A stretch of 64,000 bases of DNA from Colwellia ponticola (GTDB taxonomy: Bacteria; Pseudomonadota; Gammaproteobacteria; Enterobacterales; Alteromonadaceae), in NCBI RefSeq assembly GCF_005885605.1, contig NZ_SZVP01000003.1:124001-188000 (forward strand), in the 5' to 3' direction. Both the position numbers and the translations under genes were made by a program. The notes beneath the pieces are model-generated. The model searched no databases. It was not told where the DNA came from and worked only from the letters and a program-made list of their open reading frames with translations. Below, one piece after another: positions 1-64,000 of the stretch; within the stretch, counting starts at the first letter, position 1; each line of letters begins with the position of its first letter.

Positions 1-180
1 TTGGCCTTTAGGCCATCACACTACTATTATTTTTTGATATTTTTGACGGGCTAAAGCCCGACCTACGTAGCGAATACCACAAACCACCACCTACACTTCT
101 TGTGTAGGTTGGCCTTTAGGCCATCACAGTAATATTGCTTTTTAATGACGGGCTAAAGCCCGACCTACAAATACCGAAGC
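1..180. repeat. REP-like palindrome cluster A1
   Basis: Four copies of a roughly 25-bp palindrome lie near 1-21, 42-66, 103-127 and 148-172. Each has a GTAG foot (CTAC when inverted), a stem, a TTTA/TAAA loop and a TCA tail. Two stem types alternate with orientation: the GGCC core with outer T-A pair on the plus strand, and the GGGC/GCCC core with outer C-G pair on the minus strand. The cluster lies downstream of the minus-strand hepT gene and is cut by the window edge. It belongs to the same family as the arrays around the transposase at 26205. Confidence 0.85.
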
Positions 181-223
181 CTTAGTGACCTCGGTGGTTC
201 AAAATCTTTAGTTTTTTGAATAG

Positions 224-631
224 CTAAAGTTCTTTTTTAATTTCACTAGCAAATAATTCAAAGTCAACCAAATGATTGTTAATTACCACTTCAACAATAT
301 CCATATTTAGCTCTCTATACTCATGAACTGCTATATTACGTAACCCGATCATTTTCTTTAAACTAGTCGCAACAGAAACTGAAATAATACCGGCTGAGCT
401 TAGTAGCTCAAAGCTATCACGACTACTTTGTGGTATACCTAATTGCCCTTTTTTATTCAAATAATTAGCTATATCAATTGACGCTTCACAAGCTCGTTGC
501 AGGTTTAAAATAACAGAGTCTTGTCTAGTGTAATCATGGGTAAAATTACTGCCGGCTTCTGCGTAAACATCTCGAATACGCTTTAAGCAACGAGCTATCG
601 TAGCTAACTTATTTAACAGTACATCATCCAT
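224..631 (-). CDS. hepT: HepT-like HEPN toxin (DUF86)
   Basis: A small all-helical protein of 135 aa. The HEPN signature R-x4-H-x-Y is present as R98, H103 and Y105. In characterised MntA-HepT pairs this motif forms the RNase site, and the tyrosine is the residue AMPylated by the partner antitoxin. The gene starts one nucleotide after the mntA stop, so the two are surely co-transcribed and probably translationally coupled. That arrangement is the standard one for type VII toxin-antitoxin modules. Repeats flank the pair on both sides. The family is clear; toxicity in this host is inferred. Confidence 0.85.
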   Translation of the reverse strand: MDDVLLNKLATIARCLKRIRDVYAEAGSNFTHDYTRQDSVILNLQRACEASIDIANYLNKKGQLGIPQSSRDSFELLSSAGIISVSVATSLKKMIGLRNIAVHEYRELNMDIVEVVINNHLVDFELFASEIKKEL

Positions 632-632
632 A

Positions 633-1019
633 TTACGTTCCTTTAAATGCGGCTAGTAACGATGCACGCTCTTCATTTAAGTGCTGGTACATAGAGATAA
701 CTTGCATTTCAAACAACCCTTGATAATCCTCAGCATCATATAAACAAATTCCTTTGTTAATAATTTCATTTTGCATAACCGTAGAGGCTGATAATAAATC
801 AATTAAATCAATATCAACATTAAATTCTAACGTTAATTTTTGCTGTACTTCCCAACGAGCAACTGTAGATATTTTTTGTGGTAACAGCACGGCTAAATCA
901 ATATCACTATTTTTATGTTGCTGGCCGCTAGCATAAGAGCCAAATAAATATAACAGTTTAACCTCAGGGAGATACTGTTTAATAGCAGTAATAAGATGTC
1001 TGTTAAAATTAATAGCCAT
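633..1019 (-). CDS. mntA: MntA-like minimal nucleotidyltransferase antitoxin
   Basis: A 128-aa minimal nucleotidyltransferase. The glycine-serine signature GSYASG is at residues 27-32, followed by the metal-binding S38-D39-I40-D41 and a third acidic residue in the DIDLID stretch (69-74). The known activity of the family is transfer of AMP from ATP to the Tyr of the partner HepT, which neutralises it. The order mntA then hepT, one nucleotide apart, fits this. All catalytic positions look intact, so the antitoxin is probably active. The C-terminal 30 residues form a helical tail of unknown function. Confidence 0.85.
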   Translation of the reverse strand: MAINFNRHLITAIKQYLPEVKLLYLFGSYASGQQHKNSDIDLAVLLPQKISTVARWEVQQKLTLEFNVDIDLIDLLSASTVMQNEIINKGICLYDAEDYQGLFEMQVISMYQHLNEERASLLAAFKGT

Positions 1020-1084
1020 AGAAAGACCTCACAAGAAATAACAAAAGTTAATAACGATTAAAACACTAAGCTTAACTCACCTAG

Positions 1085-1470
1085 ATCTCGTTCTCGCGCT
1101 CTGCGTCGGAACAAGGCTAAGTGTCTGAACGGAAATCCATTCTTATGTAGGTTGGGCTTTAGCCCATCAAAAAACATAATTAATAGATTAGTTTGACGGG
1201 CTAAAGCCCGACCTACAACACCGGCCAAACTCATGAGATCCCGAAACGAGTTCAGGAAGACGTTAAAACCTCGTCATACTGACCCAGACTCGAGCCTCGT
1301 TCCCACGCTCTGCGTGGTAACGCATATGGTGACGACACTACGTCATGCTGACCCTGAAATAAATTCAGGGTGACGGTTTCAGCATCTAGATTTTGACGGG
1401 CTAAAGCCCGACCTACAACACCGACCAAACTCATAAGATCCTGAAACGAGTTCAGGAAGACGTTAAAAAC
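1085..1470. repeat. Compound repeat sink with 200-bp-spaced duplication
   Basis: No gene is seen here. REP-like palindromes lie at about 1145-1169, 1192-1216 and 1392-1416. Two copies of a different palindrome containing the core GCTCTGCGT lie at about 1089-1112 and 1297-1325. A stem pairing ACCCTGAA with TTCAGGGT lies at about 1349-1373. A fourth motif, GAAACGAGTTCAGGAAGACG, appears near 1243 and 1443. The block from 1192 to 1267 recurs at 1392 to 1467 with few changes, so a composite of two repeat families was duplicated exactly 200 bp apart. An apparent 60-codon reading frame here is made of repeats. Confidence 0.75.
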
Positions 1471-1486
1471 ACCAGCATGACCTAAT

Positions 1487-1797
1487 TGTAGGTTGGCCTT
1501 TAGGCCATCATGGTAATATTGTTTTTTAATGATTACCGAATGATTTTGAGTGCTTTTTGACGGGCTAAAGCCGACCTACAGAAAACTATGTCACTTTGTG
1601 ATACTTGACGGGCTAAAGCCCGACCTACAGAAAACTATGTCACTTTGTGATACTTGACGGGCTAAAGCCCGACCTACAAATACCACAAACCAACCTACAC
1701 TGCTTGTGTAGGTTGGCCTTTAGGCCATCAAACTAATATTGCTTTTGTCTTCTCGGTGAGCGAAGCCTCTGTGCCCTCGCCCTCGGTGGTTCAATAG
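1487..1797. repeat. REP-like cluster A2 with 49-bp tandem duplication
   Basis: REP-like palindromes lie near 1487-1511, 1558-1580 (one base lost from the stem), 1605-1629, 1654-1678 and 1708-1731. The unit beginning GAAAACTATGTCACTTTGTG at 1581 repeats at 1630, giving a 49-bp tandem duplication that carries one palindrome per unit. Near 1750-1795 is a copy of another repeat containing CCTCGGTGGTT, also seen near 190 and, inverted, near 24,000. The cluster is directly downstream of galU and may stop or stabilise the polysaccharide transcript. Confidence 0.8.
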
Positions 1798-1799
1798 CT

Positions 1800-2702
1800 T
1801 TAGTTTTTAACAATTTCTTGCAAATAAGCCTTAAAATCATCAGCTAACTCAGGATGACGTAAGCCATATTCAACATTGGCTTTCATATAACCTAACTTAG
1901 AGCCACAATCATGTGACTTTCCGGTCATATGAAACGCTTCAACGGTTTCTTTTTCCATTAACATCGCAATCGCATCGGTTAATTGAATTTCATCACCAGC
2001 ACCAGGAGGCGTTAACTTTAACAAATCCCAGATTTTTTCTGATAATACATAACGACCTACTACCGCTAAGTTTGATGGCGCTTCATCAATAGCTGGTTTT
2101 TCAACAATGGCGGTCATCGCTTTTGACTCACCAGGGGCAAGTTCAACACCACCACAATCAACCACACCATAACTACTGACTTGCTCCATAGGCACTGGTT
2201 CAACCATAATTTGGCTATAACCACCAACTTCGTTATAACGGCTTAACATCGCTGATAAATTCTCAGTTTTTAAATCGGCGGTTGCATCATCTAAAATCAC
2301 ATCAGGTAACACCACCACAAAAGGCTCATTACCAATAATAGGCCGCGCTTTTAAGACCGCATGACCTAAACCTTTCGCCTCACCTTGGCGAACGTGCAAT
2401 ATAGTGACATCTTTCGGGCATATCGCTTGAATTTCATCAAGCAACTGACGTTTAACCCGTTTCTCTAGGGTGGTTTCCAGCTCAAAAGATTTATCAAAAT
2501 GGTTTTCAATGGCATTTTTTGAAGAATGCGTAACTAACACGATTTCTTTAATACCTGCTGCAACACACTCGTCTACTATGTATTGAATCATAGGTTTATC
2601 GACAATAGGTAACATTTCTTTCGGGATTGCTTTGGTTGCAGGTAGCATCCGCGTACCTAAACCGGCTACTGGGATTACTGCTTTTTTAATTCTGTTTGGC
2701 AT
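1800..2702 (-). CDS. galU: UTP-glucose-1-phosphate uridylyltransferase
   Basis: Makes UDP-glucose from UTP and glucose-1-phosphate in the cytoplasm. At 300 aa it has the usual length. The nucleotide-binding loop [11 protein letters not shown] starts at residue 14, followed by [11 protein letters not shown] (28-38), GLGHA (111-115) and LPDV (132-135). It is the last gene of the minus-strand polysaccharide locus, about 40 nt after the 4,6-dehydratase gene, and presumably feeds UDP-sugar to surface glycan synthesis. The gene is followed by a REP-like cluster. Confidence 0.95.
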
Positions 2703-2745
2703 TTTTATCCTTAAATTTTTAACTTGAAGTTTTAACTTTCAAATA

Positions 2746-4647
2746 TTAATGTTCGATTTTTTCTTTTTCTTGCCAAACAAGATCACAAATACCATCTTTC
2801 GGTGCAAAGCCAGTAGGAGCCTCTAACAGTAATCTACGTATTTCTTCGTGTGCAAAGTTATGACAGGCATCATCAAGTTGAATGAGTAATTTTTCTAGGG
2901 CTTTCCATGTCAACGATGTTTCATGCGCTGACATAATTCGACGGTGGTCTGTTTGTGTTACATCATCACCTATTAATAACTCTTCAAACAACTTCTCACC
3001 TGGTCTAAGACCGGTATATTCAATAGCAATATCACCATCAGGATTAACTTCGTTTTTAACACTCATTCCGCTTAAGTGCAGCATTTTGATAGCAAGATTA
3101 GAAATTTTAACAGGATCTCCCATATCTAAAACAAATACATCACCACCGGTTCCCATAGCACCCGCCTGGATAACTAATTGAGCCGCTTCAGGTATAGTCA
3201 TAAAGTAACGAATAATATCAGGGTGAGTTACCGTAATAGGCCCACCTGACTTTATTTGCTCTCTAAATAAAGGCACAACTGAGCCTGATGAGCCTAAAAC
3301 ATTACCAAAACGAACCATACAATAACGTGTAGTAGATTGCTTTTGAGCTAGCGCCTGTAAAATTAACTCTGCCATGCGTTTGGTTGTACCCATAACATTG
3401 GTTGGTCGCACTGCTTTATCCGTTGATATAAGCACAAATGTTTCAACGTTAGCTTCCATAGCAGCCTCTGCCGCATAAAGTGTACCAAAAATATTGTTTC
3501 TAACACCTTCAACAACATTATGTTCAACCACCGGTACATGTTTATAAGCGGCCGCGTGATAAACCGTTTGCACATTAAAAGTACGCATAATAGTCATCAT
3601 TCTATTTTTTCTCTGCACAGAACCAAGTAAGGCTAATACCTGACAATCGCCGCCTAATTCAGCGGCTTGTTTTTGCAGCTCACCATTAATTTGATATAAA
3701 GCAAATTCCGATAGTTCGAATAAAATCAGTTTTGTTGGTTTTTGTAGTAATATTTGCCGGCAAAGCTCTGAGCCAATAGAGCCACCTGCACCGGTAACCA
3801 TGACAACTTTTTCGAATATATTCGCTTTTAATAACGAATGATCGGGTTTAACGGCATCACGTCCAAGTAAATCCTCAATAGACACTTCACGTAGTTCATC
3901 AATTTTAGCTTTGCCACTCACTAAATCAGCTGAGCCTGGAATAGAAAGTATTTCTACACGTAACGACTCAATTTTATTTAGCACTCGAGCTATACGTTTT
4001 TTACTCTCTCTTGGCATAGCAAGTAAAATACGGCGAATAGAATGCTTTTCAATTAATTGCGGAAGGTCATTACGACTATAAACAGTAATACCTTGAATAA
4101 TTCTTTTATGAAACCTAACGTCGTCATCAATAAATGCAATAGGATAATATTCATCACCATGTAGTAAAGACTGTGCAAGTTGCCTTCCCGAAGAACCAGC
4201 ACCATAGATGATAACTTTTTCTTTATGCTTATTCTTTATTGGTGAAGTTGATAATAATGTTCTTATTAAAAACCGACTGCCACCCACTAAAACCAATAAA
4301 AAAGCGGCAAATATTACAGGAACAGTACGAGGTAAACCTATATTTAAAAAGAAAGATAAGAAAACTAAAGACACAGTAGTGACGCATACTGACAAAGCGA
4401 TGGTTATCGCTGCTTTACTATTTATATATCGAAGAACTGCCCGGTATAAACCAAGTTTAATATTAGCAATTAAGGCTATAGGCAGCAAAGAAGCAAGCAA
4501 TATCCAAGAGGAGGTATTAAAAAGAATATCAATACTATCTAATCGAACGAGCATTGCAGCCCAAAAAGCAACGCTAACAAAAATAAAATCAGCTAAAAGA
4601 GAAATAACACGTTTTGCAGGTCTTGATGCTTGAAATAAAAAATTCAT
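2746..4647 (-). CDS. Membrane UDP-GlcNAc 4,6-dehydratase (PglF/WbpM family)
   Basis: A 633-aa inner-membrane nucleotide-sugar dehydratase. Four hydrophobic segments lie within about residues 15-125, then a first Rossmann-like domain (about 143-250), then the catalytic SDR domain with GAGGSIG at 286-292. The usual Tyr of the Y-x3-K motif is replaced by Met (M419, K423) after STDK (408-411), as is characteristic of the WbpM/PglF/FlaA1 group. The expected product is UDP-2-acetamido-2,6-dideoxy-4-keto-hexose, the substrate of the aminotransferase encoded just upstream. Together they make a bacillosamine-type precursor. A different 4-keto product used elsewhere cannot be excluded. Confidence 0.92.
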   Translation of the reverse strand: MNFLFQASRPAKRVISLLADFIFVSVAFWAAMLVRLDSIDILFNTSSWILLASLLPIALIANIKLGLYRAVLRYINSKAAITIALSVCVTTVSLVFLSFFLNIGLPRTVPVIFAAFLLVLVGGSRFLIRTLLSTSPIKNKHKEKVIIYGAGSSGRQLAQSLLHGDEYYPIAFIDDDVRFHKRIIQGITVYSRNDLPQLIEKHSIRRILLAMPRESKKRIARVLNKIESLRVEILSIPGSADLVSGKAKIDELREVSIEDLLGRDAVKPDHSLLKANIFEKVVMVTGAGGSIGSELCRQILLQKPTKLILFELSEFALYQINGELQKQAAELGGDCQVLALLGSVQRKNRMMTIMRTFNVQTVYHAAAYKHVPVVEHNVVEGVRNNIFGTLYAAEAAMEANVETFVLISTDKAVRPTNVMGTTKRMAELILQALAQKQSTTRYCMVRFGNVLGSSGSVVPLFREQIKSGGPITVTHPDIIRYFMTIPEAAQLVIQAGAMGTGGDVFVLDMGDPVKISNLAIKMLHLSGMSVKNEVNPDGDIAIEYTGLRPGEKLFEELLIGDDVTQTDHRRIMSAHETSLTWKALEKLLIQLDDACHNFAHEEIRRLLLEAPTGFAPKDGICDLVWQEKEKIEH

Positions 4648-4767
4648 ATAAAAATATTGCTTAGTAATAACTTTTCTAATAATTTTGATAAACTATAAGA
4701 ATATGGATGAGAAATATTGCTGAATATTATACACAAGCAATATTATTTATACCGTTTTATTCAAAGT

Positions 4768-5943
4768 TTATTTACTAGCTAATTTGAATACTTTATAAAT
4801 TGTACTACACGTAGTAGCTATCTCTTTTTCTGTTAATGTTGGGTGCACTAAAAACATTAAACTGGTTTCACCTAGTTCTACGGCATTCGGTAAACGCTGT
4901 TCAGGCCTAAAGTCGTTGTTATCAAAGGCTTTTTCTAAATACACTTCAGAGCAGCTACCTTGAAAGCACGGTACGCCTTTAGCGACTATTTCATTCACAA
5001 TACGGTCGCGATCCCAACCGTCAGCTAAAAACTCAGATTTAATAAACATGTAGTGTTTATATTCGGCGTGTTCGCTGTGTGCTGGTACTTCCACCAACCG
5101 AATTAAGTCAAACGCTTTAGCGGCTAAATCTAATTGCAGTGCATTTGCTTGACGTTTTGCCGTCCAATCAGCCATGCGTTTAATTTGAATACGGCCAATA
5201 GCGGCTTGCATCTCAGTTAAGCGCCAATTGGTACCAAAGCTTTCATGTAACCATCTAAAACCTGGTGGGTGCTCACGGTTATAAATCGCATCCCATGACT
5301 TGCCATGGTCTTTATATGCCCACATAGTTTTCCATAAAGTTTCATTATTAGTAGTGACCATGCCGCCTTCACCACCTGTGGTCATAATTTTGTCTTGGCA
5401 AAAACTCCACGCACCCACATGACCAATACTACCTACCGAACGGCCTTTATATTTAGCGCCATGTGCTTGGGCGCAATCTTCAATTACATAAAAACCATGT
5501 TTTTCACTGAGCGCCATAATGGCATCCATTTCAGCTGGCATGCCGGCTAAATGAACAACAATAACGGCTTTAGTGTTTTCAGTTAATACTTCAGCAATAC
5601 TTTCTGCGGTAATGTTTTGACTATTTAAATCAACATCAGCAAATACAGGTTTAGCGCCTGCGGTAACAATACTAGAAGCAGAAGCTAAAAATGTACGTGG
5701 CGTGGTAATAACTTCATCACCTGCACCTATGCTCATGACTTTTAAAGCAATATCAAGGGCAAGCGTACCATTACCTAAGGCAACGGCATAGTTACTATCA
5801 GCCCAGGTAGCAAATTCTTTTTCAAATTCACGACCTTCTTGACCAGTCCAATAGTTAACTTTATTAGATAATAAAACGCTTTGTACGGCATCAGCTTCTT
5901 CTTGTGTAAAGCTAGGCCATGGAGAAAATGGGGTATTAAGCAT
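4768..5943 (-). CDS. PLP sugar aminotransferase, PglE-like (DegT/DnrJ family)
   Basis: A 391-aa DegT/DnrJ/EryC1/StrS aminotransferase. The PLP lysine is K185 in FCQDKIMTTGGEGG and the cofactor Asp is D156 in IEDCAQAHG; GNGTLAL (58-64) contributes to phosphate binding. It probably transfers an amino group from glutamate to C4 of the 4-keto sugar made by the neighbouring dehydratase, giving UDP-4-amino-4,6-dideoxy-GlcNAc. It lies 8 nt after the maoC-like gene and about 120 nt before the dehydratase gene. The PglE assignment rests mainly on context, since the family has many sugar specificities. Confidence 0.88.
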   Translation of the reverse strand: MLNTPFSPWPSFTQEEADAVQSVLLSNKVNYWTGQEGREFEKEFATWADSNYAVALGNGTLALDIALKVMSIGAGDEVITTPRTFLASASSIVTAGAKPVFADVDLNSQNITAESIAEVLTENTKAVIVVHLAGMPAEMDAIMALSEKHGFYVIEDCAQAHGAKYKGRSVGSIGHVGAWSFCQDKIMTTGGEGGMVTTNNETLWKTMWAYKDHGKSWDAIYNREHPPGFRWLHESFGTNWRLTEMQAAIGRIQIKRMADWTAKRQANALQLDLAAKAFDLIRLVEVPAHSEHAEYKHYMFIKSEFLADGWDRDRIVNEIVAKGVPCFQGSCSEVYLEKAFDNNDFRPEQRLPNAVELGETSLMFLVHPTLTEKEIATTCSTIYKVFKLASK

Positions 5944-5951
5944 GTTAATTC

Positions 5952-6374
5952 CTATGGTACAAACAATTCAGCTTCACCTGTGATAACGGCTTTATTTTTA
6001 ACCGTACAGACAGTAGAAAAAAATACTCTTCTTTTTTTTAGGTCTATTGCTGTAACTTCAGCAGTAGCTGTAACTGTATCACCTAAATAAACAGGTCGTT
6101 TAAACTTTAAACTCTGGCTAGCGTAGACACATCCTGGCCCTGGTAGTTTTGTACCGAATAAGGCCGAAAAAAAACTAGCTGAGATAAAACCATGAGCAAT
6201 ACGCTTTTTATATCTTGAATTCTCAGCATACTCATCGCTAACATGTACGGGATTATGATCACCTGATAAACCAGCAAAGGATTTTACATCTGCATCAGTT
6301 ATTGTTTGAGAGTAACTAACTGACATACCAATTTCAATCAGTTCAATGGGGATAATTCCTGTACTTAACTGCAT
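5952..6374 (-). CDS. MaoC-like (R)-specific enoyl-CoA hydratase
   Basis: A 140-aa single hot-dog-fold hydratase. The catalytic pair of (R)-hydratases is present as D39-x4-H44 within the GDHNPVH stretch, followed by AHGF at 61-64. Such enzymes hydrate trans-2-enoyl-CoA to (R)-3-hydroxyacyl-CoA. Its position is unusual: 5 nt after the pglD-like N-acyltransferase gene and 8 nt before the aminotransferase gene. The inference is that it may supply a hydroxyacyl-CoA, for example 3-hydroxybutyryl-CoA, for N-acylation of the 4-amino sugar. A fatty-acid role unrelated to the operon is the alternative. Confidence 0.88.
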   Translation of the reverse strand: MQLSTGIIPIELIEIGMSVSYSQTITDADVKSFAGLSGDHNPVHVSDEYAENSRYKKRIAHGFISASFFSALFGTKLPGPGCVYASQSLKFKRPVYLGDTVTATAEVTAIDLKKRRVFFSTVCTVKNKAVITGEAELFVP

Positions 6375-6379
6375 ACATT

Positions 6380-7039
6380 TTACCTGTTCTTTCGTTTAAA
6401 GGATTTTGCGGGGTTTCCAAAAACAACATCACCTGCTGCGACACTTTTTGTTACTACAGCGCCCATACCTACTACAGCACCTTCTCCAATAACTAAAGGT
6501 TTATCGGGTGTCCCCTGCTTGAGAATAGCTCCAGTACCTATATATGCATAATTTTCAATTCGAATATTACCGTTACACTTAACACTTGGAGCAAAGGTTA
6601 CATAATCACCAATATTACAATCATGAGCAACATAACTATAAATATTGGCATGAAAACCTACACCTATTTTTATATTTGAGGTTAAAGTGCAAAAAGGAGA
6701 AATGATACTTCCTTCACCGATACTAACGTCATCCATAATTACAGAATTATCAGCTTTTATATCTAAAATATTTATGCCTACATTTATACAACGCTCTGTT
6801 AACTTTATTCGAATACTAGAGTCTGCTATAGCTATAGAAATATATTTTTTTTTTGCCTCCAGATCAACAAATTCATCAAACGACAATACCTTTAAACCAT
6901 TAACTTCTTCAGTTGTTGGTGAATCATCAACAAAATATAAATTTTTTATGTCTTTACTATTTATTTGGGCTCTAAGTAATGGCATAACCTCACGACCAAA
7001 ACCACTAGCACCAAAGACAGCATATATACATTCAATCAT
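6380..7039 (-). CDS. Sugar N-acyltransferase, PglD/NeuD-like
   Basis: A 219-aa left-handed beta-helix acyltransferase. A short N-terminal nucleotide-sugar-binding domain with GASGFGRE (10-17) is followed by hexapeptide repeats from about residue 95 to the end. H139 in VAHD matches the catalytic base of PglD. The expected reaction is acylation of the 4-amino group of UDP-4-amino-4,6-dideoxy-GlcNAc. The donor is acetyl-CoA in Campylobacter PglD, but the maoC neighbour leaves a longer 3-hydroxyacyl group possible. The gene begins 1 nt after the pglC-like stop. Confidence 0.88.
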   Translation of the reverse strand: MIECIYAVFGASGFGREVMPLLRAQINSKDIKNLYFVDDSPTTEEVNGLKVLSFDEFVDLEAKKKYISIAIADSSIRIKLTERCINVGINILDIKADNSVIMDDVSIGEGSIISPFCTLTSNIKIGVGFHANIYSYVAHDCNIGDYVTFAPSVKCNGNIRIENYAYIGTGAILKQGTPDKPLVIGEGAVVGMGAVVTKSVAAGDVVFGNPAKSFKRKNR

Positions 7040-7040
7040 G

Positions 7041-7637
7041 TTATTCCTTTTTAGAGCCAGTAAACGCGCTCATTGTTACTTCACCGTCGGCACTTATTCC
7101 TTCACGAACAAATACTTTTTTAACGGTTAATAATAATATTTTAAAATCTAACCAAAAACTTTGATTATCTACATACCACACATCATAAGTAAATTTTTTC
7201 TCCCAGCTAATGGCATTACGGCCATTAACTTGTGCCCACCCGGTAATACCTGGGCGAACATTATGCCTACGAGCTTGTTCTTTGCTATATAAAGGTAAAT
7301 ATTGTACAAGCAACGGCCGTGGCCCTACCAAACTCATATCACCTTTTAATACATTAAATAAACCAGGTAATTCATCTAAACTGATTGAACGTAAAAATGA
7401 ACCAAAAGGTGTCATACGTTTGTCATCAGGTAGTTGGTTACCTTGCTTATCTGTCGCATCTAACATGGTACGAAACTTCATCATGTAAAATACTTTGCAA
7501 TGTAAACCTGGGCGTGCTTGAGTAAATAAAATAGGAGAACCTAGTTTTATTCTAACCAATATAGAAACAATTAAAATCACAGGTAATAGTGCTAATAAGG
7601 CACTAAGAGCAACTATGAAGTCAAATAGACGTTTCAT
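7041..7637 (-). CDS. Initiating sugar-phosphate transferase, PglC-like
   Basis: A 198-aa monotopic phosphoglycosyl transferase of the small bacterial sugar transferase family. One hydrophobic re-entrant segment lies near residues 8-30, followed by MKFRTM (53-58), the catalytic D88-E89 in [15 protein letters not shown], and SLVGPRPLL. It should move the bacillosamine-type sugar-1-phosphate to undecaprenyl phosphate and start assembly of the repeat unit. The length matches PglC and not the longer WbaP type. Its start overlaps the end of the WbuB-like glycosyltransferase gene by 4 nt. Confidence 0.9.
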
Positions 7638-8845
7638 GATTTAATCTCTTCAAATACAGAAATAAATTTTTTAACACCTACAGCGACAGATAACTCTCGT
7701 TGATAAAAATTCAGTGCATTATCTCCTATTAATTTTCGTTCCTCAGCGCTTTTATTCACAAGCGTAATGATTGCATCAGCAATTGAAGTTGAATGGTTAG
7801 CCTTACAAGTTACACCCGCTTCTGCTTGTATAATCAAATCTGCAGCATCCCCATTTACCCCCATAACAATGGGTCTCCCCATTCTCAAGTATGCCTGAGT
7901 ACGAGACGGGATTGTAATAGAGAACAGTTCGTCATCAGTTAAATGTACTAAAAGCATATCCGCCTTATTTAAAAGATCCCCAACTTCTTGCATCGGAACT
8001 CTTGGAAGAAAATATACATTATCTAAAGCTAGCTCATCAACTTGCTGTACAGCTTTATCTTTAGCAATTCCGGCACCTAAAAAGACAACATTAACATTTA
8101 CCTGTTTTCTTTGAAGTATTTTAGCTGCGTTGACTATTGCGGGTAAGCCTTGAGCATTACCTAAGTTACCAGCAAAGAGTAAATTCAATCGACCATTTTT
8201 AGGCAAGCGCAAAGTACTTTCAACTCCCCCTTCTAAGGTTTCTTCATCGCACCAATTATAAATCAACTCAAGCTTGGCTTCTGGTACTCCTCTCTCAAGT
8301 AATCGCTTTTTAAATCCAGGAGATAAAACAACAACTTTAGACGCTCTTTTATACACAATCTGACAAAAAAACTCAACAAGAGAAAGTGCTTTCTTGTTGT
8401 TTAACATACCTGTAGCAGCTAGCGTATCAGGCCAAAGATCCTGTATATCAACAACCAATGGTGCGCGTCTAAAGAGAGATATTAATGTCGCAGATAAAGC
8501 CGTCGTCAATGGAGGATGATAACTATAAATAACATCCGGCTTAATTACTGAAAACAACCCACAAAAAAACGATGATGCTGCAAAAGAAATATAGTTAGTA
8601 ATACGCTTTATTGCTGAGTTATCATGTGCTGGGTAAAGAGGGACACGATGAATAATGACGCTATCTATCTCCTCTTTACTATGAAATTTAATTTTATATC
8701 CGGCATATACCTTACCACCGGGGTAATTTGGAAAACCAGTTATAACCTCAACTTGATGGCCTGCCTTAATTAGCTCTTTTGCAAAAAGTAAACCTTTAAA
8801 AGTTGGTTCAGGATCAAACCACTGTGTAACAATAAGAATTTTCAC
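7634..8845 (-). CDS. Family 4 glycosyltransferase, WbuB-like
   Basis: A 403-aa GT-B glycosyltransferase. The N-terminal domain opens with [18 protein letters not shown] and has TGFPNYPGG near residue 36; the C-terminal nucleotide-binding domain includes [11 protein letters not shown] near residue 223. This pattern resembles WbuB/WbjE-type enzymes, which transfer FucNAc in loci that also hold fnlABC, and those genes are immediately upstream here. It probably adds L-FucNAc to the lipid-linked first sugar at the cytoplasmic membrane. Family membership is firm; donor specificity is inferred from context. Confidence 0.85.
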
Positions 8846-8897
8846 TGCTCATCCATTAAGCGATGGTGTCTATATTTAAATAAACACCTTATGCTAT

Positions 8898-10028
8898 TTA
8901 ATATTTTTTCCAAACCACGCGGTTCACATAATCAGTGTAAGAATGAATAATGCGCACAACCTTATCCGATACATTTGGCATAGAGTAATCAGCCACTTGA
9001 CGTAAAGTTCTCTCTTCACCACGACGTTGTGTTTCAAGCACTTGTAAAGCTTGCATCACACGTATCGGTTCTAATCCAACCATCATAACAGAAGCTTCTT
9101 CCATTCCTTCAGGTCGCTCATGTGCTTCGCGAAGGTTTAAGGCTGGAAAGTTTAAGATTGATGACTCTTCATTAATAGTGCCACTATCAGACAGTACCGC
9201 TCTGGCTTCTTTTTGAAGTTTAACGTAATCTCTAAAGCCTAAAGGTCTTAATAATCGAACTAATGGATGAAACTGAATACCTTGAGCATCTATACGGTTT
9301 TGCGTGCGTGGATGAGTAGAAACAATAACGGGTTCTCCGTAAGTTTCAGCAACCGTATTTAGTGTTAAGGCTAACTTATTTAAGTTAACATCTGAATCCA
9401 CATTTTCTTCACGGTGTGCACTAACAACAAAATACTTGCCTGAAGTTAAATCTAAGCGAGTTAAAACATCAGAGGCTTCAATCACATCGGCATAATGAGC
9501 AAGTACTTCACACATAGGACTACCGGTTTTAATTATGCGATCAGCTGGTAACCCCTCAGCGAGTAAGTATTCACGAGCTATATCACTATAAGTTAAGTTA
9601 ATATCTGCAGTATGGTCCACAATACGACGATTAATCTCTTCAGGTACACGCATATCAAAACAGCGATTTCCAGCTTCCATATGGAATATTGGTATCTTAC
9701 GTCTTTTAGCCGGAATAGCAGCTAAACAACTGTTAGTATCACCTAGTACAAGTAACGCTTCCGGCTGTTCTTTTTCTAATACACCATCAACTGCGATTAT
9801 AATCTGACCGATTGTTTCCGAAGCGTTCTTACCAGCAGCATTTAAGAAATAATCTGGCTTACGAACACCTAAATCGTCAAAAAATATTTGGTTAAGTTCA
9901 TAATCATAATTTTGCCCTGTATGTACAATAGTATGCTCACAATGTTCATCTAATTTCGCCAAAACACGAGATAAACGAATAATTTCAGGACGGGTACCAA
10001 CAATACTTACTACATGTAATTTTTTCAT
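8898..10028 (-). CDS. fnlC: UDP-N-acetylhexosamine 2-epimerase, FnlC/WbjD-like
   Basis: A 376-aa member of the non-hydrolysing UDP-GlcNAc 2-epimerase (WecB) fold. Visible motifs are IVGTRPEIIRLSR near the N-terminus, HTGQNYDYELNQIFFDDL, MEAGNRCFDMRVPEE and SAHREENVD. In the FnlA-FnlB-FnlC pathway this enzyme catalyses the last C2 epimerisation to UDP-L-FucNAc. It sits 2 nt after fnlB, completing the trio. A housekeeping wecB function is less likely given this position. Confidence 0.9.
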   Translation of the reverse strand: MKKLHVVSIVGTRPEIIRLSRVLAKLDEHCEHTIVHTGQNYDYELNQIFFDDLGVRKPDYFLNAAGKNASETIGQIIIAVDGVLEKEQPEALLVLGDTNSCLAAIPAKRRKIPIFHMEAGNRCFDMRVPEEINRRIVDHTADINLTYSDIAREYLLAEGLPADRIIKTGSPMCEVLAHYADVIEASDVLTRLDLTSGKYFVVSAHREENVDSDVNLNKLALTLNTVAETYGEPVIVSTHPRTQNRIDAQGIQFHPLVRLLRPLGFRDYVKLQKEARAVLSDSGTINEESSILNFPALNLREAHERPEGMEEASVMMVGLEPIRVMQALQVLETQRRGEERTLRQVADYSMPNVSDKVVRIIHSYTDYVNRVVWKKY

Positions 10029-10030
10029 TC

Positions 10031-11137
10031 TTAAACCTTAAAGTTAATCGTATCTGGTTTCTCACGATCAAATATTTCATTTGCCCACAACATAACTACC
10101 AATTCATTTTCACCTATATTAGTAATATCGTGTGACCAACCTGGTGCTGTTTCAACAATACGCGACTCCTCACCATCAACAATTAACTCATAAAACTCAC
10201 CAGTCGAAATATGTCTAAATTTAAATGAGGCTTTGCCATTAATAACTAAAAATTTCTCTGTTTTAGTATGATGATAGTGACCACCACGTGTAATGCCTGG
10301 GTGGGCAGTAAAAAATGAAAACTGACCAGAATCTTTGGTTTTTAACATCTCAACAAAAGTTCCACGTTCATCACTATGGCGAGTCACTGAGTATGAAAAC
10401 TGCTCAGGTACTAAGTAACTAATATAGGTTGAATAAAGAGCACGAACAAAACCTGCTCCTACCTCTGCCGAAATCATGCTTTCACGGCTTGCTTTAAACT
10501 CTTTAAGCAATGAAGCCACTTCACCAACGGTTGTTTGATAAACAGGTTTAACACTATTTAATTGTTCAATACTATTTTGAGTAGTCAACAAACCTACGAA
10601 TTCATTACAAACATCATCAATATAAACAAGGTTAAGCGCAGCGTCTTTATCATGAATATTGATAGGTAAGCCATTCATAGTGTTATGACAAAAAGTAGCA
10701 ACTGCAGAATTATAATTTGGGCGGCACCATTTTCCAAACACATTTGGGAGACGATAAATATAAGTTACCGCACCTGTTTTTTGCTGATAATTTGCTACAG
10801 CATGCTCTGCTCCAGCTTTACTAACGCCATAAGGATTATCACTCTTAGCTTGAATAGATGAAGTCAATAAAACAGGTGTTTTACGGTCATTTTCAACAAG
10901 TGTATCTATAATTTTCTGGGTTAAGTGCGTATTACCTTTCTTAAACTCATCATCATTTATAGGTCGATTTACACCCGCAAGATGGTATATAAAATCAGCG
11001 GATTTTACTTTTCTAGCAATGCTAGCATCATCATCATTTCGCGTTATTTTTTCAAGCTTATCAAATCCAGCTTCTTGCAAAAAAACACATAAATTCTTAC
11101 CAATAAAACCTTCAGCGCCTGTTACTAAAATATTCAT
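10031..11137 (-). CDS. fnlB: UDP-sugar C3-epimerase/4-reductase, FnlB/WbjC-like
   Basis: A 368-aa two-domain protein. The N-terminal SDR domain has NILVTGAEGFIGKNL and a catalytic Y-x3-K in NPYGVSKAGAEH. The C-terminal cupin has HPGITRGGHYHHTKTEKF. This SDR-plus-cupin architecture defines the FnlB/WbjC/CapF group, which converts the 4-keto intermediate to UDP-2-acetamido-2,6-dideoxy-L-talose before FnlC acts. The stop of fnlA and the start of this gene are directly adjacent, so the two are likely coupled. Confidence 0.92.
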   Translation of the reverse strand: MNILVTGAEGFIGKNLCVFLQEAGFDKLEKITRNDDDASIARKVKSADFIYHLAGVNRPINDDEFKKGNTHLTQKIIDTLVENDRKTPVLLTSSIQAKSDNPYGVSKAGAEHAVANYQQKTGAVTYIYRLPNVFGKWCRPNYNSAVATFCHNTMNGLPINIHDKDAALNLVYIDDVCNEFVGLLTTQNSIEQLNSVKPVYQTTVGEVASLLKEFKASRESMISAEVGAGFVRALYSTYISYLVPEQFSYSVTRHSDERGTFVEMLKTKDSGQFSFFTAHPGITRGGHYHHTKTEKFLVINGKASFKFRHISTGEFYELIVDGEESRIVETAPGWSHDITNIGENELVVMLWANEIFDREKPDTINFKV

Positions 11138-12175
11138 TTATACACCTTCAGGAACAATCAGGTTACCCGCTTCAATCTCACACATGAAATCAAGCTTGCG
11201 TAAAAGCGTTTTCATGCCTTCAACATCTAAACGTTCAGTATTATGTGAGTTATAGTCTTCAATTGCAGACAAATCTTTATCACCTTTCTCTGTATACTGC
11301 GCATAATTTAAATCACGGTTATCTGCAGGAATACGGTAATAGTCACCTTGATCTTGGGCGACAAACATCTCTTCACGACTACATAACGCTTCAAACAGTT
11401 TTTCACCATGACGGGTACCAATCACATTCACTTTATGGTCAGGTTTGCCAATTATTTCAAGAATGGCCTGCGTCATCACTTCAATCGTTGCAGCGGGAGC
11501 TTTTTGTACAAAAATATCACCGTTAGAGCCATGTTCAAAAGCATGAAGCACCAAATCAACAGCATCATCTAACGTCATCATAAAGCGAGTCATTGACGGA
11601 TCGGTCAAAGTCAGTGGCGTATCTTCAATAATTTGACGAATAAATAAGGGGATAACTGAACCACGTGAAGCCATAACGTTACCGTAACGTGTACCAGAGA
11701 TAACAGTGTTAGTTCCTTCCAAATTACGGCTTTTAGCAACAATGACTTTTTCCATCATAGCTTTAGAAATACCCATTGCATTAATGGGATATACCGCTTT
11801 ATCTGTACTTAAACAAACTACACGGCTTACATTATGGAAAATTGCAGACTCTAAAACGTTTTCAGTACCTAAAACATTGGTTTTAACAGCTTCTAACGGA
11901 TAAAACTCACAAGAAGGTACTTGCTTTAATGCGGCCGCATGGAATACGTAATCAACACCACGCATAGCCGTTGAGATACTTTGTGGATCTCGAACATCAC
12001 CAATGTAAAATTTTAATTTTTCATTATTAAATGCTTTGCGCATATCATCTTGCTTTTTTTCATCACGAGAGAAAATGCGAACTTCTTTTATGTCACTCGT
12101 AAGAAACCGGCGAAGAACGGCATTACCAAAAGAGCCCGTTCCGCCAGTTATTAGTAGGTTTTTATTTTTAAACAT
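11138..12175 (-). CDS. fnlA: UDP-GlcNAc 4,6-dehydratase/5-epimerase, FnlA/WbjB-like
   Basis: A 345-aa soluble SDR enzyme. The NAD-binding loop ITGGTGSFG spans residues 9-17, STDK is at 123-126, and the Tyr of Y-x3-K is replaced by Met (M134, K138), as in the FnlA/CapE/PseB group. It carries out C4 oxidation, C6 dehydration and C5 epimerisation of UDP-GlcNAc, the first step to UDP-L-FucNAc. The order fnlA-fnlB-fnlC agrees. Because this soluble enzyme and the membrane PglF-type enzyme act on the same substrate, the locus draws two different 6-deoxy sugars from UDP-GlcNAc. Confidence 0.92.
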   Translation of the reverse strand: MFKNKNLLITGGTGSFGNAVLRRFLTSDIKEVRIFSRDEKKQDDMRKAFNNEKLKFYIGDVRDPQSISTAMRGVDYVFHAAALKQVPSCEFYPLEAVKTNVLGTENVLESAIFHNVSRVVCLSTDKAVYPINAMGISKAMMEKVIVAKSRNLEGTNTVISGTRYGNVMASRGSVIPLFIRQIIEDTPLTLTDPSMTRFMMTLDDAVDLVLHAFEHGSNGDIFVQKAPAATIEVMTQAILEIIGKPDHKVNVIGTRHGEKLFEALCSREEMFVAQDQGDYYRIPADNRDLNYAQYTEKGDKDLSAIEDYNSHNTERLDVEGMKTLLRKLDFMCEIEAGNLIVPEGV

Positions 12176-12183
12176 TATTTACC

Positions 12184-13326
12184 CTATTTTAAATGTTGTA
12201 TATTTGTAAAAAAAATTAATTCTTCATGTGTTTCTTTATTCATTTTTTTACAAAATTCATGGTTATTATTGGCTAATTCATTTCTTCTATTTTTATTACC
12301 TATTAAGAACTTTATTTTTTCTGCTAAACACCCTTCTCTAAGCTCAAAACTCATACAGTTAAATTCTGCGTTCACAAAGTCTGATAAACCAGGTAGTTTT
12401 GAAATAACAAATGTTTTATTTAATAGACCGGCTTCCACTGCTGGCCTGCAAAAATGAGGTTCTATTATAGGAAGTACAATCAATTTTGATGCTTGAATAT
12501 ACGACGAAACATCCTCAACCTGTCCAATTATGTCAATAGATAAACCTAGATTTCCACTAGTAATATTAGTGATTTTTTGAATGTCTTGTTTTGTAAAACT
12601 GCCTAGGAAACATATTTTAAGTTCTAATCCTTTCATGTACTTAAATTCATTGCAAAGAAAATCAAAACCCTTTATTTTTTGTCCTCCACCTAAATACAGG
12701 AGGTCATATTGCTCCGAATTTAACCCCTCCTCTTCGCTCATTACTTTATATTTATTCTTAATGGTGGACAGCTTTGATACGAGGACTCCTGATTTTTTTG
12801 CATACAAAGTCCAATCATCAGTTATAGATACAATATAAGAAAATTGATTTAAGGACCAAAGCGTCAAGCGCCCAAAAATTGAATTTGATAAAATAAAATT
12901 TTCTTGTACGAGTAATGTAATACTTGTTGTAGGGAGTATAAGTTTCGTAAATATTCCTGCATAGACTTGAATGCTAGATGTAAATATAATGTTTTTTGGT
13001 AACTTTTTCACAAAACACTTAAAGTATGAACGAAATAGTGGAATAAATAAGAATAGTAATAAAGCACATAGAGTCGCTCGAAATATATACATCAATTTTA
13101 TATTTAAGCTTACACCACGATAGTGAGGGACTATCAAAAGAGACATCATAAAAAACATAATTCTAGGAATAGATTCAGTACCTTGAACTGTGTAGTTAAT
13201 ATAATCTTTAGCGTATTTCCCGAACGAAACTATACTTTTTTCCTCACCAGCTTGTATACGCGACACAAAAAACTCTATATATTTTCCTGCGCCTCCTGTG
13301 TTGGAAAAATGGGGAATAATCATCAT
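12184..13326 (-). CDS. Family 4-like glycosyltransferase
   Basis: A 380-aa GT-B type glycosyltransferase. The N-terminal HFSNTGGAGKYIEFF resembles the acceptor-domain loop of GT4 enzymes. LLYLGGGQKIKGFDFL (about 208-223) and an EPHFCRPAVEAGL stretch with the family Glu pattern lie in the nucleotide-binding domain. A hydrophobic segment near residues 85-105 suggests membrane association. It overlaps the upstream GT2 gene by 4 nt (ATGA). The base composition is visibly more AT-rich than in fnlABC, as is common for the strain-specific middle of such loci. Donor and acceptor cannot be named. Confidence 0.75.
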   Translation of the reverse strand: MMIIPHFSNTGGAGKYIEFFVSRIQAGEEKSIVSFGKYAKDYINYTVQGTESIPRIMFFMMSLLIVPHYRGVSLNIKLMYIFRATLCALLLFLFIPLFRSYFKCFVKKLPKNIIFTSSIQVYAGIFTKLILPTTSITLLVQENFILSNSIFGRLTLWSLNQFSYIVSITDDWTLYAKKSGVLVSKLSTIKNKYKVMSEEEGLNSEQYDLLYLGGGQKIKGFDFLCNEFKYMKGLELKICFLGSFTKQDIQKITNITSGNLGLSIDIIGQVEDVSSYIQASKLIVLPIIEPHFCRPAVEAGLLNKTFVISKLPGLSDFVNAEFNCMSFELREGCLAEKIKFLIGNKNRRNELANNNHEFCKKMNKETHEELIFFTNIQHLK

Positions 13327-14231
13327 CGGGCTAATACTCTTGCTTTAACATCAATAATTAAAAACTTTATAAGGTGATAAATGTTTTTTAAATTCAATCG
13401 ATGAAAGAACATATATATAGCAATTCTCTTTTCCACCGTTAAATTACTCTGGATGATTGGGTTTATAGCAGAAAGCTTCTGTTTGATGTATATATCATTA
13501 TTACTCTTATGCTCCCCATTACCATCATGCCCACGATTCACACTTACACAACGCTTGGGGAAAACACTATAACCTGATAATAGGATAAGATTATAACAAA
13601 TTCTAACATCAGTTGCTTTCACCTTCCCTTGGATGTCTTCCATTAATACGCCTAACGAACTCGGATCAATAAACCAGAGTTTTAATGCATTTTTTATGGA
13701 ATGATTTTTCTCATATAAAGAGTCATTATCAAAGTTAATTTCTTTCCACGACTCTCTCCAGGTCGCAAAACCCCAAGGAGAAAAACCACTCCACAAAAAT
13801 ATATCATGTTTACTTTTGGGCGCACAGTCAGGAAATAAATACGAACACACAAACTTTATTTTTCCATCATTCTTATATGCAGCTAAGGAACCATTCATAA
13901 ATGACAAGAAATTATCATTTACAACATTATCATCCTCTATAAAGATAACGTTATCATGAATATTTAAAATATATTTCATATTACTATGCAGGTTATTATA
14001 TGAGCCTATATTCACTTTTGAGTCGAGGAGTACGACTTTCTGGAAGCCTTTAATACTTCGAATATAATCTCGAATCATAGAAACTTTCTCTGTATCTTCT
14101 GGCTTATATGGAGCATCTGAAGCGATATATAAAGTGGAAGATAGCGATTCCGGGCACCTAATGATAGATTTTATGCATTTATTAAGTGATTCGAGTCTAT
14201 CGTATACTGTTATTAGAATTGGAGCGTTCAT
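13323..14231 (-). CDS. Family 2-like glycosyltransferase
   Basis: A 302-aa GT-A type protein. It opens with APILITVYDRLESLNKCI, and the metal-binding acidic motif is visible as FIEDDNVVNDNFL (about residues 94-106). This is typical of GT2-type transferases that add a sugar from a nucleotide donor at the cytoplasmic face. WSGFSPWGFATW follows near residue 143. The gene overlaps the 3' end of wzy by 35 nt and the next glycosyltransferase by 4 nt, so the three are translated from one mRNA. Specificity is unknown. Confidence 0.78.
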   Translation of the reverse strand: MNAPILITVYDRLESLNKCIKSIIRCPESLSSTLYIASDAPYKPEDTEKVSMIRDYIRSIKGFQKVVLLDSKVNIGSYNNLHSNMKYILNIHDNVIFIEDDNVVNDNFLSFMNGSLAAYKNDGKIKFVCSYLFPDCAPKSKHDIFLWSGFSPWGFATWRESWKEINFDNDSLYEKNHSIKNALKLWFIDPSSLGVLMEDIQGKVKATDVRICYNLILLSGYSVFPKRCVSVNRGHDGNGEHKSNNDIYIKQKLSAINPIIQSNLTVEKRIAIYMFFHRLNLKNIYHLIKFLIIDVKARVLAR

Positions 14232-15444
14232 TTTTCACCATTATAAAAATAAATATAAATATGATTGTTAAATATTGAGGGTCAAGAAGTTGAGGTTTGA
14301 AAATTGACCATAATAAAGAGGCTTCAACAAATGACATTAAAGCTAAATGTTCAGAGATATTAGAATCAAATGAATTATATAAAGTGGCCAATAAAACCGC
14401 AATAATTGATGGGTAAACAACCACCCCCCAAAACCCAAAATCAACATAGAAAAAAAAGAACCATGTAGGGAGAGCATTAAAATAATCAAAGAACGGTGAA
14501 CCATCCGAAATCCTCACAAACTCAGATAATACTCCACCTAGTTCAATAAATGGCCTAGAGCCTGCATCTTCAATAATAACACCCAATATATGATACACAA
14601 ATGGCATAACTTGGCTAAAAGTGACTGCGCCGAACTGGAAGGTATCTGGTTCGCCACTTAGTAGTAATTGGTCAAAATACACGATGGAGCCAGTGAAGTA
14701 TGAAATCAAAGCATAGAATACCATTTCGATACCATCACTCCTGAATAATGAAATAAGTACAATACTAAATGCAACCAAAATGATAACATTTTTATTTTTG
14801 GATAATGTCCTATCTTTAAAAGCAAAAATCATATAAATCAGAAGAAAGAAAATCAAATCTCTTCCCGTTGTAAGTACACACCAGATAAGCACATTAAAAA
14901 AAGTAAAATATAGTAGCGCTTTATGCTTCAAGCCCAATGCTAAAATAAAACAAAATAATAAACCTGAAGTTAAAATGTGATATAGACCAGCAAAAATCGA
15001 AGAGGGAAATAACGATATAACAACACCGCTTCCTGGAACTTCCAATCCAAAATAATAAAATCTTGCTTTCCAATAGTCACCTAAATCGAAACCGATTAAA
15101 AACATCATCCTAATTATAAGTAATATCGTAATAACTAAGAATGCATATAAAAAAATACGAGCACATAGGCGTAGTTTCTTTGGACTTCGTAAGTTGCCCA
15201 ATTTTGTAATTCTAACTTTACTAGACGCCATCGTTAAATATGTAAAATTCATCACGACAATAGAGAGTGTTATATACAAATATACAGATAAAGACACGAC
15301 ATAAAGGTTTAAAATATTTATGTAGCCTAATAACAACCAGAGAAACCACCACAAATTATACAAAAACAACGGATTCTTTCGTGGTACAAGAAACATAACC
15401 GTTAGTGATAAAACGCACAATATTGCAAGAAGAAACTCTATCAC
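14197..15444 (-). CDS. wzy: Wzy-type O-unit polymerase
   Basis: A 415-aa very hydrophobic protein with roughly ten to twelve predicted membrane segments and a larger hydrophilic loop in the second half (about residues 250-330). Sequence similarity among Wzy proteins is low, so the call rests on topology, length and position between glycosyltransferases in a locus that also has wzx and a nearby wzz. It would join lipid-linked repeat units in the periplasm. TTGRDLIFF near residue 191 resembles the region seen in oligosaccharide repeat-unit polymerases. No other gene in the locus is a candidate. Confidence 0.75.
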   Translation of the reverse strand: MIEFLLAILCVLSLTVMFLVPRKNPLFLYNLWWFLWLLLGYINILNLYVVSLSVYLYITLSIVVMNFTYLTMASSKVRITKLGNLRSPKKLRLCARIFLYAFLVITILLIIRMMFLIGFDLGDYWKARFYYFGLEVPGSGVVISLFPSSIFAGLYHILTSGLLFCFILALGLKHKALLYFTFFNVLIWCVLTTGRDLIFFLLIYMIFAFKDRTLSKNKNVIILVAFSIVLISLFRSDGIEMVFYALISYFTGSIVYFDQLLLSGEPDTFQFGAVTFSQVMPFVYHILGVIIEDAGSRPFIELGGVLSEFVRISDGSPFFDYFNALPTWFFFFYVDFGFWGVVVYPSIIAVLLATLYNSFDSNISEHLALMSFVEASLLWSIFKPQLLDPQYLTIIFIFIFIMVKNERSNSNNSIR

Positions 15445-15448
15445 TTAA

Positions 15449-16693
15449 CTACTCTCTTTTTAAAAAATTAAAAATATTTTCAGCCTGAGCTTTACTATTT
15501 CGAGAGTAAATAAACTCCATGGTTTTATGTTTTATCACAGCCTTTTCTTCACTTGAAAAAGAGCTACATTTTAAAATTAATTTTGCTAGTTCAAAGGGGT
15601 CATTTGAAGCGAATGGTATCATCACTTGAAAATGGTCATCGGGTATCCCTCTCAACCGACTAGATATTATTGGTGTTCCTGATGCTAGATATTCAGTTAA
15701 TTTGGAAGGGTAAGAATATTTTACAAAGCTTTGACTATTGTCTCGAATATTAAGCAAGAAATCAGATTTTTTTTGTATGCTGGAGATAGCATATAAAGGT
15801 GCTAACCCATGATATGAAATGTTCTTAATAGCATTTGACCTTTCTATTAAATACTCTGAATCACATCCCGAGCCATAAATATGTAATGTTAAACTTTCAG
15901 GTAAAATCGCAAATGCATTTATCATAATATCTAAGCCGTATTTTCTATTTATTGTGCCCGTATACGTAAATACTAACTTTTCATTTTCATTTTCATTTTC
16001 ATTTTCATTTTCATTTTCATTTTCATTTTCATTTTCATTTTCAAAAATTGAATCGACGACTAAACAAGGGCTATTCGGATTGAAATCTTTCGCCAATAAT
16101 TCAGATATTACAATAGAACGATTAAATTTGGACATCAAAAATTTGGATATCAAAAACTCAAGCCATCTTAATTTTCTTTTGAAGAAAGAGTCGATATTAC
16201 TGCCTTCTGCAGGAGGGTCTGTCCATACTGAAACCAACTTCACACGAGTCAACTTCGAAATCAAATAAGAAGATAATAAAAATGGAAAATGGACAGAATA
16301 CACGATCAAATAGTCCACCTTTTTTTTTCTAAAAAAGCATTCAATAAGCAAGTAGTACATTGAAAATAGAAATCGAGTAATAATTTTCAATATCGATTTA
16401 TTAACAAATGGCATATATATATTTTCCACCACATTACCTTCATCATAGATAGTTTCTTTATGAGCAGGTGAAAATAATATTGAACATAGAGGAAAATCAG
16501 ATATTGGATAAGAGGATAAAAACTTTACATTATGGTGCTTCATTAGGCATCTAGATATTTTCGAATGATAATTATATGTTTGGGTACTTGGGTAACTGTC
16601 TACTTTATTTAGTTTCTCTCTTATAGTTGGAGATGTGTGGAACCCCAGAAAGATCACATTTTTTTTATTATTCATATTTAACATACTACTCAT
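15449..16693 (-). CDS. Glycosyltransferase with Asn-Glu repeat linker
   Basis: A GT-B-like glycosyltransferase of about 414 aa. Between the two domains lies a low-complexity stretch of about eleven alternating Asn-Glu pairs, encoded by eleven perfect hexamers at 15978-16043. Downstream is LVFTYTGTINRKYGLDIM, the usual start of the nucleotide-binding domain, and YPSKLTEYLASGTPIIS with the GT4-like Glu pattern. Repeat changes would keep frame and alter only linker length. The longest frame begins at a TTG (16714); I prefer an ATG at 16693, but the ATG at 16684 is also possible. Sugar specificity is unknown. Confidence 0.75.
   Translation of the reverse strand: MSSMLNMNNKKNVIFLGFHTSPTIREKLNKVDSYPSTQTYNYHSKISRCLMKHHNVKFLSSYPISDFPLCSILFSPAHKETIYDEGNVVENIYMPFVNKSILKIITRFLFSMYYLLIECFFRKKKVDYLIVYSVHFPFLLSSYLISKLTRVKLVSVWTDPPAEGSNIDSFFKRKLRWLEFLISKFLMSKFNRSIVISELLAKDFNPNSPCLVVDSIFENENENENENENENENENENEKLVFTYTGTINRKYGLDIMINAFAILPESLTLHIYGSGCDSEYLIERSNAIKNISYHGLAPLYAISSIQKKSDFLLNIRDNSQSFVKYSYPSKLTEYLASGTPIISSRLRGIPDDHFQVMIPFASNDPFELAKLILKCSSFSSEEKAVIKHKTMEFIYSRNSKAQAENIFNFLKRE
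15978..16043. repeat. Hexanucleotide microsatellite, 11 x TTTTCA
   Basis: Eleven perfect tandem copies of TTTTCA (plus strand) lie inside a glycosyltransferase gene. In the gene's frame each unit encodes one Glu and one Asn. A 66-bp perfect tract of this kind is prone to slipped-strand length change, but in six-base steps it does not shift the frame. Confidence 0.97.
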
Positions 16694-16863
16694 ACCTACA
16701 ACTCTACATTCCAATTTACCAATACATTGAGCATTACGAATAATTATAAGTCTATAGCCTTAGATTTAACTTTATAGTAATTATTAACATTGATTTTTGC
16801 AATAATTTGGCCTAAATCATTCAACTATAGAATAAGATGTACTGAATAATTTTAACTAAAGGC

Positions 16864-18405
16864 CTATTTTACTCGTTTCAAACCTACTTTTTGGGATAAG
16901 AACAACCTTATTTTTTGAGATGAAATGATTGAAATAACAAATAGAAAAACAAAGACAAACCCTACAAATACTAGGGAATAGAGCCTATTATCATTTAAAA
17001 AATATAGATTTGCAAAATAAAAAATACAGGCAAAAATTGATACTGGCAATATGACCTTAAGACAGTCGTTTATTAACCATTTCACATGTAACCCGGATTC
17101 TATTTTTGAGTGTATGTAAGCAACCCATATAAATAAGTAAAAAACATTCATAACAAGCCATACATAACCAGCCCCAACCCCACCAAAATAATTTGCTGCA
17201 AAAGTAACACAAGGAATTAATATGGCAACTAACCCAACATTACCAATCAAATGATAACGTAAATTTCCTTTAGCGTATTGAAGGTAGTAGGCAAACGATG
17301 AAAAACTTAGAAGTAAGTTACCAGCTGCGTACAGTTGAAGTACTGGTGCAGCCTCTTCAACTAAAAGGGGGTCGCCAGTCCAAGCTAGCAAAAAAGGCCT
17401 TGCAGTTGCAATTAATGTTAAGGAAACAGTTCCTGCAATAACCGCAACTAACTGCGAAGAGTCTTTATAAACCTCAATCATGTCACTGTGTTTTCCTTCA
17501 GCGTACAAACTTGCCATTCTTGGCATGACCGCGACACTAATAGGCCCTCCTAAAACTAAAATACCGTTAGCAAGTAACACAGCCAGAGTAAAGTAACTAT
17601 AACTATCTAAAGATAAAATTCCAGATAATATTAATTTATCTGTTTGTGTCACGAGTACCCAAATTGATGCAGTCAATGCGATCGTTAATGAAAACTTAAA
17701 AATTGACTTTATTGGCTTAATTGACCAGCCAATATTGGTTGGACCATTAACCTTCGGGATAAAACACCTGGCTTTAGCGTTCAAAACAACCACTTCGATA
17801 AGTGCAATAACAAGTTGATGCATAAAAAACACAAATGGTGTAAAACCGAAGTACCACATACTAAGAAATACACCAATAAACCTTAAACTAGCAATGGCTG
17901 CAGTAAAACTGCTCAGCCACACCAACTTTTCAAACCCTGTGATTACACCACGGTATAAGCCGGTTATCCAACGAAGAGCGACGCACACAGCCATAATTTG
18001 AACGGCTACAATTACATCTCCAACAAGTAATTCAGTTAGATTCAACCAGTGTGTTGCTATTAACTCTGATAGTAAAAAAAGCACCGTTCCACCAATTAAC
18101 GCGACTCCAGCAAAAATTACTAATAAAGCACGATATAATTGATTAAACCTTAGTGGTGTACTAGCCCCCCCATTATAACGTGCGGCTTCTCTACTTATAG
18201 TCGGGGTCAACCCCATGTCCAAGACTGAAAACCACGCCTGCAGTAAGGCAAAAAATCCTACTAAGCCATAAGCTTCACTTCCCATATATTTAATATAAAG
18301 AGGTAATAAAATAATACTTATTACAGTAACGTATATTTGGCTAACATAATTTGCGATGATATTTTGCTTAAGCACTCTGGCATTACTCTTTATATTTAAC
18401 TTCAA
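16864..18405 (-). CDS. wzx: Wzx-type polysaccharide flippase
   Basis: A 513-aa integral membrane protein of the MOP/PST superfamily with about twelve to fourteen hydrophobic segments. It starts with a basic cytoplasmic tail then NYVSQIYVTVISIILLPLYI, and has YMGSEAYGLVGFF and LDMGLTPTISREAARY, which are typical of the first repeat of oligosaccharide flippases. It would move undecaprenyl-linked repeat units across the inner membrane for Wzy. The gene overlaps the acyltransferase gene by 23 nt. The 150 nt downstream, before the next glycosyltransferase, hold no recognisable gene. Confidence 0.88.
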   Translation of the reverse strand: MKLNIKSNARVLKQNIIANYVSQIYVTVISIILLPLYIKYMGSEAYGLVGFFALLQAWFSVLDMGLTPTISREAARYNGGASTPLRFNQLYRALLVIFAGVALIGGTVLFLLSELIATHWLNLTELLVGDVIVAVQIMAVCVALRWITGLYRGVITGFEKLVWLSSFTAAIASLRFIGVFLSMWYFGFTPFVFFMHQLVIALIEVVVLNAKARCFIPKVNGPTNIGWSIKPIKSIFKFSLTIALTASIWVLVTQTDKLILSGILSLDSYSYFTLAVLLANGILVLGGPISVAVMPRMASLYAEGKHSDMIEVYKDSSQLVAVIAGTVSLTLIATARPFLLAWTGDPLLVEEAAPVLQLYAAGNLLLSFSSFAYYLQYAKGNLRYHLIGNVGLVAILIPCVTFAANYFGGVGAGYVWLVMNVFYLFIWVAYIHSKIESGLHVKWLINDCLKVILPVSIFACIFYFANLYFLNDNRLYSLVFVGFVFVFLFVISIISSQKIRLFLSQKVGLKRVK

Positions 18406-18940
18406 GTTTCAATAAGTCTTTTTTACGTTCTTTTATTTTTTTTATTGGGTTACCTACGTAGATGGACCACTCTTTGCAGTCAGTATTAACAAGACTTAAT
18501 GCTCCAACTGCGACACCATCTTTTACCTGAACTCCAGGTAACACAACACAACCACAACCAATAATGACATGTTTACCAATATACACATCTTGATGGCTTA
18601 CATTTGTGTAACAAGGTGGAATTGTTGGATTTGTCATTGCACCACCAGAGTAATCATCATTACTTGAATAGATAGAAACTCTTGATGATATATTAGAGAA
18701 ATTACTTAGCTGTATTTTTCCGGAACCGATTAACGAAGAATAAATTGCTATATGAACATTCTCGCCTATTTCGATCCCTCCCTCTCCAGCAGAGAGCACT
18801 ACAAAATCATCAATTCTAGTATTGTTGCCGATAGATATTCTTCCATGGCCATAAATACTCGCTTTTTTTGAAATTGACACATTATCACCGAGCTTGTTAA
18901 ACCCTAATTTTTCTAACTCTTCTATTGTGTAAAAACTCAT
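18383..18940 (-). CDS. Hexapeptide-repeat acyltransferase
   Basis: A 185-aa left-handed beta-helix acyltransferase with repeats from about residue 20 to 165, including IGNNTRIDDFVVLSAG, IGKHVIIGCGCVVLPGV and VGNPIKKIKERK at the C-terminus. It overlaps the VioA-like aminotransferase gene by 4 nt. It is therefore a good candidate to N-acetylate the amino sugar made by that enzyme (VioB/FdtC-like role), but an O-acetyltransferase acting on the finished glycan is also possible. The family is clear and the substrate is inferred. Confidence 0.78.
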   Translation of the reverse strand: MSFYTIEELEKLGFNKLGDNVSISKKASIYGHGRISIGNNTRIDDFVVLSAGEGGIEIGENVHIAIYSSLIGSGKIQLSNFSNISSRVSIYSSNDDYSGGAMTNPTIPPCYTNVSHQDVYIGKHVIIGCGCVVLPGVQVKDGVAVGALSLVNTDCKEWSIYVGNPIKKIKERKKDLLKLEVKYKE

Positions 18941-20028
18941 TTAAAACTACCTAGCGATTCACATATTAATTTCACAATAAGATCAATATCATCAATCACC
19001 ATATAAAAATGCAACGGTAAGCATAAAATAGTTTGTGATAACTCTTGGCTATTATTGCTTGATAACACTTTTTGCTCCTTGAACACCATATCCAATGAAG
19101 GAGAGAAATACTGCCGACATTGTATTTCATTGTTTTTCAAGGTGCTTTCAACTAAAACTCGTTCCTCTATGCTCTTTAAATTAATTGGCATATAAGCGCC
19201 GTTAAAGTTAGCCCCATCATGCCATTTAGGCATTTCAACAATACATTTTAATCCCTCTCTGTAAGCACTAAACAAGTTACTTCTATGTTCTATTATAGCC
19301 TCAACATCATCCAGTATTGTTAAGCCAACAGCACACTGATATTCATTAAGTTTTGCATTAATACCCGCTTCAGTAATATTGCCTTTTTCATCTATTCCAA
19401 AGTTGATCAGTCGCTTAGCTCGCTCAAAATCAGCTTTATGCTTAAAAACAATAGCCCCACCTTCAACGGTATGAAATACTTTAGTAGCATGAAAACTTAG
19501 CGTACTAGCATCACCAAAACTGAGAACAGATTTATCACCGATATTGACGCCAAAAGCATGAGCTGCATCATAAATAATATTTATTTTATTTTTTCCAGCT
19601 AAGTCATCAAATTTCTCTACATCACAAGGATTACCATATACGTGCGTTGCGACAATGGTATCAATATCTAAATTTGCATCCAAAGCTTGTTGTGCTTTTT
19701 GTGGGCATAAATTATAAGTTTGTTTATCGATATCACTAAAAGAGGTTTCGATATTTTGCCATATCAATGAACTCGCTGTAGCAACAAAGCTAAAAGGTGT
19801 TGTTAATGCACTTTTTACATTCAGTGCTTTATAGGCGATTTGTAACGCCAGTGTACCATTAGATACTAGCAATAAATTTTCTACGCCTAAGTATACCTCT
19901 AAGCGTTTTGTTAACTGTTGATGTAGCGGGCCAAAATTTGTATACCAACCACTCTCATTAACTTGTGCTAAGTATTGAGTCAATTTGTCCAAATTAGGCT
20001 TAATAGGCTGATTTAAATTAATTGTCAC
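18937..20028 (-). CDS. dTDP-4-keto-6-deoxyhexose aminotransferase, VioA-like
   Basis: A 363-aa DegT/DnrJ family PLP enzyme. PLP lysine K183 lies in FHATKVFHTVEGG, cofactor Asp D154 in YDAAHAFG, and THVYGNPCD is at 128-136. These signatures and the direct neighbourhood of rmlA and rmlB, with no keto-isomerase gene, suggest amination of dTDP-4-keto-6-deoxyglucose at C4, giving dTDP-4-amino-4,6-dideoxy-glucose or the galactose epimer. The start is GTG, supported by an AGGA ribosome site about 6 nt upstream. Configuration at C4 cannot be read from sequence. Confidence 0.85.
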   Translation of the reverse strand: MTINLNQPIKPNLDKLTQYLAQVNESGWYTNFGPLHQQLTKRLEVYLGVENLLLVSNGTLALQIAYKALNVKSALTTPFSFVATASSLIWQNIETSFSDIDKQTYNLCPQKAQQALDANLDIDTIVATHVYGNPCDVEKFDDLAGKNKINIIYDAAHAFGVNIGDKSVLSFGDASTLSFHATKVFHTVEGGAIVFKHKADFERAKRLINFGIDEKGNITEAGINAKLNEYQCAVGLTILDDVEAIIEHRSNLFSAYREGLKCIVEMPKWHDGANFNGAYMPINLKSIEERVLVESTLKNNEIQCRQYFSPSLDMVFKEQKVLSSNNSQELSQTILCLPLHFYMVIDDIDLIVKLICESLGSFK

Positions 20029-20039
20029 TTTATTTCCTA

Positions 20040-20906
20040 CTATTCAGTTATCAAGCTGATTAAATACTGCCCATAACTATTTTTCATCATAGGTTTGGCA
20101 AGCTCTTTTAATTCAGGCGCCGACAACCAACCATTATTAAACGCGATCTCTTCTAAACAAGCTATTTTAAAGCCTTGTCGATGCTCTATTGTTTGTACAA
20201 ACTGCCCAGCTTCAAGCAATGACTCATGTGTACCTGTATCTAACCAAGCAAAGCCACGCCCGAGCATTTCTACACCTAGCTCACCTTTTTCGAGATAGGC
20301 GTTATTAATGCAGGTTATCTCCAGTTCACCACGTTCAGAGGGCTTGATTGATTTTGCAATTTCAACCACCTTGTTATCGTAAAAATATAATCCTGTTACG
20401 GCATAATTTGATTTTGGATTTTTTGGTTTCTCTTCAATAGATAATGCTTTCATATTTTCATCAAATTCAACAACACCAAATCGCTCAGGGTCTTTTACTT
20501 GATAACCAAAAACTGTTGCACCTTTTCGTTTTTTAGAGGCGTTAATAAGCTTTGGAGAAAATCCTTGCCCATAGAAAACATTATCACCTAACACTAAACA
20601 AACATTATCATCACCAATAAATTCTTCACCAATTATAAATGCTTGCGCTAAGCCATCAGGAGTTGGTTGAACTTCGTAGCTAATGTTTATACCAAACTGA
20701 GTTCCATCACCTAATAAGCGTTGGTAACCGCTAATATCATCAGGCGTCGATATGATTAATATATCTTGGATACCTGCAAGCATAAGTACTGATATTGGGT
20801 AAAAAATCATAGGTTTATCATAAATAGGTAATAGCTGCTTAGATACGCCTTTCGTTATTGGGTAAAGTCGAGTTCCTGAGCCACCTGCGAGTACAATGCC
20901 TTTCAT
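20040..20906 (-). CDS. rmlA: Glucose-1-phosphate thymidylyltransferase
   Basis: Makes dTDP-glucose from dTTP and glucose-1-phosphate. The nucleotide-binding signature GGSGTRLYP near the N-terminus continues into [23 protein letters not shown] and [20 protein letters not shown] follow. Length is 288 aa from the chosen ATG at 20906, which has a good AGGTGG site and lies 1 nt after the rmlB stop. An upstream in-frame GTG at 20915 is less likely. With RmlB it feeds the VioA-like aminotransferase; rmlC and rmlD are absent, so rhamnose is not the end product of this locus. Confidence 0.95.
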
Positions 20907-20907
20907 A

Positions 20908-21954
20908 TTATCCACCTAAACGTTCACGTTGATATGAGCCATCTTGCACTCGTTTACACCACTCACTATTTGCTAAATACCATTCGACTGTCTTTCTTAG
21001 TCCAGTTTCAAAGGTTTCCACGGGAACCCAGTTCAACTCTTTTTCAATTTTATCTGCATCAATGGCGTAGCGCATATCATGCCCTGGTCTGTCTTTAACA
21101 AAAATAATTTGTTCTTTGTAGTCTGCTTGTTGTGGAACTAATTCATTTAAAATTTCACAAATAGCTTTAACAACATCAATATTTGCTTTTTCGTTATGAC
21201 CACCAATATTATATGTTTCACCAACTTTTCCTTTGGTAGCAACTAAATATAATGCTCTAGCATGATCTTCAACATACAACCAATCACGTATTTGTTGACC
21301 ATCACCATAAATAGGTAATGCCTTACCGTCTAATGCATTTAATATCATTAAGGGTATTAATTTTTCAGGGAAATGGTAAGGGCCGTAATTATTCGAACAA
21401 TTAGTAATTACTGTTGGTAAGCCATAGGTTCTTTGCCAAGCTCTAACCAAATGATCACTTGATGCTTTAGATGCAGAATAAGGGCTACTTGGTGCATAAG
21501 AAGTATCTTCTGTAAATAAATCTTCAGGGCCATCTAAATCGCCATAAACTTCGTCAGTGGAAATATGATGAAAACGAAATGCTGACTTTTCCTGTTCGTT
21601 TAATGTTAACCAATATTTACGGCTTGCTTCTAATAACGTATAAGTACCTACGATATTGGTTTGAATAAACTCACCTGGGCCATCTATTGAGCGGTCAACG
21701 TGTGACTCTGCTGCTAAGTGCATAATTACATCAGGTTTATATTTCGATAATACACGGTCTAACTCAGCTCGGTTGCAAATATCAACTTGTTCAAAGTTAT
21801 AACGTTCATTACCTTCTACTTCTACTAATGACTCTAAATTACCCGCATAAGTAAGTTTATCTACATTAATTACAGAATCTGATGTATTTTGGATAATATG
21901 GCGAATAACAGCAGATCCGATAAAGCCTGCGCCACCTGTGACTAATATTTTCAT
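20908..21954 (-). CDS. rmlB: dTDP-glucose 4,6-dehydratase
   Basis: A 348-aa extended SDR enzyme making dTDP-4-keto-6-deoxyglucose. The NAD-binding GGAGFIGS is at residues 7-14, [11 protein letters not shown] at 79-89, catalytic D134-E135 in STDEVYGD, and Y159-x3-K163 in YSASK. It is the first clear gene of the polysaccharide transcription unit, with an AAGG ribosome site just upstream. The promoter should lie in the 464 nt between it and the beta-CASP nuclease gene; no ops or JUMPstart element could be recognised there. Confidence 0.96.
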
Positions 21955-22094
21955 TGGATAAACCTTACGTTATTATTAAAATTTTTCACAAAATTCATTG
22001 CTTACATTAATATGCGATAGCATAAACATGAATTTCAAAGTATTTAAGTCTTCGTTTCAGAGAGATAAATAGAATCTTTTATTAAGCATCCGAC

Positions 22095-22217
22095 TTATAA
22101 AATATAATTATTTAATTTGAAGGCTTGTAACCTTATTTCTATGGCTACTGGGGTGAAAAGTTTTATTGCAAGTAATGCGAAGAAGAATGCGGTGATGCCT
22201 GTAGCTAGAATATACAT
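22095..22217 (-). pseudogene. Possible N-terminal relic of a WecA/MraY-type transferase
   Basis: A 40-codon reading frame in the gap before rmlB. Its first thirty residues form one membrane helix (MYILATGITAFFFALLAIKL, then FTPVAIEIRL). This resembles the N-terminus of WecA/MraY-type phosphoglycosyl transferases, which continue into a VDKP motif. Here the similarity stops at that point and the frame ends ten codons later. A GAGG-like site lies about 17 nt upstream. It may mark the edge of an exchanged polysaccharide cassette. A genuine short membrane peptide or chance are alternatives. Confidence 0.35.
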
Positions 22218-22418
22218 AGTTGTGTTCCAATAACCTCGCTTAATTGCCTTTAGTAAAGGCTTTTAAAATCAATAAAATATAGTTTGAAATAGCTATTTTA
22301 CTAATTAATTAGCTTGTCCCTTATTTAATAATTATTTTCCATTTTACGACGAGCGAGATTATACGTGTATTTATAAATTATTGCAGCAAGATTTATTATT
22401 TTTATTAGTGCTTAATTT

Positions 22419-23885
22419 TCACAACCCTATCTCGATTAACGCATTAGGTAATAATTGCTGGTATTGCTTTTTTAATATGGCTTTAGCTGCTTCATCACCG
22501 TGCACAATTAAAATATGTGTTGGTTTAATACGCATGCGTTTAACAAAGTTAATTAACCCTTGTTGGTCAGCATGGGCTGAGTAGCCACTAATGATGTGGG
22601 CGGTGGCTGCAATGGTAATTTTTTTACCGTCAATATAAACATAACCGCCAGCTTTGCTCTTTGCTAGATTATGTTTTGGCGCGTATTTTTGAATATCTCG
22701 CCCGAGCGTACCTTGCGCTTGATAGCCAACAAATAAAATATCTGCTGTTTGGTCAGGTAAAAATTGTTTTAGGTAATTGACTATGCGGCCGCCGCTACAC
22801 ATGCCACTGGCGGCGATAACTATTGCCGGTTTGTTTCTTTGGGCTAGGTAGTCAACTGTTTGTATATGCTCTTGATGAGAGTTTACCGTGTAAAGTTGTT
22901 CAAAGCTTAATGGGTGGCGACCAGCGCTAAGTGTTTTTTTAGCTTCGTTATCCCACAGTTCTTTAAAGTTATTGTATTGCTCGGTAAATTTAGCGGCCAT
23001 GGGTGAGTCAACAATAATGTCAATATTTTGCCAAAAGCTGTTTTTATGTTGTTTTTTTTGATGATGGATTATGTTTTCTAATTCGTAAAGCAGCTCTTGC
23101 GTGCGGCCAATACTAAAGGCAGGGATAAGTACTACACCATTGTCTTTTACCGCTTTTTCTATAATATTTTTCAAGTTTTTAGTGCGTGATTTTCTGCTTT
23201 GATGATTTTTATCACCATAAGTAGATTCTATTACTAGGGTATCGGCACGATATGGGCTTTTAGGCGCGGGTAATAATGGTGCGTAAGGCGCACCTAAATC
23301 GCCAGAAAATACCACTCGATGTTTTTTGGTTTTAGTGTTATTTGCTGTTGGTGTGGTTAGTTCAATTTCTACATAGGCCGATCCTAAGATATGCCCTGCT
23401 ACTTGAAATTTTATTTTGGCTGTGCTTTTTGTTTTGACCTGAGAGCTTAACTGGGTGCTTAATGAGTTTACCGGTTGCCATTTTTTATATTCAACGCCAA
23501 CAAGTTGGTTATTCAATAATTTCAAACAGGCTTGAATAATAGATTGATTACGGGTTACGCCGACTTTAAGTGCATCTTCAATCACCAATGGTAGTAATGC
23601 CGCGGTTGCTATGGTGGCGTAAATAGGGCCTTTGAATCCAGCGGCAAGTAGATAAGGAATACGACCGACGTGGTCTATATGACAATGGGTAACAATTAGC
23701 GCTTTTACTGTGCTGATATCAAAGTCTATGGCTAGGTTTGCTTCAATATCATCATTGTTGGTGTGGTCTTTTTCTGTGCCTTGAAACAGACCACAGTCTA
23801 TTAGCACTGAGTTATGGTTGTCGATATGAAGTTGGTGGCATGAGCCTGTTACGCCATTTACTGCTCCGTGATGTTGAATGCGCAT
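22419..23885 (-). CDS. MBL-fold beta-CASP family ribonuclease-like protein
   Basis: A 488-aa metallo-beta-lactamase-fold protein. The zinc site THCHIDHVG supplies H67, H69, D71 and H72; further ligand regions are FSGDLG and the beta-CASP motifs near VIAASGMCSGGR and IVHGDEAAK at the C-terminus. The beta-CASP and RNA-specificity segments place it with predicted RNA exonucleases or mRNA-processing-type nucleases of bacteria. It is transcribed in the same direction as the polysaccharide genes but separated by a long gap, so a link to them is not supported. Its substrate is unknown. Confidence 0.85.
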   Translation of the reverse strand: MRIQHHGAVNGVTGSCHQLHIDNHNSVLIDCGLFQGTEKDHTNNDDIEANLAIDFDISTVKALIVTHCHIDHVGRIPYLLAAGFKGPIYATIATAALLPLVIEDALKVGVTRNQSIIQACLKLLNNQLVGVEYKKWQPVNSLSTQLSSQVKTKSTAKIKFQVAGHILGSAYVEIELTTPTANNTKTKKHRVVFSGDLGAPYAPLLPAPKSPYRADTLVIESTYGDKNHQSRKSRTKNLKNIIEKAVKDNGVVLIPAFSIGRTQELLYELENIIHHQKKQHKNSFWQNIDIIVDSPMAAKFTEQYNNFKELWDNEAKKTLSAGRHPLSFEQLYTVNSHQEHIQTVDYLAQRNKPAIVIAASGMCSGGRIVNYLKQFLPDQTADILFVGYQAQGTLGRDIQKYAPKHNLAKSKAGGYVYIDGKKITIAATAHIISGYSAHADQQGLINFVKRMRIKPTHILIVHGDEAAKAILKKQYQQLLPNALIEIGL

Positions 23886-23992
23886 AGCCAGTCCTTTGTG
23901 TTGGTGTTAATAGTATTATAATAGTTAATTTTCGCGGTAATGCTCGGTAAAAGACTTTTGGGGGATGTTTTAAAAAAAGGTAAAAATAATTA

Positions 23993-24035
23993 TCAACACC
24001 GAGGACACCGAGGCGCTTCGCGCGCACAGAGAAAA
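23993..24035. repeat. Short dispersed repeat with CACCGAGG direct repeats
   Basis: The sequence contains CACCGAGGACACCGAGG followed by GCTTCGCGCGCACAGAGAAAA. Related inverted copies with CCTCGGTG occur near 190 and 1780. It is unrelated to the GTAG palindromes but lies next to them in two places, so both families accumulate in the same gaps. Function unknown. Confidence 0.6.
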
Positions 24036-24051
24036 TTATTTAAAAGGTAGT

Positions 24052-24408
24052 TTGACGGCCTAAAGGCCGACCTACAAAAGAGCGTAGGTAATGGTTGTTG
24101 GCGTGTAGGTCGGGGTTTACCCCGTCAAAAATATCAGCAATAGGGTTAGCTTGACGGCCTAAAGGCCGACCTACACAAGAAGGTTCACGCAATCTTCAGT
24201 GATAATGGCACTTTGTAGGTCGGGATTTATCCCGTCAAAAACATCAGCAACCTGATTAGCTTGACGGCCTAAAGGCCGACCTACAAAAGAGCCTAGGTTG
24301 TTGGCGTGTAGGTCGGGGTTTACCCCGTCAGAAATTGTAGGTCGGGATTTATCCCCGTCAAAAACATCAGCAATATGATTAGCTTGACGGCCTAAAGGCC
24401 GACCTACA
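24052..24408. repeat. REP-like array B, eight palindromes
   Basis: Eight 25-bp palindromes start at about 24052(-), 24104(+), 24151(-), 24214(+), 24261(-), 24307(+), 24336(+) and 24384(-). Every minus-orientation copy has the GGCCTAAAGGCC core. Every plus copy has GGGGTTTACCCC or GGGATTTATCCC (one copy has an extra C). Successive copies are held by two spacer types, one containing ATCAGCAA and TTAGC between tails. The array occupies the gap between wzz and the beta-CASP nuclease gene. Confidence 0.93.
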
Positions 24409-24462
24409 CGGGAATACTATGCAAAACCCAGTGATGTTAAAACTGGATCTCCGGAGCTGTAT

Positions 24463-25485
24463 TTATTTTTTAGAGAAGTAACGGATAAGTACAATAAGTA
24501 CTGACAATATACCGCCAAGCATGGTGCCTAGTACTACTATTAAGGCGCGTTTGGGTTTGGCTTTTTCTTCTGGCGCGTTAGCTGGGTCAATGGTTTTTAG
24601 TACATATTCTTTTGATACTTCTGCCAACATAATTGTTTTAGTTTGCTCTTCAATTAGTTGGTAAAATATTGTTTGCATATCAGCTAGTTGAATTTCATTT
24701 AACTTGTTGGTTAAGTAGTTAATACTGCTTTGCGCTTCAAATTTATCTTGCTCGCGCATAGTGATATTAATGTCGTTAACTAACCAGGTTAACCATTGTA
24801 TGGCAATTTCTGGTGAATAATGTTCAATAGCCAAGGTGATCATGCCATTTTCTTTGTCGGTTGTTACCGATAAAACAGCTAAAAAGGCTTTATAAGCTTG
24901 CCACATTGAAGGTTCAGGTTTTTTGGGGGCTTGAACTTCTCTTACCCAGGCTTTAGTTTCTGCATTGTACATTTCATCGTTAATTATTAAGGTATTGGTT
25001 GTAATATCCCAACCTTTGGCGGCCATTAGGGGCACCAGTAATTGATGTTTGCTGATGAAGTTTTCAAGAAAAACCCGTGACTTTAACACTTGCAGTGCTA
25101 AACCGGTTTTGTCAGTGCCGCCACCGCCTAAATTAATGCCTGCAAGGCTAGCTAAGCCACCAAATTGTCCCGCCATTTTACCTAAACCACCAGCTCCGCC
25201 TTGCTCACTTGCCGGAGCTAATAAGGTAGTTGCTTTATAAATGTTAGGTTGTTTTATAGCGTAAACAATTGAAGAGATGGCAAAAATAGCACTAATGGCG
25301 ATGATTATTAGTTTGCCTGACCAGATAGCATGCCACAGTTCAGCTAGGTCTATTTCATCATCTTGATTTTGGCTATTTTGTAACAGTAGTTGTTGCTGAA
25401 GTAATTGTTGTTGTAACAATTGCGCATTGACATCATTGGGTGTTGCTTGAGAGCTCTTATTTAAGGTATCTACTGATTTTGACAC
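24463..25485 (-). CDS. wzz: Wzz-type polysaccharide chain-length determinant
   Basis: A 340-aa inner-membrane co-polymerase. A cytoplasmic N-terminus carries a Gln/Leu-rich stretch (about residues 23-37), then DEIDLAELWHAIWSGK and a first membrane helix (about 53-72). A periplasmic domain with a Gly-rich segment (about 95-124) follows, and a second membrane helix lies near the C-terminus (about 313-336). This two-helix plan with a Pro/Gly-containing second helix is typical of Wzz. It would set the modal length of the glycan built by Wzy. It stands apart from the main locus, bounded on both sides by REP arrays. Confidence 0.88.
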   Translation of the reverse strand: MSKSVDTLNKSSQATPNDVNAQLLQQQLLQQQLLLQNSQNQDDEIDLAELWHAIWSGKLIIIAISAIFAISSIVYAIKQPNIYKATTLLAPASEQGGAGGLGKMAGQFGGLASLAGINLGGGGTDKTGLALQVLKSRVFLENFISKHQLLVPLMAAKGWDITTNTLIINDEMYNAETKAWVREVQAPKKPEPSMWQAYKAFLAVLSVTTDKENGMITLAIEHYSPEIAIQWLTWLVNDINITMREQDKFEAQSSINYLTNKLNEIQLADMQTIFYQLIEEQTKTIMLAEVSKEYVLKTIDPANAPEEKAKPKRALIVVLGTMLGGILSVLIVLIRYFSKK

Positions 25486-25639
25486 TTTTCACCATATCCA
25501 ATTGGCCTTTGTTGATTGTATTAACTGAACAAACAACAATAAAATTTTCGGCATTATACGAATAATATTGACAAAGTGAAAGGGGCAAGTCGTTTGGTGC
25601 GTTTAATAAGATAAACATCAGTTAAAGCGCAAGGGATAA

Positions 25640-26124
25640 TTGTCGCGTAGGTCTGGGTTTAGCTACAATAGGACTGCTTTCTGTAGGTCGGGGTTTAGAT
25701 ACGATAGGACTGGTTTCTGTAGGTCGGGGTTTACCCCGTCAAAAAAATCAACAATATGATTAGCTTGACGGCCTAAAGGCCGACCTACAAAAGCTGCTTA
25801 GCTGGTAGTTTTGCTGTAAATGTAGCTCGGGGTTTAGCTGCAATAGGACTACTTTCTGTAGGTCGGGGTTTAGGTACGATAGGACTGGTTTCTGTAGGTC
25901 GGGGTTTACCCCGTCAAAAAAACATCAGCAATATAATTACCGTGACGGCCTAAAGGCCGACCTACAAAAGAGCGTAGCTGGTAGTTTTGCTGTCAATGTA
26001 GGTCGGGGTTTACCCCGTCAAAAAAATCAACAATATAATTAGCTTGACGGCCTAAAGGCCGACCTACAAAAGCTGCTTAGCTGGTAGTTTTGCTGTAAAT
26101 GTAGGTCGGGGTTTACCCCGTCAA
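25640..26124. repeat. REP-like array C-left, upstream of the RAYT gene
   Basis: Full palindromes lie at about 25719(+), 25765(-), 25893(+), 25942(-), 25997(+), 26044(-) and 26100(+), each 25 bp. Plus copies carry GGGGTTTACCCC and minus copies GGCCTAAAGGCC. Between them are half-copies that keep the GTAG foot and left arm but end in a different 3' sequence containing ATAGGACT (from about 25651, 25682, 25821 and 25858). The last full copy ends 80 nt before the transposase start. Confidence 0.93.
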
Positions 26125-26204
26125 ATAGCTTTATTGGTAATAATAGCTATATTAAACTTAGGTAGTGAGCAAACGGCAGAACTTACAATTTAAAGGATCT
26201 AGTT

Positions 26205-26657
26205 ATGTCATGGAGCGAGTTAAGAAAAGGTCGAATTTCACAAGCACAAGGTGAGTACTTCATTACTTTTAATAGTTATAATAAGCGGCCATACTTTAAT
26301 AATTTCGATTTGGCCTGTTTGTTTTGTCAATATATATCGGTGCATGAAACTAAATATCAGTGTACTTGGCTCACCTGGGTTTTAATGCCCGATCATTTTC
26401 ATGGTTTATTGCGTTTAAATGTTAACGATCCCGGATTATCTCAAGTTGTTGGTGCATTAAGAGGCGCAAGTAGTTTTATTATTACTAAAAAGTTAAATGG
26501 GGATAATAAACTATGGCAACCTTCATTTTATGATCGTGCTTTGCGCATTGAAGATGATAGAAAAAATATAGCGAGATATATTATTGCCAATCCTTTGAGA
26601 AAAAAATTGGTTAACCATATTGGAGATTATCCTTTTTGGAATTCAATATATTTATAA
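26205..26657 (+). CDS. REP-associated tyrosine transposase (RAYT)
   Basis: A 150-aa single-domain Y1/HUH transposase relative. The metal-binding HUH motif is H64-F65-H66 in MPDHFHGLL. The FYDRALR motif holds candidate catalytic Tyr Y109, and ARYIIANP (Y125) is conserved in the family. RAYTs nick single-stranded REP hairpins at a GTAG foot, and the palindromes flanking this gene on both sides have that foot. All motifs are intact, so the protein may be active. It is not bounded by classic IS ends, which fits the domesticated character known for RAYTs. Confidence 0.92.
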   Translation: MSWSELRKGRISQAQGEYFITFNSYNKRPYFNNFDLACLFCQYISVHETKYQCTWLTWVLMPDHFHGLLRLNVNDPGLSQVVGALRGASSFIITKKLNGDNKLWQPSFYDRALRIEDDRKNIARYIIANPLRKKLVNHIGDYPFWNSIYL

Positions 26658-26696
26658 TTAATAAACTTCAAGTTTAGCTGCATAAGAGATATTACC

Positions 26697-27080
26697 GTGA
26701 CGGCCTAAAGGCCGACCTACAAAAGCTGCTTAGCTGATGGTTTCGGTGTCAATGTAGGTCGGGATTTAGCTACGATAGGACTGCTTTCTGTAGGTCGGGG
26801 TTTACCCCGTCAAAAAAATCAACAATATGATTAGCTTGACGGCCTAAAGGCCGACCGACAAAAGCTGCTTAGCTGGTAGTTTTGCTGTAAATGTAGCTCG
26901 GGGTTTACCCCGTCAAAAAACATCAACAATATGATTAGCTTGACGGCCTAAAGGCCGACCTACAAAAGCTGCTTAGCTGGTAGTTTTGCTGTCAATGTAG
27001 GTCGGGATTTACCCCGTCAAATAGCTATCAACAATCATTAAAAAAACGTATTACCGTGACGGCCTAAAGGCCGACCTACA
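26697..27080. repeat. REP-like array C-right, downstream of the RAYT gene
   Basis: Palindromes start at about 26697(-), 26789(+), 26836(-), 26892(+), 26940(-), 26996(+) and 27056(-), plus a half-copy at about 26754. The orientation and stem-type rule is the same as on the other side of the transposase gene. One plus copy has a GGGATTTACCCC core, where the inner pair is mismatched. Spacers containing GCTTAGCTGGTAGTTTTGCT recur between feet. Confidence 0.93.
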
Positions 27081-27134
27081 AAAGAGCGTAGGTTGTGGCT
27101 TTTGCTGTCAATGTACTCGGTAGTGTAATTTTTA

Positions 27135-27692
27135 TTATTTTTTAAATTCCGTTTTTAAGTTTTGTAATAAATCCGCTAAGCGTTGTATTTTTATATTGCT
27201 CAGTTGGCGATAATCAAAATATGGGCAGACGATCAATTTATTGTGGTGGTCGATAGCAAATTCATCATCTAACCACTCTACATTTGCAACCAGTTCACCG
27301 CTATTGATTAGCGCTTTGGCATGACCTTTACCACAAATAATATGCACGACTTCTCTATCAGGTAAGAGTGTCGGCGCTGAAAACAATAAAGCGGTTTTGC
27401 TTTGCGCTTGTAACAAATATTTATCTCGATATTCTTGCCAGGTAGCTGCATAAGTCGCAAAGTCATAATGTTTTTTATCTAAACAATACAGTAACTTGGC
27501 ATAAACATTAAAGACTTTGCGCCAGCCATTGCCACACGCTTGGTTAATCATATTAATTTCACCGGTAACTAATGCTCTTACCTCAGCTAAAAGTTGGTAT
27601 TCGAGCATAGTCGGTTTATTGGCGATATACACGGCAAAAGTAAAATTGCTGTCTCCTAAGCCGAGTCCTGCCTTTGCGTTGCTAATTGCCAT
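27135..27692 (-). CDS. Unknown conserved-looking protein beside helicase IV
   Basis: A 185-aa protein that I do not recognise. It has no signal peptide or membrane segment and is likely cytoplasmic. Its middle is rich in aromatic residues (YAKLLYCLDKKHYDFATYA), and a later part reads VVHIICGKGHAKALI, then DDEFAIDHHNKLIVCPYFDYRQL. The ATG at 27692 overlaps the end of helD by 11 nt and has an AAAGGA site inside helD, so it is co-expressed with the helicase. This suggests a role in DNA maintenance, but no function can be assigned. Confidence 0.7.
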   Translation of the reverse strand: MAISNAKAGLGLGDSNFTFAVYIANKPTMLEYQLLAEVRALVTGEINMINQACGNGWRKVFNVYAKLLYCLDKKHYDFATYAATWQEYRDKYLLQAQSKTALLFSAPTLLPDREVVHIICGKGHAKALINSGELVANVEWLDDEFAIDHHNKLIVCPYFDYRQLSNIKIQRLADLLQNLKTEFKK

Positions 27693-29952
27693 CAATTACT
27701 ATCCTTTCAAGTTCGTTAAACTCGATACTATTTCCGGTACTATGTTCATCGACCAGTTCGTTAACGAACGGACTCGCTGCGTTCATATCGGCAATAATAT
27801 ACACTTTGTCTTTGGCTCTGGTGAGGGCAACATAAAACAGTCGGCGCTCTTCTGCATGGGCAAAGGTTTCTTTTGGTGCCAGTAATACTTCTGTTAGTGT
27901 CTCTAACGGTACTGGTGCAGTTTTTTCTGCTGGAAAGCCATAAGCACCTTTTTTTAACCCTATAACAATCACATAATCGGCTTCTTTACCTTTTGAAGCA
28001 TGAAAAGACTGACAAGAAATAGTTAATGCTGGGTATTGATTATTTAATGTTTTCAGCGCTGTGTTATCGGGTAATAAAAACCAAAAACGCGCCAGTAAAT
28101 AAACCGTAACGGGCTTAGTTTCCTCTTTAGCGACCTTGACTGAAATAGCGGTTAACACTTCATCAATAGCGCCATTGGCCATTTCAGCAACCATCATTTT
28201 TTTTGATGCTTGCAATGGGCCATGACTTCTATTAAGCAATGAAACAGCGGGTTCGTTGACCTGCTTTAGCGAGTGAATTGTTTTTTTAATTTGTGCTGGG
28301 TTTTTACTAATAAAATCGGTGGCAACTTGACCAATATGGTTGTTAAAGCGAAAGGTTACATCTAATACCGATTGCGTGGTTGCGCCAAAGTAGTCGGCAA
28401 AGTTTGTGGTTAAGTTAATATCTGCACCACTAAAACGATAAATAGCCTGCCAGTCGTCACCTACAGCAAATACCGAGCAGTCTTGGTTATTATCGCGTAA
28501 CGCCTTAACTAAACGCGCCCGTGGCGCTGATATATCTTGAAATTCATCCACCATAATATAACGCCACGGTGACTGAAATTGGCCTGTTTGCACATAAGTT
28601 AGTGCGTTATTAATCATGTCTTCAAAATCAATTTCATCGTGAGCGGTTAACTGATGTTGGTAAGCGATTAAAATGGGGTTAAGTAGTGCAAAAGATAATG
28701 CTAACACTTTTGAGTTTTGTGTTGCGTCTGTTGAGTTAGCAATAATTTGTGCTGTGATGCCGTTATTATTAACGGTGCTCGCTAAGCTATTGGCTGAGTT
28801 ACTCCCCGCACAAGCCGCTTTATAAAGTCCAACCAAGTTAGCAAGTTTTTTACCTAGAGCCTTGACTTGATTACTTTTAAAATCAAATTCGCTTTGCTCA
28901 AGCGTATCGCCGTTATAAATCGGGTTACTTTGATGAGCAAGCGAAAAATACTCAACAATAAGCGCACGATAAGTGGCTTGTTCAGTAATGAGCTTTTCAA
29001 AATAAGTGACAATCCATTGTATCTTTGCTTGCTCATTCTGAGCAAATATCGATAACTTGGGTTGTTTACCTTCCACTTGGGCAATAATATTGAGCCCTAA
29101 GCTGTGAAAAGTGCTCGCCTTAACCTTAGGAGTAGACAGCTTGTTTTTTATGCGCTCATCCATTTCTTCGGCGGCTTGTCGCCCATACGCTAGCAGTAAT
29201 ATTTCATGACTTTGCGCCTGTGAGCTATTAAGTAAATAACCTGCTCGCCCGACCATCACACTGGTTTTACCGGTGCCCGCGCCAGCAAGTAACAAGTTAT
29301 TATCATTATCGATAATACAAGCTCTGCGTTGATTCAGCGTTAACGGGTTAGATTCCACCTGATCAAAAAATGTTTTATAGGTTTGTAATTGCTGATTAAT
29401 ATAGCGCTCTCGACACTCTGCTATGCCCTGCTCACTCCATTGCTGATAAGTCGACAAAAGCTGCAGCTTTTCAGTAAGACTTAGTCCGAGTTCGCTTAAC
29501 TGGCTTAGCCGATTCAGCCGACTTAGCTTTTTTGCATTAAGCCAAGAAAACCAGCGTTTACATTCAGGCTTTACCGCTCGCTGAATTTGTTCAATAGTTG
29601 ATTGTCGTAAATAACGATGAGTCGTTATTTTGTTTATAGTCGTTAATAGCTTATTAACGCGTTCAATATTAGCTTCGACCCAAAAACGCTCGCAATCACC
29701 TTGTTGTTGACGTGGCGTGTTATAGGCGAGCATAGAAAAGCAGTACTCGTTATCCGCGGTTTTAAAAGCAATAATTTGCCCTAAAAAACCCAGAGAAAAA
29801 CGTGGTGGCTCAATAAGAGCTGTCCATTGAATAATATTCAAACGTTGGTCTGAACCTCTGTCTAAATCAATACTGATACCTACGTTATTCACCTTGATAA
29901 CAGTAGCAGCACCAAAGAGTCTACCAAAAAAACTTGACGCAATAGCTTTCAT
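27682..29952 (-). CDS. helD: DNA helicase IV, UvrD-like superfamily 1
   Basis: A 756-aa ATP-dependent 3'-5' DNA helicase. An N-terminal region specific to helicase IV (1-200) precedes the Walker A loop GAGTGKT (224-230). Motif II DEFQDIS, motif III GDDWQAIYRFSGAD and C-terminal motifs SFHASKGKEADYVIV and EERRLFYVALTRAKDKVY follow. It is somewhat longer than the E. coli enzyme (about 680 aa) because of insertions after the first helicase motifs. Roles in recombination and repair are known for the family. A small unknown gene overlaps its 3' end. Confidence 0.93.
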   Translation of the reverse strand: MKAIASSFFGRLFGAATVIKVNNVGISIDLDRGSDQRLNIIQWTALIEPPRFSLGFLGQIIAFKTADNEYCFSMLAYNTPRQQQGDCERFWVEANIERVNKLLTTINKITTHRYLRQSTIEQIQRAVKPECKRWFSWLNAKKLSRLNRLSQLSELGLSLTEKLQLLSTYQQWSEQGIAECRERYINQQLQTYKTFFDQVESNPLTLNQRRACIIDNDNNLLLAGAGTGKTSVMVGRAGYLLNSSQAQSHEILLLAYGRQAAEEMDERIKNKLSTPKVKASTFHSLGLNIIAQVEGKQPKLSIFAQNEQAKIQWIVTYFEKLITEQATYRALIVEYFSLAHQSNPIYNGDTLEQSEFDFKSNQVKALGKKLANLVGLYKAACAGSNSANSLASTVNNNGITAQIIANSTDATQNSKVLALSFALLNPILIAYQHQLTAHDEIDFEDMINNALTYVQTGQFQSPWRYIMVDEFQDISAPRARLVKALRDNNQDCSVFAVGDDWQAIYRFSGADINLTTNFADYFGATTQSVLDVTFRFNNHIGQVATDFISKNPAQIKKTIHSLKQVNEPAVSLLNRSHGPLQASKKMMVAEMANGAIDEVLTAISVKVAKEETKPVTVYLLARFWFLLPDNTALKTLNNQYPALTISCQSFHASKGKEADYVIVIGLKKGAYGFPAEKTAPVPLETLTEVLLAPKETFAHAEERRLFYVALTRAKDKVYIIADMNAASPFVNELVDEHSTGNSIEFNELERIVIDGN

Positions 29953-30195
29953 TTACAATACAAATCCGAGCATACCAAAGAAAAAATAAGGAAGAGATAA
30001 TCAGTAGGGCTATTCTAGCATTAGCGCAATGCTTAGGTCACAATGAATCGTGTAATAAAACAATAAAGCGTTGATAGTACTAAGGTAGTAATTAAAAGCT
30101 AAGGTATTGGTTTTACTATAACGATAGCAACAAACAGCTAGCCACTTGCTAAAACACCTTAGCAGTGCCAATCAACACCACTGATAGAGTAAAAT

Positions 30196-30573
30196 ATGAC
30201 AAAAAGTAACGAGAGTAACATCAATAAAAATTCAGGTGAGCAGATTCGTCGTCAAGTAATGGGTGATGAATTTGTTGATCGCGCGCTTGATAATGCTGAT
30301 GATTTTACTCAACCTATGCAAGATTACATTAACGTGCATGGTTGGGGATCTACTTGGCAACGCTCTGGTTTAGATCTTAAAACACGTAGCTTAGTGACCA
30401 TTGCCATGCTTGCTGCACTTAAAGCACCACAAGAGCTTAAAGGTCATATTCGTGGTGCATTAAATAATGGTGCAACGAAAGAAGAGATACGCGAAGTATT
30501 ACTGCACAGCGCGGTATATTGTGGTGCACCTGCTGCCCAAGAAGCATTTCGTGCCGCTAAAGAAGTGTTATAA
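30196..30573 (+). CDS. Carboxymuconolactone decarboxylase family protein
   Basis: A 125-aa all-helical protein of the AhpD/CMD superfamily. Visible features are HGWGSTWQRSGLDLKTRSLV in the middle and the C-terminal signature HSAVYCGAPAAQEAF. It most resembles 4-carboxymuconolactone decarboxylase (PcaC), but no other beta-ketoadipate gene is nearby and only one Cys of the AhpD redox pair is seen. A decarboxylase or an uncharacterised relative are both possible. A solitary GTAG-footed palindrome follows the stop codon. Confidence 0.8.
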   Translation: MTKSNESNINKNSGEQIRRQVMGDEFVDRALDNADDFTQPMQDYINVHGWGSTWQRSGLDLKTRSLVTIAMLAALKAPQELKGHIRGALNNGATKEEIREVLLHSAVYCGAPAAQEAFRAAKEVL

Positions 30574-30589
30574 CGGCTCTTTTAAACGC

Positions 30590-30621
30590 TGTCGGGCCTC
30601 ACTGCGCTCGTGCCGACCTAC
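30590..30621 (-). repeat. Solitary REP-like palindrome of another type
   Basis: Read on the minus strand it begins GTAGGTCGGCACGAGC and ends AGGCCCGACA. It has the same GTAG foot and outer stem as the main family but a different, larger interior. It lies 17 nt after the stop of the decarboxylase-family gene. Confidence 0.55.
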
Positions 30622-30732
30622 CGATGACGATGTGTCAGCTCAGGTTAATTGATTCAGGTCAGGTAATTGAGCCCAGGTCGGTTTGTCATGTGACTTGCTA
30701 AGTCTGAGCTTATAGCCGCGATAAACTCGCCG

Positions 30733-32037
30733 CTATAAATTTTTATTAAACTGAGCGATAACCTCGACTACTTTTCTAGCGCCAACTTGTATCTCATTCA
30801 TCGCCTCACCTGCCTCATTAGAAAGTTGTAACGCTTTTTCTACTTCTTTCATGCTTTCTTCAATCAGTAAAACCGCATCGCTCGTTAATTTTTTATTATC
30901 TGATACCACGTTAATAATTTCTTCTGTCGTTTTACTTGTTCTTGATGCTAGCTGTCTAACCTCATCTGCAACCACAGCAAAACCTCGGCCTTGTTCACCT
31001 GCTCGGGCAGCCTCTATCGCGGCATTGAGTGCTAACAAATTAGTTTGATCGGCAATGCCGCCAATACTTTCAACCAGTTGCGCTACTTTTTGTGATTGAG
31101 TAGATAGTTCAAAAATACCTTTACTTACCTCTTCCATTTTTTTTGAAAGTTTCGCCATTGTAGTTATTGTTGACCCAATAACCTCTATCGCATTGAGTGT
31201 GCCCTTATCTGTTTCTTTAGAGACATTGAGGGCAATATCAGACGTTTTCGCCATAGCTAACTCTTTATTTACCTGGTCTGTAATAATAGTGGCAAATTTA
31301 GCCACTTTATAGAGTTGACCTGTGTCATCATGAATAGGGTTATAAGAAGCTTCAAGCCAAACTATATTACCGTAACTATCAACCCGTTTGAATCGGTCAG
31401 AGACAAACTCACCTGCCTTAAGTTTATTCCAAAACAGTTGATACTCTTGAGAGGCCACTTCAGCAGACTCACAAAAAATACTATGATGTTTGCCAATGAT
31501 TTGACTAAGAGAGTAGTTCATCCCTTTTAAAAAGTTTTCATTAGCCGTTAATATTATGCCGTCTAAACTAAACTCAATAATCGCCGATGAGCGCGTTAGC
31601 GCAGCTATCATCTCTTTATGCTTTCGAGATTGTGAAATAGTATTAGTTAACTCAGTAGAATAAACTGCAAGCGTTAAGGGATTTTGCTTGGGTTGAATAA
31701 TAGTACGAAACCAAACCTCTTTATTATTCTGACCTTGAATTTGCATTGCCCCATGCCAGTGTCGTCCTTTCGCTATGGCGGTAAGCATTTTCTGACAAAG
31801 ATCATTTTTTAATGTTTTATGCATAATAAAATCTTGAATATTTTTATCAAGTATTTCACTTTCAAGGTAGCCGCATGCTTTTAAAAACAATGGGTTTACG
31901 TCAATAAACGTTCCTTTTAGATCTAATGAGAAATAAGCCATTTCTTCTTTAAGATCTTTTTGAACATCATGAAATATTGCCAATTCGTTCTCTAATTCAG
32001 CAATTCTAGCTAAATACTTACCTTTACCAAACAGCAT
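30733..32037 (-). CDS. Soluble PAS-PAS methyl-accepting chemotaxis protein
   Basis: A 434-aa receptor with no membrane helix, so cytoplasmic. Two PAS domains (about 30-135 and 145-255) precede an MCP signalling domain whose hairpin tip is visible as [20 protein letters not shown] and [13 protein letters not shown]. The architecture matches BdlA, the biofilm-dispersal regulator, and energy taxis receptors that bind heme or FAD. The start is set at the ATG at 32037, which has an AGGAAG site; the frame extends to a TTG at 32055. It stands alone, with no che genes nearby. Confidence 0.88.
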
Positions 32038-32155
32038 ACTATTCTTCCTACACAATAAGTTCTTATTATAACTAACATTTTACAAAAATTTATATTTCTA
32101 AGTGTGAGTAAGCAATAAAGTTACTAGGCTTACAAACTTTCATTTTCTTGTGGTG

Positions 32156-32239
32156 TTAGCATAATAAGATCATAGCTTGCTTTAACGCTATACGAAATAA
32201 CGTATGTTCATCAGCAATAACTACTTTCGCTTAATTCAT
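32156..32239 (-). pseudogene. Relic of a NarL/LuxR-type response regulator N-terminus
   Basis: Read on the minus strand: ATG, AAT, a TAA stop, then AKVVIADEHTLFRIALKQAM and a final stop a few codons on. The stretch closely resembles the first beta-strand and helix of receiver domains (pattern V-L-I-A-D-D-H-x-L-F-R). The premature stop at codon 3 and loss of everything after about codon 25 mark it as dead. The rest of the 535-nt gap between the chemoreceptor gene and sbcB holds only a 33-codon plus-strand frame (32250-32351) with no recognisable features. Confidence 0.5.
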
Positions 32240-32590
32240 TATAAACCCCATGAGTATAACAATAACACAGACTTTTTTTATTGTTATACATTCTAATGAC
32301 ATTGAGGCTATTTATTTAGTGGGTGAAGTAGTCAATAAAGCAAAAGAATAGGTTTAATAAAATAACTGGAACATCGTTCTGCTCAGCTCAATGAAAACAA
32401 CGAGAATTGCTGACTCGATCAAACATCTATAAAGGTTTATCATATAAGTTATTGTAAAAGTTTTTAATACTGTATTTGTCAGACAAATACACTCTGTACA
32501 TCCACGATGTAACAAAGTGAGTTAAACTCTAATAAATAACATCTTCATTCTTTAACAAATATGAATAACGCTATAGGCCAATAAAAACAA

Positions 32591-34063
32591 ATGAATGATA
32601 GCTATAACACAACACCTCAAAACATTAACAACCAAGCCACTATTCTCTGGCACGATTATGAAACTTGGGGGATTTCACCTAAGTTTGATAAGCCTTCACA
32701 ATTTGCCGGTATTCGAACCGATCTCGATTTAAACATTATTGGCGAGCCTGAAATGTTTTATTGCCAGCCGCCGGTAGATTATTTACCCCACCCTGAGGCG
32801 TGTTTGGTCACCGGTATTACCCCACAAAAAGCGCAACGTGAGGGGTTGTCTGAAGCTGAGTTTGCCGCGCGTATTCATACTTTATTTACGCAACCCAATA
32901 CCTGTGTTGCCGGCTATAACAGCATTCGTTTTGATGATGAAGTGACTCGTTACCTGCTTTATCGCAACTTTTACGACCCTTATGCGCGAGAATGGCAAAA
33001 TGGTAATAGTCGTTGGGATATTATTGATATGGTGCGTGCTTGTTATGCGTTGCGCCCTGAAGGTATTGAGTGGCCAACGGTTGAGCGTGATGGTGAAGAA
33101 GTAGTTAGTTTTCGCTTAGAGTTACTCACCAAAGCCAATGGTATTGCTCATGAAGCCGCACATGATGCCATGAGTGATGTTTATGCCACTATTGCTATGG
33201 CTAAGTTAATTAAAGAAAAACAGCCGAAGCTATATGAGTTTATTTTTAATTTAAAAAGTAAGTTTGAAGTTAAGGCGTTAATTAATACCGCCGAGATGAC
33301 GCCTATCGTACACACCTCGAGTAAGGTGTCATCTGCACACGGTTGTACTAGTTGGTTTGCGCCAATTAGTTATCATCCAGTCAATAAAAATGCGGTGATT
33401 TGTGTTGATTTAGCCCGTGATATTTCGCCTTTATTAACGCTAACCAGTGAAGAAATTAAAACGCGTTTATATACCCGTTACGATGATTTAGCGCCTGATG
33501 AATTGCCTATTCCAGTGAAACTTATTCATGTTAATAAATGTCCGGTTATTGCGCCAGCAAAAACATTATTACCTGAAAACGCTGAGCGCTTAGCGATACC
33601 AAGAGAAGAGTGTTTGGCTAATTTAGCGTTATTAAAACAACATGCCGAGCTTAGAGATAAGCTCAGTGATGTGTTTGCAACATCAGATTTTGATAACGAT
33701 GAGGTTGATGCCGAGCAAGCGTTATACGGCGGCAACTTTTTTAGCCATAGCGATAAAGCGCAAATGGAAATTTTACACGGTTTATCACCAGAGCAATTGG
33801 CAAGTCACCCGTTTCAATTTCAAGATGAGCGGTTACCGGTATTATTGTTTCGTTATCGCGCTAGAAACTACCCACACACCTTATCAACACAAGAGCAGCA
33901 AAAATGGCAGCAACATTGTCAGAGCAAACTGCAATATGGCGGTAAAGGTATTTTATCACTCGATGAATTTATGATAACGATTGAAAACTTGGTTCATGAA
34001 CATGAAACCGATAAAGCCAAAATGTCAGTATTAAAAGCCTTATATGAATTTTTACAAGGCTAG
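32591..34063 (+). CDS. sbcB: Exodeoxyribonuclease I
   Basis: A 490-aa 3'-5' single-strand DNA exonuclease. The DEDDh motif I is WHDYETWG with D22 and E24, followed by GYNSIRFDDEVTRYLLYRNF, WDIIDMVRACYALRP and AAHDAMSDVYATIAMAK for the later acidic and His residues. An SH3-like and C-terminal helical region completes the E. coli fold. It processes 3' ends in recombination and mismatch repair. It is monocistronic, and its 3' end faces dctD across a tandem REP array. Confidence 0.95.
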   Translation: MNDSYNTTPQNINNQATILWHDYETWGISPKFDKPSQFAGIRTDLDLNIIGEPEMFYCQPPVDYLPHPEACLVTGITPQKAQREGLSEAEFAARIHTLFTQPNTCVAGYNSIRFDDEVTRYLLYRNFYDPYAREWQNGNSRWDIIDMVRACYALRPEGIEWPTVERDGEEVVSFRLELLTKANGIAHEAAHDAMSDVYATIAMAKLIKEKQPKLYEFIFNLKSKFEVKALINTAEMTPIVHTSSKVSSAHGCTSWFAPISYHPVNKNAVICVDLARDISPLLTLTSEEIKTRLYTRYDDLAPDELPIPVKLIHVNKCPVIAPAKTLLPENAERLAIPREECLANLALLKQHAELRDKLSDVFATSDFDNDEVDAEQALYGGNFFSHSDKAQMEILHGLSPEQLASHPFQFQDERLPVLLFRYRARNYPHTLSTQEQQKWQQHCQSKLQYGGKGILSLDEFMITIENLVHEHETDKAKMSVLKALYEFLQG

Positions 34064-34100
34064 TGATACATTGCTAATTAACAAAGCCTTTTAAAATAAT

Positions 34101-34380
34101 ATTACCGTGATGGCCTAAAGACCAACCTACACAAACAGTGTAGGCGGTTTTGGTATTTGTAGGTCGGGCTTTAGCCCGTCAAAAAATATTGAAAATCATT
34201 CGAGAATGATTAAAAAATTAATATTACCGTGATGGCCTAAAGACCAACCTACACAAACAGTGTAGGCGGTTTTGGTATTTGTAGGTCGGGCTTTAGCCCG
34301 TCAAAAAATATTGAAAATCATTCGGGAATGATTAAAAAATTAATATTACCGTGATGGCCTGAAGGCCAACCTACAAAAAA
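34101..34380. repeat. REP-like array D, 122-bp tandem unit
   Basis: Between the convergent sbcB and dctD genes a 122-bp unit starts at 34101, repeats at 34223 and begins a third time at 34345. Each unit has a minus-orientation palindrome (GGCC type with outer T-A pair, partly decayed to AGACC in the first two copies), a head spacer, and a plus-orientation GGGC/GCCC palindrome. The first two units are almost identical, so the duplication is recent. Confidence 0.92.
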
Positions 34381-34436
34381 ACCATGTGTGTTATCTAAGC
34401 ATATCAGTCGTCATCCCCGTATTGGCCTAGTCGGGG

Positions 34437-35798
34437 TTATTGATAGCTTTTACGCTCTAGCTGGTATTTTTTCATTTTATCATACAGCGTTTTTCTCGCT
34501 AAGCTAAGCTCTTCCATGGTGTCTTTAATACAGCCTTCGTTATTGGCCAGCGCTTCTTCAATCAGAAACTTTTCAAAGAACTCAACACGTTTAGTGAGTC
34601 CCATGCAGGTTTGCATAACGTTCTCGTTGGCATTTTTTTTCAGGTTAAAAGCCGCAGCTTCACCCAATAAAATATAACGCTCGGCTAAGTTGCGTAATTC
34701 TCTAACATTACCTGGCCAATCATGACTTAATAGCTGTGCTTTGTGCTCTGGTGAAAGTGGAATTAATTCTTTTTTATAACGCGCAGAAGCGATACGAGCA
34801 AAATGTAAAAACAGTAAAGGAACATCTTCAATACGCTTTCTTAAGGGCGGAATATCTACTTTCACTAAATTTAAACGATAATACAAATCTTCACGAAACA
34901 AGCCTTGTTCACACAGCTCTAACAAATCAACTTTAGTCGCGGCAATCACTCTAACATCCAGTGCTATGCCTTCATTCGCCCCTAAACGTACTACTTTTCG
35001 CTCTTCTAGTACCCTTAATAATTTAATTTGTAATGCCATTGGCGTACTCTCTATTTCATCAAGAAATAAAGTGCCGCCGTTAGCATATTCAAATTTACCA
35101 ATACGTTTTTTATCTGCCCCGGTATAAGCGCCTTGTTCAGCACCAAAGAGTTCACTTTCAATAATGTTTTCAGGAATAGCACCACAGTTAAGCGCAACAA
35201 AGTTACTTTCACGACGCACACTATGATCGTGTAAATAACGCGCGACGAGTTCTTTACCGGTACCCGTTTCACCATCAATCATGATATCTGCAGGTGCATC
35301 CATCACTTGATTTAATATTCTACGCATTTGAACAATACTTGCTGAGTTACCCAATATTCTAGGTCCAGGCAAACCATGTGTTTCAATCTCTTTTTTTAAT
35401 GCTCTATTTTCAAGCACTAGGCCGCGCTTATCGAGTGCTCTTTTTACCGTGTCGACCAAATCATCATTATTAAAGGGCTTTTCAATAAAGTCATAAGCAC
35501 CATTGCGTATCGACTTTACCGCCATAGAAATATCACCAAAGCCGGTCAGTAATATAGTAGGGATATCAGCATCAATGGTTTTAATTTTTTTCATCAACTG
35601 ATGCCCATCTACTTTAGGCATATTAATGTCACTAATCACCACGCCCGGCCAAGTAGTTGATAATTGGTTAAGTAGCTTATCAGCTTGTGAAAAGGTATGT
35701 ACTTCAAAGCCTTGTAGTTCAAAGGTTTGCTCAATAGCGCTACGTATATGCTCTTCATCATCAATAACAAAAACAACGCCCAATTGTTTAATTTCCAT
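34437..35798 (-). CDS. dctD: Sigma-54 response regulator DctD
   Basis: A 453-aa NtrC-family activator. The receiver domain has phosphoacceptor D57 (ISDINMPKVDG); the AAA+ domain has Walker A GETGTGKE (176-183) and GTLFLDEIE (242-250). The sigma-54 contact loop reads GAYTGA (223-228) instead of the usual GAFTGA. A Fis-type HTH closes the protein (IKDTMEELSLARKTLYDKMK). It overlaps dctB by 11 nt. Likely targets are the porin and the DASS symporter encoded upstream, replacing the DctA or TRAP genes used elsewhere. Confidence 0.92.
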   Translation of the reverse strand: MEIKQLGVVFVIDDEEHIRSAIEQTFELQGFEVHTFSQADKLLNQLSTTWPGVVISDINMPKVDGHQLMKKIKTIDADIPTILLTGFGDISMAVKSIRNGAYDFIEKPFNNDDLVDTVKRALDKRGLVLENRALKKEIETHGLPGPRILGNSASIVQMRRILNQVMDAPADIMIDGETGTGKELVARYLHDHSVRRESNFVALNCGAIPENIIESELFGAEQGAYTGADKKRIGKFEYANGGTLFLDEIESTPMALQIKLLRVLEERKVVRLGANEGIALDVRVIAATKVDLLELCEQGLFREDLYYRLNLVKVDIPPLRKRIEDVPLLFLHFARIASARYKKELIPLSPEHKAQLLSHDWPGNVRELRNLAERYILLGEAAAFNLKKNANENVMQTCMGLTKRVEFFEKFLIEEALANNEGCIKDTMEELSLARKTLYDKMKKYQLERKSYQ

Positions 35799-37683
35799 GA
35801 TTTTCCTTACTTGATCCTTTACTTATACCAATTACGGGTAAGTTAATAGTAAAAACAGCGCCACCATCAGGGTGATTACTGACGTTAAGTTGTCCTTGCA
35901 TTGACTCAATAATACGGTGTGAAATAGACAAGCCTAAGCCCAAACCAAAATTGTCTTTGGTGGTAAAAAAAGCTTCAAATACGCGGTCAATATTATCCGC
36001 TAAAATTCCTGGACCATTATCACGTATTTCAATAATAACCCGCGGGTTAGCGTTAATCACAGCAATGGTTATTTGCTTATCGGTTTGCTCACTCAACGCA
36101 TGGATGGCATTACTTAATAAGTTAACCAGTACTTGTTCAAAACGCACACCATCACCCAAGATAGATAATGGCACTAAAGAAGAGGTATTCGTTAAGGTCA
36201 CTTTTTCTGCTTTAGCTTGATGTTTTACAATGCTCATTGCCGCCATAATGCTGTTATTAACATTCACTGGCGTGGCAATACCAGTACTTTTTTTAGAGAA
36301 GCTATTAAACTGACTCACAATATCGCTTAGTCTATCGACTAAACCTATAATCAGCGTAAGATTATTTTTTACCTTATCGGTCATACCGCGATCTTGATAA
36401 GCCAGTGCATTTTGTGAATAACTGCGCAGTGCTGCTAATGGTTGGTTTATTTCATGGTTAATACCCGCCGACATACTACCAATAACGGCCAATTTTTCTG
36501 ATTGAATCAACTCTTCTTGCATTTCATGCATTTGTGTTTGCGCTTGTTGGCGTTGAGCTATTTCTTCATGTAATTTAACATTGGTTGCACTTAAATCAGC
36601 AGTGCGCTCTTGTACCTTATTTTCTAACAACTGCTGCGATTCTTTTAACCGACGAGCATTTTTAAGGCGTTCATTAGTAAATAACACTAAAAACATAATA
36701 AGTAGATAACCAATAGCACTTACGGTGATTAGCATGATCTGCTGGTGCTTAATTTCGTCGGTAGAGCGCCATAAGTGAACGTGCCAATTAGCATTTTTCA
36801 TCAATTTTTTTAGCGCAAACACTTGTTCAGTACTTTGAGCTGTGCCCTGGTCTGTCTCTTCAATAGTCTTGATTTCTAATAATTGACTACTCAATTTTTT
36901 GGGAAAGTAACTACTGGTACTCCTCACAATATTGAGTGATGAAATTTGATTATCAACATAGCGCTCTCCTGCGATTAACTTACCTTGTTTCATAGTAGAT
37001 ATATCGCCAATGGTTTTTAAACGCCACTCGGGTCGATCAGAAATGAAAATAACGTCATCAGGTGCGGTAATTAAAAAATTAAAACTATCATTTAATACGG
37101 TTTCTTTGTACTGCTCTTCAATGTCGGTAATACTTATTTTTATGGCGATAACACCCAGGGTAATATTATTGTCAATCACCGGGTAAGCATAATAGAAACC
37201 GCGCTTATCACTGATTAAACCAATAGCATAATAATGTGACAGTTTGCCTTGTAAAGCTTCTTGAAAATAAGGTCTAAAGGCGAAATTCATACCAACAAAC
37301 GACAGAGGCATTTGCCAGTTACTAGCGGCAAGCGTAATACCTTCTTTATCAATTAGGTATATATCTGAAGCCTGGGTCATAATGCGTAAATCCGCTAATA
37401 ACTTGTTAAGTCGATTTACCTTGCTCTCATCGCTCGGTGATCTGAGCACTTGGATTAACAGCGGATCTTTTGATAATACTTCAGGAATTTTATCAAAACG
37501 TGTGAGGATATTTTCGATATAGCCAACTAAGTTAGATAGCTGCTGGCTAGATTGTTGATGCATGTGTTGATAGGCATTATTCATCCCTATTCGCTGGGTG
37601 AACTCGATAGTTAATAACAAGCCAACAACGAGCAAAGTAGATACTATATAGTTTTGACGTTTTAACTTATTTATATAGAACAA
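35788..37683 (-). CDS. dctB: C4-dicarboxylate sensor histidine kinase DctB
   Basis: A 631-aa membrane kinase. The first membrane helix is at about 12-27, then a periplasmic double-PDC (dCache) sensor (about 45-300) containing SFVGMNFAFRPYF and RGFYYAYPV, which are hallmarks of the DctB ligand site. A second helix lies at 315-336, followed by a coiled coil (about 340-400), the HisKA domain with H410 (GINHEINQPLAALR) and a C-terminal HATPase with DNGPGI and GLGLGLSI. It likely senses succinate, fumarate or malate and phosphorylates DctD. Confidence 0.92.
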   Translation of the reverse strand: MFYINKLKRQNYIVSTLLVVGLLLTIEFTQRIGMNNAYQHMHQQSSQQLSNLVGYIENILTRFDKIPEVLSKDPLLIQVLRSPSDESKVNRLNKLLADLRIMTQASDIYLIDKEGITLAASNWQMPLSFVGMNFAFRPYFQEALQGKLSHYYAIGLISDKRGFYYAYPVIDNNITLGVIAIKISITDIEEQYKETVLNDSFNFLITAPDDVIFISDRPEWRLKTIGDISTMKQGKLIAGERYVDNQISSLNIVRSTSSYFPKKLSSQLLEIKTIEETDQGTAQSTEQVFALKKLMKNANWHVHLWRSTDEIKHQQIMLITVSAIGYLLIMFLVLFTNERLKNARRLKESQQLLENKVQERTADLSATNVKLHEEIAQRQQAQTQMHEMQEELIQSEKLAVIGSMSAGINHEINQPLAALRSYSQNALAYQDRGMTDKVKNNLTLIIGLVDRLSDIVSQFNSFSKKSTGIATPVNVNNSIMAAMSIVKHQAKAEKVTLTNTSSLVPLSILGDGVRFEQVLVNLLSNAIHALSEQTDKQITIAVINANPRVIIEIRDNGPGILADNIDRVFEAFFTTKDNFGLGLGLSISHRIIESMQGQLNVSNHPDGGAVFTINLPVIGISKGSSKENHGN

Positions 37684-37739
37684 AAAAAATCACCTCGTGA
37701 ATAAATCACAATTATCTTAACGACAGCTAATGCTAATAG

Positions 37740-37765
37740 AGAATAGGGTCAAAAGACCCTATTCT
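37740..37765 (-). terminator. Stem-loop between porin and dctB
   Basis: An 11-bp perfect stem (AGAATAGGGTC and its complement) closes a 4-nt loop. It lies downstream of the porin gene and upstream of dctB. There is no clear T-tract, so it may be an attenuator or mRNA end rather than a classic terminator. Nearby (37802-37845) a 14-nt unit, TGTGCTATAACATT, is repeated twice and a third copy is partial. Confidence 0.45.
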
Positions 37766-37931
37766 AGTTAGTTTATAATATCAGCTTTTTACCTTGATGG
37801 GTTGTGCTATAACATTGTGCTATAACATTGTGTTATAGCAAAGGCGGTGTCGAAAAATCCGCCCCCCCTCTATCGTTATAGCGAGACCTATCAGTATGTC
37901 TAATAAATATACTTATACTCGGTCATCGTTA

Positions 37932-38996
37932 TTAGAAATCAAATCTTGCACCAATTTGCATTTCAGACATATCTTCACCCGTTGACGGTAAACGGGTAGT
38001 ATCACTATCTAGCTGCTCAAATGATGCCCACACTTGAAATTTACTTGAAAGATGGCGAATGTACTCGACTTTAATCGAGCTAACGTCGCCTTTTATATCA
38101 CAAGCGTTTACCGCATAGCGTGCGTGTATTTGGTTTTTGTCTTGACGCCATTTACCATAAATACCCGTGGTTGAACGCTCTTCACCAGCACAGGCAGTTA
38201 CACCACCCGGCTGTTTAATACCGTTGACGGGGTCTAATTTCACATTGCCTGAAGAGTTACCCAAATAAATGTCAAAATCATCTTCCGCTAATTGATAAAA
38301 TGCCGACACGGTATATTGTTCATTAATTTTGTACCAAGCACGCATACCGTATAAATTACCGGTGTTTTCACCTTGTTGATCAGCCGCTAATGCCGCTTGA
38401 AGTTTCCACTTGTCGTTATGATACTGGGCCGCTAGTTGGTATTGGTCAATAGAGTCGCCATCTTGCCCTTCGGTTTGTATCGCTGCGCCGAATTTCCACT
38501 GATTGAACGACTTTTGCCATTGCAGCATATCATCATCACGAATAGCGCCTTGGCGTAACGAGTCTAAGCCATCTGAAAAGTAAGCACCTCGAACATATTG
38601 ATGCCATAAAATGGTTTGTGAACCATAGGTAAGTGTACCAAATTTACCTTTTAGCCCTACGTAAACTTCACGCATACCTGGTTTATCATTTTGCTTAAAG
38701 TTAACGTTATCGTCACCACGTAAACCATATTCAACTTTACCGATACCAGTTAAGCCATCGGCAAGTTTAACCTCGGCTTTAACGCCAACACGACTTAAAA
38801 AGTCTCTACCATTGGCGGCATCATCAGAAGTACCGCTATCAACATAGTCAGCACCTAAGCGCAGTGAACCATAAAAAGAGCTGTCAACTTCGCTCGCATT
38901 AACACTTGCGCTTGCACTGACACAAGCCACTAGTAATGCATTCGCCACCAGTGTTTTTTTTACTTTACTTATCTTAATCATTTGAACACATTTCAT
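37932..38996 (-). CDS. Gram-negative general porin
   Basis: A 354-aa outer-membrane beta-barrel protein. A Sec signal peptide (about 1-35) ends near SVNASEV; then alternating aromatic-rich strands begin with SSFYGSLRLGADY, and the chain ends in an aromatic residue (GARFDF), the usual signal for BAM insertion. The RDFLSRVGVKAEVKLADGL and GLKGKFGTLTYGSQ segments are typical of the trimeric porin family. The start at 38996 is supported by an AAGGGAA site. A sigma-54-type promoter lies about 150 nt upstream, so it is probably a DctBD-controlled dicarboxylate pore. Confidence 0.88.
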   Translation of the reverse strand: MKCVQMIKISKVKKTLVANALLVACVSASASVNASEVDSSFYGSLRLGADYVDSGTSDDAANGRDFLSRVGVKAEVKLADGLTGIGKVEYGLRGDDNVNFKQNDKPGMREVYVGLKGKFGTLTYGSQTILWHQYVRGAYFSDGLDSLRQGAIRDDDMLQWQKSFNQWKFGAAIQTEGQDGDSIDQYQLAAQYHNDKWKLQAALAADQQGENTGNLYGMRAWYKINEQYTVSAFYQLAEDDFDIYLGNSSGNVKLDPVNGIKQPGGVTACAGEERSTTGIYGKWRQDKNQIHARYAVNACDIKGDVSSIKVEYIRHLSSKFQVWASFEQLDSDTTRLPSTGEDMSEMQIGARFDF

Positions 38997-39153
38997 ATAT
39001 TTCCCTTTTATGTTGAGACCTTATTATTTTTATAACCAAGCTAGCTTAATATCTACAGAAGCACCCACAGGTAAAGTGAGCCATTTGGGTCAGTTACTTG
39101 TTTTATATCAAATAGCCGATAGCAGATAATTAATTACATTAACAACTTGTTAT

Positions 39154-39169
39154 CGCAATGTTCACGCCA
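39154..39169 (-). promoter_or_regulatory. Sigma-54 promoter before the porin gene
   Basis: On the minus strand the sequence TGGCGTGAACATTGC has the -24 GG and -12 GC separated by exactly 10 nt, close to the consensus TGGCAC-N5-TTGC. The predicted transcript starts about 145 nt upstream of the porin ATG. dctD, a sigma-54 activator, lies in the same block. Confidence 0.65.
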
Positions 39170-39449
39170 CTATTAACAAAGTTGTCATATATAATAAGTC
39201 CTTAAGTAACAATATGTTACAGTTGGTGGTGTCTTTTCAACCAAACCATTTAGGGGAAAACCACCCATAATGATGATTGGCGTAGCTACAATTCCCCCCA
39301 TAATAAAAGCAACGGGTCAGTAAGACATAAAAAGGATCGGGAAAAAATAAAAAACTTAACAACATAGAATAACGCTTAACTAACAGCGCTCACCTTGACT
39401 GGGCTTTAGTCTATTATCAGCAATAGTAAGTGGCGGTTTCCCACACATA

Positions 39450-39464
39450 TGGCTCTTTTTTTGG
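39450..39464 (+). promoter_or_regulatory. Candidate sigma-54 promoter before the DASS symporter
   Basis: TGGCTC, five T residues, then TTGG. This matches the -24 element and spacing but has GG where the -12 element needs GC. It lies about 155 nt before the preferred start. It is a weaker candidate than the one before the porin; the rest of the 536-nt divergent gap shows no other GG-N10-GC pair on the plus strand. Confidence 0.3.
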
Positions 39465-39604
39465 GTGGTTAAGGTGTTTTTAATCGTGAGTATATACGGG
39501 TAAAAAAAATAAAAACCTTTATTAACAAGTAGATGAAATTTTGGCAGCTTTTTTGCTTAACACCGAGCAGCACTATTATAATAAATAACATTGTGAGTAA
39601 ACTT

Positions 39605-41053
39605 ATGACAGAGATTCAAAATAAAGCAACGCCGTTGGGTATGCTACTATTAGGTCCAGTGTTTATGCTGATCACCTTATTAACCCCTGTACCTTTTGAA
39701 GGCATGTCAACCCAGGCATGGTACACCCTAGGCTTAGCATTATGGATGGCTACTTGGTGGATATCTGAAGCAACACCCGTGGCAGTAACGGCTTTTTTAC
39801 CGTTAATTGTAGCCCCTATTGTTGGTATCGCCCCTATCAAGGCAACAACCTCGTCTTACGCCCATCCATTAATTTTTCTATTCCTTGGTGGTTTTTTTAT
39901 CTCTATTGCCATGGAGCGATGGAATTTACATAAACGCATAGCGCTAAAAGCAATGTCGTTAACAAGCACTAAACCTAGCCATCAAATTGGTGGCTTAATG
40001 CTAGTGACTGCGTTTTTATCTATGTGGATGTCTAATACGGCAACCGCCGTTATGATGCTACCTATCGCTTTATCCATTATCGAGATGGTTAAACAAAAAC
40101 ATATTGGGAACGCTGAAAACTTCTCCAAACCTATGTTACTAGCCATTGCCTTTTCTGCCAGTATTGGTGGTTTAGCAACACTCATTGGTACACCACCTAA
40201 TGCGTTAATGGCGGCTTATTTAGCTGATAGTTACAATATTAACATTGGTTTTGCTCAGTGGATGATGGTTGGTGTCCCATTATCAACAATATTATTAGTA
40301 CTGTGCTGGTTTATTCTGACCAAATTTTGCTACCAAGTTAATGAAGGTGAGCGTGTAGATACCAACAGCATGTTCAAAGAAAAACTTAAAGAATTAGGCA
40401 AAATGACTAAGGGTGAAAAGCTGGTATTGTTTTTCTTTGCTTTTGCTGCATTGAGTTGGATTTTCAGACCATTAATCAGCAAAGCAACGGGGTTAGCAAT
40501 TACTGATACGGGTATTGCTATGTTCGTTGGTTTAATGCTATTTGTGGTACCTGTTGATAGTAAAAAAGATATTCGTATTTTATCTTGGGATGATACGAAG
40601 AAATTACCTTGGGGCGTATTGTTACTATTTGGTGGTGGTTTAGCTTTAGCCGGCTTGATCAAAACCTCAGGACTTGCAGGTTACATAGCGACTCAGCTTG
40701 AAGCAACGTCAAACATTCCTATTATTGGTGCTGTTTTAGTAGTTACTGTGACTATATTGTTTTTAACTGAAGTGACCAGTAATACCGCCACAGCTGCAAG
40801 CTTTTTACCTTTACTTGGTCCAATAGCGGTAACATTGACTGATGGTCCTATGATGCTAGTTATACCTGCGGCATTAGCAGCAAGTTGTGCCTTTATGATG
40901 CCGGTAGCAACGCCGCCTAATGCGATTGTATTTAGCTCTGGAGAGTTACGTATTGCCGATATGGCTAAAGCTGGATTTTGGCTCAATATTGCTTCGATTT
41001 TCATCATAGTATTATTGATGTTTACTAGTGTACCGTTAGTATTTAATTTGTAA
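39605..41053 (+). CDS. DASS-family sodium/dicarboxylate symporter
   Basis: A 482-aa inner-membrane carrier of the SLC13/DASS family with about eleven to twelve helices. Both family Ser-Asn-Thr signatures are present, as SNTATAVMMLP in the first half and EVTSNTATAASFLP in the second, each followed by a TPPNA motif (LIGTPPNALMAA and MPVATPPNAIVF). It should import succinate, fumarate or malate with sodium. The frame opens at 39533, but the extra 24 residues look unlike the family; ATG 39605 is preferred although no strong ribosome site is visible. It is divergent from the porin. Confidence 0.9.
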   Translation: MTEIQNKATPLGMLLLGPVFMLITLLTPVPFEGMSTQAWYTLGLALWMATWWISEATPVAVTAFLPLIVAPIVGIAPIKATTSSYAHPLIFLFLGGFFISIAMERWNLHKRIALKAMSLTSTKPSHQIGGLMLVTAFLSMWMSNTATAVMMLPIALSIIEMVKQKHIGNAENFSKPMLLAIAFSASIGGLATLIGTPPNALMAAYLADSYNINIGFAQWMMVGVPLSTILLVLCWFILTKFCYQVNEGERVDTNSMFKEKLKELGKMTKGEKLVLFFFAFAALSWIFRPLISKATGLAITDTGIAMFVGLMLFVVPVDSKKDIRILSWDDTKKLPWGVLLLFGGGLALAGLIKTSGLAGYIATQLEATSNIPIIGAVLVVTVTILFLTEVTSNTATAASFLPLLGPIAVTLTDGPMMLVIPAALAASCAFMMPVATPPNAIVFSSGELRIADMAKAGFWLNIASIFIIVLLMFTSVPLVFNL

Positions 41054-41132
41054 GATAAGGTCAATAGCTCTGGCTATTGCCTTAAAGCATTGCTTGAGAG
41101 ATTACCTTAGATATAAGTTAATTAGAAAAGCA

Positions 41133-41169
41133 TACAAAAACGCCAGGCTTATAGTCTGGCGTTTTTGTA
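41133..41169. terminator. Bidirectional terminator
   Basis: A 14-bp perfect stem (TACAAAAACGCCAG and complement) with a 9-nt loop, giving a run of A on one side and T on the other. It serves the symporter on the plus strand and the dehydrogenase gene at 41231 on the minus strand. Confidence 0.85.
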
Positions 41170-41180
41170 GCAAAATACAC

Positions 41181-41211
41181 CATTGACTTAAGGTGACGCC
41201 TTAAGTCAATG
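41181..41211. repeat. Second inverted repeat beside the terminator
   Basis: A 13-bp perfect stem (CATTGACTTAAGG and complement) around a 5-nt loop, 11 nt from the terminator. It lacks a T-tract. It would lie in the 3' UTR of the dehydrogenase transcript. Confidence 0.6.
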
Positions 41212-41230
41212 TTCAATATTTAGCTGAGCG

Positions 41231-42094
41231 TTATTTTTTAAAGCGAGTGATCAGACTTGAGGTATCCCAGCGTTCTCCACCCTTTTCTTGTATTTCTTGA
41301 TAATAACCATCTAGCTGTTTAGTTACCGTTAAATCAGCACCGAGTTTATCTGCTTCTTTAAAGGCAATAGCTAAGTCTTTTCTTACCCAGTCAACAGCAA
41401 AGCCAAAATCAAACTCTCGCGCACACATCGTTTTGCCGCGATTGTCCATTTGCCAAGAGCCGGCAGCGCCTTTACCAAGAGTATCAAGTAACTTATCCGT
41501 ATCTAGCCCTGCTTTTTGGGCAAAATTTAATCCTTCCGCTAAACCTTGTACGGTATTGACAAAACATATTTGATTAACCATTTTAGCTAACTGACCCGAG
41601 CCAACTGGCCCCATAAGTTGACTAAAACGGGCAAAGGCAGCCATAACGGGTTCAGCTTTATCAAAAACCGCTTCATCACCCCCTACCATAACCGTAAGCA
41701 CGCCATTTATCGCACCAGCTTGGCCACCCGAGACAGGGGCATCTAAAAAGTATTGTCCATTGTTATGCGCTATTGTACCCAGTTCAACGGCAAGCTCTGC
41801 TGATGCGGTGGTATGATCAACAAAAATACTACCTTTAGGTAAACCTGCAAAAACGCCTTGCGCGCCTAAAGCAATTTGCCTAACGTCATCATCATTGCCG
41901 ACACAAGCAAAAACAATATCACAATTTTTTGCAGCTAAAGCCGGTGTGCTAGCGACTTCACCGGCAAATTCTTGCTGCCAAGCTAAGGCTTTATCGTGAT
42001 TGCGGTTATAAACACAGACTTGATGCCCAGCGGTTTTTAAATGACCTGCCATGGGATAACCCATTACACCCAAACCAATAAATGCTACTTTCAT
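41231..42094 (-). CDS. NAD(P)-dependent beta-hydroxyacid dehydrogenase
   Basis: A 287-aa enzyme of the 3-hydroxyisobutyrate/tartronate-semialdehyde reductase family. The dinucleotide-binding GLGVMGYPMAG is at the N-terminus. The substrate loop DAPVSGGQAGA is near residue 118, and the catalytic Lys lies in GSGQLAKMVNQI near residue 171. It may reduce succinic or tartronic semialdehyde, or oxidise 3-hydroxyisobutyrate; sequence alone does not decide. No co-transcribed gene gives a pathway. Its 3' end faces the symporter across two stem-loops. Confidence 0.85.
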   Translation of the reverse strand: MKVAFIGLGVMGYPMAGHLKTAGHQVCVYNRNHDKALAWQQEFAGEVASTPALAAKNCDIVFACVGNDDDVRQIALGAQGVFAGLPKGSIFVDHTTASAELAVELGTIAHNNGQYFLDAPVSGGQAGAINGVLTVMVGGDEAVFDKAEPVMAAFARFSQLMGPVGSGQLAKMVNQICFVNTVQGLAEGLNFAQKAGLDTDKLLDTLGKGAAGSWQMDNRGKTMCAREFDFGFAVDWVRKDLAIAFKEADKLGADLTVTKQLDGYYQEIQEKGGERWDTSSLITRFKK

Positions 42095-42164
42095 ATTTCA
42101 CCTTTACTTATGAATTAGTTAATTAATTCATTTAATAATTTAATATAAGGTCAGTAGTTTATAA

Positions 42165-42367
42165 CAATCTCATTAATTATGTGATAATTGACACAATGCG
42201 TGATTAATACCAATCTCACTAACTATGTGAACATTTCTACTGGTTAAAACAACCAACTACTGCGTTATTTATTTTATAATTAGAATAACTAGTTATTAAA
42301 ATAAATGTCTTATATTTGACTGTTTTTCCTACGTATAAAATAGATCACCTAATTAATGAAACTGGTA
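42165..42367. mobile_element. MITE-like element with 23-bp terminal inverted repeats
   Basis: The left end at 42208-42230 (TACCAATCTCACTAACTATG and three more bases) pairs with the right end at 42345-42367 at 18 of 23 positions. The interior has an AT-rich imperfect palindrome (about 42267-42304). An extra copy of the left end lies at 42165-42184, so two insertions may be nested. Total length is about 160 bp with no coding capacity. It lies in the gap between the dehydrogenase and glutathione peroxidase genes. The element ends with TA at both boundaries. Confidence 0.6.
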
Positions 42368-42399
42368 TAATTTTTTAATTCACTTTGGGAATAGTCAAG

Positions 42400-42885
42400 A
42401 TGAGTAATATTTATCAATTTTCAGTAAAGAACAATAAGCAGGAAACTATTGAGCTAAGTCAATATGCCGATAAAGTTATACTTATCGTCAATACAGCAAG
42501 TCAGTGTGGCTTTACTCCTCAGTATCAAGGATTACAAAACCTATACGATAGCTTTCAAGAAAAAGGCTTTGAAGTGTTAGCTTTTCCGTGTAATCAATTT
42601 AAGCAACAAGAGACGGGAAGTAATGAAGAGATCCAGCAGTTTTGCGATTTACACTTCAAGATAAAATTTCCGTTGTTTAATAAAATTGATGTTAATGGTG
42701 ATAATGCCGAACCTTTATTTAACTATTTAAAACAACAAGCACCTGGAATTCTCGGCTCTAAATCAATTAAATGGAACTTCACTAAATTTTTAGTTAATCG
42801 CCAAGGAAGCGTGGTAAAGCGCTATGCACCCAGTACTAAACCAGCAGCGATAACCGCTGATATTGAAAAGTTGTTAAGTAATTAA
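42400..42885 (+). CDS. Glutathione peroxidase family protein (Cys type)
   Basis: A 161-aa thioredoxin-fold peroxidase. Catalytic Cys C36 lies in NTASQCGFTP; Gln and Trp of the active site are visible in FPCNQFKQQE and IKWNFTKFLV. It reduces hydroperoxides using glutathione or thioredoxin in the cytoplasm. The ATG at 42400 has a GGGA site about 10 nt upstream, and the longer frame from a TTG at 42385 is not preferred. The gene is followed by REP-like array E. Confidence 0.92.
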   Translation: MSNIYQFSVKNNKQETIELSQYADKVILIVNTASQCGFTPQYQGLQNLYDSFQEKGFEVLAFPCNQFKQQETGSNEEIQQFCDLHFKIKFPLFNKIDVNGDNAEPLFNYLKQQAPGILGSKSIKWNFTKFLVNRQGSVVKRYAPSTKPAAITADIEKLLSN

Positions 42886-42912
42886 AGGTCAATGCTTTTT
42901 GCATAGTTCTTG

Positions 42913-43062
42913 TGTAGGTCGGCCTTTAGGCCGTCAAGCTAATCAGATGGCTGATATTTTTTGACGGGGTAAACCCCGACCTACTCAAACCCGAGCTAAC
43001 AAACCCGGCTTAGCCAAAGCAGTTAGCATACCTTTTGTGTAGGTCGCACCTTTAGGCCGTCA
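42913..43062. repeat. REP-like array E
   Basis: Three palindromes lie at about 42913-42937(+), 42961-42985(-) and 43037-43062(+, decayed). Here the plus copies are of the GGCC type and the minus copy of the GGGG/CCCC type, the mirror image of array C. The tail-to-tail spacer (GCTAATCAGATGGCTGATAT) is the reverse complement of the spacer in arrays B and C. The array separates convergent glutathione peroxidase and lysC genes. Confidence 0.88.
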
Positions 43063-43100
43063 CACTACTTTTGTTCTTTGTTTGTTTTGTGTTGTAGATC

Positions 43101-44504
43101 TTATATCTTTGCAAACAAGGTTTTATGTAGCTTCTCAACCACAAAGTTAGCGTCGTTTTCTGCGACTAAAAAGCACAGGTTGTTAGCACTAGCGCCATGA
43201 CAGATCATACGGATATTAATATCGTTAATGGCTTCAAAAATGTTTTGACCAATACCTTTAGCGCCGGTTAAACCATTGCCAATAACCGCCACTAATGACA
43301 AGCCATTTTCAACACTCACTTCACACAGTTGCTCTAATTCAGCAACGACTGTATTGGTAATTAACGATTGTGTTGAGCCACTCGGGTTATCAAACGTTAA
43401 GGCAACACTGATCTCACTAGTGGTCACTAAATCAACACTTAATTCGTATTTAGCTAATACACCAAAAACTTTTGCTAAAAAGCCACTGGCATGGAGCATA
43501 GCAGGACTTTTTACTGTGACTAAGGTTTGCTCTCGTCTTAAGGCAATTGAGCGATAGGTTGGAGTTGAGTCAACTTTTTTCTTGATTTGTGTACCACCTT
43601 TTTCAGGCTCTTTACTTGAACCAACAAAAACAGGGATATTGCAACGCATTGCAGGGATTAACGTTGCCGGGTGTAATATTTTAGCGCCAAAAGTAGCCAT
43701 TTCAGCGGCTTCGCCAAAACTAATTTCTTTAATCGCGCGTGCTTGATCGGTAATACGTGGGTCGGTAGTGAAAATGCCCACCACATCAGTCCAAATAGAT
43801 AAGTTATCGCCCTGTAACGCTTCAGTTAACAACGCCGCTGAATAATCAGAGCCGCCTCGACCTAAGGTAGTGGTATTACCCTCGCCGTCTTGACCAATAA
43901 AGCCTTGTGTAACAATTACTTTATTAACAAGTTTAGGCGCAAGTAATTGGGCACAATGACTTTTTAATAGGTTAAGGTCTACGATAGCTTTACCATAGGT
44001 GCTATTGGTTTTCATCACTTGTTGCACATTGAAATACTCACCCGCAACATCAATAGACTGTAAAACTTGGGCGAAAATACGCGAACTACATTGCTCACCA
44101 TAAGCAAGAATTGCATCACTGTTTTTAGCACTGTGTTGTAATGATTGGGTTAACGCGTGTTGTGTTAATTCATCAAGTAAGCGATTTATTTCTGTATTGA
44201 GACTAGCTTCAATATCACTAGAAAAATGCTGGGTGATGTTAAATTGAATAGCTCGGATATTATCTATAATATCTTTCTGCTCATTTACTGAGATATTTTC
44301 TTGGCTTAAGCGTACTAAATAGTTAGTGACGCCAGCACTAGCAGAAACGACGATTAAACGGTTACGTGTGTCGTTTTTAATAATATGAGCGCACCGTAAC
44401 ATTGCTTCAAAATCGGCAACACTGGTGCCGCCAAATTTAGCTACGGTTAATGAAGGTAATGATTTTGGTGCTGCGGTTGTAGATGATAATTGAACTGAAT
44501 TCAC
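43101..44504 (-). CDS. lysC: Lysine-sensitive aspartokinase III
   Basis: A 467-aa monofunctional aspartate kinase, the first enzyme of the aspartate family of amino acids. TVAKFGGTSVADFEAM near the N-terminus binds ATP. GRGGSDYSAALLTEAL and the TTDPRI segment belong to the kinase domain, and two ACT domains fill about residues 310-467. Length and type match E. coli LysC. The start is GTG with a GGGAG site. A lysine riboswitch in the leader supports lysine control of expression as well as of activity. Confidence 0.94.
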   Translation of the reverse strand: MNSVQLSSTTAAPKSLPSLTVAKFGGTSVADFEAMLRCAHIIKNDTRNRLIVVSASAGVTNYLVRLSQENISVNEQKDIIDNIRAIQFNITQHFSSDIEASLNTEINRLLDELTQHALTQSLQHSAKNSDAILAYGEQCSSRIFAQVLQSIDVAGEYFNVQQVMKTNSTYGKAIVDLNLLKSHCAQLLAPKLVNKVIVTQGFIGQDGEGNTTTLGRGGSDYSAALLTEALQGDNLSIWTDVVGIFTTDPRITDQARAIKEISFGEAAEMATFGAKILHPATLIPAMRCNIPVFVGSSKEPEKGGTQIKKKVDSTPTYRSIALRREQTLVTVKSPAMLHASGFLAKVFGVLAKYELSVDLVTTSEISVALTFDNPSGSTQSLITNTVVAELEQLCEVSVENGLSLVAVIGNGLTGAKGIGQNIFEAINDINIRMICHGASANNLCFLVAENDANFVVEKLHKTLFAKI

Positions 44505-44646
44505 AAATTTCTCCCATAAAAATAAGCTGCTTACTACATTGGGTATTAAGTAAACTAGCTATTGGAAGAGCATGACTGAGCGATTAACGAGTAGTAATAT
44601 TTACCTGTTTATAAAAATAAGCGGTAAATAAACGAAAATTTCTCAG

Positions 44647-44880
44647 CCAGAAGCTCTCCACCTTTTGTTTAATACCTTTTTAATTAATACCTATTGTGTA
44701 GGTAAAAAGTAGGCAAAAGTTAACAAATACGTTAGGTGACAGTCATAAGGATTCAGCCTTAATGACCGGGTATTTAAGTCCACAGTTAAATACCCTCGGC
44801 GATAACTTCCCTCAAAAACGGTCATAGGAATGTGGTTCCTGTCGTTTTTTACCTAAGCTTCGCGCCTCTTCTGGTGCCTT
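44647..44880 (-). promoter_or_regulatory. Lysine riboswitch (L-box) before lysC
   Basis: The aptamer spans about 44880 to 44735 on the minus strand. Conserved L-box blocks are visible in order: CACCAGAAGAGGCGCG, GAGGGAAGTTATCGCCGAGG, AAGGCTGAATCCTTATGA and CTGTCACC. About 80 nt downstream (44647-44665) the sequence GGAGAGCTTCTGGCTG can pair with CCAGAAG at the 5' side of the aptamer, giving an alternative fold of the kind known for E. coli lysC. No T-tract terminator is seen, so control of translation or RNA decay is more likely. Confidence 0.9.
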
Positions 44881-45073
44881 ATTATGTAAGCTATATAGAG
44901 TAATGTACTAACATAGCGTTAAAGAATAAAGCCGGATTATTAGACCCGATTTTATACACCATTGCAATAGGCTTTTAGTCACTGATTTAAAATTAATTTT
45001 TGCACAAGCACTTTACCGTAATAATTGTTATAGTAAATAAATCTTAACGATGTAGGTAACTTAGCTGAACCAT

Positions 45074-45838
45074 ATGGATTTATTTCTCCTAAAAAAAATA
45101 ATAACTGTTTTGATCATGCCTATCAATATAGTACTGTTATTGCTCATTTTTGCGCTTATTTTTCACCGTAAAAAACCGAAAAAAAGTCTTAAAAGTTTAT
45201 CGGCTGCACTGCTTATTTTATTACTCAGTGCCTTCGCGCCATTTTCAGATACCATGATGACCGCTATTGAAAATGATTACCCTCCTTATGTTAAAGAAAA
45301 TTTGGCTATCGATTATATTGTCGTGCTAGGTTGTAATCACAGTGCTAATACAAAATTACCAGTGACCAGTCAATTAGCTAATTGCTCATTACAACGTATG
45401 GTGGAAGCATTGCGTATTTACCAGTTACACCCTGAAGCAAGAATAATTACTTCAGGTTATGGTGGCAGTAACTCGGTGTCTAATGCGGAAACCGTAAAAC
45501 AGTCATTGGTGCTTTTAGGCGTACCCGCACAAAAAATTATCACTGAAAATTTTCCTAAAGATACAGAAGAAGAAGCACAGCTGATTGCTCCGCGAGTACA
45601 AGGCACGCAAGTAATACTTGTCACCAATGCTGATCATATGCCTAGGTCAATGAATTATTTTCAGGCGCAGGGCATCTACCCTATTGCAGCGCCGACCGGG
45701 TATTGGGTAAAAAATCCTGATGGCATGAAGAACTGGGCATATTATATGCCCAGTAGTGAAAATTTACAGCAAAGTAGCATTGCCTGGTATGAGAGTATCG
45801 GCTTGATAGTACAATGGTTTAAGTCAATTCTTAACTAG
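45074..45838 (+). CDS. elyC: ElyC/YdcF-like envelope biogenesis protein (DUF218)
   Basis: A 254-aa inner-membrane protein. Two N-terminal helices (about 5-25 and 40-60) precede a periplasmic DUF218 domain with DYIVVLGCNHSAN, the RIITSGYGGSNSVSNAE segment and FPKDTEEEA. The HMPRSMNYFQAQG stretch is characteristic. The order and length match E. coli ElyC, which affects peptidoglycan assembly through the lipid carrier. The gene is monocistronic and followed by an AT-rich palindrome. Confidence 0.85.
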   Translation: MDLFLLKKIITVLIMPINIVLLLLIFALIFHRKKPKKSLKSLSAALLILLLSAFAPFSDTMMTAIENDYPPYVKENLAIDYIVVLGCNHSANTKLPVTSQLANCSLQRMVEALRIYQLHPEARIITSGYGGSNSVSNAETVKQSLVLLGVPAQKIITENFPKDTEEEAQLIAPRVQGTQVILVTNADHMPRSMNYFQAQGIYPIAAPTGYWVKNPDGMKNWAYYMPSSENLQQSSIAWYESIGLIVQWFKSILN

Positions 45839-45870
45839 CTACTAATGAACTAGTCGTTAATGAATTGGTG

Positions 45871-45904
45871 TTGAATATATATTGACTATTCAATATATAT
45901 TCAA
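45871..45904. repeat. AT-rich perfect palindrome between convergent genes
   Basis: A perfect 15-bp stem (TTGAATATATATTGA and complement) with a 4-nt loop, between the elyC and Nif3-like genes. Its position suggests a transcription end for both, though it has no G/C clamp. Confidence 0.6.
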
Positions 45905-45918
45905 CATAGATTGTAAAG

Positions 45919-46677
45919 CTACACAGGGTTATCAATATCGACAAAGAGTACTTCAAGACCGTGCTCTTTAGCTAAATGCTCACCTAACGCTTTGATACCA
46001 TAGCGCTCTGTAGCATGGTGACCAGCGGCAAAAAAATGAATATCCATTTCATGCGCAATATGAGTCGTTTGCTCAGAGACTTCACCCGTTAAAAAGGCGT
46101 CTATGCCCTGCTCTGCGGCAAGCTCAATATAACCTTGTCCGCCACCTGAGCACCAAGCAATGGTTTTTATTGGTTTATTACTCGCTGGCGCTATGTGTAA
46201 GCATGTTCGATCAAGCGTGGTATTGATAAGCTCGGCGAATTTTTCACCTGTACAAGGTTCATGCAAGCTTCCCTGCATTGCAACGCTTAACGGGTTAGCT
46301 AGCTCCAAAGGCGCAACATCACTAATAGCAAATAGCTTGGCAAGTTGGGCATTATTACCAAGCGTAGGATGAATATCTAACGGTAAATGATAAGCAAATA
46401 AGTTAATGTCATTCACTAAAAGTGCTTTAATACGATCATGCTTCATACCGCGAATAACGTAAGATTCATTTTTCCAAAAATAACCATGGTGCACTAATAT
46501 GGCATCCGCTTGTTCAGCGATCGCCCGATCAATTAATGCTTTGGAGGCAGTAACCCCAGTGACTACTTTACAAATGTGTTCACATCCTTGAATTTGTAAA
46601 CCATTAGGGGTGAAATCTTTTATTTGCCCTGGCTTTAACAATTCAGTTAAATACTGTTCTAACTCGTTACTTCTCAT
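45919..46677 (-). CDS. Nif3-like dinuclear metal protein (YbgI family)
   Basis: A 252-aa Nif3 family protein. Metal-binding motifs are AILVHHGYFW near residue 60, YHLPLDIHPTLGNNAQLA near residue 95 and GHHATERYG near residue 222, giving the His, Asp and Glu ligands of the dinuclear site. The E. coli relative YbgI has been proposed as a GTP cyclohydrolase-like or hydrolase enzyme, but the physiological substrate is unsettled. It is transcribed after the YafS-like methyltransferase gene, 57 nt apart, possibly as one operon. Confidence 0.9.
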   Translation of the reverse strand: MRSNELEQYLTELLKPGQIKDFTPNGLQIQGCEHICKVVTGVTASKALIDRAIAEQADAILVHHGYFWKNESYVIRGMKHDRIKALLVNDINLFAYHLPLDIHPTLGNNAQLAKLFAISDVAPLELANPLSVAMQGSLHEPCTGEKFAELINTTLDRTCLHIAPASNKPIKTIAWCSGGGQGYIELAAEQGIDAFLTGEVSEQTTHIAHEMDIHFFAAGHHATERYGIKALGEHLAKEHGLEVLFVDIDNPV

Positions 46678-46734
46678 AAGTGGGGTACTTTTTATTATCG
46701 TTGATGATGGATAGTTAAGGCTAGCTACTATTAG

Positions 46735-47502
46735 CTATCTTTTTGTTACTTTAGGCTGATTTTTAGGGGTGTTCATACTGGCAACCTTCACCGGTTGAAA
46801 AGCAGACTGTATCTGCCATTTAGGCTTAATTGGCGTTAAGGGTAATACTCGTTTTTTAGCAACAATGACATAAACAGAACCTAGTGAAGGAAAGTAACGT
46901 TTAGCAAAACGATGCCATTTTTGTTGTAAGCTTTCCGTCGTTAATTTACCGGTTAAGCAGCTATGCAAGCAGCGTTGATCGGCTAAAATTTCATAACCCA
47001 TTAAGTGCAACCAATCTTTGACTCGCATCGGCGAGAAAAAGTGCTCATTCCAAGGCGTTTTATTACGTCGGTATGGTAATAAGCGATTTACCCCGACTAA
47101 GCTTAGCGGATTAAAGCCCGTTATAACTAAATAACCATTAGGGATCAATACTCTGTTAGCTTCGCGAACAACATGGTGCGGGTCAAGTGCAAACTCCAAA
47201 GTGTGACTTAATAGGCAAACATCAACACTATGTTTTTGTAGTGGTAAATGGTCAATATTAGCTTCTATATTCGTCAAGTCACTTTTACTACTAATATTGA
47301 TTTGATGCTTAATAGTACAGTCTGGTATGTCAACTTCACTACTTAACGCGCCAAGCTTAACTAGGTGGTAACCAAAAAATTTTTGCCACCAAGGTGCAAG
47401 CTCTTGCTCTATTGCCGTTTTAATGACGTCACCGTTAGGTAATGCTTGCCATGATTTAGGATAATGTGGTTGTTGCAAGGTTAATGGTGGTTTCATAAAC
47501 AC
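46735..47502 (-). CDS. SAM-dependent methyltransferase, YafS-like
   Basis: A 255-aa class I methyltransferase-like protein. HSVDVCLLSHTLEFALDPHHVVREANRVL matches the motif IV/V region seen in methyltransferase type 11 domains, and GYLVITGFNPLSL follows. The glycine-rich motif I is weak, with LTNIEANIDHLPL nearby. The divergent pairing with gloB is the same as for yafS in E. coli, which supports orthology. The substrate is unknown. Confidence 0.85.
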   Translation of the reverse strand: MFMKPPLTLQQPHYPKSWQALPNGDVIKTAIEQELAPWWQKFFGYHLVKLGALSSEVDIPDCTIKHQINISSKSDLTNIEANIDHLPLQKHSVDVCLLSHTLEFALDPHHVVREANRVLIPNGYLVITGFNPLSLVGVNRLLPYRRNKTPWNEHFFSPMRVKDWLHLMGYEILADQRCLHSCLTGKLTTESLQQKWHRFAKRYFPSLGSVYVIVAKKRVLPLTPIKPKWQIQSAFQPVKVASMNTPKNQPKVTKR

Positions 47503-47691
47503 TTCTTCTAGGTGTATAGTTTTGCATAAATCATTATGCCTACTGATGGCTAGTTATGTTGAGTACAATAGACAATTTATAGCAAATTATCGTTAGATAG
47601 AAAACTAGGGTTAATGTACCATAATACAACTGATTCAATATCACTAACAAAAGCAAAATATAACGAACACAAACGATAGGTAAAATATAAT

Positions 47692-48501
47692 ATGACAAAA
47701 GCACACGCTATGGTTAGCGCAATTAAAGCATTTAACGATAATTATATTTGGGCTATTGCTGACCAAGCCTCTGAAAATAAAAACAATAAGATAGCATTGG
47801 TTGACCCCGGAGATGCTTTAGTATGCATAGATTACTTACAACAGCATCACCTTGTTTTAACGGCTATATTGATTACTCATCATCACAATGATCATGTAGG
47901 TGGCGTTAGCAAACTGCTTGAATTTGCAAAAGCTCAAGCTTGGCCGGTCACGGTTTACGGCCCTGCTAACGAAAATATTGCTCAGCTTGATGTAGCACTA
48001 ACAGAAAATGATACCGTTGACTTAACGTCACTTAATTGTCAGTTGAGTGTACTTGATTTACCAGGTCATACTAAAGGCCATATTGCCTATTATAATGAAG
48101 AGCTACTTTTTTGTGGTGACACTTTGTTTTCAGGTGGTTGTGGCCGACTATTTGAAGGAACGCCTGAGCAAATGCATCAATCTCTGACAAAATTAGCCAA
48201 TTTAGCTACCGATACGTTGATTTACTGCGCGCATGAATATACTCAAGCAAACCTAGCCTTTGCTTTAGCCGTTGAGCCTAATAATAGCGAACTGCACCAC
48301 TATATAACCCAGGTAAATAGGTTACGCGCAAATGGCCAAGCTACAATCCCAAGCAATATAGCCCGTGAGTTAACCATAAATCCGTTTCTACGCTGTCACC
48401 TACAACCAATAAAACTCGCTGCAGAGCAGCACATTAAGCAAACATTAACATCAGACAGCGATGTTTTTAGCGTTATTAGAGCATGGAAAGATAACTTTTA
48501 A
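47692..48501 (+). CDS. gloB: Hydroxyacylglutathione hydrolase (glyoxalase II)
   Basis: A 269-aa MBL-fold thioesterase that hydrolyses S-lactoylglutathione, the second step of methylglyoxal detoxification. The zinc motif THHHNDHVGG supplies H63, H65, D67 and H68; LPGHTKGHIAY, FCGDTLFSGGCGRLFEG and YCAHEYTQANLAF supply further ligands and the glutathione site. It is divergent from the yafS-like gene and precedes mltD, as in E. coli. Confidence 0.95.
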   Translation: MTKAHAMVSAIKAFNDNYIWAIADQASENKNNKIALVDPGDALVCIDYLQQHHLVLTAILITHHHNDHVGGVSKLLEFAKAQAWPVTVYGPANENIAQLDVALTENDTVDLTSLNCQLSVLDLPGHTKGHIAYYNEELLFCGDTLFSGGCGRLFEGTPEQMHQSLTKLANLATDTLIYCAHEYTQANLAFALAVEPNNSELHHYITQVNRLRANGQATIPSNIARELTINPFLRCHLQPIKLAAEQHIKQTLTSDSDVFSVIRAWKDNF

Positions 48502-48821
48502 GCTTGAAGCCATGTTCAGTAAATTATCGGCTCAATGATTAGAACCTCTGCTCTTAAGGGGGGAATATTGAGCCACATAAGTTAACCCTAGCTAAGACGC
48601 TAAAATGAGGTACAGACATGCCTCTGAACGTATTAATCGTATTTTTACTGCTGTTTCACCCGCATTTTAAACGCTCACTAAGTCATTAATAAAGTAGTTC
48701 ACTTGCTGTAAAATATGCTAATGTGCTAATCGTTTTTTAATTTTCACCCATTTTATTGGTCACTATATCATCGGTACGTTATCGATGTATCACCGATAAA
48801 ATCATTTATGAAGTGTTATTT

Positions 48822-50456
48822 ATGAAGTATTTATTATTATCTGTTGTCATTATTTTAGCTGGCTGTCAAAGCCTTCCTCAAGGTGATGACGATAGTATTG
48901 TCGATGACAACACCGCAGACGCTACTGAAATAAATCAAGCACTGTTAGCTGATGAAAGTATTGATATTATTCACCCTGTCGCCGATGTTGACTTTGCGTT
49001 AAATAACACCTTAAAAGATAAAAAGCTACTGGAAGAAAATAATATTTGGCCAAGAATTCGCAGCCAAATGACTTTTACTATACCTGAGAAAAAACGCCTT
49101 ATTTCACAGCGAAATTGGTACGTTAAGCACCCAAGTTATCTTAAGCGTGTCGCTAAACGTGCCGAACCTTTTCTTCACTATATTGTTGAAGAATTAGAGA
49201 AAAATAATATGCCTATTGAGTTAGCACTTTTACCCGTAGTAGAAAGCGCTTTCGACCCTTTTGCTTATTCGCACGGTCGTGCTTCGGGCATGTGGCAATT
49301 TGTCCCTGGCACCGGTGAACGTTTCGGTATGAAGCAAAACTGGTGGTATGACGGCAGACGTGACGTGATTGCTTCAACCGAAGGCGCGATTAGTTATTTG
49401 AAATACCTCAATAACTTCTTCGACGGGGACTGGATGTTAGCGCTAGCAGCTTACAACTCAGGTGAAGGCCGCGTAAGAAATGCAGTACGTAAAAATAAAC
49501 GCCTAGGTAAACCTACCGATTTTTGGTCGCTTGACTTGCCTAAAGAAACTCGTGCTTATGTGCCAAAACTATTAGCGCTGGCCGATATTATAAAGCGACC
49601 TGAACATTTTGATTTAACACTGTACCCAATAGATAATAAAAGCGTGTTAACGCAAGTCGATATAAAGTCACAACTTGATTTAGCTAAAGCAGCCACGCTT
49701 GCTGATTTATCGTTAGCCGAATTACAACGTTTAAACCCTGGCTTTAATCGCTGGGCGACAGATCCCGATGGTCCGCATCGATTGTTACTGCCCTCACACA
49801 GTGTGGAAAAATTTGAGCTAGGTCTTAATAAACTCAGTAAAAACGACAGACTTGCCTGGCAGCGTTATAAAATTAAAGAAGGCGACAACCTAGGCCTTAT
49901 TGCCAATAAATTTAATACGCGTATCGAATTGATACAAGAAGTGAATAACATTAAAGGAAATCAAATTCGTGCTGGCAAACATTTACTGATACCGGTAGCA
50001 GCAGAATCGTTAGACAGTTATGTTTTTTCAAAAGCGCAACGTATTATCAAAAAACAAAGTAAGCCACAAAAAGGTCGCAAGATTATTCATACCGTTGAAG
50101 CGGGTGATAACTTATGGGATATCGGTCGTAAATATAAAGTAGATAGCAAGAGCATTGCTCGTTGGAATGGTTTTGCGCCAAGAGACACTTTAAAACTAGG
50201 TCAAACATTGGTTATTTGGAAAAAAGAAACTAAAAAATCAAGCTACATAGCTAATAAAACAGGTAATAATGTTAACAATGCTATTATGAGAAATATCACC
50301 TATAAAGTTCGCCGTGGCGATTCTTTTGCACGTATAGCCGATAAATTTAACGTGCAAATTAGTGATATTGAGCGTTGGAATGATCTTGATAGTAATAAAT
50401 ACTTACAACCAGGCCAGCGATTAAAACTGGCTGTGGATGTAACTAATAGCATATAA
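48822..50456 (+). CDS. mltD: Membrane-bound lytic murein transglycosylase D
   Basis: A 544-aa lipoprotein that cleaves peptidoglycan to 1,6-anhydromuropeptides. The signal peptide ends in lipobox LAGC (C15 from the chosen ATG). The catalytic SLT domain has VESAFDPFAYSHGRASGMWQ with the family Glu, and LALAAYNSGEGRV. Three LysM domains follow, starting at YKIKEGDNLGLIA, HTVEAGDNLWDIG and YKVRRGDSFARIA. ATG 48822 is preferred over the upstream 48756 because it places the signal peptide at the N-terminus. The 320-nt gap before it holds no clear gene. Confidence 0.95.
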   Translation: MKYLLLSVVIILAGCQSLPQGDDDSIVDDNTADATEINQALLADESIDIIHPVADVDFALNNTLKDKKLLEENNIWPRIRSQMTFTIPEKKRLISQRNWYVKHPSYLKRVAKRAEPFLHYIVEELEKNNMPIELALLPVVESAFDPFAYSHGRASGMWQFVPGTGERFGMKQNWWYDGRRDVIASTEGAISYLKYLNNFFDGDWMLALAAYNSGEGRVRNAVRKNKRLGKPTDFWSLDLPKETRAYVPKLLALADIIKRPEHFDLTLYPIDNKSVLTQVDIKSQLDLAKAATLADLSLAELQRLNPGFNRWATDPDGPHRLLLPSHSVEKFELGLNKLSKNDRLAWQRYKIKEGDNLGLIANKFNTRIELIQEVNNIKGNQIRAGKHLLIPVAAESLDSYVFSKAQRIIKKQSKPQKGRKIIHTVEAGDNLWDIGRKYKVDSKSIARWNGFAPRDTLKLGQTLVIWKKETKKSSYIANKTGNNVNNAIMRNITYKVRRGDSFARIADKFNVQISDIERWNDLDSNKYLQPGQRLKLAVDVTNSI

Positions 50457-50526
50457 AAGCAAAGCGATCGCACTATTCTCTTTACCTTGATAAAACAATA
50501 ACTTAGAGCCGTGCTTTATCGCCTTG

Positions 50527-51069
50527 CTATAAACGTTGACTGGTAAAGTCGACAAAAAAGGTTTGGCTTTGCTCGGCTATATCGAGCGTTATCCATAAAC
50601 GCCAAACCATAAACTCTTCACTACAACTTGCTAACAGGCTTTGTGCTGAATAAGTATTGCTTTTGTCAGTTTGCTCAAAAAACACCGGTACCTTACCCAT
50701 AAACATATCTTTACCTTCAAGATAAGCCGACACATTACTTATGTTTACTTGACTGCTTTGAGTGTTAGCTTTTGGCTCAGTCGTAGCTTCCTCAGTAACC
50801 CCTTCGAGTACATTAGATGCGTTCAGCTCAGATAAGGTAATGAAAAAAGGTAGCTCGGTAATAAGCGTATCCGCTAATTGCTGTTGAGAAAATTTAACGG
50901 TAAAAGACCCTAATTCAGTAGTAAATTCACACTGACTCTGACTACGAATACATTGAGGGACTAAGGTACTAACATGAGTGGCTGTGCTTTTTTTAGCTAC
51001 AGGATTACAAGCACTAACGAGTAAGACAAACCCGATAATAGCGAATTTTTTTAACACGATTTTTAACAT
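50527..51069 (-). CDS. Putative lipoprotein of unknown function
   Basis: A 180-aa protein with a signal peptide ending in lipobox LVSAC (C21), so probably anchored to the inner or outer membrane. The mature part is mostly hydrophilic, with Cys pairs near CIRSQSQCEF and an internal low-complexity TEEATTEPKANTQSS stretch. I do not recognise a domain. It is convergent with mltD and divergent from ccoN; its promoter shares the 490-nt gap that carries the FNR box. Confidence 0.75.
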   Translation of the reverse strand: MLKIVLKKFAIIGFVLLVSACNPVAKKSTATHVSTLVPQCIRSQSQCEFTTELGSFTVKFSQQQLADTLITELPFFITLSELNASNVLEGVTEEATTEPKANTQSSQVNISNVSAYLEGKDMFMGKVPVFFEQTDKSNTYSAQSLLASCSEEFMVWRLWITLDIAEQSQTFFVDFTSQRL

Positions 51070-51330
51070 AGCATAACCTTTTATGAAGAACTAAGGGCTT
51101 ACGTTTTATTTAACGTGGATATTATCTACTAATGCTAATGAACTTGCTACTACCATAATCTACCGCAATAAACCAAACATGTTAACCGATAAAAAACTCT
51201 TCAATTCTATTATGACTTAAAGAGTACTGTTCATTAACTTGATTAATTTATTGACTTTTTTCTTTGTTTTTTAAATGGCACTCAAAAAAAACTAAATAGT
51301 TATAACGAATCTAGGCGTAAATCTCTTTTG

Positions 51331-51344
51331 TTGATCCACATCAA
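51331..51344. promoter_or_regulatory. FNR box in front of ccoN
   Basis: TTGATCCACATCAA is a perfect FNR site (TTGAT-N4-ATCAA). A TATA-like -10 (about 51368-51375) lies at the distance expected for a class II FNR-activated promoter, giving a start near 51380 and a leader of about 180 nt before ccoN. The fnr gene lies at the end of the same gene block. Confidence 0.88.
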
Positions 51345-51561
51345 ATATAAACACGCATAAGTGTTGATTTATAACCTCTCCAAAGGTTAAAATTGTGCGG
51401 ATTTTGACACATTCACTTACATGAATGCGTTTATAAGTCACAATTCAAAAAATAAAATACATAGAATTGGTATCTTGTGCGCTATATCTAAAGCTTGTTC
51501 AGATTTAGATAGTACAGCAAAAATACTTTCTGATTAATAATAACACTGCGGAATCCTTAAC

Positions 51562-52989
51562 ATGACCACAAGTAATACGTCAGCGGTAGACTACAACTTC
51601 GATGTTGTACGTCAATTTACTGTAATGACTGTAATCTGGGGAGTCGTTGGTACACTCGTAGGTGTACTTATCGCGGCACAATTAATTTGGCCTGCGTTAA
51701 ACTTCGATACACCTTGGTTAACCTACTCCCGTCTTCGTCCACTTCATACTAATGCTGTAATTTTTGCTTTTGGTGCAAGTGCTTTATTTGCTACCTCTTA
51801 TTATGTGGTGCAACGTACCTGTCAAACGCGACTATTTGGCGGAAAACTAGCTGCCTTTACCTTTTGGGGATGGCAAGCAGTTATTGTTTCAGCCGTTGTT
51901 TCTTTACCTTTAGGTTATACCTCTTCGAAGGAATACGCTGAGCTAGAATGGCCTATCGATATTCTGATTGCTGTGGTTTGGGTTTCATATGCTATTGTGT
52001 TTTTTGGTACGTTAATTAAGCGTAAAACGTCTCATATCTATGTAGCCAACTGGTTCTTTGGTGGTTTTATCATCACAGTAGCTATGTTACACATTGTTAA
52101 CTCAATGGTTATTCCAATTTCTGCCATGAAATCTTACTCAATATACCCTGGTGCTATCGATGCCATGGTTCAATGGTGGTACGGACATAATGCCGTTGGT
52201 TTCTTATTAACCGCTGGTTTCCTAGGTATGATGTATTATTTTGTACCTAAACAAGCTGAACGTCCTGTTTACTCTTATCGTTTATCAATTGTTCATTTCT
52301 GGGCATTGATTTCTTTATACATTTGGGCTGGTCCGCATCATTTACATTACACTGCACTTCCTGATTGGGCTCAGTCAGTAGGTATGGTTATGTCTATCGT
52401 TTTATTCCTTCCTTCTTGGGGTGGTATGATTAACGGTATTATGACACTGTCAGGTGCATGGCATAAACTTCGCCATGATCCAATTTTACGTTTCCTTATT
52501 GTTTCTTTATCTTTCTACGGTATGTCTACCTTTGAAGGTCCGATGATGGCGATTAAGTCTGTTAATGCCTTATCTCATTATACTGATTGGACGGTTGGTC
52601 ATGTACACTCTGGTGCACTAGGTTGGGTTGCCATGGTTTCAATTGGTGCTGTTTACCACTTGATCCCTGTTTTATTCAATCAAGGTCGCATGTTTAGCGT
52701 TCGTCTTATCAACGTTCACTTCTGGTTACACACCACAGGTGTAGTACTTTACATTGTAGCGATGTGGATTTCTGGTGTTATGCAGGGATTAATGTGGAGA
52801 GCGGTAAACAGCGATGGTACATTAACTTATAGCTTTGTTGAGAGTTTAACGGCTTCTTACCCATTCTATTTCATCCGCTTCGTAGGTGGTGTGTTTGTTG
52901 TCGCTGGTTTTGTATTAATGGCATACAACATGTTTAAAACTATAGGTGCAAAAGACGGAAGTCTTAAGCCTATAGAAACAGCAGCTTAA
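51562..52989 (+). CDS. ccoN: Cytochrome cbb3 oxidase subunit I
   Basis: A 475-aa inner-membrane catalytic subunit with about twelve helices. Heme and copper ligands are visible in [51 protein letters not shown] and [10 protein letters not shown]. It reduces oxygen at low concentrations and pumps protons. It heads ccoNOQP and is preceded by a perfect FNR box, which implies induction under low oxygen. Length is typical of the family. Confidence 0.97.
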
Positions 52990-52999
52990 GGAGAGCCAT

Positions 53000-53644
53000 A
53001 TGAAAAATTCACATGAAAAAATTGAAAAAAATGTTGGCTTGTTTTTCCTTTTCACTATCTTTGCTGTTAGCATCGGTGGTTTAGTTGAAATTACGCCTTT
53101 GTTGTTTCAAAAAGAATTAGCAACACCTGTTGATAACTTAAAACCTTATACTGCACTACAAATGGAAGGTCGTGACATTTATATTCGTGAAGGTTGTAGT
53201 AACTGTCACAGTCAAATGATCCGTCCATTTCGCGCAGAAACTGAGCGTTACGGTCATTACAGCGTTGCCGGTGAAAGTGTTTGGGAACATCCATTTTTAT
53301 GGGGCTCAAAACGAACTGGTCCTGACTTAGCTCGTGTTGGTGGTCGTTATAGTGATGATTGGCATATTGCCCATTTAACCGATCCTCGTTCAGTGGTACC
53401 TGAGTCAAACATGCCTGCTTATAACTGGTTAAATACCAACACGCTTGACGGTGAATTAACAGGCAGCAAGCTAGAAACGTTTAACTTCTTAACGCGCAAC
53501 CGTAGTCATAAAGATGAAAATGGCAACGCCATTCCACTTTATACACAAGCGGAGATTGATGGCGCTCAAGAGGCTGTGAAAGGTAAAACTGAAATGACTG
53601 CCTTGATTGCTTACTTGCAATCACTTGGCAACGCATTAAAGTAA
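53000..53644 (+). CDS. ccoO: Cytochrome cbb3 oxidase subunit II
   Basis: A 214-aa membrane-anchored monoheme cytochrome c. One N-terminal helix (about 13-33) is followed by the heme motif C66-x2-C69-H70 in [14 protein letters not shown] and a likely Met axial ligand in [11 protein letters not shown]. It carries electrons from CcoP to CcoN. It lies 10 nt after ccoN with an AGGAGAG site and 1 nt before the first possible start of ccoQ. Confidence 0.97.
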
Positions 53645-53654
53645 GTTGAACTTT

Positions 53655-53861
53655 ATGGATTACGGTACACTTAGAGGGCTTTTCGCCCTTCTTATATTGG
53701 CGTTATTTATTATTATTGTTGTGTGGTCTTATTCAAAAAAACGTAAATCTTCATTTGATAAAATAGCTAATTCTATTTTTGAAGAAAAAGATGTTAAAAA
53801 AGACAATCAACAAAATAAAGATAGCGATCTTAAAACAGATAGCAAACAGGAGACGAAATAA
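53655..53861 (+). CDS. ccoQ: Cytochrome cbb3 oxidase subunit CcoQ
   Basis: A small 68-aa subunit with one membrane helix (about residues 8-25, LFALLILALFIIIVVWSYS) and a charged cytoplasmic tail rich in Lys and Asp. It stabilises the oxidase complex. The ATG at 53655 is used here; an in-frame TTG at 53646 would add three residues. It is located between ccoO and ccoP, as usual. Confidence 0.9.
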   Translation: MDYGTLRGLFALLILALFIIIVVWSYSKKRKSSFDKIANSIFEEKDVKKDNQQNKDSDLKTDSKQETK

Positions 53862-53863
53862 TA

Positions 53864-54835
53864 ATGTCTAGCTTCTGGAATATATGGGTTTGGGTTCTTT
53901 CCCTCGGCACAATTGTAGGGTGTTTTTTACTACTACGTATGTGTTTAAAGAACTTTGCAGATGTTGCTGAAGGCGAGCCTACTGGCCATGTTTATGACGG
54001 TATTGAAGAGTTAAACAACCCTTTACCTAAATGGTGGAGTACGTTTTTCTTACTAACCATCATTTGGGCATTTGGTTATATGGCGCTTTATGGTTTAGGT
54101 AACTGGACTGGTCTTTTAGGCTGGAAAAGCTCTAACCAAGGCATTTTAAGTCTTGCTGAATCAAAAGCTAAAACGTTAGAGTATTTAGAGAAAGACTCTG
54201 GTGTATTAGTACAATATGACCGTGAAGTTGCTGCAGCTGATGCTAAATTTGGTCCAATTTTTGAAGCTTACGCGGCGCGTAGTATTGAAGATTTAGCCAC
54301 AGATAGTGAAGCATTGAAAGTAGGTCAACGTTTGTTCCTACAAAACTGTGCACAATGTCATGGTTCTGATGCGCATGGTACAACAGGCTTCCCTAACCTA
54401 GCTGATAAAGACTGGTTATATGGTGGCAGCCCTGAAGCTATTAAAGAAACATTGCTTTATGGTCGTAAGGCAGCTGGCATGATGGCTTGGAGTGGCGCTT
54501 TAGGCGGCGAACAAGGCGTTAAAGAAGTAGCCGCTTATGTTATTAGCTTAAGTGGTCGCTCAGTTGACCCTGAGTTAGCAAAAGCAGGTAAAGCTAAGTT
54601 TGCACTTTGTGCTGGTTGTCATGGCCCTGAAGGTCAAGGTAGTCTAGCCATGGGAATGCCTATGGGTGCGCCTAACTTAACCGATAATATCTGGTTATAC
54701 GGTGGCTCTCAACGTGTTATTGAAGAGACTATCCGTAATGGTCGTGCGGGTGTAATGCCAGCATGGAAAGATATTCTTGGTGAAGAAAAAGTTCACTTAG
54801 TGACTGCCTATGTTTATAGCCTTTCACAAGATTAA
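53864..54835 (+). CDS. ccoP: Cytochrome cbb3 oxidase subunit III
   Basis: A 323-aa diheme cytochrome c. Two membrane helices (about 7-25 and 60-80) are followed by two periplasmic heme domains with C162-x2-C165-H166 and C249-x2-C252-H253. It accepts electrons from soluble cytochromes or the bc1 complex. The gene begins 2 nt after ccoQ and is followed by a strong terminator, so ccoNOQP is one transcription unit separate from fixH-ccoI. Confidence 0.96.
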   Translation: MSSFWNIWVWVLSLGTIVGCFLLLRMCLKNFADVAEGEPTGHVYDGIEELNNPLPKWWSTFFLLTIIWAFGYMALYGLGNWTGLLGWKSSNQGILSLAESKAKTLEYLEKDSGVLVQYDREVAAADAKFGPIFEAYAARSIEDLATDSEALKVGQRLFLQNCAQCHGSDAHGTTGFPNLADKDWLYGGSPEAIKETLLYGRKAAGMMAWSGALGGEQGVKEVAAYVISLSGRSVDPELAKAGKAKFALCAGCHGPEGQGSLAMGMPMGAPNLTDNIWLYGGSQRVIEETIRNGRAGVMPAWKDILGEEKVHLVTAYVYSLSQD

Positions 54836-54889
54836 TAAGTAGTCATCGTGATTTAAGTACATAACTCGAAGATCACATGTTAACTACAC

Positions 54890-54932
54890 ATAAAAAACCC
54901 TTGTTACACTTTGTAACCAAGGGTTTTTTTAT
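54890..54932 (+). terminator. Rho-independent terminator after ccoP
   Basis: The arms AAAAAACCCTTG-TTAC and GTAACCAAGGGTTTTTTT pair with one bulged base around a short loop, ending in seven T residues. It is 55 nt after the ccoP stop. Confidence 0.88.
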
Positions 54933-55017
54933 GCCTTTTACTGAGTACAAAACTAGCTGATGGTTAATAATCAAGGTATAATCTGGGGTTATATTCTACT
55001 GTTTATGAAGTAATGTT

Positions 55018-55512
55018 ATGAAATCCTCATGGTATCGCGAGCCTTGGGCTTGGTTAGTTTTTATTCTACCTTTTACCGCTGTGGTAGCAGGTATTACTAC
55101 TTATATCATTGCCAATACTAACCCTGACTCGTTAGTATTAGGTGATTATTATAAAAAAGGTAAATCAATCAATTTAGAAGTAAGTAAAGTAAAAACTGCA
55201 CAAAAGCTAGGTATGCGCTTTGCTCTACAATTAAAAGATAATCAACTGGTGATAAAACCAACGGGTATTGAAAAGGTTTTCCCTTTACTTAATGTGACTT
55301 TTTTCCATCCAACGCTTGAAGAAAAAGATTTTTATTTAGCATTAACCCCAGATGGTAATGGTTACTTTAGACATCACTTCGATGAAGAAGTGGTTGGTAA
55401 ATGGAAACTGACCTTAACGTCTTTTGAAGGCGACTGGAAAATACAAGATACTATTACCCTGCCGCAAGACAATTTTATCGACTTAATACCTGATCCGACA
55501 AAAGCTCAATAG
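55018..55512 (+). CDS. fixH: FixH/CcoH-like cbb3 assembly protein
   Basis: A 164-aa protein with an N-terminal membrane helix (about 9-31, WAWLVFILPFTAVVAGITTY) and a periplasmic domain containing DYYKKGKSIN near residue 43. This is typical of FixH/CcoH, which assists cbb3 maturation together with the copper ATPase CcoI. It is located between ccoP and ccoI as in other proteobacteria, but after a terminator, so it likely has its own promoter. Confidence 0.87.
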   Translation: MKSSWYREPWAWLVFILPFTAVVAGITTYIIANTNPDSLVLGDYYKKGKSINLEVSKVKTAQKLGMRFALQLKDNQLVIKPTGIEKVFPLLNVTFFHPTLEEKDFYLALTPDGNGYFRHHFDEEVVGKWKLTLTSFEGDWKIQDTITLPQDNFIDLIPDPTKAQ

Positions 55513-55586
55513 CTTGAGTTGATAGTCGACAATCAATAACCTAATTACTGCGGTTTATATTATAGCCCTTTCACTCATACCTTTTT

Positions 55587-55624
55587 AGTCACTAATATGG
55601 CCGTTAACCGCCATATTAGTGACT
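55587..55624. repeat. Perfect 15-bp stem-loop before ccoI
   Basis: AGTCACTAATATGGC and its exact complement enclose an 8-nt loop (CGTTAACC). The stem ends 20 nt before the ccoI ATG. It has no T-tract. The upstream in-frame ATG of ccoI (55597) lies inside this stem, which argues against that start. Its location would let an mRNA hairpin influence ccoI translation or processing. Confidence 0.75.
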
Positions 55625-55644
55625 CTACTGCTAAGAAAGTAACC

Positions 55645-58173
55645 ATGACCAGCAAATGTTTTCACTGTTATGAAGCCGTTCCTACTGGAGTTAACCTTTC
55701 GGTTGAAATTAACCATGTAACGCAACCTATGTGTTGTATTGGCTGCCAAGCGGTAGCGCAAACTATTATTGATAACGGTCTTACTCAATATTACACCGTA
55801 AGAACTGAGCCAGCTCAAAAAGGTCAACCGCTGGTACCTGAGCAATTACAAAAAAATAAATTACTTGATGAAGCCGTTTTACAAAGTGAATTTATTTATC
55901 AAGATAAAGACTGCAAAGAAGCAATATTAACCATTGATGGTATAAGCTGCGCCGCTTGTGCTTGGTTAATAGAGATGCAATTAAAAAAACTTAACGGTTT
56001 AGTCAATATTAGTGTTAATGCAACCAGCCAAAGAGCAACGGTTAGGTGGCAAGATGACAAAGTTAAGTTAAGTGAAATTTTATTAGCTATTGAACATATT
56101 GGCTATCAAGCACTTCCTTTTAAAGCCAATGATGCAGAAATAAGAAATAAAAAACAAAGTAAAGAATTTATTAAGCGCTTGGGCATTAGTGGTATTTTAA
56201 TGATGCAAGTGATGATGATTGCATTTGGTCTATACTTTGGTGCCTTTAGTGGTATGGCTGAGCATAATAAAGTATACCTGCGCTGGGTTAGCTTTATTTT
56301 AACTATTCCTATTATCTTTTATGGTGCCTTCCCTTTTTATACCGGTGCGATAAAAGCGATAAAAGCAAAACGCTTATCAATGGATGTGCCTGTCTCTATT
56401 GCCATTATTTTAGCCTTTAGTGCCAGTGCTTGGGGAACCATTAGCGAGCAAGGCGAAGTCTACTTTGAATCTGTCTCAATGTTTACCTTCTTACTACTTA
56501 TTGGTAAATTCCTTGAATTTAGAGCGCGCTCACATGCGGCGCAAGTGTCAGCTAATTTATTAAAATTGATGCCGATGACCGCAACTAAGATTGTTTTTTC
56601 TAACGACAGTAGTACTGTCAATACTGACAGCAGCAACAATGGGGCAACTAACACGCCTACTCAACAGAATGAAAAATCGCTACAACGCGAAGTAATGGTT
56701 GCGGCTAAACAACTTATCAGAGGCGATACCGTGATGGTAAAACCTGGCGAAGTTGTCCCCGCTGATGGCGTTATCACCGCAGGCTCAAGTCAATTAAATG
56801 AAGCGATGTTATCAGGTGAACAATTGCCCATTAGTAAAACAATCAATGACAGTGTCTTTGCTGGTACCATTAATGGTGATGGTAATATTATGGTGCAGGT
56901 CAAGCAAGCTTCAAGTCAATCATTTCTAAGCCAACTTATTCGTTTAAGCGAACAATCTCAAGCACATAAACCTAAGATAGCGCAGTTATCAGATAAAATA
57001 GCGCAATATTTTGTTGCATTGATTTTATTAACCTCTATTGCAACGGCTATTTATTGGCAACAGCATATGCCTGAAGAAGCCTTTTGGATCACCCTGTCTG
57101 TTTTAGTCGCCACCTGCCCTTGTGCGTTATCGTTAGCGACCCCCACCGGATTAACTTGTGCAACCACACGATTAAACCGTGCCGGCATTATGATTAAAGG
57201 CGGTCATGTCATGGAAACCATGCCAGAGATAAATTGCTTTGCTTTTGACAAAACAGGTACATTAACAACTGGCGAGTTTACCATTGGCGATATTGAATTA
57301 CTTGAAACAGCTACAAAGCACAGTCGCGAACAAGTACTCGCGATTGCCGCAGCGTTAGAAGCGCACTCTGAGCACCCTATTGCCAAGCCTTTTGCTGAGT
57401 ATAGGGATTATCACGTCACGGCTGAACAGGTTAAAGTACATTCAGGAAAAGGTGTTAGTGGTACTATCAATGCTATTGATTACGCTATTGGTAAATATAG
57501 CTGGTTGGAAAAAAGCACTGAGAATAAAGATAACGATCAGGCTATTAACAGTAGTGAGTCGATAAGTACTAATGAAAAAGCCAACTTAAAAGGTGCCAGC
57601 TGTGTGTTAATGGCTAATAACAATGTTGTTGCTGTTTTTCACCTTGTTGATAAAGTTCGTGAAGATGCCTTTGAAACCTTATCAATCCTTAACGAAGATA
57701 ACAAAACCTTATTATTATCAGGTGATAGTCAACTCGCCTGTGACACGCTAACTAAAACATTACCAATACATAACGCTTTAGGCGGCCTTAGTGCTCAAGA
57801 TAAAATGTTGCAAATTCAACATGCACAAGCACAAGGTTATAAAGTCGCGATGACAGGTGACGGCGTCAACGACTCGCCCGTATTTGGTGCTGCCCATGTC
57901 TCAATTGCCATGGGCTGTGGCGCAGATATTACCAAAAGTGGCGCCGATGTTATTTTACTTAACAACAAAATGAGTAGTATTAATACGTTAGTCAAGGTCT
58001 CACATAGAACGCGCCGGATAATAATACAAAACTATTTATGGGCTTTTGGTTACAATGCTATTGTATTACCCTTAGCAGTAACTGGCTATATAACGCCTTA
58101 CATGGCTGTTATTGGTATGTCTACCAGCTCCATTTTAGTGATTAGCAACTCTTTACGCTTACTTAAAGACTAA
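55645..58173 (+). CDS. ccoI: Copper-exporting P-type ATPase for cbb3 assembly
   Basis: An 842-aa P1B-ATPase of the FixI/CopA2 type. A Cys-rich N-terminus (C5, C8, C30, C31, C34) precedes an HMA domain with C102-x2-C105. The membrane copper site is the CPC motif in TCPCALSLATPTG, the phosphorylated Asp lies in DKTGTLTTG, and the hinge is GDGVNDSP. It moves copper to the periplasm for cbb3 maturation rather than for resistance. ATG 55645 is preferred over 55597, which lies in a hairpin. A Ser/Asn-rich insertion near residue 320 is unusual. Confidence 0.94.
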   Translation: MTSKCFHCYEAVPTGVNLSVEINHVTQPMCCIGCQAVAQTIIDNGLTQYYTVRTEPAQKGQPLVPEQLQKNKLLDEAVLQSEFIYQDKDCKEAILTIDGISCAACAWLIEMQLKKLNGLVNISVNATSQRATVRWQDDKVKLSEILLAIEHIGYQALPFKANDAEIRNKKQSKEFIKRLGISGILMMQVMMIAFGLYFGAFSGMAEHNKVYLRWVSFILTIPIIFYGAFPFYTGAIKAIKAKRLSMDVPVSIAIILAFSASAWGTISEQGEVYFESVSMFTFLLLIGKFLEFRARSHAAQVSANLLKLMPMTATKIVFSNDSSTVNTDSSNNGATNTPTQQNEKSLQREVMVAAKQLIRGDTVMVKPGEVVPADGVITAGSSQLNEAMLSGEQLPISKTINDSVFAGTINGDGNIMVQVKQASSQSFLSQLIRLSEQSQAHKPKIAQLSDKIAQYFVALILLTSIATAIYWQQHMPEEAFWITLSVLVATCPCALSLATPTGLTCATTRLNRAGIMIKGGHVMETMPEINCFAFDKTGTLTTGEFTIGDIELLETATKHSREQVLAIAAALEAHSEHPIAKPFAEYRDYHVTAEQVKVHSGKGVSGTINAIDYAIGKYSWLEKSTENKDNDQAINSSESISTNEKANLKGASCVLMANNNVVAVFHLVDKVREDAFETLSILNEDNKTLLLSGDSQLACDTLTKTLPIHNALGGLSAQDKMLQIQHAQAQGYKVAMTGDGVNDSPVFGAAHVSIAMGCGADITKSGADVILLNNKMSSINTLVKVSHRTRRIIIQNYLWAFGYNAIVLPLAVTGYITPYMAVIGMSTSSILVISNSLRLLKD

Positions 58174-58287
58174 GGCAAGCCTCAACGTAAAATAATCGTG
58201 TCTAATCAACATATAACCCGAGCAAGCAGATAAAGCGACTAGCTTATTTTGCTTACTTAACTTAGTAATGGCCAGCATGAGAATCCT

Positions 58288-58563
58288 ATGAGTATTATTT
58301 ATATATTAATCCCTCTCGCGGTTTTATTAACCGCTTTAGGTATTTATCTGTTTTTTTGGGCTGTTAAAACTGAGCAGTTTGACGACTTAGAAAAACAAGG
58401 TATGAGCATACTGTTTGATGATGAAAAAGAGCATAATACGACTAAAGATAACAAAGATGCACCGCATCATGCTGTTGAAAACGAATTAGTGACAGAGCCA
58501 GAGCCAGAAAAAATTATCAATACGCCAGAGCAAGATACTGAGCAAAGCACTATCAAAAAATGA
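58288..58563 (+). CDS. ccoS: cbb3 oxidase maturation protein CcoS
   Basis: A 91-aa protein with one N-terminal helix (about 3-25) and the CcoS signature FFWAVKTEQFDDLEKQGM. The C-terminal tail is acidic and longer than in many homologues. It is needed for cofactor insertion into CcoN. Its stop overlaps the next gene's start by 4 nt (ATGA), so the two are translated together. Confidence 0.92.
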   Translation: MSIIYILIPLAVLLTALGIYLFFWAVKTEQFDDLEKQGMSILFDDEKEHNTTKDNKDAPHHAVENELVTEPEPEKIINTPEQDTEQSTIKK

Positions 58564-59315
58564 CTCTAGATCTTTTCTCTGCTTTTCTTATTGGTTTATT
58601 AGGCTCAGGTCATTGTCTAGCCATGTGTGGTGGTATTACCACCATGCTTACTTCTGCCGTTGATAATCAGCCTCTCTCAACAAACACCTACCGAAAAGCC
58701 AATACTAAGGGCAGTATACCAATTACAGTATTGCCTACAAGTGTTGGTTGTTCGCCGCAAACCTTCCGTTTAAATCTTATTTTTTTCTATCATGTTGGTC
58801 GTATTGCTAGCTATTGCCTTATTGGTGCCATTGTTGGTTTTACTAGCTCTATTGCCGCTAAAAACATTGGTTTACCGCTTATTGGGCTACGTTTAGTCGC
58901 CGCCGTATTTCTTATTCTATTGGGTCTATATATTGGTCAATGGCTATTATGGTTAAATAGGGTGGAGTCGCTTGGTAAAGGTTTATGGCATTACTTATCA
59001 CCTATGGCTAAATACGTCATCCCCGTTAATAACCGTAAAAAAGCGCTGGCTTTAGGTGCTTTGTGGGGCTGGTTACCCTGCGGCTTAGTGTATTCAACAC
59101 TGACTTGGGCGCTCGCAAGTGGCAATATCATCACAGGTGCAGCGATTATGCTATTTTTTGGTTTAGGTACTTTACCTGCTTTAGTGGGTTTGTCATTAGG
59201 TATTAATAGCATAAAAAAAATACTGACCAACCGCTATTTTCGAAAAGTGATGGCTATTTCGTTGATCGTTTATGGTATATATAGTTTTATAGTTGCATAT
59301 CAACAACTGTTCTAA
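58560..59315 (+). CDS. SafE/DsbD-like membrane protein of the cco cluster
   Basis: A 251-aa membrane protein with about six or seven helices of the sulfite exporter/urease accessory UreH-like family. The N-terminal signature GLLGSGHCLAMCGG and a later WGWLPCGLVYS are typical Cys-containing motifs. In many gammaproteobacteria this gene follows ccoS and is thought to help metal or redox handling in cbb3 assembly. It overlaps ccoS by 4 nt. The substrate is unknown. Confidence 0.85.
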   Translation: MTLDLFSAFLIGLLGSGHCLAMCGGITTMLTSAVDNQPLSTNTYRKANTKGSIPITVLPTSVGCSPQTFRLNLIFFYHVGRIASYCLIGAIVGFTSSIAAKNIGLPLIGLRLVAAVFLILLGLYIGQWLLWLNRVESLGKGLWHYLSPMAKYVIPVNNRKKALALGALWGWLPCGLVYSTLTWALASGNIITGAAIMLFFGLGTLPALVGLSLGINSIKKILTNRYFRKVMAISLIVYGIYSFIVAYQQLF

Positions 59316-59376
59316 TAACATGCACAAGTATTAAGGTTATCTTATGGTTGTCCTAAATTTAGAGTAAGTACTTATT

Positions 59377-60096
59377 ATGCAAAATAAAAGTTGCCCTTCA
59401 ACACAACATATTAGTTGTCAAAACTGCAGCATCAGTGAACTGTGTTTACCCTTCACTTTAAATGACAAAGAACTCGATTCTCTCGATGATATTATTGATA
59501 GAAAACGCCCTATTCACAAAGGGGATAAATTATTTCATGACGGTCAAGAGTTACATGCACTTTATGCTATTCGTTCAGGTACCTTTAAAAGTTTTACCGT
59601 CAATGAGCAAGGCGAAGAACAAATTACTGGTTTTCACTTAGCAGGTGATTTACTCGGTTTTGATGCCATTGCAGATAACCAACATCCCAGCTTTGCCCAA
59701 GCACTTGAAACCTCTATGGTTTGTGAAATACCTTATACTAATTTAGATGAATTATCTAACACCATGCCTAAGCTGAAAAAACAGGTACTGCGTTTGATGA
59801 GTCACGAAATTAAAACTGATCAAGAAATGCTTACTCTTCTCAATAGAAAAAATGCCGAGCAACGCGTAGCGACTTTTTTAGTCAGTTTAAGTGAGCGTTA
59901 TCATGCCCGTGGTTTATCTGCGACCGAATTTCGTTTAACGATGACCCGTAGTGATATTGGCAATTATATTGGTTTAACGGTTGAAACCATTAGCCGCTTG
60001 TTAAATCGCTTTCATAAAAGTGGTTTGATTAAAGTAGATGGTAAATTGATTTCAATTATTGAGATGAAAAGCCTTATCGAGACCGCTGCTTTATAA
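59377..60096 (+). CDS. fnr: FNR-family oxygen-sensing transcription regulator
   Basis: A 239-aa Crp/Fnr regulator. Iron-sulfur ligands C14, C17 and C23 ([10 protein letters not shown]) and C116 match the [4Fe-4S] site of E. coli FNR. The sensor domain is followed by a dimer helix and an HTH in which E203, S206 and R207 (TVETISR) match the residues reading TTGAT. It should activate the cbb3 operon through the box at 51331 and many anaerobic genes. It lies 61 nt after the SafE-like gene, with no FNR box of its own seen. Confidence 0.95.
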
Positions 60097-60293
60097 CGAC
60101 TACATAACGACTTGTAATTACCTAGTCGCCATTCACTATCGAGGGTTCATGCGATTAAAAGCAATGAGCCATCAGCACATTAATCGTTTTAGTTAAAGAC
60201 AAGCTTAACTAAACTTGATTTAAAACAAGCATTAATTTTTCAACTTTGCTATAAGTAAGGTAACGTTATTACTTTAGTTTGGAAACAGTTGCT

Positions 60294-61274
60294 ATGGACA
60301 TGTATCAAAATATTCTCGTTGTTATTGACCCAACAACCAATGAACAAAAAGCCTTTAAACGTGCAATAGATCTCGCATCAAGAATTCAAACCGCAGTACC
60401 TGATATGAGCGTTAATATCACTGCTTTTTTTAGTATTTTTGACTTTTCTTATGAGATGACCACTATTTTATCTAGTGGTGAGCGCGACAATATGCGCCAA
60501 ATGGTGATTGATGAAAAACAACAATGGCTAGATGATGTTATCTCGGTTAATAGCCTGCAAGTGAACAATACCTCAGCAAATATGTCTCAAATAAGTATTA
60601 CTAGCGAAGTGGTATGGCACAACCGCCCTTATGAAGCGATTATAAACAAGATTATTAACGATAAGTATGGCTTAGTCATCAAAGGTACCCACCAACATGA
60701 TAAGTTTAAATCGGTAGTATTTACCCCAACCGACTGGCACCTTTTAAGAAAATGTCCTTGTCCGGTTTTACTGGTTAAAGAGCATGATTGGCCTGAACAA
60801 GGTAATATATTAGCTGCTCTGAATGTCGGTAGCGATGAAGCTGAGCACTTATCTTTAAATGATAAAATTACTAAACAAGCTAAAAATATTGCCTGGTTAA
60901 CCAACGCCAATGTCCATCTTGTTAACTCTTATCCTGGTACCCCGGTAAATATTGCCATTGAAATACCTGAGTTTGACGCTAGTGAATACAATAGTGCTAT
61001 GCAAGCACACCATAAAGAAGCAATGAACAAACACGCTGAAAACTTTGATATTGCCTTAAGTAATACTCATGTTGAGGAAGGCTTACCCGAAGCGGTCATT
61101 GAAGCGGTCGCGTCAAAAATTGATGCTGAGTTAGTTATTTTAGGCACCATAGGTCGTACGGGTATTTCTGCTGCGCTTATTGGTAATACTGCGGAGCATG
61201 TTATTGACCAATTAAATTGTGATGTCTTAGCGTTAAAACCTGAAGGTTATATATCACCTATGGCTGCTACCTAG
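60294..61274 (+). CDS. uspE: Universal stress protein E
   Basis: A 326-aa protein of two tandem Usp domains. The first begins MYQNILVVIDPTTNEQKAF and has FDFSYEMTTILSSGERDNMR and TDWHLLRKCPCPVLLVKEH. The second ends with LGTIGRTGISAALIGNTAEH, which carries the nucleotide-binding G-x2-G-x9-G pattern. Position after fnr is the same as in E. coli. ATG 60294 gives the usual MxMYQN start; a TTG at 60279 is less likely. Transcription ends at a very strong hairpin. Confidence 0.95.
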   Translation: MDMYQNILVVIDPTTNEQKAFKRAIDLASRIQTAVPDMSVNITAFFSIFDFSYEMTTILSSGERDNMRQMVIDEKQQWLDDVISVNSLQVNNTSANMSQISITSEVVWHNRPYEAIINKIINDKYGLVIKGTHQHDKFKSVVFTPTDWHLLRKCPCPVLLVKEHDWPEQGNILAALNVGSDEAEHLSLNDKITKQAKNIAWLTNANVHLVNSYPGTPVNIAIEIPEFDASEYNSAMQAHHKEAMNKHAENFDIALSNTHVEEGLPEAVIEAVASKIDAELVILGTIGRTGISAALIGNTAEHVIDQLNCDVLALKPEGYISPMAAT

Positions 61275-61295
61275 TCGCTGATTAAAAACGTCATA

Positions 61296-61350
61296 CAAGC
61301 GAAAATAAATAAGGCAACCTAACTCAGGTTGCCTTATTTATTTTCGCTTG
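61296..61350. terminator. Bidirectional terminator, 25-bp perfect stem
   Basis: Arms at 61296-61320 and 61326-61350 are perfectly complementary, with a 5-nt loop (AACTC). The inner part AAGGCAACCT is GC-richer and the outer part is A/T-rich, giving a U-run in both directions. It serves uspE (+) and pxpC (-). Confidence 0.92.
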
Positions 61351-61373
61351 CCTTTAAACTGTTTAAGTTAAGA

Positions 61374-62348
61374 TTAACTACAAACTATCAGCTTAGTTTG
61401 TTGCAAACGACTTAGCTGCAGGTGAAAAAGATTATCCGCTTGTGACATGCTAATAGCCTCAAAGCGGACAGTGTCACCTTGGCGACATTGTGATAATTTA
61501 GCGCAATCTTGAGAAATAACAGCACCAATTTTAGGGTAGCCACCAATGGTTTGCCTATCATTGAGTAAAACTATCGGTTGACCATCGGCAGGGACTTGTA
61601 CTGCACCATAACAAATACCTTCAGAAAGTATTCCTGCAATATCGGCTTTTATCGCTCTACCTTGCAAACGATAACCCATACGATCCCAATGTTTACTGAC
61701 TTGATAGTCACTCGAAAAAAACAACCTTTTTTCTATCATTGAAAAGTGTTGTTGTTGATAACTTAACACCGTACTTAATACCAGTTCATTGCTGTATTGT
61801 GGTTGTTGATACTCAGCTAACATAAGCAGTTTTAGTTTCTCAGCACTGTTAATAACGCCTTGGCAAGGTAATACATCGTTCACCATGAGTTTACTGCCAT
61901 TAATACCACCAACAGATTCTCGACATACTGTTGCTGTGCTGCCAAAGCTTGGTTTTATAGTAAAGCCGCCGGCAACCGCTAAATAACAACGCACACCTAC
62001 TTGGCTAAAGCCTAAACGAATAGTATCGCCCGCTTTAACTAGAAAACTTTGCCACAAGGATTGTCCTTTACCGTTAATGGTTAGTGGCATAGGCGCGCCT
62101 GTAACCGCAATGACGCAATCACGTTGTGCGGTTAATGCTAGGCCGCCTAAACTAATTTCTATGGTGCTGGTGTTAAGTGTATTACCACAGAGTTTATTAG
62201 CCCAATAAAAAGCCAGCGCATCTGCTGGTCCGCCATTGGTAAGACCTAAGTTAAAGCTACCATAACGTCCTGCATCTTGAATTAAACTTAAAATGCCGGC
62301 ATTAGTTACAACAAAACCTAACTCGTCACTGCTGGTTAATGTTTTCAT
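61374..62348 (-). CDS. pxpC: 5-oxoprolinase subunit C (KipA family)
   Basis: A 324-aa biotin-dependent carboxyltransferase-like protein. The N-terminal GILSLIQDAGRYGSFNLGLT with NGGPADALAFYWANKL is the family hallmark, and a VPADGQPIVLLNDRQTIGGYP block lies in the C-terminal half. With PxpA and PxpB it forms the bacterial ATP-dependent 5-oxoprolinase, converting pyroglutamate to glutamate. It is third in pxpABC and followed by a strong terminator. Confidence 0.92.
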   Translation of the reverse strand: MKTLTSSDELGFVVTNAGILSLIQDAGRYGSFNLGLTNGGPADALAFYWANKLCGNTLNTSTIEISLGGLALTAQRDCVIAVTGAPMPLTINGKGQSLWQSFLVKAGDTIRLGFSQVGVRCYLAVAGGFTIKPSFGSTATVCRESVGGINGSKLMVNDVLPCQGVINSAEKLKLLMLAEYQQPQYSNELVLSTVLSYQQQHFSMIEKRLFFSSDYQVSKHWDRMGYRLQGRAIKADIAGILSEGICYGAVQVPADGQPIVLLNDRQTIGGYPKIGAVISQDCAKLSQCRQGDTVRFEAISMSQADNLFHLQLSRLQQTKLIVCS

Positions 62349-62383
62349 TTAGTACTGACTTGTGCATTTATAATCACAGACAT

Positions 62384-63172
62384 CTACTCTTTACTGTTTG
62401 TTTCGCCGCTAGCGGTAGTGGCATAGTTAAGTTGCCCCCCTAGCTCAAGATATTGTTGTTTATCAATAGCAACAAATTTAACGCTGTCGCCTACTTCAAC
62501 AAGCATGGGAGACTGTGCTTGTGCAGTAAACATATCAACAGGAGATAAGCCAATAATATTCCACCCTCCAGGAGATTGAGCTGGATAAACCGCCGTTTGT
62601 CTATCAGCGATAGCTACAGCGCCTTTAGGCACTTTTAAGCGTGGTGTTGTTAACCTAGGGGTAGCAATACGTTGATCAACTTCGCCTAAATAGGCAAACC
62701 CTGGTGCAAAACCAACCGCATAAACACGGTACTCTTGTGCTTGGTGTAAACTAATGACTTGCTCAATACTCAGCCTTGCTTGCTTAGCTATACGCGCTAA
62801 ATCAATACCTGATTCAGGTGAGTAATAAACAGGTATCTCAACTACACGACCTTTTTTGTGGCTATCACTACCGCATTGCGTTAATAACGTTGTAAGCTTA
62901 TTACGTAGTTGATGGTGATCTATTTCAAGGAGGTTAAACATCACTAAAAGTGAAGCGTAGGAAGGAATAACATCAATGACTTCAGTCGCTAAGTGTTGTC
63001 TAATAAGCTGGACTGCATGATGCACTTTATTACTTATTGCTGGGCTGATCACAGCCACTTGCTTAGCTGTTGTGGACTCATTCGTACCAAAGTACAACAT
63101 CAAGGTATTTTGCCCAGCAAGCTCAATACGGATATCATCGGTTATGAATGTTGATTCTAGCGAGTCAAACAC
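62384..63172 (-). CDS. pxpB: 5-oxoprolinase subunit B (KipI family)
   Basis: A 262-aa cyclophilin-like-fold protein. Family motifs are VYAVGFAPGFAYLGEVD, TPRLKVPKGAVAIADRQTA and YPAQSPGGWNIIG. In the PxpABC enzyme it pairs with PxpC; the older name refers to the KipI inhibitor of sporulation kinase. The start is GTG at 63172, about 73 nt after pxpA and about 35 nt before pxpC, which fits an operon. Its N-terminal region (about 1-25) is a little longer than common homologues. Confidence 0.92.
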   Translation of the reverse strand: MFDSLESTFITDDIRIELAGQNTLMLYFGTNESTTAKQVAVISPAISNKVHHAVQLIRQHLATEVIDVIPSYASLLVMFNLLEIDHHQLRNKLTTLLTQCGSDSHKKGRVVEIPVYYSPESGIDLARIAKQARLSIEQVISLHQAQEYRVYAVGFAPGFAYLGEVDQRIATPRLTTPRLKVPKGAVAIADRQTAVYPAQSPGGWNIIGLSPVDMFTAQAQSPMLVEVGDSVKFVAIDKQQYLELGGQLNYATTASGETNSKE

Positions 63173-63245
63173 GGTTGTAGCTACCTGTGAGCATTGTAAA
63201 ATACCTTACTAAACATATTACTAAAAACATACATAGCCAAAAACA

Positions 63246-63971
63246 TTAGCCTAATAGTGCTTTAATATCACTAATAGCCTGCACACCGGCACTATTATCA
63301 CCATGAACGCATAAACTATCTACCTGCAACGCCAGTATTTTCCCTGATAATGTGGTTACACTGCCTTGTTCTACTAACTGTTTCACTTGTGCAAGCATAG
63401 CGACTTTATTTAACATCGCGCCTGTTTTGCTGCGCGCTAATAACTTGCCTTCATCGTCATAACAGCGATCGGCAAATGCTTCACTGTAAAGCATAACCCC
63501 CACTTTCTTTGCTTGTGCTTTATAGTGATTTATTTCTGGTGTTGCTTGTATCATTAACGCCAGTTTTCTAGGGTATTGCGCCAGCGCAGTTAACACAGCG
63601 TTAAATACGTCAGGTTTACTCATCATATCATTGTAAAGCGCGCCGTGAGGTTTAACGTACTCAAGCGTTAGTCCCTGCGTATTTGCCATGCCATCTAACG
63701 CCGCCACTTGATAATGTATCAGTGCGATAATTTCTGCGGGAGAACACATCATTGAGCGACGCCCAAAGCCAACTAAATCAGGGTAACTAGGATGGGCACC
63801 AATACTTACTTGATATTTTTTAGCTAATGCCAAGGTATTTTGCATCACCAGAGGATCACCCGCATGAAAGCCACAAGCTATATTGGCTTGATCAATATGC
63901 GGCATTACCTCACTATCAAGCCCCATGGTCCAAGCACCAAAACTTTCACCTAAATCACAATTTAATTTCAT
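63246..63971 (-). CDS. pxpA: 5-oxoprolinase subunit A (LamB/YcsF family)
   Basis: A 241-aa protein that begins with the family signature LNCDLGESFGAW, followed by ANIACGFHAGDP, a GAHPSYPDLVGFGRR block and EYVKPHGALYNDM. It is the first gene of pxpABC and appears complete, with its ATG 29 nt from the window end, so the promoter is only partly visible. It acts on 5-oxoproline in the cytoplasm with PxpB and PxpC. Confidence 0.94.
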   Translation of the reverse strand: MKLNCDLGESFGAWTMGLDSEVMPHIDQANIACGFHAGDPLVMQNTLALAKKYQVSIGAHPSYPDLVGFGRRSMMCSPAEIIALIHYQVAALDGMANTQGLTLEYVKPHGALYNDMMSKPDVFNAVLTALAQYPRKLALMIQATPEINHYKAQAKKVGVMLYSEAFADRCYDDEGKLLARSKTGAMLNKVAMLAQVKQLVEQGSVTTLSGKILALQVDSLCVHGDNSAGVQAISDIKALLG

Positions 63972-64000
63972 TATTATTATTTCTCATCAATAGGATTACT

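Follow-up and report, generated by a model that had tools for sequence, protein, structure and literature searches.

The best explanation of the repeats described here, and in our judgement a very probable one, is that the analysed window (a 64,000-nucleotide stretch of the Colwellia ponticola genome, G000) encodes a RAYT of group 3, that is, a Marinomonas-Mb-like TnpA-REP, together with the REP family on which this enzyme would work. The RAYT (TnpA-REP) gene occupies positions 26205-26657 on the plus strand. As the preliminary description had stated, its ORF is intact and encodes a Y1/HUH protein of 150 aa; it matches the Pfam profile Y1_Tnp and is endowed with the HUH motif (H64-F-H66) and the one catalytic tyrosine (Y125) by which RAYTs are recognised. 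In profile searches the protein scores 128.1 bits against the NCBIfam family REP_Tyr_transpos (NF047646, cut-off 80) and only 20.4 bits against the IS200/IS605 transposase family NF033573 (cut-off 55), so that by this score it is not an autonomous IS200/IS605 insertion sequence. Its top sequence match in the PDB is 4er8, the E. coli TnpA-REP bound to REP (E = 6 × 10−8), and the same entry ranks first in a Foldseek search with the AlphaFold2 model of the protein (pLDDT 89; E = 3.8 × 10−10, TM 0.73). Furthermore, H64, H66, W104, Q105 and Y125 are invariant in an alignment of 16 RAYTs, and D110 and R111, assigned by counting positions from W104-Q105, stand for E100 and H101 of the E. coli numbering, as in group 3 (subclass 2.5). 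The C-terminal tail of group 2 is absent, as the protein stops at residue 150, shortly past W145. With its score in the curated family, the 14 inverted GTAG palindromes beside the gene and the 131 in the genome, the product is, by its sequence, classed as a true RAYT of the Mb-like type (group 3, subclass 2.5); that it is a live enzyme is what we infer. Its nearest relative among the RAYTs compared belongs to another genus (G208) and is 66% identical (tree support 100/95).

A second match over the NF047646 cut-off occurs in G000 at positions 101645-102175 of contig C207. This diverged RAYT-like protein of 176 aa (99.8 bits, no Pfam match) is placed far off in the tree, and no GTAG palindrome was detected close to its gene; polysaccharide-modification genes (MBOAT and the C-terminal part of ManC) lie at a distance of about 5 kb and REP arrays at 9 kb.

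REPs were searched for by allowing at most one mismatch to GTAGGTYGGNNTTNANNCCRTCA, the core being 23 bp long, or 25 bp with the outer bases. Fourteen of them flank the RAYT between 25719 and 27079, seven per side, in agreement with the roughly fourteen 25-bp palindromes noticed earlier. The upstream array (25719-26123) comprises REPs at 25719+, 25766-, 25894+, 25943-, 25998+, 26045- and 26101+, alternating in orientation and of two stem types; the downstream array (26698-27079) comprises those at 26698-, 26790+, 26837-, 26893+, 26941-, 26997+ and 27057-. The initial claim that every palindrome begins with GTAG holds for 13 of the 14, the exception being 26837, which reads GTCG. Half-REP units, each about 36 bp long and absent from the earlier list, are found on the plus strand at four positions, 25647, 25683, 25822 and 25858 (25647-25886), and a fifth unit is at 26754. 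In such a unit the REP is represented by its 5' half, to which a 3' part that contains ATAGGACT and is not palindromic has been fused; among the fetched G000 stretches, these units are confined to the RAYT site.

Elsewhere the window holds ten REPs (at most one mismatch) in arrays at 44-1730, on the galU side of a surface-polysaccharide locus, seven at 24053-24407, at the wzz end of the same locus, in the gap that separates wzz from its neighbour, five at 34108-34374, and one pair at 42914-42984. These are four of the five further places that had been listed; the fifth, at 30591-30621 on the minus strand, is by eye a single GTAG hairpin that is longer and divergent, and it falls outside the family at the thresholds used. 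None of the 38 REPs of the window lies inside an ORF of at least 100 aa, though such ORFs, as called by the ORF picker of this analysis, cover about 85% of it. The repeats are what is meant by REPs and BIMEs, namely short, intergenic, high-copy palindromes in inverted pairs. With up to 7 mismatches allowed, the real window gave 42 rows, a few of them spurious, against 0-1 matches in three Markov-shuffled windows; these, and a reversed control pattern run on the whole genome, reject chance repeats or shared simple sequence. The gap between pgi and galU, where the first arrays stand, measures about 2.6 kb in G000 versus 0.16-0.26 kb in the relatives G011, G014 and G019 (alignment coordinates). 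Between its arrays, at 224-1019, lie genes for a HepT-like RNase and a nucleotidyltransferase, which resemble a HEPN/MNT toxin-antitoxin pair.

The REP has the form GTAG-GT, 5-bp stem, TTNA loop, stem and TC[A/T] tail. The fetched stretches contain 115 REPs with a perfect stem; in these, the loop reads TTTA in 104, TTCA in 6, TTGA in 4 and TTTC in 1 (TTNA in 114/115), and the tail reads TCA in 112 and TCT in 3 (TC[A/T] in 115/115). A short REP with 1-2 nt between GTAG and stem, a TTNA loop and CA or CT beside the hairpin is that of group 3/subclass 2.5 (Mb-like) systems, while the long REP with a mid-stem bulge of the E. coli-type group 2 REPtron is not what is found, the stem being a perfect 5 bp. 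The first stem pair, scored in 129 REPs, is C-G in 84, T-A in 38 and another in 7; thus, the hairpin is kept through paired (compensatory) changes. Neighbouring REPs within 80 bp of each other are arranged tail-to-tail in 54 cases, head-to-head in 39 and in the same orientation in 1. No tail-to-tail pair (0/54) consists of identical copies, which is weak evidence for the avoidance of identical REPs within a pair, the 54 pairs coming from only 18 sites. One pair of unlike REPs forms a long hairpin on folding (z about -6), and the arrays are tandem, with a unit of about 100 to 210 bp that varies by site. The REP copies share descent, so the motif counts are not independent. TnpA-Mb of Marinomonas acts on a REP whose wild-type loop reads TTTA; positions 1, 2 and 4 of the loop are needed and position 3 is free, and the GTAG guide selects the cleavage site, which is CA or CT (Corneloup 2021, PMC8266576). 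Shared descent notwithstanding, the natural variation of the REPs agrees closely with these measured rules.

The whole G000 genome (3.72 Mb, 238 contigs) contains 131 REPs at one mismatch or fewer, versus 1 match for the reversed control pattern; at the same threshold, 45 of 60 relatives lack any copy, and the maximum is 22. The proposal that the RAYT is accompanied by cognate REPs is thus upheld by the family score, the catalytic residues, the fold, the REP architecture, the co-variation of 22 RAYT-REP pairs described below, and these 131 copies versus at most 22. All but two of the REPs (129/131) were located, at 18 sites on contigs C166, C109, C207 and C1, and 45 of the 131 lie on C109, C207 and C1, away from the canonical RAYT. 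Orthologues of the genes beside the C166, C109 and C207 clusters are found at 3.60, 4.28 and 4.43 Mb in the complete genome G011; because these positions are far apart, the clusters are probably separate places, and a single large REP region split over the G000 contigs is rejected. On C1, at 293709-302853 (L044 709-9853), an ORF translation repeats HCRTGSLEKA and adjoins large genes, in what resembles a type I-F CRISPR-Cas locus. A variant REP array with a spacing of 33 bp (GTAGGTCGTGCTTTAGCGCGTCA) is located at C1:301684-301838.

REPs and RAYTs change together. GTAG palindromes stand beside 15 of 15 full-length canonical RAYTs of the genus, that of G000 counted, and other RAYTs have other palindromes; at G010, G013 and G020-C21 the detector found no GTAG hairpins, and the GTAG palindromes, with imperfect stems, were read by eye. 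RAYT and REP distances are correlated (Mantel r 0.68, n = 22; 0.63 after thinning to 17; p = 1 × 10−4), the REP strings having been hand-picked from the detections and 22 of 34 tree rows used. Rows were dropped where no clear REP was available at selection (G010, G013, G020-C21, G000-C207 and Xanthomonas L034), where none was detected (G058), or where the region was not scanned (G088, G279, G383, G400-C11, G222 and G066). G208, with the closest RAYT among those compared, also has the REP that differs least. Across 37 genomes of the genus, the presence of a RAYT clade goes with more REPs of that clade (clade I, p = 2 × 10−6; clade II, p = 7 × 10−5). Clade-I REPs number 60, 10, 7, 9 and 2 in genomes with a clade-I RAYT, and 87 (G014), 2, 1 or 0 in those without. 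Clade-II REPs number 52, 75 (G019, 66 of them listed), 43, 49 and 91 with a clade-II RAYT, and 32 (G010) or at most 13 without. The RAYT of G020 C21 (L108 376-1975) lies within long tandem repeats of about 138 bp that contain GTAG palindromes of a different stem, and adjoins genes that by eye resemble wza, wzb and wzc.

The case of G014 bears on whether the enzyme is still at work. This genome and the complete genome G011 form a close pair, with about 80-92% DNA identity over the RAYT region. Where G011 has REP-RAYT-REP, G014 has one REP joined directly to downstream sequence, and what comes after this single REP is what follows a same-orientation downstream REP in G011. The two sites differ by 716, 856 or 996 bp, three sizes being possible because the downstream array repeats and any of its copies can be matched; each reading spans one direct REP copy to another. 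The G014 assembly has no RAYT match over the cut-off, yet it holds 87 clade-I REPs. An assembly gap is rejected for this site, which falls inside contig C22, though other G014 contig ends do fall in REP arrays. The preliminary description had taken palindromes at similar density in a genome lacking any RAYT as evidence against the pairing, and this is literally the situation in G014, once; the comparison, however, reads as recent loss, because a close relative has the RAYT where G014 has one REP, and it is loss rather than gain that we infer. Either RAYT action or recombination may have removed the gene. Around the G011 RAYT, seven of eight REP sites have a G014 counterpart with a different copy number; unalignable DNA surrounds the eighth (3613 kb) and also one site of G014 (C9:97911). 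The shared sites are old ones of changing copy number, not new insertions; thus, most sites are old, the arrays are elastic, and REPs outlast the RAYT. The survival of REPs after RAYT loss has been found and modelled in pseudomonads and stenotrophomonads (Nunvar 2013, PMC3686654), so that this finding was already known in kind in 2013, and G014 adds a clean example.

These old sites, the arrays that are still large in G014 without a RAYT, and an in-frame stop in the RAYT of G002 would all suit a RAYT that is now domesticated or inactive, with the REPs as relics and with array length changing by replication slippage and homologous recombination only. We regard this as possible but unlikely, since the G000 ORF is intact with all catalytic residues present, almost every copy obeys the rules for stem, loop and tail, and the palindromes beside each RAYT co-vary with it.

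The very high local density noted at the outset was confirmed for the REP family of G000, and the preferred reading, a RAYT with the REPs on which it works, is supported by a similar crowding in several relatives. REPs lie within 50 kb of the RAYT in 84/131 cases in G000, 46/60 in G011, 49/91 in G023, 24/52 in G002, 16/43 in G020 and 5/49 in G022. When separate sites are counted with the RAYT site excluded, those within 50 kb are 9/18 in G000 (p = 3 × 10−10), 7/10 in G011 (3 × 10−10), 14/36 in G023 (1 × 10−15), 8/23 in G002 (3 × 10−8), 2/19 in G020 (0.08) and 3/39 in G022 (0.07), p values being relative to uniform placement and all genomes but G011 being drafts; the 18 sites of G000 are 17 of the REP family plus the variant array at C1:301684. 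Crowding is thus weak in G022 and G020. G019 has 75 clade-II REPs, of which 66 were listed; 19 of these 66 are within 24 kb of the clade-II RAYT. In G032, G029, G019-C13 and G036 all 28 clade-I REPs are within about 0.6 kb of the RAYT. The phenomenon is not new in kind, as REPs were reported in 2010 to crowd around the rayt gene in three marine gammaproteobacteria (Nunvar 2010, PMC2817692), and their concentration near the tnpA-REP gene was repeated for Marinomonas (Corneloup 2021, PMC8266576). The genus, however, offers a natural series, from genomes in which the clade-I REPs number 2 to 10 and are all found at the RAYT, to genomes with 52 to 131 REPs, about half or more of them within 50 kb. 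The manner in which REPs spread is still unproven, and this series bears on it, as does the G011/G014 pair, with its loss of a RAYT between REP copies.

In the window, REP arrays stand at both ends of the surface-polysaccharide (O-antigen-like) locus (1800-25485, minus strand), which is context outside the RAYT system and contains genes for an NTP transferase/galU-like protein, Polysacc_synt_2, a sugar transferase, a glycosyltransferase, a flippase and Wzz. Crowding might reflect such a locus, with its long or often-exchanged intergenic DNA, instead of proximity to the RAYT. It is strong where the RAYT lies at a polysaccharide locus (G000, G011, G002 and G023) and weak elsewhere (G022 and G020 C20), and the polysaccharide contig of G020, C21, has 7 clade-II REPs, though their RAYT is that of C20. 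This explanation is doubtful nonetheless, as the RAYTs of G032, G029, G019-C13 and G036, with all 28 clade-I REPs close by, lie away from polysaccharide genes, and several G000 arrays lie among genes that by eye resemble housekeeping genes. As for ordinary transcription terminators or regulatory hairpins with a transposase neighbour by chance, the intergenic position of the REPs (38/38 in the window) would suit them, whereas the fixed GTAG foot and TC[A/T] tail, the paired inverted arrays, the co-variation with the RAYT and a distribution largely confined to G000 among 61 genomes strongly disfavour this reading, which we consider highly improbable.

The association of RAYTs with polysaccharide loci was examined in its own right, under a hypothesis formed after looking at the data. 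Twenty query proteins from the window locus, labelled by the analyst, were matched within 10 kb of each RAYT in the 16 regions of the genus, reduced to 15 by excluding the locus itself and keeping G000-C207; three further RAYT matches over the cut-off (the second in G010, that on G013 C59 and G023 C2:539601) did not enter as separate cases. A match was found in 7/15 regions versus 1/40 controls (Fisher p = 2 × 10−4; 0/20 regions around other Y1 genes and 1/20 evenly spaced positions in complete genomes), some test and control regions being shorter than 20 kb because of contig ends; with related RAYTs counted once, the figures are 4/8 versus 1/40 (p = 0.002). G016 gave no match, yet the neighbours of its RAYT are two glycosyltransferases, an acyltransferase and an asparagine synthase, so that the neighbourhood looks like an EPS locus. 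At the level of the order, a polysaccharide marker occurs in only 4 of 42 RAYT regions chosen by the analyst (versus 7/15 in the genus, p = 0.004), and a general rule is not supported there. The other sites, named by eye, are flagellin genes (G032, with G029 and G019-C13 syntenic), cytochrome bc1/rplM (G022 and G020-C20) and a ribosomal operon (G036). The RAYTs of G002, G019-C8 and G023 have one flank in common and are probably one inherited site, whereas relocation is suggested for the RAYT of G011 because it is nested among flagellin-site RAYTs in the tree. Tentatively, RAYT/REP systems of this genus may be carried preferentially at surface-polysaccharide loci (O-antigen, capsule, EPS), where several RAYT lineages would have arrived separately, perhaps riding on horizontal exchange; both flanks would subsequently be seeded with arrays, and these could offer homology for later exchanges. 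If it holds, the link suggests how a transposase that is not obviously self-mobile passes between species. Among the literature matches listed, and as judged from that listing, none reports the recurrence of RAYTs of this genus at such loci, and this recurrent setting is the part worth following.

The mechanism that we propose starts from DNA made single-stranded by replication or transcription, in which the REP would fold as GTAG-GT followed by the 5-bp hairpin with its TTNA loop. The RAYT would bind this hairpin, with GTAG as the guide, cut by means of Y125 at the CA (or CT) of the TC[A/T] tail, and rejoin the ends, so that REP pairs are copied or rearranged. It probably acts mostly near its own gene, via coupled transcription and translation, as has been proposed (Nunvar 2013, PMC3686654), and this preference would be why arrays accumulate near the RAYT: the site of the RAYT itself would be the earliest to gain them, the surrounding 50 kb or so would follow, and distant places would receive them more rarely. 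The number of copies in an array would afterwards shift by slippage, recombination or RAYT action. Against this explanation we count the weak crowding in G022 and G020, the 87 REPs of the RAYT-less G014, the 45/131 REPs on distant contigs, the shared descent behind the motif counts, and the array sites common to G011 and G014, which are old and not new insertions.

Among known systems, the GTAG-1 and GTAG-2 REP families (Di Nocera 2013, PMC3733652) are alike in the two bases after GTAG, the 3-nt tail, the dimers, the clusters and the association with a RAYT; the name Colwellia is absent from the main text of that report. In three marine gammaproteobacteria and in Thauera, REP regions span up to about 200 kb around rayt and are not spread genome-wide (Nunvar 2010, PMC2817692); these are the precedent for crowding. 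To it the present analysis adds counts for six genomes of a single genus (crowding is weak in two), an instance of natural RAYT loss and the setting at polysaccharide loci. The E. coli TnpA-REP (PDB 4er8) and its BIMEs have in common with the G000 system the Y1/HUH fold, the GTAG foot and unlike REPs placed as inverted pairs on either side of the gene (PMC2817692), but the E. coli enzyme belongs to group 2, in which the REPs are longer and bulged and the protein carries a C-terminal tail (PMC8266576), both absent in G000. The REPtron Mb of Marinomonas sp. MWYL1 (Corneloup 2021, PMC8266576) has the same 5-bp perfect stem and 4-nt loop TTTA, two bases from GTAG to the stem, CA/CT beside the hairpin and REPs near the tnpA-REP gene, a likeness in architecture; the arrays described here differ in being large and tandem, with unlike REPs in alternating orientation. 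Changes in GTAG are also better tolerated by the Marinomonas/group 3 enzyme than by that of E. coli (PMC8266576), and the former is the closer experimental model for the system in G000.
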